NCBI GenBank assembly: GCA_023663085.1
Contig: JAMPIB010000043.1
Coordinates: 1-32,767, forward strand
Reading direction: 5' to 3'
Length of the DNA: 32,767 nucleotides
Origin: Ruminococcus sp.
Lineage (GTDB): Bacteria; Bacillota; Clostridia; Lachnospirales; Lachnospiraceae
Below are positions 1 to 32,767 of this stretch, piece after piece. A program made the translations under genes and the position numbers. The stretch's first letter is position 1. Every line of letters starts with the position of its first letter. The notes below the pieces were generated by a model, which saw only the letters and a program-made list of their open reading frames with translations, made no database searches and was not told where the DNA came from.

Positions 1-229
1 ATCGCTGCGCAATGACTTTTGAAATGGCAGAGGGTATACTATACGAAGAAACCAACAAAATGATGGTATACATATTTATGGCGCTGCTATAATATCCGTT
101 TCCTTCCAGACCGATGATGCTGGTCAGCGGACTTCTGTATAACAGGCCAATGATCCTGACAATGATGCCGGCAGCCGCAAGAATGCCGGCCTGAAGCACA
201 AAACTATCTTTTTTCTTTTGTTGTGCCAT
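1..229 (-). CDS. SpoVB/MurJ-type polysaccharide flippase, N-terminal part only
   Basis: The window holds about 76 N-terminal codons; the rest lies beyond base 1. The protein opens MAQQKKKDSF, then a hydrophobic segment (AGILAAAGIIVRIIGLLY), then SPLTSIIGLEGNGYYSSA, and a second hydrophobic stretch begins. This N-terminus, with an IIG(L)LYR segment and a GNGYYS motif, is typical of the MOP-superfamily flippases (SpoVB, MurJ/YtgP-like) that move lipid-linked sugars across the membrane. The start is supported by AAAGGATGG about 6 bases upstream of ATG. It follows the glgA stop by 22 bases on the same strand, so it may be cotranscribed with glgA. SpoVB cannot be separated from other members of this superfamily with so little sequence. 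Confidence 0.75.
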   Translation of the reverse strand, partial: MAQQKKKDSFVLQAGILAAAGIIVRIIGLLYRSPLTSIIGLEGNGYYSSAINMYTIILLVSSYSIPSAISKVIAQR

Positions 230-251
230 TCGTTTCCATCCTTTAAGACTT

Positions 252-1697
252 TCAGCCTATCAGCCAGTCATACATTTCCTGATATTTTTTCGCTGATACA
301 TGCCATGAGAAATCTGTGGCCATAGCACGGTCAACAATCTTATTCCATTCTCTCTTCTTATCATAATAAATGCGCTCCGCATAACGGATGGTACTCAACA
401 TCTCATGCGCATTATAGTTCACAAAGCTGAAGCCTGTTCCCGTACTCTCATATTCATTATATGGCTCTACGGTATCTTTCAGACCACCCGTCTCACGAAC
501 GATGGGCACCGTACCATAGCGCAGGGACATAAGCTGGCTCAGGCCGCAGGGTTCAAATAACGACGGCATCAGAAACGCATCGCTCGCCGCATAAATTTTA
601 TGGGACAGCGCATCTGAATAATAAATGTTCGCCGATACTTTGCCGTGATATTTCCAGTCGAAGTGACGGAACATATTTTCATACTGTTCTTCACCGGTTC
701 CGAGTACGACGATCTGCACATTATCCTGACACAGTTCATCCATAACATATGCTATTAAATCAAAGCCCTTCTGTCCGGTCAGTCTGGAAACGATACCGAT
801 CATCATCGCCTTATCGTCCTGCGTAAGTCCCAGTTCAGCCTGCAGGGCACGTTTATTTTTCACTTTTTCCTTACGGAAGTTCACCGCATTATAAGGAAAT
901 TCAATATTGGAATCCGTCTCAGGATTAAAATCGTCATAGTCGATACCGTTGACGATACCGCGCAGGTCGTTGGCCCTTGCACAGAGGAGTCCGTTCAGAC
1001 CTTCCCCGTAAAATGCCGTCTTGATCTCTTCCGCATAGGTGTCGCTGACCGTAGTAATTGCATCGGCGTAGACAAGACCGCCCTTCAAGAGGTTGGCGTC
1101 TTTATAGGCTTCCAGTTTATCTGCGGTAAAGAAGTACTCCGGCAGTCCGGTGATCTCCCTGACTTCCTTTACACTCCATTTACCCTGGAATTTCAGATTA
1201 TGGATAGTCATAACAGTCTTGATGCCGCGGTAAAATTCGCCGCCCTGGAATCTTTCTTTCAGATAAACAGGGATCAGACCGGTCTGCCAGTCATGACAGT
1301 GGATCAGATCGGGTCTGAAATCAATAACCGGCAGGATTGAAAGTGCAGCTTTACAGAAATAAGCATATTTTTCAATCTCAAACAGCGCATTGTCGCTATA
1401 TGGTTTAAATCCGTTAAAAAAGGATTCGTTATCAATAAAATAATACTTTACTCCGTCTACTTCCGCCTCAAGAATACCCACATACTCATTTTTCCAGTGA
1501 AAGTCCATATAAAAATGGGTCTTATATTGGAGCATATCCTTCATCTTCTGTGACATACAGGTATATTTGGGAAGAATTACTCTCACATCAAAATATTGTT
1601 TATCAATACATTTCGGCAGGGAGCCGACAACATCCGCCAGTCCACCTGTCTTAATAAACGGCACGCCTTCCGACGCTACAAATAGAATCTTCTTCAT
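252..1697 (-). CDS. glgA: glycogen synthase (ADP-glucose type)
   Basis: This 481-residue protein transfers glucose from ADP-glucose to a growing alpha-1,4-glucan (GT5 family, GT-B fold), acting in the cytoplasm. The N-terminal KTGGLADVVGSLPK motif (residues 16-29) is the ADP-glucose-binding loop, and HCHDWQTGL follows in the N-terminal domain. The C-terminal domain carries IVSRLTGQKG, LFEPCGLSQL and RETGGLKDTV, all family hallmarks, and the length is normal. The start at 1697 is chosen because GGAGGG lies 7 bases upstream; an in-frame ATG at 1715 overlaps that ribosome-binding site and is unlikely to be used. No other glycogen gene is in the window, so glgA is detached from the usual glg cluster here. 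Confidence 0.97.
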   Translation of the reverse strand: MKKILFVASEGVPFIKTGGLADVVGSLPKCIDKQYFDVRVILPKYTCMSQKMKDMLQYKTHFYMDFHWKNEYVGILEAEVDGVKYYFIDNESFFNGFKPYSDNALFEIEKYAYFCKAALSILPVIDFRPDLIHCHDWQTGLIPVYLKERFQGGEFYRGIKTVMTIHNLKFQGKWSVKEVREITGLPEYFFTADKLEAYKDANLLKGGLVYADAITTVSDTYAEEIKTAFYGEGLNGLLCARANDLRGIVNGIDYDDFNPETDSNIEFPYNAVNFRKEKVKNKRALQAELGLTQDDKAMMIGIVSRLTGQKGFDLIAYVMDELCQDNVQIVVLGTGEEQYENMFRHFDWKYHGKVSANIYYSDALSHKIYAASDAFLMPSLFEPCGLSQLMSLRYGTVPIVRETGGLKDTVEPYNEYESTGTGFSFVNYNAHEMLSTIRYAERIYYDKKREWNKIVDRAMATDFSWHVSAKKYQEMYDWLIG

Positions 1698-1761
1698 GAA
1701 ATAACCCTCCAACATACATTTTCATTCCGGTGCAGCTCTTCCCACCAGAACCGCTTCTGTT

Positions 1762-1767
1762 ATTATA
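1762..1767 (-). promoter_or_regulatory. possible -10 box upstream of glgA
   Basis: The 116 bases between the spo0A stop and the glgA start hold TATAAT on the minus strand, about 65 bases before the glgA ATG. The region 17-18 bases upstream is only a weak -35 match (TTTTAT). This could give glgA its own sigma-A promoter downstream of spo0A. No terminator is evident between the two genes, so read-through from spo0A remains possible. Confidence 0.35.
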
Positions 1768-1813
1768 CCTCATTTTCACTGGTAATAAAAGGATTAATTT
1801 CTATATTCTTGTA

Positions 1814-2332
1814 TTAATTACGATACTGAAGGCGGATTTTATCCGCAATGAGCGCAATAAATTCCGAATTGGTCGGTTTTCCTTTTCCCGTATTAATAGT
1901 ATAACCGAACAAAGCATCCAGCGTCTCCATTTTACCTCTTGACCATGCAACCTCAATCGCATGGCGGATAGCACGCTCGACACGGCTCGGCGTTGTCTGG
2001 TATTTGCCGGCGATCGTCGGATAGAGGACTTTGGTGATAGAACCGAGCATTTCCACATCCTCCACGGACATCATGATGGCTTCACGCAGGTACTGGTATC
2101 CCTTGATATGGGCCGGTACGCCGATCTCATGTATCATATTGGTAACATCTTTTTCCAGATCATGGACTACCGCACTCCCCGGCGCAGTACCGATCTCAGT
2201 CAGGACATCCCCCTGTCTGCCGGAGGGAACTGTTATCATGATCTGAAATTCTTTATCCCCACTCATCAGATTATTCAGGATCTGATACACTTTTTCATTA
2301 TCTCTCGCGACGGTTAAATTTAATTGTTCCAT
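1814..2332 (-). CDS. spo0A: Spo0A-like sporulation regulator with most of the receiver domain missing
   Basis: This 172-residue protein ends in a complete Spo0A effector domain (about residues 63-172): [29 protein letters not shown], the helix-turn-helix [20 protein letters not shown] and [17 protein letters not shown]. Spo0A binds 0A boxes and commits cells to sporulation. The family is normally about 265-280 residues, with a phospho-receiver in front. Here the first 31 residues align with the receiver start (B. subtilis MEKIKVCVADDN against [12 protein letters not shown]), but D10 is Arg. About 95 residues carrying the phosphorylated Asp, the Thr/Ser and the Lys are gone. The start is firm, with GGAGGG about 6 bases before ATG. 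It sits directly after spoIVB, its conserved neighbour. A TATAAT box lies 78-83 bases upstream with no convincing -35; no clear 0A box was seen. The family is certain; whether the deletion is biological or an assembly error is open. Confidence 0.93.
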
Positions 2333-2478
2333 AAAATCCCTCCATTTTACAACACTTTTCCTGCAAAATATCTTAATCCGCCACGTAGAAATAACGTGAC
2401 GATACCAATATTATAAACAATGTTGGCATTCTATGGAATATTTAGGCATCGCCCTTTGCCCCACGCCAATATAGTGTT

Positions 2479-3750
2479 TTACTGCACCAACATATTCTCG
2501 ATAAAGATACCATACCCGCTTGTCGCGTCCTGTACCAGAACATGCGTTACCGCACCGACCAGCTTGCCGTTCTGTATAATGGGACTGCCGCTCATTCCCT
2601 GAATGATACCGCCGGTCAGAGTCAGAAGTTCCTCATCCGTGATCTTGATGACCAGTCCGCGGTTGACATTGTCATCTTCCAAATGCAGTTCTTCTACTTC
2701 AATATCATAAAATTCGGGCTCGCCGCTGACAGAACAGATGATCTGCGCATGTCCTAACTCAACCTCCTGTTTCAGTGCGATAGGGATCGGTTCGTAAGGC
2801 GTCTGCTGTACAATTTCGTCATTACAGATGCCGAATATCCCCTCCGCGGTATTCTGTGTGATCTCGCCGATGATGTTTTTGTTATCGTATTCGATATAAC
2901 CGGTCAGTTCTCCGGGCGAACCATCCTTTCCCCTCGTAATACCGACGATCTCCGTCTTATACAGCGTGCCTTCTCCAAGCTGCATCAGCGTAGAAGTATC
3001 TACATCATTGATACCGTGCCCCAGAGCACCGAATGTATCATCCGTATCCACATATGTTAAAGTCCCGATCCCTTGTGCATTGTCACGGATCCAGATACCA
3101 AGTTTCCATTCGCCGCTCTGATTGGCCTCCGGTTTTATCTTTACTTCCGTATCTTCATTGCCACGTCTTATCGTCATTATCATTTCCCCGCCATCCGATT
3201 CCGTTATCATCTGTACAAAATGTTTTTTATTTTCCACCTTTTCTCCGTTGATATCCAGAATGTAATCGCCGGCCTGTAAGATATATCTGGCAGGCGATAT
3301 CGTCTCGCCGTTTTCGTTTTCAAATTCTCCGATACCGACAACCAAAACCCCCTCCGTTTTTACATAAATACCGATGGGTATGCCGGAAGGGATCAGAGTA
3401 GTATCCTGTATGACCTGTATATCCACACTCTTATAAGGAAGGATGCCGAACAGTTTCAGATCTATCTTATAATTATCTATCTGATTGGCCTTGAAGGTAA
3501 CGCCTCTGGCAAAATCCACATGAAGGCTTTCTATCTGGGAAGAAAGGCTCTGGACCGCCTCTTCCTGATAAATTTCACCGGAAACAGGCACATGAAAATC
3601 CAGTTCCTGTTCTATTCCCGCACGAATCTTGATGGTCGATGGCACTCTTTTCCAATAGTCGATGTATACTGCCAGCATTAAGGCGATCACCCCGGCAGTC
3701 AGCATGATATATAAAAATCTTCGATAACTTTTTATTTTATGATCCGTCAT
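2479..3750 (-). CDS. spoIVB: SpoIVB serine peptidase (S55 family, PDZ domain)
   Basis: SpoIVB is made in the forespore, secreted into the intermembrane space, and triggers pro-sigma-K processing by cleaving SpoIVFA. The 423-residue protein has one N-terminal membrane segment (about 12-30) and a PDZ-like region (about 115-205, with GDYILDINGE). A C-terminal S55 peptidase domain follows, with the catalytic His in GALGHGIND (His245) and the Ser in IQGMSGSPII (about residue 387). The start at 3750 is preferred because AAAGGA lies a few bases upstream; the longer in-frame ATG at 3801 falls inside the recN terminator hairpin. The stop is 146 bases before spo0A, the standard Firmicutes arrangement. 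I saw no convincing sigma-G promoter in the 93-base gap above it. Confidence 0.96.
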   Translation of the reverse strand: MTDHKIKSYRRFLYIMLTAGVIALMLAVYIDYWKRVPSTIKIRAGIEQELDFHVPVSGEIYQEEAVQSLSSQIESLHVDFARGVTFKANQIDNYKIDLKLFGILPYKSVDIQVIQDTTLIPSGIPIGIYVKTEGVLVVGIGEFENENGETISPARYILQAGDYILDINGEKVENKKHFVQMITESDGGEMIMTIRRGNEDTEVKIKPEANQSGEWKLGIWIRDNAQGIGTLTYVDTDDTFGALGHGINDVDTSTLMQLGEGTLYKTEIVGITRGKDGSPGELTGYIEYDNKNIIGEITQNTAEGIFGICNDEIVQQTPYEPIPIALKQEVELGHAQIICSVSGEPEFYDIEVEELHLEDDNVNRGLVIKITDEELLTLTGGIIQGMSGSPIIQNGKLVGAVTHVLVQDATSGYGIFIENMLVQ

Positions 3751-3783
3751 TTCCGTGTTCCTTTCTAACCGTTTTCGTTCACG

Positions 3784-3816
3784 CAAAAAAAGAACATACA
3801 AGTGTATGTCCTTTTT
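3784..3816 (-). terminator. intrinsic terminator after recN
   Basis: On the minus strand, AAAAAGGACATAC pairs with GTATGTTCTTTTT around an ACTT loop and runs into seven T residues. The one non-Watson-Crick position is G-U in minus-strand RNA but A-C on the plus strand, which supports function on the minus strand. It ends the asp23-to-recN operon and separates it from spoIVB. The A tract on the other side could also allow some bidirectional activity. Confidence 0.8.
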
Positions 3817-3843
3817 AGTATATGAAAAAACTTCGATTTTAAT

Positions 3844-5529
3844 TTAATATTGCTTCGATTTTGTTGCCAAATCTTTCATTTCTCTGGCATTATTTATGAC
3901 TGTTTCCGTAATACTCGCGCCTCCGAGCATTCTGGCCAGTTCTTTTATGCTCTCTTCCTCATCGAGTTTTCTGATCTGCGTTACGCTGCGTTTGCTGATA
4001 ACGGATTTCTCTATCTGGAAATGGGTATCAGCCATGGCCGCGATCTGCGGCAGATGCGTGATACAGATCAGTTGATGCTTTCTGCCTAAAATACCCATTT
4101 TTTCAGAAACCTTCCAGGCGGTCTTGCCGCTGATCCCCGTATCAATCTCATCGAATATCAGTGTCTCAATTTCGTCTTTATCCGCCAGTACGGTCTTTAG
4201 AGCCAGCATGATCCGGGAAAGTTCTCCGCCGCTGGCAACCTGGGAAAGTTCTTTTAAGGATTCGCCGGGATTGGTGGAGATCAGGAAGGTGACTTTATCA
4301 TACCCTTCCGCACTTATTTTTTCTTCTTCCGGCGATACGCTTATCTCAAAGGCCACATCCATGAAATTCAAGTCTATCAGCGCCTCTTTCATGGACTTTG
4401 CCAGTATCTGCGCGCTTTTTTGACGTATCTGGGATACTTTTTTACATAACGACTGTAATTTATTTTTCAACGCACTTTCTTTTTGTATGAGTTCTGCCCG
4501 GTAGGCATCAAAATTTTGATATTTTTCCAGTTTTTCCTGCAGTTTTTCCTGATAGGAGAGGATCTCGTCTATCGTATTGCCGTATTTTGACTTCAGATGA
4601 TTGATGCCATCCAGTCTTTTTTCCACCTGCGAGAATAATTCGGCATCAAATTCCAGATCTGAAAGATAGTCTGCCGCCATCCTGTTATAATCATTTAAAA
4701 GAGCGTCAATATCCAGTAATTGCTTTTCAAATTCCTGCAGCGCCTCATCATAAGATACGACAGTACGTATTTCTCTAAGTGCTCTGCCGATCGCATCTCC
4801 TGCCCCGCCGTTTTCATAACCGCTCATCTGATGCGCCGTGGTGACTGCCTCCTGTATTTTTTGTCCATTGAGCAGTTTTTTATATGTTTTTTCCAGTTCT
4901 TCGTCTTCGCCGGGAGTAAGCCCTGCCTCTGCAATCTCGCGCGCCTCAAATTCCGCCAGAGAAATCTCCCGTTTTCTGGTCTCTTCATCCACATCTTCCG
5001 CCGCCAGCAGCCTTTCGACCTGCCTGTATTCTTCATAACATGCCTTTAACTGTTCTTTTAGCGTGCCCAGCTCCTCTTTGGCATAATCGTCCAGAATTTC
5101 CAACTGTCTGGCTGCTTTTAATAATGACTGGTGTTCATGCTGTCCGTGAATGTCTATGAGGATTCCGGCCAGTTCTCTCACCTGTCTGACGCTGACGCTC
5201 TCCCCGCCGACTTTGCACAGAGATTTACCCGGCATGATCCTTCTTTGTAAGATCACCGTGCCATCTTCTTCCACCGGCAGTTCCAGCCGTTTTATCTCGC
5301 GCAGCTGTTCTTCTTTTTCCACCTGAAAGACAAGTTCGATCAGCGCATAGTCTGCTCCGTCGCGGATCATCTCTTTCTCCGCTTTGGCACCCAGCGCAAG
5401 GTTCACGGAACCAATGATGATAGATTTACCGGCCCCCGTTTCTCCCGTCAGTATGTTCAGTCCGTTTCCAAAATAGACTTCCGTCTCGTCGATCAATGCC
5501 AGATTTTTCACATAAAGGCTTACTAACAT
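3844..5529 (-). CDS. recN: DNA repair protein RecN
   Basis: RecN is an SMC-like ATPase that gathers at double-strand breaks and supports RecA-dependent recombination. The 561-residue protein has the N-terminal Walker A GETGAGKS (residues 29-36). Long Glu/Lys-rich coiled-coil stretches fill the middle (about 160-400), with a conserved DIHGQHEHQSLL segment near 130. The C-terminal half-ATPase has the ABC-type signature VASGGELSR and Walker B LIFDEIDTGISG. Length is normal. The start follows the nadK stop by 28 bases; the ribosome-binding site (AGAAAGGAACAGG) is rather far upstream. In many Clostridia argR lies between tlyA/nadK and recN; it is absent from this slot. Confidence 0.97.
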   Translation of the reverse strand: MLVSLYVKNLALIDETEVYFGNGLNILTGETGAGKSIIIGSVNLALGAKAEKEMIRDGADYALIELVFQVEKEEQLREIKRLELPVEEDGTVILQRRIMPGKSLCKVGGESVSVRQVRELAGILIDIHGQHEHQSLLKAARQLEILDDYAKEELGTLKEQLKACYEEYRQVERLLAAEDVDEETRKREISLAEFEAREIAEAGLTPGEDEELEKTYKKLLNGQKIQEAVTTAHQMSGYENGGAGDAIGRALREIRTVVSYDEALQEFEKQLLDIDALLNDYNRMAADYLSDLEFDAELFSQVEKRLDGINHLKSKYGNTIDEILSYQEKLQEKLEKYQNFDAYRAELIQKESALKNKLQSLCKKVSQIRQKSAQILAKSMKEALIDLNFMDVAFEISVSPEEEKISAEGYDKVTFLISTNPGESLKELSQVASGGELSRIMLALKTVLADKDEIETLIFDEIDTGISGKTAWKVSEKMGILGRKHQLICITHLPQIAAMADTHFQIEKSVISKRSVTQIRKLDEEESIKELARMLGGASITETVINNAREMKDLATKSKQY

Positions 5530-5557
5530 AAATGCTTATGACCCTGTTCCTTTCTCT

Positions 5558-6400
5558 TTATCCCTGGTCGCCCGCCATCTTCTTATGCAGGACTTCCAGA
5601 AAACTTTCCGTGTTGAGTTTTAAGATTCCCGTCGTCTCTGACGCCCTGCGGATAACAATTTTATCCCCCGTCCGCAGTACGATTTTCTGCGTGCCGTCAA
5701 AATTTGCTTCTAACGTCTGCACCGTATGGTCTCTACCCTCCGGGATGACTATACCAACCTCGTCTTCCGGGGAAAGGACGATGCTCCTTGTATTGAGCGT
5801 ATGCGGGCATATCGGCGTCAGTAATAAAAGCGCCGCTCCCGGTTCCACGATCGGCCCGCCTGCGGACATATTATATCCGGTCGAACCGGTCGGCGTCGCC
5901 ACGATCATGCCGTCGGCACTGTAAGCGTTCAGAAAACGTCCGTTCACATAAATGTCAAACTGTAGTATCTGCAAAGAACCGCAGCGGGAAAGAACGATAT
6001 CATTCAGGGCAAATCCATTTACTTCCCCGCTTTCTTTCGTATGCACGTTTCCTGCAAGCATCATCCGCTCTTCCCGTATATAATCTCCCGTAAGAAGCTT
6101 ATCCAGTGCCTCCTCGATATTACTCATCTCTACTTCCGTCAGATATCCCAGCGTACCGAGATTGACGCCGATAAGCGGTATCCCCTGCCTGGCCATCCCT
6201 CTGGCCGCCTTTAATACCGTACCGTCGCCGCCAAGTACGATAGCACACTCAATCCCTTGAAGCGTCTCAGCCTGCGGCATCTGCTGTCCTGTAACGCATA
6301 CAGCCCTGGCGTCGCAATTTTCTAAATAGGCCGCGATCTTATCCGTATAAATGCCGTCCGGATCTTTTAACTGATTGGTTATCAACAAAAAATGCTTCAT
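5558..6400 (-). CDS. nadK: NAD kinase
   Basis: NadK phosphorylates NAD to NADP in the cytoplasm. The 280-residue protein carries the family's GGDGT motif (residues 57-61), the GVNLGTLGYLTE segment, the NE/D motif (here ALNDIVLSR) and the glycine-rich substrate loop GMIVATPTGSTGYNMSAGGP. The start at 6400 (MKHFLLITN) is chosen because AGAAGGGCG lies just upstream and the N-terminus then matches family proteins; a longer in-frame ATG at 6457 has no good ribosome-binding site. It lies between tlyA and recN, which is common in Clostridia. Confidence 0.96.
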   Translation of the reverse strand: MKHFLLITNQLKDPDGIYTDKIAAYLENCDARAVCVTGQQMPQAETLQGIECAIVLGGDGTVLKAARGMARQGIPLIGVNLGTLGYLTEVEMSNIEEALDKLLTGDYIREERMMLAGNVHTKESGEVNGFALNDIVLSRCGSLQILQFDIYVNGRFLNAYSADGMIVATPTGSTGYNMSAGGPIVEPGAALLLLTPICPHTLNTRSIVLSPEDEVGIVIPEGRDHTVQTLEANFDGTQKIVLRTGDKIVIRRASETTGILKLNTESFLEVLHKKMAGDQG

Positions 6401-6467
6401 ATCCCACGCCCTTCTTTCGGCCTGCAAGTTTCCCTCTTTCCAAAGACTTTTTCCCAAAGACTCTTTC

Positions 6468-7349
6468 TCAGAGACTGCGGTGTGCCTCTGCTACCGTATC
6501 CGGAATGATTCCCGCAGATTCCTCTTCCTTATCGGCCTCCACAGCCTCCAGCGCCTCCCGCAGAGCCGTCTCCGCCTGCGCTTCTGTAAGCGATGTGATC
6601 TCCGGCGGCAGATCATTTCCTTTTTCCAGATAGATCAGATACTCTATGTTCCCCTCCGGCCCTTTGATCGGGGAAAAAGTCAGACCAAGCCGTTTAAATC
6701 CCACCATTTTTGCATAAATGAAAATTTTGCGTATCACTTCTTCATGGATCTCCGGTTCTCTGACAACGCCTTTTTTTCCCACTTTATCCCTGCCCGCTTC
6801 AAACTGCGGTTTGATAAGACAGACCATCCGGCCGTTTTCTTTTAATAAATTCCGCGCCGGAATGAGTATTTTCGTTAAAGAAATAAAGGAGACGTCCACG
6901 GAGGCAAAATCGAGTTTATCTTCTATATCTTCCGGCTGCATATAGCGGAAATTGGTCTTTTCCATGCAGACGACACGTTCATCCTGACGCAGTTTCCAGG
7001 CCAGCTGCCCGTGCCCTACATCCACAGAGTAGACTTTGCGCGCGCCGTTTTGCAGCATGCAGTCTGTGAAACCGCCAGTAGAAGCACCGATATCCATGCA
7101 GACTTTTTTCTCTAAAGAAAGAGCGAAAGTCTCCATTGCCTTTTCAAGCTTAAAACCGCCGCGGCTGCAATATTTCTGAGGTGCCCCCTTGACCTCGATA
7201 TGCGCCTTTTCTTCTTCAAATGACGCGCCGGCCTTATCTTCCCGCTGTCCGTTGACGAAGACATTCCCTGTCATGATAATGGCTTTCGCCTTTTCTCTGG
7301 ACGGTGCAAACCCGCCTTTTATAAGCAGTACATCTAATCTTTCTTTCAT
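6468..7349 (-). CDS. tlyA: TlyA-family rRNA 2'-O-methyltransferase
   Basis: TlyA/YqxC proteins join an S4 RNA-binding domain (about residues 3-60: RLDVLLIKGGFAPSREKAK) to an FtsJ-like methyltransferase domain. Characterised members methylate rRNA ribose. The SAM-binding motif MDIGASTGGFTD is at 85-96, and the expected catalytic Lys/Asp/Lys residues appear at about K67, D152 and K180. The gene overlaps the dxs stop by 4 bases (ATGA), indicating translational coupling. At 293 residues it is somewhat long: an acidic Glu/Ala-rich stretch (about 244-280) sits between the usual EYLIYL strand and the usual C-terminal AEAHRSL. In B. subtilis this slot is also held by the TlyA homologue. Confidence 0.95.
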   Translation of the reverse strand: MKERLDVLLIKGGFAPSREKAKAIIMTGNVFVNGQREDKAGASFEEEKAHIEVKGAPQKYCSRGGFKLEKAMETFALSLEKKVCMDIGASTGGFTDCMLQNGARKVYSVDVGHGQLAWKLRQDERVVCMEKTNFRYMQPEDIEDKLDFASVDVSFISLTKILIPARNLLKENGRMVCLIKPQFEAGRDKVGKKGVVREPEIHEEVIRKIFIYAKMVGFKRLGLTFSPIKGPEGNIEYLIYLEKGNDLPPEITSLTEAQAETALREALEAVEADKEEESAGIIPDTVAEAHRSL

Positions 7350-9220
7350 TTTCCCAACAATCCGATATATTCTGTGACGATTTTTTTGACAATGGAATCC
7401 GCGTCGATGCCGACTTCCTGTTTTAGCAGTTCCACGTTCCCGTGTTCGACATATTCGTCCGGTATGGCGATGCCAAGCACCTTTGTCTGTGTATGTAAAG
7501 AATCCACGTAAGCCCTGACCTTTTCGCCGAAACCGCCGCTGGCCACATTTTCTTCCATTGTTACAAGCAGCTTATGTTCACGGCATGCTTCTTTTATGGC
7601 CTCTTCGTCGATCGGCTTGACGAATCTGGCGTTTATGAGCGAGCACGAATACCCGGTCTCTTTTAACTGACGCCGCACTTCTACGGCTACTTTTACCATA
7701 CTGCCGACCGCTAAGAGCATGATATCTTCTTCCTCATAAATGCTCTCGCTTTTTCCGTAAACGATCTCTTCCCGGTTATCCCGCAGGCCGTCATATGCCT
7801 CGCCGCGCGGATAACGGATGGCCGCCGGTGCGCCGAATGCCAGAGCAAATTTTATCATATCGGAAAGTTCCCATTTATTCTTGGGCGCCATAATGTGCAT
7901 ATTGGGAATGGAAGAGAGGAAAGATAAATCGAATATCCCCTGATGCGTCTCCCCGTCGCTTCCTACCAGCCCCGCTCTGTCTATGGCAAAGATGACCGGC
8001 AGATTCTGGATGCAGACATCATGTAATATCTGGTCGTATGCCCGCTGTAAAAAAGAAGAATAAATGGCCACGATAGGCTTTAAGCCGCCTGCCGCCAGTC
8101 CCGCCGCAAACGTGACCGCATGCTCTTCCGCAATCCCCACATCAAAGAATCTGTCCGGGTACATATTACGAAAACGTTTAAGTCCGGTGCCATCCGGCAT
8201 AGCCGCTGTGATCGCCACCACCTTCTCATCCCGCTGTCCCAGCTTGCACATAACGGTGGAAAAAATATCCGTATAATTAGCCTTCGTTCTCGGTGTGCTC
8301 GGTATGCCGGTCTCGATATCGAAAGGCTCCGCACCATGGAATCTGGCCGGGTGCCGCTCCGCAGGCCCGTAACCGCGTCCTTTCTGGGTTATGGCGTGAA
8401 TGAGCACCGCGCCTTTTATCTTTCTGGCTTCTTTTATCATGCGCATCATGGCGGTAATATTATGCCCATCCACCGGGCCCAGATACGTGATGCCCATATC
8501 TTCAAAGAACATGCCGGGCACGACAAGCTGTTTAAAACTGCTCTTGGCGCGCTGGATCTGCGATACGACCTTATCGCCGTATTTCGACTTTCCATGCAGG
8601 GAATTATAGATTCCCTCTTTTAAATCCAGATACATATCTGCTGTTCTTATATTATTCAAATACTTGGAAACACCGCCTACATTCTCGGAAATAGACATGT
8701 TATTATCATTGAGGATAATAATGAAATTAGTCTCTAAACGGGAGGCGTTATTGAGTGCCTCATAGGCCATACCGCCCGTCAGGGAGCCGTCACCGATAAC
8801 GGAAATGACAGTATTTTTCCCGCCCGCCAGATCTCTGGCCTTGACCAGACCAAGCCCTGCCGATATGGAAGTGGAACTGTGCCCTGTATCGAAACAGTCG
8901 CAGTCGCTCTCTTTGCGCTTGGGAAAACCACTGATACCGCCGTATTTGCGTAAGTTTACAAAGCCATCTCTTCTCCCTGTCAGAATCTTATGGGTATAAG
9001 ACTGATGCCCTACGTCCCAGATGATCTTATCTTCCGGCAGATTTAACGACAGATGCAGCGCCATCGTCAATTCCACGGCTCCTAAGTTGGAACCGAGATG
9101 ACCGCCCGTCACGCTGATGGAACGGATCAGAAACTGTCTGATCTCTTCCGCCAGTGCCGCATAGTTTTCCGCGCCGATCTGTTTGATATCATTGGTTTTT
9201 TCTATTTTCTCCAGAAACAT
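7346..9220 (-). CDS. dxs: 1-deoxy-D-xylulose-5-phosphate synthase
   Basis: Dxs condenses pyruvate with glyceraldehyde 3-phosphate to form DXP, the first step of the MEP isoprenoid pathway, using thiamine diphosphate. The 624-residue protein has GHQSYTHKILTGR, the ThDP motif starting GDGSLTGG with the downstream Asn in ILNDNNMSIS, and the pyrimidine-domain segments GIAEEHAVTFAAGLA and IDRAGLVGSDGETHQG. Length is normal. The start at 9220 (MFLEKIEK) has GAGGT 5 bases upstream. A second ATG at 9232 overlaps the ispA stop and is possible. Longer in-frame extensions would run into ispA. It is cotranscribed with ispA, which uses its downstream products. Confidence 0.97.
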   Translation of the reverse strand: MFLEKIEKTNDIKQIGAENYAALAEEIRQFLIRSISVTGGHLGSNLGAVELTMALHLSLNLPEDKIIWDVGHQSYTHKILTGRRDGFVNLRKYGGISGFPKRKESDCDCFDTGHSSTSISAGLGLVKARDLAGGKNTVISVIGDGSLTGGMAYEALNNASRLETNFIIILNDNNMSISENVGGVSKYLNNIRTADMYLDLKEGIYNSLHGKSKYGDKVVSQIQRAKSSFKQLVVPGMFFEDMGITYLGPVDGHNITAMMRMIKEARKIKGAVLIHAITQKGRGYGPAERHPARFHGAEPFDIETGIPSTPRTKANYTDIFSTVMCKLGQRDEKVVAITAAMPDGTGLKRFRNMYPDRFFDVGIAEEHAVTFAAGLAAGGLKPIVAIYSSFLQRAYDQILHDVCIQNLPVIFAIDRAGLVGSDGETHQGIFDLSFLSSIPNMHIMAPKNKWELSDMIKFALAFGAPAAIRYPRGEAYDGLRDNREEIVYGKSESIYEEEDIMLLAVGSMVKVAVEVRRQLKETGYSCSLINARFVKPIDEEAIKEACREHKLLVTMEENVASGGFGEKVRAYVDSLHTQTKVLGIAIPDEYVEHGNVELLKQEVGIDADSIVKKIVTEYIGLLGK

Positions 9221-9228
9221 CGTATACC

Positions 9229-10131
9229 TCATTTCTCTCTGTATATCAACTGCTCCACCAGCTTCTCCAGAAACGGATTGCGTTCCGGAAAAGAAGTCAG
9301 GATACGGATTGCTTCTTTCGATAAAGAAGCGACCGTCTGGGCCGACTTTTCCAGTCCGCATATTGTAACATATGTTATTTTATTATTTTTTTCATCGCTG
9401 CCGACAGGTTTTCCCAGAACTTCCTGTGAACCCGTTACATCCAGAATATCGTCCTGGATCTGAAAAGCCACGCCGATATTATAGGCACATTTCTCGATAG
9501 CGGCGATCTGTTCCTCATCCGCTCCCGCCATAACGGCGCCAATTGTCATCGCCGCCTGTATGAGCGCCGCCGTTTTGTGCTCATGGATAAATAACAGTAA
9601 CTCTTTTGAAACATCTTTCCCCGCATCTTCCGCCTCGATATCCGCGCATTGACCGCCTATCATCCCGTAAATACCGGCTTTGCGGCCAAGAATGGCCAGC
9701 GACCGGGCTATCCTTTGATACTCGTCTATACTTTCCGCTTTCTCAAAGGCTTTCACCGCGGTCTCAAAAGCATAATTGAGCAGGCCGTCTCCGGCTAATA
9801 CCGCCATGCCTTCTCCATAGATAACATGTGTTGTTTTACGACCCCGTCTGTATTCGTCGTTATCCATCGCCGGCAGATCATCATGCACGAGCGAATAATT
9901 ATGGATCATCTCGATAGCCGCCATAAACGGATAAATTGCCTCCCCGCTGCCGCCAAACATCTCATAAATTTGTGCCATCAGCATGGGACGCAGTCTCTTA
10001 CCGCCCGCCAGTATCGAATAGTTCATGGCTTCTACGACCGTCTTCTGATACCCTTCCTCCGCCGGCAGAAAGGTCTTTAAGATTTCTTCTATCTCTTTTG
10101 TTTTTTGCTGTAAGGTTTCCTCAAAATTCAT
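9229..10131 (-). CDS. ispA: polyprenyl (farnesyl/geranylgeranyl) diphosphate synthase
   Basis: This 300-residue protein is a trans-prenyltransferase that joins isopentenyl diphosphate to allylic diphosphates in the cytoplasm. It has the first Asp-rich motif DDLPAMDND followed by RRGRKTTH, and the second, FQIQDDILDVTG, followed by GKPVGSDEKNNK. GGKRLRPML lies near residue 47. The product chain length cannot be fixed from the motif alone; farnesyl diphosphate is the usual product at this locus. The ATG at 10131 overlaps the xseB end by 11 bases with GGTGAG just upstream; a GTG in frame at 10149 is less likely. Operon position beside dxs fits isoprenoid synthesis. Confidence 0.95.
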   Translation of the reverse strand: MNFEETLQQKTKEIEEILKTFLPAEEGYQKTVVEAMNYSILAGGKRLRPMLMAQIYEMFGGSGEAIYPFMAAIEMIHNYSLVHDDLPAMDNDEYRRGRKTTHVIYGEGMAVLAGDGLLNYAFETAVKAFEKAESIDEYQRIARSLAILGRKAGIYGMIGGQCADIEAEDAGKDVSKELLLFIHEHKTAALIQAAMTIGAVMAGADEEQIAAIEKCAYNIGVAFQIQDDILDVTGSQEVLGKPVGSDEKNNKITYVTICGLEKSAQTVASLSKEAIRILTSFPERNPFLEKLVEQLIYREK

Positions 10132-10357
10132 CCAACTCACCATCTTCACTGATCTTTAAGACCTGTTTTTCCACTTTGTCAATCTTGTCATTACAATATT
10201 GTAAAAGCTGCATTCCCTTCTGATAAAAGGAAAACGAATCTTCCAGAGTCGTCTCTTCCTCTTCCAGATGCGCTATCGTCTCTTCTATCCGTTCAAATGC
10301 CTCTTCCAGAGAAAGTTCTTCTCCTGCCGTCCCCTGTTCCTGTCCGGGTTTACTCAT
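10121..10357 (-). CDS. xseB: exodeoxyribonuclease VII small subunit
   Basis: XseB is the small subunit that assembles in several copies on XseA to form exonuclease VII, which degrades single-stranded DNA. The 78-residue protein contains the family pattern LEEAFERIEETIAHLEEEETTLEDSF, two helices rich in Leu and Glu, then SFYQKGMQLLQYCNDKI. It is 10 bases below xseA and overlaps ispA by 11 bases, so the three are likely translated from one message. Confidence 0.94.
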   Translation of the reverse strand: MSKPGQEQGTAGEELSLEEAFERIEETIAHLEEEETTLEDSFSFYQKGMQLLQYCNDKIDKVEKQVLKISEDGELDEF

Positions 10358-10367
10358 AGCAATAACC

Positions 10368-11603
10368 TTACCTTTCTTCTATTTCCGCCGCCTGTGCCGC
10401 AAACGACAGTTTCCGGCTTTCTACAACCTTTGTATGTATAACGCCGTCTTTTACATAAACCTGCATTTCATCCCCCGGTTCCACCTGTCCCGTCCGGTAT
10501 ATCGTCCTGCCCTGCGCATCCGCCGCATAGGCATAGCCCTGACTCAATTTATCCAACGGGGATAAGCCTTTCATCTTCTCGATATAAAGTGCCAGCGTAT
10601 GCTTCTTATCTGAAAGCCGCCGCGTCATGGCCTCCTGCAAAGTATCCTCCAGATGCAGCATATAGGTGCGTTTCTCCCGAAGCTGATTGACCGGACTTAA
10701 ATATTTAAGCTGCATCTGATAATGAGACAGCTTCTCCCGCTGTCCCCTGATATGGTTTCTGCACAGATGCTGCAGCGTATAAGCATATTCTCCCAGCTTA
10801 TCCTGAAACTGCTCAAGATCAAAAACGGCAAGTTCCGCCGCTGCAGATGGCGTCGGCGCCCGCAGATCCGCTACAAAATCCGCTATCGTCGTATCCGTTT
10901 CATGCCCGACGGCCGATATAACGGGAATCGGGCAGTCAAAAATGGCCTGTGCCACGGCTTCTTCGTTAAAAGCCCACAAATCCTCAATAGAGCCGCCGCC
11001 GCGCCCAACGATAATGGTATCAACCTTATAACGCTCCATGGCATGGATACCGTTTACAATGCTCTGCACCGCCATCTCACCCTGTACGATCGCCGGATAG
11101 AGAATGATCTGTACATAAGGATTCCTTCTGCCGGCGATCTGTATGATATCCCGTACCGCCGCGCCCGTCTGTGCCGTTACTACGCCCAGACGCTCTATAT
11201 ATTTAGGAATCGGCTGTTTGTACTGCTTCGCAAACATCCCTCTTTCTTCCAGTTCCGCCTTCAGACGCTCGAACCGCTCATAGAGCGCTCCTGCGCCATC
11301 CTGCCTGATCTGTCTGGCATAAAGCTGGTATTTGCCATCCCGCTCATAAACATCCACTGTACCGCTTACGACGACCTGCTGGCCTTCCCGCATCTGGAAG
11401 TTTAGTCCGCCTCTGTTTCCGGCAAACATAACACATGCTATCGTTCCCTTTTCATCCTTTAAGGTAAAATAAATATGTCCAGAGGAATGATATTTACAGT
11501 TGCTCACTTCGCCTTTTACCGAAATGGACTGTAACATAAAATCCTGCGTGAACATATTTTTAATGTAGGAATTTACCTGTGCTACCGTATACACATTCTG
11601 CAT
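10368..11603 (-). CDS. xseA: exodeoxyribonuclease VII large subunit
   Basis: XseA is the catalytic subunit of exonuclease VII. The 411-residue protein opens with an OB-fold domain (about 1-100: QSISVKGEVSNCKYHSSGHI, then YFTLKD). The catalytic domain follows, with GVVTAQTGAAVRDI, VGRGGGSIEDLWAFNEE, SAVGHETDTTIADFVADLRA and PTPSAAAELAV. A helical C-terminal region and a short beta-rich tail end the protein. The start at 11603 is chosen for GAGGT 7 bases upstream; the codon before it is GTG, which could extend the protein by one residue. Length is slightly short of many XseA proteins but complete in its motifs. Confidence 0.96.
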   Translation of the reverse strand: MQNVYTVAQVNSYIKNMFTQDFMLQSISVKGEVSNCKYHSSGHIYFTLKDEKGTIACVMFAGNRGGLNFQMREGQQVVVSGTVDVYERDGKYQLYARQIRQDGAGALYERFERLKAELEERGMFAKQYKQPIPKYIERLGVVTAQTGAAVRDIIQIAGRRNPYVQIILYPAIVQGEMAVQSIVNGIHAMERYKVDTIIVGRGGGSIEDLWAFNEEAVAQAIFDCPIPVISAVGHETDTTIADFVADLRAPTPSAAAELAVFDLEQFQDKLGEYAYTLQHLCRNHIRGQREKLSHYQMQLKYLSPVNQLREKRTYMLHLEDTLQEAMTRRLSDKKHTLALYIEKMKGLSPLDKLSQGYAYAADAQGRTIYRTGQVEPGDEMQVYVKDGVIHTKVVESRKLSFAAQAAEIEER

Positions 11604-11635
11604 CACAACACCTCGAAAGACGACAGAGACCCTCC

Positions 11636-12031
11636 TTAAGCAAACTTGGCCAGGATACCGTTGATAAAACTCGACGAAGCATCCTGACCAAACTTCTTCG
11701 CCAGTTCTACTGCCTCATTGATGGCTACGCCGGTCGGGACGTCTTCGTCATACGTAATCTCATAGACTGCCAGCCGGAGTATCGTCAGATCCACTTTACC
11801 CATTCTGTCCGTATTCCAGTTCTCGGCTTTTTCATTCAACATCCTGTCTATTGTCTCTAATTTCTCCGCAATTTTCCGGTATTTGGTGGAAATATATTCT
11901 TCATCCGCCCCATCTGCCTCACAGATATCCTCAAAGAAGAGCTGTTCCTGTTCAGCCATCTCTTCCGGAGCGTTAAATTCAATGCGGAACAACAGTTTAA
12001 ATATCTGTTCCCTCAATTCTCTTCTGCTCAT
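11636..12031 (-). CDS. nusB: transcription antitermination factor NusB
   Basis: NusB binds boxA RNA with NusE (S10) and supports antitermination of rRNA operons. The 131-residue all-helical protein starts MSRRELREQIFKLLFRIEF, has DRMGKVDLTILRLAVYEI in the middle and ends GVAINEAVELAKKFG with SSSFINGILAKF, all conserved in the family. Length is normal. It is 27 bases downstream of the Asp23-family gene and 32 bases upstream of xseA, the usual Firmicutes order. Confidence 0.96.
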   Translation of the reverse strand: MSRRELREQIFKLLFRIEFNAPEEMAEQEQLFFEDICEADGADEEYISTKYRKIAEKLETIDRMLNEKAENWNTDRMGKVDLTILRLAVYEITYDEDVPTGVAINEAVELAKKFGQDASSSFINGILAKFA

Positions 12032-12058
12032 GGAAACTCCTGCTTTGCTCTCTCTGCT

Positions 12059-12451
12059 CTATCTGTCTTTTGTTACGTTGATACCGGCGATCCGGATGTT
12101 GACATCCGTCACTTCCAATCCCGTCATGTTCTCCACCGCGTTTTTCACCTTGCTCTGCACGCGCTGGCAGGTAGCGGGAATATTAAAGCCGTACTCTATG
12201 GTAATGGCCAGATCCACTTTCACTTTCTGCTGCTGTACTTCCACTCTCGTTCCCTTCGCCGCGTTCTTCATGCCGACTTTACTCAAAAATTCATGCGTCA
12301 TATTGCCGGACATGGCCGCAACGCCTTCTACTTCCGTCGCTGCAAGCGCCGCGATCATCGCTACCACGTCATCCGCTATCTTAACGGAACCAATCTTTTC
12401 ATCTCCCTGTAGATCATAAGTGTTTTTTGTAAGTTCCTGTTCCATATCCAT
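12059..12451 (-). CDS. Asp23/Gls24 family protein
   Basis: This 130-residue protein belongs to the Asp23 family (YqhY-like in B. subtilis). Members are small cytoplasmic or membrane-associated proteins linked to envelope stress and fatty-acid metabolism, with no known catalytic activity. Visible features are GSVKIADDVVAMIAALAATE, VEGVAAMSG, a central beta region (VDLAITIEYGFNIPATC) and VTDVNIRIAGINV at the C-terminus. Of three closely spaced ATGs, 12451 gives the best spacing to AAAGG. The gene heads the operon with nusB next, as in many Firmicutes. A promoter is visible upstream. Confidence 0.92.
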   Translation of the reverse strand: MDMEQELTKNTYDLQGDEKIGSVKIADDVVAMIAALAATEVEGVAAMSGNMTHEFLSKVGMKNAAKGTRVEVQQQKVKVDLAITIEYGFNIPATCQRVQSKVKNAVENMTGLEVTDVNIRIAGINVTKDR

Positions 12452-12509
12452 AACCATACCTTTCCCATTTCATCCGCCATAGCGGTCAAATACTTTTCGT
12501 CTGCTGTCT

Positions 12510-12538
12510 AGTATACCAAAATTTATGATGTTTGCCTA
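12510..12538 (-). promoter_or_regulatory. sigma-A promoter of the asp23-nusB-xseAB-ispA-dxs-tlyA-nadK-recN operon
   Basis: The minus strand reads TAGGCA, 17 bases, TATACT, with an extended -10 (TGG just before TATACT). It ends about 59 bases before the Asp23 gene start. The -35 matches TTGACA at 4 of 6 positions. It is the only good promoter-like site in the 122 bases between the lipoprotein stop and this operon. Confidence 0.7.
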
Positions 12539-12573
12539 GTACCGAAATCAATAAGAATTGCTGCCGGGAATTA

Positions 12574-13800
12574 CTACAGCCAGAAACTCATGCTGTACTG
12601 CTCTTCATCATCCGTATAGGAAACGACCCCGTCCGGACAGTCCAGATAGTGGAATATCTCCTGCTCATTGATCAGCATATCCTGCATCTGTTCATAAATT
12701 TCTTCCGTAGCGCACTTTAAAGTAACATACGCGTTGCCCCGCTCATAACCATCCTGAAAAATACGGGTAAGCTGTTCCTTATCAAGCGCTGTGAAATAAA
12801 GTCCTTCTTTTACGTAATAATTGGCCTCCATAGAGTCACATTCCGGCGGCGTCACTACATTCTCTATCCTGTGTGTTTTACAAAGCTGCTCGGTCGTCAC
12901 ACATAAATAATCATAGTTGATCGTCGGTTTGGCTTTCCGGGGATAGGACTCATCTCCGCCTACTGCCTGATAAGAAGCGTCTCCCCATGTCGTATCTACA
13001 TAATACCATTGTCCGTCAATTCTGACCGCATTCCAGGCATGTCCTTCACCCTGTGAGACTTCTCCCAGGATCAACGTTGCCTCGATCTTTGCCTGCTGCA
13101 GCAGATACTGCATCGCTTTGGCATACCCCTGACAGACCGATCTGCCATTCAAAAATACAGAACATATGTTCTGACTGTCATTTGCCGAAGCATCATACTC
13201 CGTATGGTCGATGAGATACTCATAAATATACTTCACCTTACCGTATTCATCCATCTCCGGTGTGATCCCGGCGAAGCACTTCTCCACGTATCCGTCGATC
13301 TCAGATTGTCTTTCGGCAATTTCTTCCCTGCTCATATGGTAAGTGCCCGTAAAAGTGATCTTCTTTATGATATCGCCTAATGTATACTGGGTATACGTAT
13401 AACCATCCACATAAAATATCTCCGGATGATCGTTCAGCACACACTGGAACATACGGCCGATCTCCGCTTCATCCATACTTGAGAGCGTCACATCTTCCTG
13501 AAAATTTAAAAGCGTCCACAAAATTTCCAGATATATGTCCTTTTCTTCCTCCGGCAGCGCATTAAACGCATAAGAATCCGCCTGCATGTCCCGCAGAAAG
13601 AATTTCTCTTCCTCCGTAAGTTTTGCTTCTTCCGTTTCTCTCTGGATCTGTATGGTCTGCCCTTCTGCAGCATAACCATCAACCGGCTCTTCCATCGTCC
13701 GGCTCTCGTACAGACAACCGGTCAATAATGCCATAACTGCCAGAACAGCAGCCGAAACTCGTAGCAAAACTCTTATTCGCAAACAACATTTTTTCTTCAT
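12574..13800 (-). CDS. lipoprotein with transglutaminase-like domain
   Basis: The 408-residue product begins with a basic N-terminus, a hydrophobic stretch (15-26) and the lipobox LLTGC, so Cys29 is probably lipidated and the protein anchored outside the membrane. The C-terminal half has a transglutaminase/protease-like core: Cys223 in GRSVCQGYAKAMQYLL, His254 in GEGHAWNAVRIDGQWYYVD and Asp269 in VDTTWGD, the expected triad. The N-terminal part is acidic and unassigned. Such proteins often act as cysteine peptidases or cross-linkers at the cell wall, but the substrate here is unknown. It lies 41 bases below prfC and may be cotranscribed with deoB-prfC. An alternative role in spores or germination is possible but unsupported. 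Confidence 0.85.
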   Translation of the reverse strand: MKKKCCLRIRVLLRVSAAVLAVMALLTGCLYESRTMEEPVDGYAAEGQTIQIQRETEEAKLTEEEKFFLRDMQADSYAFNALPEEEKDIYLEILWTLLNFQEDVTLSSMDEAEIGRMFQCVLNDHPEIFYVDGYTYTQYTLGDIIKKITFTGTYHMSREEIAERQSEIDGYVEKCFAGITPEMDEYGKVKYIYEYLIDHTEYDASANDSQNICSVFLNGRSVCQGYAKAMQYLLQQAKIEATLILGEVSQGEGHAWNAVRIDGQWYYVDTTWGDASYQAVGGDESYPRKAKPTINYDYLCVTTEQLCKTHRIENVVTPPECDSMEANYYVKEGLYFTALDKEQLTRIFQDGYERGNAYVTLKCATEEIYEQMQDMLINEQEIFHYLDCPDGVVSYTDDEEQYSMSFWL

Positions 13801-13841
13801 GAAATCACCTTCTGCCCTGCGAAACTACAGTTAGCGGTAAC

Positions 13842-15449
13842 TTAATTTCTGCCGAACTCGGAAAGGATCAGACCGTTATTACGTTCTATCGTCATCCCGA
13901 TGCTCCACTGATTCACGAATAATAACAGTGGATTGCCTTTCAGATCTTTGATCTTTTTCATATCGGAAGTTCCCGTCAGCGTATTCAGATCAATCTCTTT
14001 ATTCTCGATCCAGCGGATATGCTCATATGGCAGATTCTCCAGACGAATCTCCACATTATACTCATTTTCCAGACGGTATTTTAATACATCAAACTGCAAA
14101 ACACCGACCACACCGACTATGATCTCTTCCATTCCTGTGTTAAATTCCTGGAAGATCTGGATAGCGCCTTCCTGTGCGATCTGCGTGATGCCCTTTACGA
14201 ACTGCTTTCTCTTCATCGTATCAAGCTGCCGCACTCTGGCGAAATGCTCCGGCGCAAAAGTCGGTATCCCTTCGTACTGGAACTGCTCTTTGGGCATACA
14301 TAACGTATCCCCAATGGAGAAAATACCCGGATCAAAAACGCCGATGATATCTCCCGCATAAGCCTCCTCCAGTATCTTGCGCTCATCCGCCATGATCTGC
14401 TGCGGCTGGGAAAGACGCATCACCTTGCCGCCCTGCACATGTTTTACTTCCATGCTGGCCTCATATTTGCCGGAACAGATACGCATAAAGGCTATCCTGT
14501 CCCTGTGCGCCTTATTCATATTGGCCTGTATCTTAAAGACAAACGCCGAAAATTCGTTTTCCACCGGATCCACCAGTCCGATATCCGCCTTGCGGGGCAG
14601 CGGCGTCGTAGTCATTTTCAGAAAATGCTGTAAAAATATCTCTACACCGAAGTTGGTCAGTGCCGAACCGAAAAATACCGGTGTCAGTTCTCCGGCACGT
14701 ATCCTGTCTAAATCATATTCCGCGCTGGCGCCGTCAAGCAGTTCAATTTCATCAAAAAGCTGCGCTTTAAAAGCCTCTCCAATATGGCCGCATAACATCT
14801 CTTCTTCGGTAATGGGAATCTGCGTAGCATGTCCCTCTTTCGTGCCCTTTTCCGTATCAGAATAAGTAACGACACATTGATTCTCCCTGTCGTATACGCC
14901 CTTAAACGCCTTGCCGGAACCAATCGGCCAGTTGATCGGGCAGGTCGCTATCCCCAGTTCCTTCTCGATCTCATCTAAAAGTTCAAAGGTATCGTTGGCG
15001 TCCCTGTCCATCTTATTAATAAACGTAAAAATGGGAATCTTACGCATCACGCATACTTTAAAGAGTTTTCTTGTCTGCGCCTCCACGCCCTTTGAAGCGT
15101 CAATGACCATGACCGCGGAATCCGCCGCCATAAGCGTCCGGTACGTATCTTCCGAAAAGTCCTGATGCCCCGGCGTATCCAGAATATTGATGCAAAAACC
15201 GCCGTACTCAAACTGCAGAACGGAAGAAGTAACCGAGATACCCCTTTCTTTCTCGATCTCCATCCAGTCTGAAACGGCATGTCTCGCGGTAGCCTTTCCC
15301 TTCACACTCCCCGCCAGATTGATAGCGCCGCCGTATAATAAAAACTTCTCCGTTAAAGTTGTTTTACCCGCATCCGGGTGCGAAATAATGGCAAAAGTCC
15401 TTCTTTTGTTGATTTCGTCTGCATAACTGCTCACGTTCTTATCCTCCAT
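13842..15449 (-). CDS. prfC: peptide chain release factor 3
   Basis: RF3 is a GTPase that removes RF1/RF2 from the ribosome after peptide release. The 535-residue protein has the G1 motif SHPDAGKTTLTEK, a switch region ending ERGISVTSSV, G3 DTPGHQDFSEDTYRTL and G4 NKMDRD. Its KVLKYRLENEYNVEIRL-like C-terminal segment (VLKYRLENEYNVEIRLENLP) separates RF3 from EF-G and other GTPases. Length is normal for the family. It lies 66 bases below deoB; the gap holds a short hairpin but no T tract. Confidence 0.97.
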   Translation of the reverse strand: MEDKNVSSYADEINKRRTFAIISHPDAGKTTLTEKFLLYGGAINLAGSVKGKATARHAVSDWMEIEKERGISVTSSVLQFEYGGFCINILDTPGHQDFSEDTYRTLMAADSAVMVIDASKGVEAQTRKLFKVCVMRKIPIFTFINKMDRDANDTFELLDEIEKELGIATCPINWPIGSGKAFKGVYDRENQCVVTYSDTEKGTKEGHATQIPITEEEMLCGHIGEAFKAQLFDEIELLDGASAEYDLDRIRAGELTPVFFGSALTNFGVEIFLQHFLKMTTTPLPRKADIGLVDPVENEFSAFVFKIQANMNKAHRDRIAFMRICSGKYEASMEVKHVQGGKVMRLSQPQQIMADERKILEEAYAGDIIGVFDPGIFSIGDTLCMPKEQFQYEGIPTFAPEHFARVRQLDTMKRKQFVKGITQIAQEGAIQIFQEFNTGMEEIIVGVVGVLQFDVLKYRLENEYNVEIRLENLPYEHIRWIENKEIDLNTLTGTSDMKKIKDLKGNPLLLFVNQWSIGMTIERNNGLILSEFGRN

Positions 15450-15515
15450 ACTGCCTTTTAAAAAATATTCCTTCCTTAAAATATCCTGTTCATCGCATTG
15501 CCATGACGTTTCCCG

Positions 15516-16682
15516 TCAGCTTATGCAGTCCGTAAGCATGGAACGTCCGGCAAATTCCGGCCGGATCCCGAAGTAATCCAGTACGGTAGCGCCGATATCT
15601 GCAAAAGTATCCCTTGTGCCAAGATTCTTCGGCATCACCTTTCTGCCATACATGATAAAGGGCGTATGCTCTCTGGAATGGTCTGTCGATACCGTATAAC
15701 CGGGATCACATCCATGATCCGCCGTTATCATCAGAATATCCTCTTCTTTCATCTTATCAATGATCTGTGGCAGTTTCTCATCAAAATAAGCAAGCGCTTT
15801 CGCATAGCCATCGATATCATTGCGATGCCCATACAGCATATCATAATCTACCAGATTCACAAAGCATAATCCTTCAAAATCTTTGTCCAGAAAAGCGAGC
15901 ATCTTTTCAATGCCTTCTTCGTTGCCTTTTGTATAAGTATATTCCGTAATGCCTTTACCCGCGAAGATATCCTGGATTTTTCCTACGGAGATCACATCTT
16001 TGCCGGCCGCTTTCAGACTGTCTAACATGGTGATCCCCGGCGGTTCCAGCGAAAAATCGTGCCGTTTTGCCGTTCTCGTATAATTACCGCTTTCTCCGAT
16101 AAAAGGTCTGGCAATGACCCTGCCGACCCCATGCTCGCCCTGCAGCAATTCTCTGGCCATACGACAGTACTCATACAAAGTCTCCACCGGAACGACATCC
16201 TCATGTGCCGCGATCTGAAAAACGCTGTCCGCCGATGTATAAACGATCAATTTACCCGTCTTTACATGCTCGTCCCCGTAATCTTTGATAACTTCCGTTC
16301 CCGAATAAGGCTTGTTGCAAAGAATTCCTCTTCCCGTCATAGCGCTGAATGATGCCAGTACATCATCCGGAAAACCGTCAGGATAAGTGGGCAGCGGCTT
16401 CTTTGAGAGGATACCCGCTATTTCCCAGTGTCCTATCGTAGTATCTTTCCCTTTGGATGCCTCTTTCATACGGGCGATCACCGCCTCCGGATGCGCCGTC
16501 TTCTCCACGCAGTCTACGCCATCTATATTAAAAAGACCTAACCTGCCCATATTAGGCATGTGGAAATAAGGACTGGAGGATACGGAACGCAAAGTGTTAG
16601 TTCCCCGGTCGCCATAATCGGCCGCATCTTCCATTTCTCCTATTCCGAAACTGTCCAGTACGATTAAAAAAATTCTTTTCAT
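15516..16682 (-). CDS. deoB: phosphopentomutase
   Basis: DeoB interconverts (deoxy)ribose 1-phosphate and 5-phosphate in nucleoside salvage and belongs to the alkaline-phosphatase superfamily with two Mn ions. The 388-residue protein has the metal/nucleophile motifs LIVLDSFGIGEM, DRGTNTL and GKDTTIGHWEIAG (with the phosphorylated Thr). The C-terminal metal ligands are in ITADHGCDP and STDHSREHTPFIMYG. Length is normal. No nucleoside phosphorylase is adjacent, unlike in classic deo operons. An inverted repeat overlaps its putative promoter. Confidence 0.97.
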   Translation of the reverse strand: MKRIFLIVLDSFGIGEMEDAADYGDRGTNTLRSVSSSPYFHMPNMGRLGLFNIDGVDCVEKTAHPEAVIARMKEASKGKDTTIGHWEIAGILSKKPLPTYPDGFPDDVLASFSAMTGRGILCNKPYSGTEVIKDYGDEHVKTGKLIVYTSADSVFQIAAHEDVVPVETLYEYCRMARELLQGEHGVGRVIARPFIGESGNYTRTAKRHDFSLEPPGITMLDSLKAAGKDVISVGKIQDIFAGKGITEYTYTKGNEEGIEKMLAFLDKDFEGLCFVNLVDYDMLYGHRNDIDGYAKALAYFDEKLPQIIDKMKEEDILMITADHGCDPGYTVSTDHSREHTPFIMYGRKVMPKNLGTRDTFADIGATVLDYFGIRPEFAGRSMLTDCIS

Positions 16683-16773
16683 GTCTGCTTCAGACTCCCT
16701 TCTGTCGTATTATAAAGCATGGACGCGGCACAGACGCAGAAAGCCCTGTTCCTGCGCCCGCACCGCTTATTGC

Positions 16774-16797
16774 TTTCGTGTATAGTGTACCACGAAA
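16774..16797 (-). promoter_or_regulatory. putative deoB promoter inside a perfect inverted repeat
   Basis: TTTCGTG and CACGAAA form a perfect 7-base inverted repeat separated by 10 bases. On the minus strand the spacer starts GTACACT, preceded by TG, giving an extended -10-like TGGTACACT about 100 bases before deoB. The -35 region is weak. The layout suggests a repressor operator over the -10. A simple hairpin is the alternative, but no T tract follows in either direction. It also lies just after the spoIIIAH stop. Confidence 0.5.
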
Positions 16798-16812
16798 TTC
16801 ACGGATGTGCAC

Positions 16813-17514
16813 CTAATTTTCATTTGTATTTACAGTACTGATCACGATCGCATCCGCGCTGACCCCCGTTTTACGGATAACGATATCCTCAATCTGTGCC
16901 CGCTGTGCTTCTGTCAGTTCCGTTGTATTGACAACCACGTCCACGCTGTCCCCGTCAATGCTGACAATGGCATCTGTAAACCCTTTGGCTTCCAAGAGGA
17001 TCTCCGCAGCCGTCTCCTTTTCGGCGATATCCGTCATGGAGATCATACTGTTGACCGCCTCCTGTTTCTGGCTTTCACTGATATTGGCATTGTTGATGAT
17101 CTCTAAAAGCATCTCTTTATTCTGCGCTCTTGTCTGTTCTTTCTGCAATTTGGCCCCGGAAAGCGTGGATATCCCCGTAGAGGAAGTAAAAACAGCCTCA
17201 CCCGGCACTTCCTCATCATCCGGAACTTCTGCAAGCATATCCGTACCCGACACTTCCACATCACTGTCCAGACTCTGGATATCTCCGCCTGCCTGCTCGA
17301 TATCTTCCTCCGACAGATCGAGCAGGGTGCTGTAGTCGATATCATCCTCTACCAATGCCAGATTCCCCATGTCATCCGTAGCAATCTCACCGTTTACTGT
17401 CATGATCTCCTCGTCCGTCACCTTGGTTCCTGCGAAATTCAGGTAACCGGCAACAGCGATCATGATTGCAAGAGCAGTAATCATTACCTGATTCTTTTTG
17501 ATCATATTCTTCAA
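16813..17514 (-). CDS. spoIIIAH: stage III sporulation protein AH
   Basis: SpoIIIAH is the mother-cell membrane protein that pairs with forespore SpoIIQ to form the channel (feeding tube) joining the two cells. The 233-residue protein has one N-terminal membrane segment (about 10-28: VMITALAIMIAVAGYLNF) and an acidic linker (about 40-110). The C-terminal EscJ/PrgK-like ring domain contains QKQEAVNSMISMTDIAEKET, ILLEAKGFTDAIVSIDGD and VDVVVNTTELTEAQRAQIED. It is the last gene of the spoIIIA operon, 13 bases below spoIIIAG. Confidence 0.95.
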   Translation of the reverse strand: MKNMIKKNQVMITALAIMIAVAGYLNFAGTKVTDEEIMTVNGEIATDDMGNLALVEDDIDYSTLLDLSEEDIEQAGGDIQSLDSDVEVSGTDMLAEVPDDEEVPGEAVFTSSTGISTLSGAKLQKEQTRAQNKEMLLEIINNANISESQKQEAVNSMISMTDIAEKETAAEILLEAKGFTDAIVSIDGDSVDVVVNTTELTEAQRAQIEDIVIRKTGVSADAIVISTVNTNEN

Positions 17515-17527
17515 CCCATTCTCCCCT

Positions 17528-18184
17528 TTAGCTTTTATTGCTTTTCCTTTTTACTACTCTTATCTTATTCGTATCAATACCAAATAATACCTTAATTGTC
17601 TCAATAATATTCTCTTTTACCATCTCCGAGTCTGCACCCTGTACAATTACGACCACCCCTTCTACGACAGGCTGTATGGTTTTTCGCACATAGGGCACAT
17701 CCTGACCTGCCTCATTTACTGTAAAAACAGTCGATTCTTCCAGACGGTTCTCTGTAACCGTCCTGCTCCCGCCTTCCGCATCCTGCTCCTGCGTCTGCTT
17801 TATTTCCTGCGGGATATCTTTCTCCAGGATTTTCTCTTCCGATTCCTTTAAAGTGATAAGAACTTCCACGCTCCCCGCTCCTTCAATCGTAGAAAGCGCT
17901 TCTTCCAGTTTCCCCTCCCAATAGTCCGTATAGGAAAGATCGTAACCCGTTTCCGGCTCTGCGCTGACGCTCTCCGTATTCTGCATCTGTCTGCTCCCCT
18001 CCATGATACCGGAATCACTGTCCGATATACCGGACTTATTCTGTCCGGAAGAAGAATCTTTTTGAGGGAAAGGTACTGCGACGACACAAAGCAGTATTCC
18101 GCACAGGATCATAACAAGAAGCTGATCCTTCCGCAATTTTGTTCCACCTGTTATTTTATTCAACAGTTTCTTCCACCGATCCAT
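17528..18184 (-). CDS. spoIIIAG: stage III sporulation protein AG
   Basis: SpoIIIAG forms a large ring in the SpoIIIA-SpoIIQ complex on the mother-cell side. The 218-residue protein has a single membrane segment near residues 22-39, a long polar linker, and a ring-building domain. That domain includes YWEGKLEEALSTIEGAGSVE, VEGVVVIVQGADSEMVKENI and ETIKVLFGIDTNKIRVVKRK, the conserved C-terminus. It starts 29 bases inside the end of spoIIIAF with GGAGGTGAG upstream of its ATG. Confidence 0.95.
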   Translation of the reverse strand: MDRWKKLLNKITGGTKLRKDQLLVMILCGILLCVVAVPFPQKDSSSGQNKSGISDSDSGIMEGSRQMQNTESVSAEPETGYDLSYTDYWEGKLEEALSTIEGAGSVEVLITLKESEEKILEKDIPQEIKQTQEQDAEGGSRTVTENRLEESTVFTVNEAGQDVPYVRKTIQPVVEGVVVIVQGADSEMVKENIIETIKVLFGIDTNKIRVVKRKSNKS

Positions 18185-18875
18185 AGATGCTCACCTCCAT
18201 ATATTCTTCTTCGATACCGAGTATCTGCGCGAACCGCTTTCGCAGGATGCTTTCTGTCTGACCGCTCCCTTCTTCGCTGCGTGTGTCTGTTTCTGTCTGC
18301 TGCTCTCCTGTGCTGATTTTTTCAATGTGTATTTTTTTTATTTCCTTATTTCCGCTTTCGCCATTTTTTCCATACGCTTCATCGCTGCCGGTCCGATCCT
18401 GGGCCCTTTCTGTGTCCCATATCCCCATATCCGCAGCCGCCGTATGGAACATCACTACAACACGTATGTTATTTAATTCATACTCCTTTAAACCGTTTTC
18501 ATTTTTTTCCTGCGTCGTCTCTAAACTGACTCTGACATTTACGATGTGATAATCTTCTTTGTTCGCGATCTCGTCATTTAATCTGGATTTAATTTCATTC
18601 TCCATACTCGCCACCAGCGCATCTGCGGCAGATCCTCCCATCTCAATTTCCTCTGTCGGATAATTGACTCCGGATTCTGACAGCGCATCGTTCCAGTCTG
18701 TTTCCAGTCCCGTAAAAATACGATATACCGGACTTAAGAACTGCAACAGTATCATAATACTGACAAGCAGCTTTATATATTTTCGGTATTTTGCCTCCGG
18801 TGCAAAATGAATCACAGCCTGTGCAGCAACCATAAAGATTCCAATCTGTTTGATCAATTCCACTAATGCGCCCAT
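18156..18875 (-). CDS. spoIIIAF: stage III sporulation protein AF
   Basis: This 239-residue protein has two N-terminal membrane segments (about 8-26 and 35-53), matching SpoIIIAF of the forespore channel, and a soluble C-terminal domain with a SpoIIIAF-type alpha/beta fold. Its C-terminus (ILGIEEEYMEVSIYGS) is recognisable. The central region is long, polar and Glu-rich (about 150-205). The start at 18875 overlaps the spoIIIAE stop as TAATG with CGGGGG upstream; a longer in-frame ATG at 18899 is inside spoIIIAE and less likely. Confidence 0.92.
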   Translation of the reverse strand: MGALVELIKQIGIFMVAAQAVIHFAPEAKYRKYIKLLVSIMILLQFLSPVYRIFTGLETDWNDALSESGVNYPTEEIEMGGSAADALVASMENEIKSRLNDEIANKEDYHIVNVRVSLETTQEKNENGLKEYELNNIRVVVMFHTAAADMGIWDTERAQDRTGSDEAYGKNGESGNKEIKKIHIEKISTGEQQTETDTRSEEGSGQTESILRKRFAQILGIEEEYMEVSIYGSVEETVE

Positions 18876-20005
18876 TACATCCCCCGATTCGTAGAACATG
18901 CGGCAATGGCGATACTGATGATAAAAAGACCAATGGAAGACAAAGCCAGTTTGAAGAGCATAATGCTCCCATCGCCCACCCGGTTGGCGCAGTTTGTCAG
19001 CCGCTTATCGCTAACGATACCAATAAGTGCCGCACCGCCCTTCAGCGCGCCGGACAAGAGCAGGATCTTCAAGACCGGAAGCAGGCAGATAAATAACATA
19101 ACAAGTGTAATGTATATGCCAATACTGTTTTTTATCAGCACAGCCGAGCCTATCACCATCTCAAACATCCCCTCCGTCAGATTTCCAATCCCCGGAATCA
19201 GGGCAACGGCTTTTTTCAGGGCGGAAGACTCCAACGCGTCCACTACCGGCGATATCATAGACTGCAAAAGACTGAACCCCGTAACGATTCCAAGTGTTAT
19301 TTTAATGCAGAAACTTACCAGTTTCTGTATAAAATCAAGCAGCAGATTCAGTTTTTCCTCCATCCATATCCCGTTCACTACGCTGAGCAGGATGAAGCAA
19401 TAAGTAAGCGGTAACAGAAAAGACAGATAGCACTTTTCGATCAGATAGACCGTCATGAGAAAAAGCTGGTAATAGGCTGCGGCTGATGTCGCCCCGGCGG
19501 CTGTTCCCACAGCCAGAAGATAAGCGGGGATAAAAAGCTGCATAAAGGTCGCCAGTTTATCCAGCATTTCTTTTACAAGAGAAGCGGCATTGCCAAATAC
19601 TTTAAGGAGTATGGCGGTAAGCAGCAGGTAGATAAAATAAAATGCCAGATCCGATACCTGATGATTTTGAAAGATATCTGCAAAATTGGCAAAAAGAGCC
19701 GCCGTAACTCCCAGAATAAGGATCATCATAAAAAGTGTTCTGATCTCTCCGGTCTGCGCTTTCACTACATCTTGCAGACCGGAAAGTAACAGGGATACAG
19801 CCTCCGTGATCCTCCCTTTCAGAATCAATGATAACACCTGTTCCCCATCAAGGCGATACTCTGGGAACAGGGCTTCAAAGCTGTTTTCAGCCTCTTCCAT
19901 ATCCATTTGCCGCCAGACACTCTCTTTCGCCGCCGCCTGTACTTTCAGCGGTTTATTGCAGACATTGCAGAGGATGATAATAAGCAGGAAAATTACCTTT
20001 TTCAT
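18875..20005 (-). CDS. spoIIIAE: stage III sporulation protein AE
   Basis: SpoIIIAE is the large multi-spanning membrane protein of the SpoIIIA channel. The 376-residue protein has an N-terminal signal-like segment (1-25), a soluble stretch with MDMEEAENSFEALFPEY, and then about seven or eight membrane segments from residue 90 onward. Conserved pieces include ISPVVDALESSALKKAVALI with PGIGNLTEGM, and GALKGGAALIGIVSDKRLTN near the C-terminus. It overlaps spoIIIAD by 4 bases (ATGA), indicating coupled translation. Confidence 0.95.
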   Translation of the reverse strand: MKKVIFLLIIILCNVCNKPLKVQAAAKESVWRQMDMEEAENSFEALFPEYRLDGEQVLSLILKGRITEAVSLLLSGLQDVVKAQTGEIRTLFMMILILGVTAALFANFADIFQNHQVSDLAFYFIYLLLTAILLKVFGNAASLVKEMLDKLATFMQLFIPAYLLAVGTAAGATSAAAYYQLFLMTVYLIEKCYLSFLLPLTYCFILLSVVNGIWMEEKLNLLLDFIQKLVSFCIKITLGIVTGFSLLQSMISPVVDALESSALKKAVALIPGIGNLTEGMFEMVIGSAVLIKNSIGIYITLVMLFICLLPVLKILLLSGALKGGAALIGIVSDKRLTNCANRVGDGSIMLFKLALSSIGLFIISIAIAACSTNRGM

Positions 20006-20388
20006 CCGCCGATCTCCTGAATACTCTCCATCAAAGTACGCAGCAGAGGCATCCCCAATAAGAGAATATACATCTTGCCCATCGTCTCCACCTGCCCCGC
20101 AATGCCACCGTACCCCGCATCCTTACAGATACCAGAACAGAACTCGCATACATAGGCAGCTCCCACCGCCTTTAATAGCAGGGACAGATACTTAAAATTA
20201 TCTCCAAGATAAGTCTGCATACTTTCCATGCCTTCTAATACTCTCGTAAAGTAGTTGACCGAATAAGTCAATATCAGCAGACATACGCCCAATCCAATAT
20301 ATATGCCATATTCATTTTTATAACTTTTTAAAGGTACCGCTAAAAGCACCCCGATCAATCCGATCAGTCCGATTTTAATAACATCCAT
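20002..20388 (-). CDS. spoIIIAD: stage III sporulation protein AD
   Basis: This 128-residue membrane protein has about four hydrophobic segments and the SpoIIIAC/AD-like pattern, including VCEFCSGICKDAGYGGIAGQ and VETMGKMYILLLGMPLLRTL. It is a small subunit of the SpoIIIA complex. Its ATG follows GGAAATA. It is separated from spoIIIAC by 125 bases, whereas these two genes usually lie close together; the gap carries a hairpin element. Confidence 0.94.
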   Translation of the reverse strand: MDVIKIGLIGLIGVLLAVPLKSYKNEYGIYIGLGVCLLILTYSVNYFTRVLEGMESMQTYLGDNFKYLSLLLKAVGAAYVCEFCSGICKDAGYGGIAGQVETMGKMYILLLGMPLLRTLMESIQEIGG

Positions 20389-20471
20389 TATTTCCGCGCC
20401 TTTTCCTGTTTCAAGCTATGAGTAAACCTTTTTTTAATCCGTTTCAAAATATTAAATCCTGATTAAATCCC

Positions 20472-20516
20472 AAAAAATCGCTTCGCGATTATCTTGTTGC
20501 ATCGAGGAATTTCCTA
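20472..20516 (-). repeat. hairpin element between spoIIIAC and spoIIIAD
   Basis: Just after the spoIIIAC stop, the minus strand has a short palindrome (AGGAAATTCCT). Further on, AATCGC-GAA-GCGATT forms a perfect 6-base stem running into TTTT. This resembles a weak intrinsic terminator or a small dispersed repeat. The rest of the gap (20389-20471) is AT-rich with a direct repeat GGATTTAAT and no plausible gene. Confidence 0.55.
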
Positions 20517-20708
20517 GATCATGAAAAGATCCTGTATCATTACAAACAAATCGTAGATGTACGGTACAAGCCATGTCAATACCAGGATCAACCCCGCCAG
20601 ACTGATCAGAAAGGCATGTTCCTCTCTGCCGCTGTGTTTCAGGATCTGACTCAGGATCGTCACCAATATGCCGACTGCCGCAATTCTGAAAATAAGACTA
20701 ATCCCCAT
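20514..20708 (-). CDS. spoIIIAC: stage III sporulation protein AC
   Basis: This 64-residue protein has two hydrophobic segments (about 3-19 and 32-54) joined by a polar turn SGREEHAFLIS, as in SpoIIIAC. It is one of the smallest SpoIIIA complex subunits. The ATG at 20708 has GGAGGAAAG directly upstream; the longer frame would begin with TTG overlapping that ribosome-binding site. It lies 32 bases below spoIIIAB. Confidence 0.93.
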   Translation of the reverse strand: MGISLIFRIAAVGILVTILSQILKHSGREEHAFLISLAGLILVLTWLVPYIYDLFVMIQDLFMI

Positions 20709-20740
20709 TCTTTCCTCCAAGTCCTCTCTCGCCTGTATCT

Positions 20741-21259
20741 TTACAGAAATAAAATAATAAGAAACAACCCCGCCATGATGCTGATACTCATAATAACCTT
20801 CGCCTTATTCTCATACTCTGCCTGCGCCCCGGCGATACGCTCCGTGATGATATCCAGAGATTGTCCGACGTCCGCAGCCTGCATGGTTTCTTCCGGCATC
20901 CCCGACTTTTTCGGCAGATTTATCAGGATTTCCTTCTCATCCTCTTTGAGCGGCAGATTTTCCATACAATGCCCCATCTCCTCTTCCCACAGTACATACA
21001 GCGCTTTTCCGTCGTTTTCTTCCATACGCTGATACAACGTTGCAAATGCGCTCTGGTACGGTTCTTTTGCATATCCACTGAAAAGCAGACAGATTTCCGG
21101 CAGAGTTCTTTTCCCGTAAATAATCTCGCTCTGCATCCTGACGATCATAGCGCGGATCTCCCGAAGTTCCCTGATGCGGCCTTTTTCTTCCGCCACCTTA
21201 TTGATCCCCATTCCGGTGCATCCCGCCATCAGCAGCAAAATTCCTGCGAGTTTGAGCAT
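20741..21259 (-). CDS. spoIIIAB: stage III sporulation protein AB
   Basis: SpoIIIAB resembles type II secretion/T4P platform (GspF-like) proteins and is part of the SpoIIIA channel. The 172-residue protein has an N-terminal membrane segment (1-20), helical LREIRAMIVRMQSEIIYGKR TLPEI, and a C-terminal membrane segment (about 154-172). Its ATG lies 31 bases inside the end of spoIIIAA, in another frame, with GAGAGGAAG as ribosome-binding site. Confidence 0.94.
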   Translation of the reverse strand: MLKLAGILLLMAGCTGMGINKVAEEKGRIRELREIRAMIVRMQSEIIYGKRTLPEICLLFSGYAKEPYQSAFATLYQRMEENDGKALYVLWEEEMGHCMENLPLKEDEKEILINLPKKSGMPEETMQAADVGQSLDIITERIAGAQAEYENKAKVIMSISIMAGLFLIILFL

Positions 21260-22194
21260 AACTTCCTCTCTCTATCATAAATACCAATTATATCACACTT
21301 GTTATTTTTCTTTCCGAGCAATAGATACCTGTCAAAAACCTGCTGTGCCATCACAGGCTTCATATACTCTTTGCGGCTCACTTCTTCTATGGAAAAACCA
21401 TGAATGGTCGCCAGCATCCTGCATCCGCACTGAAGCGCCCTGTGCATGGCCTCTATTTCTTCTTTATTTCCGAGTTCGTCAACGGCCAGGACATCCGGCG
21501 CCATGGAGCGTATCAACATCATCATGCCCTCGCGTTTCGGACAGGCGTCCATCACATCCGTGCGCATACCGATATCATTCTGGGGAACGCCGAGATAACT
21601 TCCTGCGATTTCCGAACGCTCGTCTACCAGTCCCACGTTTCGCCCTTTCCCGCAGCGGTTTCCCTGTGAAAAATTCCGTACCAGATCCCGCAGCATGGTT
21701 GTTTTTCCGCATCCCGGCGGCGATATGATCAGGGTGTTGACGATTTCTCCATTCTGATATAGATAAGGGAGCGCTTTTTCAGAGACCCCTTTTATTTCAT
21801 GCGCGATCCGGATATTTAAATAACGTATGTATTTTATATTCCTGATCTGTTCCCGGTTCTCCAGGATAACCTGTCCCGAAACGCCGATCCTGTGTCCGCC
21901 CGGAATCGTCATAAACCCCTGCCTGATCTCATCGGCAAAGGCATAGAGCGAATAACGGCAGACATGTTCTAAAACCGCCTCTAACTCCTTTTCCCGGCTG
22001 CACACCGCATCTGACAGGTTATCTGTCAGTTCGCCGCTTGCAGAAAGAAAACGTTCCTCATTATCCAGCAGGATCGTAACAGGCTGATTGACGCGCAGGC
22101 GTATTTCCTGCAGCCGATCCGCCCATTCTGCCACTCTGTCCCATCTTGCACGCATGAAATCGGGGAAAATATGTAAAATTTCCTCTTTCCGCAT
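21229..22194 (-). CDS. spoIIIAA: stage III sporulation protein AA (ATPase)
   Basis: SpoIIIAA is the secretion-type ATPase thought to power the SpoIIIA-SpoIIQ channel. The 321-residue protein has an N-terminal domain with QEIRLRVNQPV and GGHRIGVSGQV. Its ATPase core has Walker A SPPGCGKTTMLRD (158-170), VDERSEIAGS, Walker B PDVLAVDELGN and ATIHGFSIEE. The start at 22194 has GGGGGGCGGTGAAG in front. The longer frame to 22308 runs through the upstream hairpin element and is not protein-like. It heads the operon just below a sigma-E-type promoter. Confidence 0.96.
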   Translation of the reverse strand: MRKEEILHIFPDFMRARWDRVAEWADRLQEIRLRVNQPVTILLDNEERFLSASGELTDNLSDAVCSREKELEAVLEHVCRYSLYAFADEIRQGFMTIPGGHRIGVSGQVILENREQIRNIKYIRYLNIRIAHEIKGVSEKALPYLYQNGEIVNTLIISPPGCGKTTMLRDLVRNFSQGNRCGKGRNVGLVDERSEIAGSYLGVPQNDIGMRTDVMDACPKREGMMMLIRSMAPDVLAVDELGNKEEIEAMHRALQCGCRMLATIHGFSIEEVSRKEYMKPVMAQQVFDRYLLLGKKNNKCDIIGIYDRERKLCSNSQEFCC

Positions 22195-22215
22195 CTTCAC
22201 CGCCCCCCTTATCTC

Positions 22216-22244
22216 AATATATGAAACGTTGTCCGAGTTATGAC
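22216..22244 (-). promoter_or_regulatory. putative sigma-E promoter of the spoIIIA operon
   Basis: The minus strand reads GTCATAAC, 13 bases, CATATATT, close to the sigma-E consensus (GGCATATT, 13-15 bases, CATACAAT). Its end lies 21 bases before the spoIIIAA ATG, so transcription would start about 15 bases before the gene. The spoIIIA operon is a known sigma-E target in B. subtilis. The -35 box directly abuts the T tract of the terminator-like repeat upstream. Confidence 0.72.
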
Positions 22245-22301
22245 AAAAAAAAGCGCAAGCTCCGCAGCTTGCGCTCCAAGAATTTACTCCGTAAATTCTT
22301 G
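22245..22301 (-). repeat. composite hairpin element, copy A (terminator-like)
   Basis: On the minus strand two hairpins follow each other. The first, CAAGAATTTAC-GGA-GTAAATTCTTG, is a perfect 11-base stem. The second, GCGCAAGCT-GCGG-AGCTTGCGC, is a perfect 9-base stem ending in eight T residues. The second unit has the form of an intrinsic terminator for rarA read-through. A related copy lies about 94 bases away. Confidence 0.8.
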
Positions 22302-22340
22302 CCTGCATCCCACCACGATTACAGCATTTTCCTATACGGC

Positions 22341-22392
22341 AAAAAAGCGCAAGCTCCGCAGCCTGCGCTCCAAAAATTTACACAGTATATTC
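22341..22392 (-). repeat. composite hairpin element, copy B (terminator-like)
   Basis: Copy B follows the rarA stop directly. Its GC-rich hairpin (GCGCAGGCT-GCGG-AGCTTGCGC, then six T residues) differs from copy A at one base; the change gives a G-U pair in minus-strand RNA, so the stem survives. The AT-rich hairpin of copy A is decayed here. It probably terminates rarA transcription. Bases 22302-22340 between the copies hold nothing recognisable. Confidence 0.75.
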
Positions 22393-23748
22393 TCATCCGT
22401 CTTTCTGCCTGTCCCGTTTCCAGGCCATGATCTCTTCCAGCCTGTCGCGCACTTTTCCCTCGTCTCCCTGCCCGGTTGGAAAATAATAGCGCCTTCCCCG
22501 CATGGATTCCGGCAGACATTCCATAGCCGTCAGTTTTTCCTCCGTATCATGCGCATACTGATAGCCTTCTCCGTAATGCAGCTGTTCCATCAGTTTCGTC
22601 GGTGCGTTCCGCAGATGCAAAGGTACGGGCGGTGAATTGTCTGTTCTGATATCCTGCTTACATTTCTCACAGGCCGTATAAAGCGCGTTGGATTTCGGCG
22701 CCATGGCCAGATATGTAACCGCATGCGTCAGATGCACGTCACATTCCGGCATCCCCAGAAAGTGACAGGCCTGATAGGCCGCTATGGCAAGCGGCAGCGC
22801 ATGGGAATCCGCCATTCCGATATCCTCGCTGGCAAAACGCACCAGCCGTCTGGCGATATAAAGGGGATTCTCACCGCCCTCTAACATGCGTAACATCCAA
22901 TAGACCGCAGCGTCCGGATCGCTGTTGCGCATGGATTTATGCAGAGCCGAAATAATATTGTAATGTTCTTCGCCCGCCTTATCGTATAAAAGAGATTTCC
23001 GGTTGATACACTGTGCCAGCCCTTCATCCGTCACTAAAAGCGCACCTTCCGGCGTGATCTCACCATTTAAAACGACCATTTCCAGTGTATTGAGCGCCAT
23101 ACGGGCATCTCCGCCTGCAAATACGGCAATGGCTTTTAGCTGTTTGTCCGTGACCAATATCTTCTGTCCTGCGAATCCGGCGGGATTATGCAGGGCATTT
23201 TCTAAAAGTTGTACGATATCGTCCTCTTCCAATGCCTTTAAAACAAAGACCCGGCACCTGGAAAGCAGAGCCGCGTTGACTTCAAAAGACGGATTCTCCG
23301 TCGTCGCACCAATCAGCAGGATACTCCCCTTCTCCACAAAGGGCAGAAAAGCATCCTGCTGCGCCTTATTAAAGCGGTGGATCTCGTCTACAAAAAGCAC
23401 TGTGCGGATTCCCATCTTACGACTGATCTCCGCCTGATTCATCACTTCCTTGATCTCTTTGATGCCGCTTGTGACTGCGCTGAAATTGATAAAATCCGCC
23501 TTCGTCCTGCCGGCGATGATTCCCGCAAGCGTCGTCTTGCCGACGCCCGGAGGCCCCCAGAATATCATGGAGGAAATCTGGTCTTTCTCGATCAACTGCT
23601 TAAGTACCCTGCCCTCGCCCAGCAAGTGTTTCTGTCCGATAAACTCCTCTAACGTCTGCGGCCGCAGGCGGCTGGCTAACGGGTGGGACGCCAGTCTGTC
23701 GCTGTTGTTCTCATAATTACCGACATCAAACAATGTCATCTGTTCCAT
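22393..23748 (-). CDS. rarA: replication-associated recombination protein RarA (MgsA)
   Basis: RarA is a AAA+ clamp-loader-like ATPase acting at stalled replication forks. The 451-residue protein has an N-terminal PLASRLRPQTLEEFIGQKHL, Walker A GPPGVGKTT (65-73), Walker B VLFVDEIHRFNKAQQDAFLP, sensor 1 GATTENPSFE and the arginine-finger region LLSRCRVF. The C-terminal MgsA domain includes DPDAAVYWMLRMLEGGENPL and ARRLVRFASEDIGMAD. Length is normal. The start at 23748 has AAAGG about 10 bases upstream. A promoter overlaps the end of the upstream gene. Confidence 0.96.
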   Translation of the reverse strand: MEQMTLFDVGNYENNSDRLASHPLASRLRPQTLEEFIGQKHLLGEGRVLKQLIEKDQISSMIFWGPPGVGKTTLAGIIAGRTKADFINFSAVTSGIKEIKEVMNQAEISRKMGIRTVLFVDEIHRFNKAQQDAFLPFVEKGSILLIGATTENPSFEVNAALLSRCRVFVLKALEEDDIVQLLENALHNPAGFAGQKILVTDKQLKAIAVFAGGDARMALNTLEMVVLNGEITPEGALLVTDEGLAQCINRKSLLYDKAGEEHYNIISALHKSMRNSDPDAAVYWMLRMLEGGENPLYIARRLVRFASEDIGMADSHALPLAIAAYQACHFLGMPECDVHLTHAVTYLAMAPKSNALYTACEKCKQDIRTDNSPPVPLHLRNAPTKLMEQLHYGEGYQYAHDTEEKLTAMECLPESMRGRRYYFPTGQGDEGKVRDRLEEIMAWKRDRQKDG

Positions 23749-23813
23749 GAAAATTCTGCCTTTCTCTTTGCACATGATCTTCTATAACCTATATCTTTTT
23801 AGCGTTATAATAA

Positions 23814-23842
23814 ATTATAGCAAACATCTGTTCTATTTTCAA
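23814..23842 (-). promoter_or_regulatory. sigma-A promoter of rarA
   Basis: The minus strand reads TTGAAA, 17 bases, TATAAT: 5 of 6 at -35, a perfect -10, and ideal spacing. The -35 overlaps the stop codon of the Enzyme I-like gene. The predicted start of transcription is about 60 bases before the rarA ATG. The -10 lies in a TATAAT-AA-ATTATA-like palindrome. Confidence 0.8.
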
Positions 23843-25107
23843 CTGATCTCCCGGATTTTTTTACGCATTTCCAATAAAATATCAGACGTTATTATAAACT
23901 CGTCAACTCCCATTTTTACTAAAAATTCAAGTAATTCTTCATCCGCAGCCATCTCTTCGCAGACACCCGCTCTTTTTCCCTCCTGATGCGCAGCCTGCAC
24001 AGACATCTCAATCAGTTTCAGTACCGCTTCATGATGTGGATCAAAAAAAGACTGCATACTTTTATTTGCTCTGTCGATGGCCATGGTAAACTGGCCGAGA
24101 TGGTTCGTTCCGACACAGAAAAAATCCGCTTCTTTTGCCAGTTTTTCACTGATAAGGGCCGCCGCGGGCGTCTCAATCATAACGCCAAGTTCTACTTCTT
24201 CCTGATAGGCGATTCCCTCTTCTCGCAGTTCCTGTTTGACCTGCGCGGCGATCTCTTTTACCATCAATACCTCTTCTAAGGAAATGACCATCGGTATCAG
24301 AATGCCCAGAGAACCGTAACAGCCTGCCCGGTAGAGGGCGCGAAGCTGGGTCTTTAAGATTTCCGGCCTGCTTAGACAGATACGCAGGCCGCGGCAGCCA
24401 AGCGCCGGGTTGCTTTCTTTTTCCAGTCTGAAATATGGCGCCGCTTTATCTGTCCCGACGGCCAGTGTGCGGATGATGACTTTTTTATCTTTCATTTTAA
24501 CAAGTGCCTGTTTATAGGCTTCAAACTGCTGCTCCTCCTCAGGAAAATCCTCATTTTCCAGATAGAGAAATTCGCTTCTGAAAAGCCCGATCCCTTCCGC
24601 GTCATTATCAAGTGCATTGTCAATATCCTGTAAACTGCTGACGTCCGCATACAGGTGTATCTTATTGCCGTCCGCCGTAACGGTCTCTTTTCCTTTCAGA
24701 GCCTGAAGACTTAGCTTTTTCTCAACTAATATCCGCTTTCGCTCCTGAAGTTCCGCATAAGTTTCCTCATCGGGATCGATGTAGGCGGTTCCGTTTTCTC
24801 CATCCAGAATGACCTGATGACCGTCATATTCTTCCAGATTATGCGTCTGCATGGCGATAAGCGCCGGGATTCCAAGACTTTTGGCCAACATCCCGGCATA
24901 CGAATCGCCCGCGCCCTGCTCTAATAAGAAGCCCGCCATCTTTTCATCCGGGAGTCCCTTCGTATCGGCCGGGGTCAGTTCTTTCGCCGCTATGATAAGC
25001 GGCCCCGTAAGCGCCTTACCGCAGATTCCCTCCATATCCGGTTTTTTATAAAAAATCTTTCCTATACAGATATCCTCATATACACTTCTGCCATACAGCG
25101 TGACCAT
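23839..25107 (-). CDS. Enzyme I-like protein lacking the HPr-binding domain and catalytic His
   Basis: Enzyme I of the PTS (about 540-575 residues) passes phosphate from PEP to HPr. This 422-residue relative keeps the beginning (about 1-22), the swivel domain (about 35-115) and the PEP-binding barrel (about 150-422), but the helical HPr-binding domain between is absent. The swivel motif GGRTSHTSIMA of E. coli reads GAGDSYAGMLA here (residues 65-75), so the phosphorylated His is Tyr70. In the barrel, GLFRSEF, RTLAVGTDK, NPALGCRGLRI, GVMIETPAA and GVCEEMAADE are kept. GTNDLTQY is GTNHLGQF, so the second metal-binding Asp is His336. Catalysis as ordinary Enzyme I looks impossible. It lies 27 bases below HPr and has a clear ribosome-binding site (AAGGAAGGG). 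It may bind PEP or pyruvate as a sensor, or be decaying; the open frame is intact. A true ptsI may lie elsewhere. Confidence 0.9.
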   Translation of the reverse strand: MVTLYGRSVYEDICIGKIFYKKPDMEGICGKALTGPLIIAAKELTPADTKGLPDEKMAGFLLEQGAGDSYAGMLAKSLGIPALIAMQTHNLEEYDGHQVILDGENGTAYIDPDEETYAELQERKRILVEKKLSLQALKGKETVTADGNKIHLYADVSSLQDIDNALDNDAEGIGLFRSEFLYLENEDFPEEEQQFEAYKQALVKMKDKKVIIRTLAVGTDKAAPYFRLEKESNPALGCRGLRICLSRPEILKTQLRALYRAGCYGSLGILIPMVISLEEVLMVKEIAAQVKQELREEGIAYQEEVELGVMIETPAAALISEKLAKEADFFCVGTNHLGQFTMAIDRANKSMQSFFDPHHEAVLKLIEMSVQAAHQEGKRAGVCEEMAADEELLEFLVKMGVDEFIITSDILLEMRKKIREIS

Positions 25108-25134
25108 ACGAAAATCCCTTCCTTACAGATACTT

Positions 25135-25392
25135 TTACAGATTCTCCTGCAAAAACTGTTTTAAGCCCCAGGCGGCTTCTTTTTCATCCGCGCCCTCTAT
25201 ATTCATGGTTATCATATCGCCCTTAGAGGCACCCAATCCCATAACGCCGAGAATGCTTTTGGCGTCTCCGCTCTTTTCCTGATGGGATATCTGAATGGCC
25301 GAACTGTATTTACTCGCCTCCCTGACTAACAGCCCCGCGGGTCTGGCGTGCATTCCTACTTCGTCTTTGATCCTGTACTGAAATTGTTCCAT
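25135..25392 (-). CDS. ptsH: HPr-family phosphocarrier protein
   Basis: HPr carries phosphate between Enzyme I and the sugar-specific Enzyme II proteins, and in Firmicutes is also phosphorylated on Ser46 by HPr kinase for catabolite control. The 85-residue protein has the His15 motif VGMHARPAG (with Arg17) and the Ser46 motif AKSILGVMGLG, in their standard positions. Length is normal. Both regulatory sites are intact, so it looks fully functional, in contrast to the Enzyme I-like protein immediately downstream. Its ribosome-binding site lies inside an extended hairpin. A Crh-like role is disfavoured because His15 is present. Whether this is the cell's main HPr is not known. Confidence 0.93.
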   Translation of the reverse strand: MEQFQYRIKDEVGMHARPAGLLVREASKYSSAIQISHQEKSGDAKSILGVMGLGASKGDMITMNIEGADEKEAAWGLKQFLQENL

Positions 25393-25398
25393 AACCGT

Positions 25399-25465
25399 AT
25401 AATCCTGCCTTTCCTTGGTTTTAAGGTTTTATCTACCTTATCGTTTCCAATTCGGGCAGGATTAT
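25399..25465 (-). promoter_or_regulatory. nested leader hairpin covering the HPr ribosome-binding site
   Basis: On the minus strand ATAATCCTGCC pairs perfectly with GGCAGGATTAT over a 45-base loop. Inside, TTGG pairs with CCAA, and TAAGGT with ACCTTA around a 7-base loop. The 3' outer arm contains the AGGCAGGA ribosome-binding region, ending 6 bases before the ATG. No T tract follows, so it is not a terminator. The 5' arm begins just after the stop of the upstream ATPase gene. Confidence 0.6.
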
Positions 25466-25467
25466 TC

Positions 25468-26727
25468 TTATAGATACCAAACCGGTATCTGCAATATATT
25501 TTCTCTTAACGCGCCTACATCCGGACAGTTACAGATGACCGCGCCCATACCTCTTTTTTTCCCCGTAATCTCATCCAATATGGAAAATGCAGAGGTCATG
25601 CTGGCTTTCGCCTCTGTATTTTTCTTGATCTCAACTGGATACAAAGTTCCGTTTTCTTCGATGATAAGGTCAATCTCTGACTCTATTTCTCCTGTTTCTC
25701 CGTTTTCTTTGACTTTTTTCTTGTCGCGCCCGCGATAATAAGACACGAAATGTCGGTAATCCAGTCCCTCATTGGCAAATGATTTGAGAATCTCAGAGAC
25801 GACAAATGTTTCAAATAAAGGCCCGCTCATTGCACCGTAAGCCAGATTCTCCGCTGTAAGCCACCTTGTAAGATAACAGGCCAGACCGGTATCCCGAAAA
25901 TACAGCTTGGGAGATTTGATCGCCCTTTTTAAGATATTGGAAGTGTAAGGTTCGAGCAGATAAATGATTCCCGATGCTTCTAAAATAGACATCCAGTTTT
26001 TCACTGTTCCTACATCTTTGCCGATTTCTGAGGCTATGTTGGAATAGTTTAATACTTCCCCCGTTCTGGCGGCAGCTGCGATCAGACATTGCCTGAAAGC
26101 GTTTAAGTCCTGTACTACTGCCAATTCCCGGACATCTCTTTCCATATAGGTTTTCACATAATCTGCATAAAATGCGCTCCACTCTTTATTTTTATCCTGC
26201 AATTCCGGATAGCTGCCTCTGTGAATCACTTCCCAGATGTTTGGCGGTTTTTTTACAGTCTTTCGCCGCTCCGCCACATATTCCATCGTTGGCAGAAAAT
26301 GCTGGTTAAAAACATCTCCCATACTCTCACGCATTGACAGGCCCGAAAGTTCGACGATTCCAATCCTCCCGGATAAAGACTCGGAAACATTCTGCATCAG
26401 ATGAAACGGCTGCGAACCGGACAGGCAGAACAGTCCCCGTTCCTCACTCTCGTCACATTTTATCTTGATATAACGAAACAATTCTTTCGCCCTTTGCACC
26501 TCGTCGATCGTCACGGGCGGCGCGTTCAGCGTCAGAAACATATCCCCGGCTTCTCTGGCCTGCTGTTCCATAAACGGATCATCCAAAGACACATACCGCC
26601 TGTCGGCAAATACTTTCTTTAATAAAGTGGACTTGCCGACCTGACGCGCTCCTGTCACCAGTATGGCCTTATAAGTCTCGTTGTATTTGTATAATCTGCT
26701 TTCTAAGGCTCTGCAAATATAATCCAT
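25468..26727 (-). CDS. AAA_14/DUF4143 family ATPase
   Basis: This 419-residue protein has an N-terminal P-loop ATPase domain: Walker A GARQVGKS (26-33), Walker B PPVTIDEVQ, and a sensor-like CLSGSQPFHLMQ. A winged-helix-like middle follows (LNYSNIASEIGKDVGTVKNW). The C-terminal DUF4143 region has EIDLIIEENGTLYPVEIKKN, a D...ExK pattern like PD-(D/E)XK nucleases. Such genes are common, patchily distributed and of unknown role, sometimes discussed near mobile or toxin-like genes. The start has GGAGG 7 bases upstream. It sits between feoB and HPr without functional connection, suggesting insertion or transfer. Confidence 0.9.
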   Translation of the reverse strand: MDYICRALESRLYKYNETYKAILVTGARQVGKSTLLKKVFADRRYVSLDDPFMEQQAREAGDMFLTLNAPPVTIDEVQRAKELFRYIKIKCDESEERGLFCLSGSQPFHLMQNVSESLSGRIGIVELSGLSMRESMGDVFNQHFLPTMEYVAERRKTVKKPPNIWEVIHRGSYPELQDKNKEWSAFYADYVKTYMERDVRELAVVQDLNAFRQCLIAAAARTGEVLNYSNIASEIGKDVGTVKNWMSILEASGIIYLLEPYTSNILKRAIKSPKLYFRDTGLACYLTRWLTAENLAYGAMSGPLFETFVVSEILKSFANEGLDYRHFVSYYRGRDKKKVKENGETGEIESEIDLIIEENGTLYPVEIKKNTEAKASMTSAFSILDEITGKKRGMGAVICNCPDVGALRENILQIPVWYL

Positions 26728-26771
26728 ACGCTAACCTCCATGATTCCATATTATGAAATCTCCAACAAATT

Positions 26772-26810
26772 TTATGGCATATTTGGAATCAAATTCTAAA
26801 TATGCCATAA
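26772..26810. repeat. AT-rich inverted repeat between feoB and the ATPase gene
   Basis: TATGGCATATTT and AAATATGCCATA form perfect 12-base arms, extended inward by one G/T position and GAA/TTC around a TCAAA loop, and outward by one T/A pair. No T tract follows in the minus-strand direction, so a standard terminator is unlikely. It could be an operator, an RNA processing hairpin or a mobile-element remnant. The remainder of the gap (26728-26846) shows nothing clear. Confidence 0.7.
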
Positions 26811-26846
26811 TCTTATCATAGAATATGCAATTTTGCAATTTTTATT

Positions 26847-28892
26847 TCACCCAATAAGCACCAGTCCCACCTGATACACAACAAAGGTCACCACCCAGGC
26901 CACGATAAGCTGGAATGCCGCCACGAACCCCATCCAGGCCAGACTCCCCGATTCCTTACGGACGGTCGCCAGCGCCGCGGCGCAGGGAATATAAAGCAGA
27001 CAGAATACCATCAGACAAAAAGCGTTTAACGGGCCGAAACCGATTCCCTGTAAAACTTTTGCAAATTCCGCCATCCCCGAAGGAGAATTGGCATTCACAA
27101 TACCGAATAATACTGCACAGCTTGATACAACGACTTCCTTAGCTGAAATACCGGCGATCAGTGCGACCGCAATCTGCCAGAAACCGAGTCCGATCGGCGC
27201 GAATACCGGCACCATCCATTTGCCGATCATCGCCCCGAATCCTTCCGACATATCGGCGGTATAACCATGCGGGCCGAAATTCAGCACCACCCAGATAACG
27301 AGCGTCGCCACGAAAATAGTCGTCCCTGCCTTACCCAGATAGTCTTTAACCTTCTCCCATACATAGATGCCGACAGTCCGCAAGTCCGGCATCTTATACT
27401 CCGGCAGTTCAATCAAAAGATAATTCGGCCGCTCTTTGGAGTCGAGCAGATGCAGTATAAGAGAAACCAGAATGGCCACCACGATACCGATCAGATACAT
27501 GGAATAAGCCACTATCATCGCATGATTTCCAAAAAACATCTCGGAAAACAGTATGTAAATCGTCAATCTGGCGTTACAGCTCATAAAAGGCGTTACTAAC
27601 ATGACTTTATAGCGGTCACGCTTATTTTCCAACGCTCTTGAAGCCATGATAGCCGGAACGGTACAGCCGAATCCCAGAAGCATCGGGATAAAAGCCTTCC
27701 CGGAAAGACCCAGCCTGCTCATAATGCCTTCCATGACATAGGCCACGCGCGCCATATAACCGCTGTCTTCCAGAAAAGCCAGCGCCAGAAAGAGGATAAA
27801 GATATTGGGCAGGAAAGTAATGATCGTACCCACGCCTCCAATGATACCCTCCACGACAAGCGACTCGGCCACCTCTCCGGCACCGATCACCGACATTCCT
27901 TTGATGGCAAGCTGCGAAATCCCGTCGATAGCCAGTTCAAAATAACCTTTTAACCAGTCGCCGACCGTAAATGTCAGGAAAAATACAACTGCCATAATAC
28001 CGAGAAAAATCGGAATACCCCATATTTTATGCGTCAGGGCAAGATCCACTTTCTCCGTGAACTTATCCTGTCTTTCTTTATGAAGCAGGACCTCGTCTAT
28101 GACTTCCTGAATAAAATCATACTTTTCATTGATGATCTGTGTCTCATAATTCTTATCAAGGACATCCGGCAATTCCACGGGATATTTATCACAGACTTCC
28201 GTATCCTGTTCTAAAAGTTTGAGCGCGTGCCAGCGATAATTCTCCAGATGGGGATATTTTTCCTGCAAAGCCGGAATGATACGGTCAATCTTATCTTCTA
28301 TCTCGTCCGAATATACCATGGCGTATTCCGCATGGTGGTCGTGAATGTGATGCCGTTCGCCTTTATGGTGATGACTTAAAGATTCCGGCGCCGCGGAATC
28401 CTTATGATGGGCCGCCGCGTGCAAAAGCGAATCCAGACCGCTTCTTTTTCTGGCGGATACCGGGATTACGGGAATACCCAGCATCTCCGGCAGACGGTGC
28501 AGATCAATCTCCATACCCCGCTTTTCCACCACATCCATCATGTTCAGAGCCAGCACGACAGGTTTTCCGAGTTCCAGAAGCTGTAAGGTCAGATAGAGGC
28601 TTCTTTCCAGCGCAGAGGCGTTGGCCACGTTGATGATGACGTCTACTTCATCGCTTAAGATAAACTGTCTGGAAACCGTCTCTTCCATAGTATAGGACGT
28701 CAGACTGTATGTACCGGGCAAATCCACCAGCCGGATGTTCAGGTCATGTTCTTTAATGGCACCTTCTACTTTTTCCACAGTAACGCCGGGCCAGTTGGCG
28801 ACTTTTAAGTTAGCTCCGGTATAGGCGTTAAAAAGCGTAGTCTTTCCACAGTTCGGGTTGCCGATAAAACCAATCGTCAGATTCTCTCTCAT
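26847..28892 (-). CDS. feoB: ferrous iron transporter B
   Basis: FeoB imports Fe(II) across the cytoplasmic membrane with an N-terminal GTPase domain. The 681-residue protein has G1 GNPNCGKTT (11-19), G3 DLPGTYSL (57-64), G4 NMMD (117-120) and G5-like SARKRSG. After a helical linker the membrane domain contains GFGCTVPAIMASR and FIPMLLGFG, then SAKEVVVSSCAVLFG. A His-rich insert (residues 162-187) contains 10 His in 26 residues and lies between the G domain and the guanine-dissociation-inhibitor helices. Its ATG overlaps the feoA stop by 4 bases (ATGA). Length is within the family range. Confidence 0.97.
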   Translation of the reverse strand: MRENLTIGFIGNPNCGKTTLFNAYTGANLKVANWPGVTVEKVEGAIKEHDLNIRLVDLPGTYSLTSYTMEETVSRQFILSDEVDVIINVANASALERSLYLTLQLLELGKPVVLALNMMDVVEKRGMEIDLHRLPEMLGIPVIPVSARKRSGLDSLLHAAAHHKDSAAPESLSHHHKGERHHIHDHHAEYAMVYSDEIEDKIDRIIPALQEKYPHLENYRWHALKLLEQDTEVCDKYPVELPDVLDKNYETQIINEKYDFIQEVIDEVLLHKERQDKFTEKVDLALTHKIWGIPIFLGIMAVVFFLTFTVGDWLKGYFELAIDGISQLAIKGMSVIGAGEVAESLVVEGIIGGVGTIITFLPNIFILFLALAFLEDSGYMARVAYVMEGIMSRLGLSGKAFIPMLLGFGCTVPAIMASRALENKRDRYKVMLVTPFMSCNARLTIYILFSEMFFGNHAMIVAYSMYLIGIVVAILVSLILHLLDSKERPNYLLIELPEYKMPDLRTVGIYVWEKVKDYLGKAGTTIFVATLVIWVVLNFGPHGYTADMSEGFGAMIGKWMVPVFAPIGLGFWQIAVALIAGISAKEVVVSSCAVLFGIVNANSPSGMAEFAKVLQGIGFGPLNAFCLMVFCLLYIPCAAALATVRKESGSLAWMGFVAAFQLIVAWVVTFVVYQVGLVLIG

Positions 28893-29122
28893 GCCGGCTC
28901 ACCAGCTTCCCTGACTGTGATATTCCTGGTGATATGATAGCCGAGCGCAAAGCGTGTACCCCGCAGTTTGATTATCATGATGCCTTTTCCCTTGCGGTTT
29001 AAAACAGAGATCGTCGTATCCATGGTCATGCCTAACGATTCCAGCCTTCTTTCCATTTGAAAGGGAAGGTCAATTTTCTCTATGATACAATTTTGACCGA
29101 TGAGGGCGTCTTTTAAAAACAT
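28889..29122 (-). CDS. feoA: ferrous iron transport protein A
   Basis: FeoA is a small SH3-like cytoplasmic protein needed for FeoB-driven Fe(II) uptake. The 77-residue protein shows the usual pattern: a short N-terminus, RRLESLGMTMDTTISVLNRK, GIMIIKLRGTRFALGYHIT and a short end. The start has a strong AGAGGAGG 8 bases upstream. It is translationally coupled to feoB. A stable hairpin lies in its leader. Confidence 0.93.
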   Translation of the reverse strand: MFLKDALIGQNCIIEKIDLPFQMERRLESLGMTMDTTISVLNRKGKGIMIIKLRGTRFALGYHITRNITVREAGEPA

Positions 29123-29149
29123 GTGTTATTCCTCCTCTTTTGTGTCTTG

Positions 29150-29199
29150 GATGATTACAAAACACCAGGGCGGGCGGGCACAGGTGTTTCGCAATCATC
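29150..29199 (-). promoter_or_regulatory. 17-bp hairpin in the feoA leader (or MATE gene trailer)
   Basis: In minus-strand RNA, GATGATTGCGAAACACC pairs along its whole length with GGTGTTTTGTAATCATC, with two G-U pairs, around a 16-base C-rich loop. On the plus strand the two wobbles become A-C mismatches, so the structure is best formed in feoA-direction RNA. No T tract follows on the minus strand. It ends 28 bases before the feoA ATG, leaving the ribosome-binding site free. Confidence 0.6.
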
Positions 29200-29214
29200 T
29201 GTTTTTTATAGTTA

Positions 29215-30606
29215 TTATTCCCGGATCAGCGTTTTATCCAGCCAACGGCCGCGTCTTAGGCGAATGAGAAACAGGATGCCTCTGACACAGAGTTCGCCGC
29301 ACATGGCAAGCCATACGCCGTGCAGACCGACTCTCGGCGCCAGAAAAGCGGCGGCTGTAATGCGCACACCCCACATACTGACCAGATTCAGAATACTGGG
29401 GATACGGGTATCTCCTGCTCCGCGTAAGGCTCCCGCGGCTACGATAGAGGCTGCATAGAGCGGTTCCGCGAATGCTTCTATCCGCAGTATCTGCGTTCCC
29501 AGCAGGCGGACGTTTTCATCCGGCGTCAGCATAGCGAACATATAGGGGGAAAAGATAAACATCAAAATCCCCATGAGCGTCATAATTCCTACACCCAGGG
29601 AGACTGACAGCCATGCGTACCGCTTAGCCATTTCTTTTCTGCCTGCTCCGAGACTTTGTCCCACAAGGGTCGTAGCGGCGGTTCCTACGCCGTAACCCGG
29701 CATATAGCACAGACTTTCCGCCGTGACCGCCAGAGTATTGGCCGCTATGGCCACCGTGCCAAGAGGCGCAGTAATATGCGTCAACGCCACCTGCGCGCCA
29801 CACAGAATAGTATGTTCCAGCGCGATCGGCAGAGATATCCCCGCGGCTCTTTTATAGTAAAGTGCGCTCTGCCCGCGTCCCATACCGCGTGTGATCTTTA
29901 GAAAATCCGATCTTATGCAGGCTGCATACAACATCAATATGGCGACTACCACTTCCGAAAGCGCTGTTCCCAGCGCCGCGCCTGCTACGCCCAGCCCTGC
30001 ACCGAATATTGTTATCTGCATGTTTCCCAGCGTTACCTGTCTGCCTGGAAAAATAAGCAGCGAATTAAAAACGACATCCAGAATGCACATCATGATATTG
30101 AGCGCACTCGGCGTTTTCATATCACCGCTGCACTGTAACATGCTCCCCGCAAGCTGCCGAAACTGCGTTGCAGGCAGAGCGCAGGAAAATATCAGAAAAT
30201 AACGGGATGCGGCCGAGGTGATTTCTTCCTTGCCGCCCAGCCATATCGGAAGGTGCGGACTGATCAAAATACCAATCAGAGATAAAATCGCCCCAAACAC
30301 CAGTGCGAAGCCCAGCGAGGTCCTAAAAACCTCTCTGGCCTCGTCTCTTTGCTCCGCTCCGGCAAGATGCGCCACCTGTACGGAAAATCCGGTTGCCGCC
30401 GAAATGCACAGACCGCCTAAAAGCCAGGTAGAACTGGAAACAAGGCCGATCGCCGCCGAAGCCTCCGCTCCCATACTGCCGACCATAGCGGCGTCAATAT
30501 ACTGCATGATAATGGAAGTGATCTCGGCGAGAATGGCCGGGATACTGAGTTTTATGACCAGCTTTATCTGCTGTCCCAAAGACAAATTTTCGCTGTTGTT
30601 TATCAT
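29215..30606 (-). CDS. MATE family efflux transporter
   Basis: This 463-residue membrane protein has about twelve hydrophobic segments arranged as two similar halves, as in the DinF/NorM-like MATE exporters that expel cationic drugs in exchange for Na+ or H+. Typical sequences include KLSIPAILAEITSIIMQYID, AAMVGSMGAEASAAIGLV, and GVGTAATTLVGQSLGAGRKE at the start of the second half. It has its own promoter. The stop is 92 bases from feoA, with only a hairpin between, so read-through into feoAB is possible. Substrate unknown. Confidence 0.94.
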   Translation of the reverse strand: MINNSENLSLGQQIKLVIKLSIPAILAEITSIIMQYIDAAMVGSMGAEASAAIGLVSSSTWLLGGLCISAATGFSVQVAHLAGAEQRDEAREVFRTSLGFALVFGAILSLIGILISPHLPIWLGGKEEITSAASRYFLIFSCALPATQFRQLAGSMLQCSGDMKTPSALNIMMCILDVVFNSLLIFPGRQVTLGNMQITIFGAGLGVAGAALGTALSEVVVAILMLYAACIRSDFLKITRGMGRGQSALYYKRAAGISLPIALEHTILCGAQVALTHITAPLGTVAIAANTLAVTAESLCYMPGYGVGTAATTLVGQSLGAGRKEMAKRYAWLSVSLGVGIMTLMGILMFIFSPYMFAMLTPDENVRLLGTQILRIEAFAEPLYAASIVAAGALRGAGDTRIPSILNLVSMWGVRITAAAFLAPRVGLHGVWLAMCGELCVRGILFLIRLRRGRWLDKTLIRE

Positions 30607-30617
30607 GGATATGTGCC

Positions 30618-30685
30618 TTTCACCTCTCGCCTGCTCTTATTTCTTCAAAGTTACCTCAATATAGTATAAGGCTTGAGAGGTGAAA
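30618..30685. repeat. 11-base inverted repeat pair flanking the MATE gene leader
   Basis: TTTCACCTCTC (30618-30628) and GAGAGGTGAAA (30675-30685) are perfect reverse complements 57 bases apart. One arm covers the ribosome-binding site, the other the spacer of the promoter. Because one arm is upstream of the transcription start, pairing in the mRNA is not expected; a protein-binding site at the DNA level is more likely. Confidence 0.55.
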
Positions 30686-30691
30686 TGGCAA
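30663..30691 (-). promoter_or_regulatory. sigma-A promoter of the MATE gene
   Basis: The minus strand reads TTGCCA, 17 bases, TATACT: 5 of 6 at both boxes with ideal spacing. Transcription would begin about 50 bases before the MATE ATG. The gap to the reductase gene (30607-30728) contains no evident terminator. Confidence 0.8.
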
Positions 30692-30728
30692 ATGGTAAGG
30701 GAAATATTTTGCAAACTTTCTCAATACT

Positions 30729-31850
30729 CTATTTTTCGTAATGTTCTGCCACCTTTTTCAGATCCGCAATGATTGGCAGATGCTGCGGGCAGACATTCTC
30801 ACACTGGCCACAGCCAACACAGTCAGATGCCTTGCCGAATTGACCGCTCAATATCTCATAATTTGTATAATTGACCGTCCAGCCCTTTTCTTCCAGCTTC
30901 TCCCGCATATCCTCATTGTATAGAGAAAAATACTTAGGGATGGCGATGTGCATGGGACAGCCTTCCGTACAATAAGAACACCCCGTACATGGTACGGCAA
31001 TCTGAGCATTGATAATATCCGCAACCTGGAAACAGACTGCCTTCTCTTCCTCTGTCAGAGGCGTAAAATCATCCATAAAACCGACATTATCCTCCATCTG
31101 TGCAATGCTCGACATACCGGAAAGTACAACCATAACTCCCGGCAGGCTGGCAGCAAAGCGGATTGCCCAGCTTGGCACACTCCTATTGGGATCGTGTCCA
31201 AGGAATAATTTTCGTGCCTCCTCCGGGACATCGGCAAGAGTCCCACCCTTGACCGGTTCCATCACGATGATCGGCTTATTGTGCTTTCTCGCCACTTCAT
31301 AGCAGGCCCGGGAATTGATCCACTCACTCTCCCAATCCAGGTAATTAATCTGAAGCTGCACAAACTCCATTTCAGGATGCTTTGTCAGAATTTCATCCAA
31401 CAGCTCCGGCGTATCATGAAATGAAAAACCGACATGCTTTACCATGTCCCTGGCCTTCTTGTCCAAAAGCCACTTAAAGCAGTCAACCCGTTCATATTTA
31501 GGATACATGGACGCTTCAATACCATGAAGAAGATAATAGTCAAAGTATCCAGCCCCTGTCTTTTCCAACTGGGCATTGAATACTTTGTCACAGTCTTCCA
31601 AGGAGTTAAAAAATCCCGCATGAAGCTTGGTTGCCAGCGTAAAACTGTCTCTGGGATATCTCTCTACCAGCGCTTCTTTTGCAACACTCTCACTTGCAAA
31701 ACCATTATACATCCATGCCGTATCAAAATAGGTAAAACCCTTTTCCATAAAAAGATCCACCATCTTCTTTACCTGTTCCACATCCACATCCGCAGCATTG
31801 CCGGGATCGTTCTGCGGCATACGCATCAAACCAAACCCTAATTTTTTCAT
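30729..31850 (-). CDS. aldo/keto reductase with C-terminal 2x[4Fe-4S] domain
   Basis: This 373-residue protein has a TIM-barrel aldo/keto reductase domain with the usual tetrad: Asp43 and Tyr48 (FDTAWMYN), Lys75 (ATKLH) and His109 (YYLLHG). A ferredoxin-like tail carries two CxxCxxCxxxC clusters (C288/291/294/298 and C344/347/350/354). Such fusions are common in anaerobic Clostridia and probably take electrons from ferredoxin-like donors; substrate unknown. The start at 31850 has AAAGGAG upstream; a longer in-frame start at 31892 lacks a comparable site. It follows the nuclease-like gene by 48 bases. Confidence 0.93.
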   Translation of the reverse strand: MKKLGFGLMRMPQNDPGNAADVDVEQVKKMVDLFMEKGFTYFDTAWMYNGFASESVAKEALVERYPRDSFTLATKLHAGFFNSLEDCDKVFNAQLEKTGAGYFDYYLLHGIEASMYPKYERVDCFKWLLDKKARDMVKHVGFSFHDTPELLDEILTKHPEMEFVQLQINYLDWESEWINSRACYEVARKHNKPIIVMEPVKGGTLADVPEEARKLFLGHDPNRSVPSWAIRFAASLPGVMVVLSGMSSIAQMEDNVGFMDDFTPLTEEEKAVCFQVADIINAQIAVPCTGCSYCTEGCPMHIAIPKYFSLYNEDMREKLEEKGWTVNYTNYEILSGQFGKASDCVGCGQCENVCPQHLPIIADLKKVAEHYEK

Positions 31851-31898
31851 ATCCTTAGTCTCCTTTCCATATTCGCATAAATAATCTGTCATTACTCA

Positions 31899-32767
31899 TC
31901 ACATTGAATTCATTGTATTTTGAAAGAGAACTTTCCCGTCTCCAATTCCATACTCTTTGTAGAGTTTACTTCTGGCGGAGGTATCTGCGACTGCCCTCTG
32001 TACATCTTCTGTCCTGCCATCGGCAAACAGATTGTTTAACAGCTTGGCTAGCAGGTTTTCGCCTTCCTTTATTCCCTCTTTTATCCCTTCTTTGATTCCT
32101 TCCTTTATTCCTTCCTGTCTTCCTTCCCGCCTGATTCTATCCGCTATTTCACACATAATATTTACCCCCTCATTCTGTACTTTAAAAAACCTGACACGCT
32201 CCACGATTCTCGGAAAGTTCTCTGTTATGTAATCCGGTTTCGAGTCCTTGAAATAGGCAAGCAGTTCATTTACTCTGGCATCTTCCGTACCATATTCCAG
32301 GTTAAAATATATTTCATGCAGCCCATTGCCAAGCGACATGGTAACGTCCTGCCTGTCTGCCTTTCTGGGCAGTTTATATTGTCCCCTTCCGCCTCCTATG
32401 AAATCTCCTCTGCTGATATACACCGTTGTTACATCAGGCAGTCTGGCGTAGGGTTTTCCTTTTTCCAATATACTCATGTCTATACTTGAAAGGTAATAGC
32501 GCGTCCTCCGGAACGGCGCCTTTTCCTCATACATCTGTATTTCGACATTGATAAAATTTCCTTTTATGTCTTCCGCAAAGATGTCCAGCTCCACCGAGTG
32601 GTTTTCAAGGTTGCGGATGGCATATTGGGTTTTTACGTCTTTAATGGTGATTTTGTCATCCTGCAGCAGTATCCGGCATAATTCCTGGCACGCTCCCCTG
32701 TCCTCAAACACTTTTCCTGCAAATAGATCGCTTGTCAGGTTAAACTCTCCCGCCCGCTTTCTTTTTT
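31899..32767 (-). CDS. Rpn/PD-(D/E)XK nuclease-family (transposase-like) protein, 5' end missing
   Basis: The frame stays open to the right window edge, so the true start lies outside; a GTG at 32711 is only an internal possibility. The visible part reads SDLFAGKVFEDRG, QELCRILL, then the nuclease-like core ELDIFAEDIKGNFINVEIQ (D...ExQ), RRTRYYLSSIDMSIL, and a C-terminal GIKE-repeat tail. This is the PD-(D/E)XK nuclease family (Rpn-like) linked to recombination-promoting DNases and transposases. Genes of this family are often numerous in gut Firmicutes. Function here is unproven. Confidence 0.85.
   Translation of the reverse strand, partial: KRKRAGEFNLTSDLFAGKVFEDRGACQELCRILLQDDKITIKDVKTQYAIRNLENHSVELDIFAEDIKGNFINVEIQMYEEKAPFRRTRYYLSSIDMSILEKGKPYARLPDVTTVYISRGDFIGGGRGQYKLPRKADRQDVTMSLGNGLHEIYFNLEYGTEDARVNELLAYFKDSKPDYITENFPRIVERVRFFKVQNEGVNIMCEIADRIRREGRQEGIKEGIKEGIKEGIKEGENLLAKLLNNLFADGRTEDVQRAVADTSARSKLYKEYGIGDGKVLFQNTMNSM
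32061..32114 (-). repeat. in-frame 12-base tandem repeat (GIKE repeat)
   Basis: Within the nuclease-like gene, four degenerate 12-base units encode EGIKEGIKEGIKEGIKEG. A unit length divisible by three lets copy number change without breaking the frame. Similar Glu/Lys/Gly repeats are typical of this family's tail. Confidence 0.85.

Follow-up and report, generated by a model that had tools for sequence, protein, structure and literature searches.

Three described systems lie closest to the protein considered here: Enzyme I of the PTS (PtsI, TIGR01417), the EI-Ntr/NPr pair, and an engineered form of E. coli Enzyme I. According to PMC5537066, the barrel of Enzyme I is its dimerisation domain, and autophosphorylation requires the dimer. 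The same study describes the construct EI(H189A) without EIN-alpha, which binds PEP with a KD of 0.037 (unit taken as micromolar), compared to 0.43 for EI(H189A), an affinity difference of about twelvefold, and 260 for EIC, the barrel alone, and which closes on PEP without turnover (PMC5537066). EI-Ntr and NPr are, in the excerpted text of PMC2405797, a parallel regulatory Enzyme I/HPr pair beside the sugar PTS. For a thermophilic Enzyme I, the linkers between both N-terminal subdomains are given as residues 19-32 and 143-156 (PMC8295985, in excerpt). The literature searches, which covered most papers at the level of listings, brought up no description of a natural Enzyme I trimmed in this way.

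The locus described here lies in a window, i.e., the whole stretch of DNA that was analysed, of 32,767 nucleotides from Ruminococcus sp. It encodes on the minus strand (23839..25107) an Enzyme I-like protein of 422 aa, which is predicted to be catalytically dead and derives from EI-2, a name coined here for the rarA-linked second Enzyme I of the genus. Pfam assigns the mobile domain PF00391 to residues 37-106 and the PEP-binding barrel PF02896 to residues 135-421 (327.8 bits; 23845..24705, minus strand), and with 411 bits the protein scores above the curated cut-off of TIGR01417 (PtsI), 341.7. The HPr-docking domain PF05524 (PEP-utilisers_N) was not found in the 422-aa protein by a scan that detected it in four of four full-length Enzymes I (three EI-2s and one ptsI), which confirms the claim of the sequence-only reading that the helical HPr-binding domain has been lost. 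The reading frame and ribosome-binding site, which the same reading had described as kept, are intact: the frame has no stop, and TAAGGAAGGG (25116..25125, minus strand) is read from the sequence eight bases 5' of the ATG.

The trimming can be placed with respect to the orthologues. Residues 1-20 (25048..25107, minus strand), the retained start of the alpha/beta phosphohistidine subdomain, align one to one with EI-2 residues 1-20 and are followed by a bridge of 15 residues (21-35; 25003..25047, minus strand), which by the EI-2 alignment and the missing PF05524 match replaces about 133 EI-2 residues with the HPr-docking helices; residue 36 then corresponds to EI-2 residue 154. Judged by the linker positions given in the excerpts of PMC8295985, the kept parts stop inside linkers, so that the cut is clean at the domain level. 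MAFFT puts bridge residues 21-31 onto EI-2 residues 126-136, and if this placement is correct, the final docking helix would survive in its tail part. Downstream of residue 36 there is neither a stop nor an indel of the gene's own relative to eight orthologues (one of them, G007, partial), the sole internal gap column being a one-residue insertion common to G050 and G048.

Against E. coli EI (2hwg), phmmer aligns 388 residues without a gap (32-419 against 151-538, offset 119), and conserved residues were compared with an alignment of 46 other Enzymes I, with residue numbers after E. coli EI. At the position of the phospho-acceptor His189, which is H in 46 of 46 other Enzymes I, the trimmed protein has Tyr70 (codon 24898..24900, minus strand), and at the position of Asp455, D in all 46, it has His336 (24100..24102, minus strand); both substitutions, as proposed earlier, are borne out by the ungapped alignment. 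Further changes, absent from the sequence-only reading, are Gly503 to Glu384 (23956..23958, minus strand), adjoining the retained Cys383 (Cys502), Asp335 to Ala216, and Ala222 where EI-2s have Lys. Among eleven more positions compared with the 46 sequences, ten are retained: R296, R332, K340, R358, E431 (Glu312 in the trimmed protein), N454, R465 and C502, in line with the earlier statement that most motifs of the PEP barrel persist, as well as G356 and E504; the eleventh is G503, here Glu. We take Glu431 and Asp455 to be metal ligands, and it is likewise our assumption which of the checked positions contact PEP or metal. For Arg358, the role in PEP/metal contact is taken from excerpts of PMC5537066, and for the backbone amides of Asn454 and Asp455 from excerpts of PMC9856155. 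All eight PEP-contact residues are retained; with 25 of 138 sites changed overall, chance alone would give this with a probability of about 0.2, so that the retention argues weakly for a kept function.

The trimmed protein is changed at 25 of 138 family-conserved sites, compared to 0 to 9 of 126-149 in leave-one-out counts for the 46 other Enzymes I (the highest control has 9/148, or 9/142 with sister sequences removed). These changes are unevenly spread: in the His, beta3-alpha3 and beta6-alpha6 loops 12 of 43 conserved sites are changed, compared to 13 of 95 elsewhere (p 0.057), and at the 215 sites that are invariant in the other EI-2s the corresponding counts are 17/50 and 26/165 (Fisher p 0.008). 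The beta3-alpha3 and beta6-alpha6 dimer loops alone hold 12 changes at 40 EI-2-invariant sites. A structure model was built from a shallow alignment, in which PPDK-like pieces make up 14 of the 17 rows; the pLDDT of the model is below 50 for residues 1-16, averages 56-70 by tens over residues 31-110, and is partly below 50 in the beta3-alpha3 and beta6-alpha6 loops. Fold comparison of this model adds only that the barrel body is predicted to be Enzyme I-like. Loss of catalysis is plain from the sequence, and phosphoryl transfer from PEP to HPr by the trimmed protein is predicted to be absent. In comparison with PtsI, the protein has the barrel, the mobile domain and an HPr neighbour in common, but lacks the docking domain and the phospho-acceptor His, and its Asp455 is substituted. 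EI-Ntr differs in another way, as it has its own N-terminal GAF domain and a phosphotransfer role, whereas the trimmed protein has neither.

The HPr neighbour, HPr-2 (25135..25392, minus strand; 85 aa, PF00381 E 4.4e-27), has an intact His15 (25348-25350) and Ser46 (25255-25257), as had been read from the DNA. On the other side of the trimmed gene lies a rarA-type AAA ATPase (22393..23748, minus strand), presumably of the rarA family, which neighbour comparison shows to be a syntenic marker of the locus in relatives; all three genes are on the minus strand and run in one direction. Upstream of HPr-2 a DUF4143/AAA_14 ATPase is found at 25468-26727, the place being taken in G040 and G017 by an ABC ATPase, a permease and an ABC_sub_bind protein. 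A sigma-70-like match at 23814-23842 (11/12), whose second hexamer is preceded by TG, overlaps the Enzyme I-like gene at its end and faces rarA; promoter-like sites number five in the stretch, compared to 3.1 (sd 1.7) in shuffles. The genome (95 contigs, 90.7% complete, the window being contig C37) also encodes a full Enzyme I: the search for a true ptsI that the sequence-only reading had called for found an intact gene of 557 aa on contig C12 (PF02896 match C12:20510-21373), which has an HPr of its own and a IIA-like protein (IIA by eye) as neighbours, and the idea that ptsI is missing from the genome was rejected on account of this copy. The trimmed protein is 48% identical to this ptsI over residues 34-421. 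The genome further has a PPDK-sized PEP-utilising frame on C20 and one HPr kinase, and its HPr-type matches number six in all, five of them above the cut-off.

Within the genus, EI-2 is present in 9 of 77 genomes, the window's included (match at E 1e-135 or better). The trimmed gene shares its locus and clade with the other eight, with 58-66% identity, but differs in form: seven of them are complete, with 539-555 aa and both His and Asp retained, and the eighth (G007) is split over two contig ends and retains both residues where read. A tree of the nine EI-2s and 38 other Enzymes I separates the two groups with a bootstrap of 100, the trimmed protein falling inside EI-2, and the split remains at 100 with five Enzymes I added (the four best-scoring unplaced ones from other genera among those fetched, and a piece from G027), all of which fall outside EI-2. 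A search with the HPr of the window yields matches at E 1e-22 or better in 14 of 77 genomes, and HPr-2 at an identity of at least 67% occurs in six, i.e., the window genome, G040, G017, G011, G064 and G036. The order HPr-2, EI-2, rarA is found in the window, G011, G064 and G036 (where rarA is cut after 81 codons by the end of the contig); ABC ATPase, EI-2 and rarA without HPr-2 in G021, G050, G048, G075 and, split between two contigs, G007; and ABC ATPase, HPr-2 and rarA without EI-2, with about 67 bases in between, in G040 and G017. At 29 rarA loci besides the window's, EI-2 stands beside rarA in seven, HPr-2 alone in two, and neither in 20 within the stretch covered, the latter including G036, which carries its EI-2 on a different contig, and possibly some loci cut by contig ends. 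Trees group the window with G040 and G017 (support 90-94 for rarA, 93-94 for HPr-2 and 99 for ptsI). Taken together, the gene arrangements, the rarA loci and the trees indicate that the module is frequently lost in this group. The HPr-2 copies without an Enzyme I of their own (L150:5311-5601 and L151:5189-5479, in G040 and G017) are probably served by ptsI. The pairing with HPr in the window is inherited from an ordinary HPr-2/EI-2 pair as in G011, G064 and G036, rather than built for a sensor.

Among the matches listed, no relative has the trimmed architecture or the His-to-Tyr change, which so far are confined to one genome. Homologues with the same domain loss and H-to-Y change, for which a search had been proposed, thus did not emerge: the eight other EI-2s in the 77 genomes of the genus keep both the domain and the His (G007 where read). 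A search of 60 genomes gave 67 Enzyme I-type rows with four open frames below 530 aa, i.e., the window, two G007 pieces and one from G027; the G007 and G027 pieces end at contig ends, and the G027 piece lies outside the EI-2 clade. In the family, 19 of 397 genomes pass E 1e-128, and apart from the window's their frames measure 542-585 aa; in the order 303 of 393 genomes match at E 1e-80, with one other short frame among the matches listed (G412, 449 aa). The latter (L193:2597-4214) is an ordinary ptsI with intact His in two overlapping frames (110 and 434 aa), which may be real or an assembly error. A contig scan with the trimmed protein yielded, among the best 80 loci, 78 at 24-27% that look PPDK-like by span and motif and two that are Enzyme I-like, and a viral contig scan revealed no relative among 85 stretches. 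An Enzyme I-like protein of an uncultured Clostridiales (L037:5536-7212, ONLC01000027.1) retains the His motif NSHASILAR and has LLTYDMSAEITAD at the Enzyme I motif RTLDIGADK; Arg332 and Lys340 are seemingly lost (by eye), and it is possibly another altered Enzyme I.

Whether the gene is under selection was addressed with codon models that were written for this analysis. Synonymous sites are saturated on the window branch (6-12 neutral changes per codon), which makes plain dN/dS weak, and site-class and simulation tests were used for this reason. Neutrality of the window branch costs 35.5 lnL units under a three-class codon model and 26 under a one-class model and is thus rejected, the whole-branch neutral model being likewise rejected, as expected, on four control branches. 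The test for purifying selection suggested earlier therefore speaks against neutrality of the branch as a whole, its last part lying outside the reach of the test. For such a neutral last stretch, the optimum is near 0.02 changes per codon and the upper limit near 0.2. The protein branch of EI-2 is 0.46 in the window, compared to 0.17 for rarA, and 0.32 compared to 0.14 in G075. A RELAX-like k of 0.71 was obtained for the window EI-2 (gain 2.3 lnL), the values for four control branches being 0.87-1.22 with gains of 0.5 at most; given a k of 0.81 for rarA of the same genome (gain 1.9 lnL), part of the relaxation may be attributable to the lineage. Neutral simulations at 0.15-0.2 changes per codon, which covers most of the excess, stayed stop-free over 384 codons in 0.015-0.075 of 200 runs, and this frequency falls further with any indel rate (indel rates being assumed). 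Changes that need at least two base changes make up 5 of 25 at family sites and 16 of 42 at EI-2 sites, compared to means of 1.6 and 2.5 in neutral simulations that produce a similar number of changes; at least five occur with a frequency of 0.02 in those simulations, rising to 0.11 when 0.4 changes per codon are simulated. With 0.51, the GC3 of the window gene is within the range of the other EI-2s (0.37-0.52) and thus uninformative. The absence of stops and indels together with the loop bias points to a fold that is kept while catalysis was let go. The selection data give no date for the loss, as an intact EI-2 that was weakly constrained and then recently lost its function would give nearly the same picture.

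Three alternatives have to be weighed. An assembly artefact, in which a collapse or chimaera deleted the domain from an otherwise normal gene, would be conceivable for an assembly in 95 contigs and of 90.7% completeness, but is very improbable: His189, Asp455, Gly503 and some 40 further sites invariant in EI-2 are changed outside the deletion and in frame, and a collapse makes no such changes. A partner with a dominant-negative or tuning effect, forming mixed dimers with the true Enzyme I via the retained barrel and thereby reducing its activity, seems improbable as well; the barrel as dimerisation domain and the dependence of autophosphorylation on the dimer (PMC5537066, in excerpt) speak for it, as does the 48% identity shared with the ptsI product, but the dimer loops are those with 12 changes at 40 sites invariant in EI-2. 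Far more weight belongs to a decaying paralogue, to which we give a considerable probability, somewhat below one half: EI-2 would have been long under weak but real constraint, would have lost docking domain and histidine recently, and would now drift to deletion as in sister lineages. The instability of the HPr-2/EI-2 module (pair, EI-2 only, HPr-2 only or neither beside rarA across relatives), the 25 changes at 138 family-conserved sites against a control maximum of 9/148, the RELAX-like k of 0.71 with its gain of 2.3 lnL, and the recent neutral stretch permitted by the codon model all fit such decay. Against it stand the frame without stop or frameshift, changes that favour loops, and a rarA k of 0.81, by which the relaxation may partly belong to the lineage; the excess of two-base changes over the neutral means is indecisive, as the intact long-branch G075 has 12 of 33.

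The retained, non-catalytic PEP-binding protein is narrowly favoured over a gene that is being lost. That a former second Enzyme I has lost HPr docking and phosphotransfer and is retained as a non-catalytic protein is a tentative reading, with a likelihood just short of even. Repurposing, as the sequence-only reading had put it, accordingly stands in part: the domain and residue losses, a ptsI elsewhere, the intact frame, a non-neutral branch and the loop bias of the losses agree with it, but no homologue shares the form, and module loss is a live alternative. Of the suggested sensors, for PEP/pyruvate or for the state of HPr, a protein responding to PEP is the better fit. A sensor of the HPr state is unlikely, since the missing part is the HPr-docking domain, and was rejected as the lead idea for this reason and given HPr-2 without EI-2 in G040 and G017. 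In the retained protein, the alpha/beta domain and barrel would still fold, dimerise and close on PEP, which would be bound and not consumed because the docking domain and the histidine are gone; the protein could then report or buffer PEP, or alter the ptsI Enzyme I through mixed dimers, while phosphorylation of HPr-2 would fall to the true Enzyme I. By analogy, both losses of EI(H189A) without EIN-alpha, which were introduced there by design (PMC5537066, in excerpt), recur in the trimmed protein, and a PEP-binding, non-consuming protein is hence the concrete reading; tight binding and closure without turnover are properties of that laboratory construct, which has Ala instead of Tyr and, in the excerpts of PMC5537066, is not said to be changed at Asp455. 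The changes in the loops of the trimmed protein, His336 above all, may weaken or shift PEP binding. The more specific proposal of a natural form of the construct, i.e., a switch closing on PEP that is left unspent, possibly in mixed dimers with the true Enzyme I and with HPr in the ordinary cascade, rests on this analogy and is rather unlikely in its entirety. Several points speak against a retained function: the most-changed loops are those that bind PEP and form the dimer, and they are poorly modelled; the form occurs in one genome, and G040 and G017, its nearest relatives by the trees, are without EI-2; and the loss could be recent, since the codon model tolerates neutrality at the end of the branch over as much as about 0.2 changes per codon.

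The same two losses as in the studied construct make the PEP affinity of the trimmed protein directly testable. Even with a decaying gene, the locus shows how a parallel HPr/Enzyme I pair is lost, since relatives represent several stages of this process and HPr persists longer than the Enzyme I that belongs to it. A working gene would encode a natural PTS pseudoenzyme, binding PEP and arisen from Enzyme I via both losses that have been used in thermodynamic studies.
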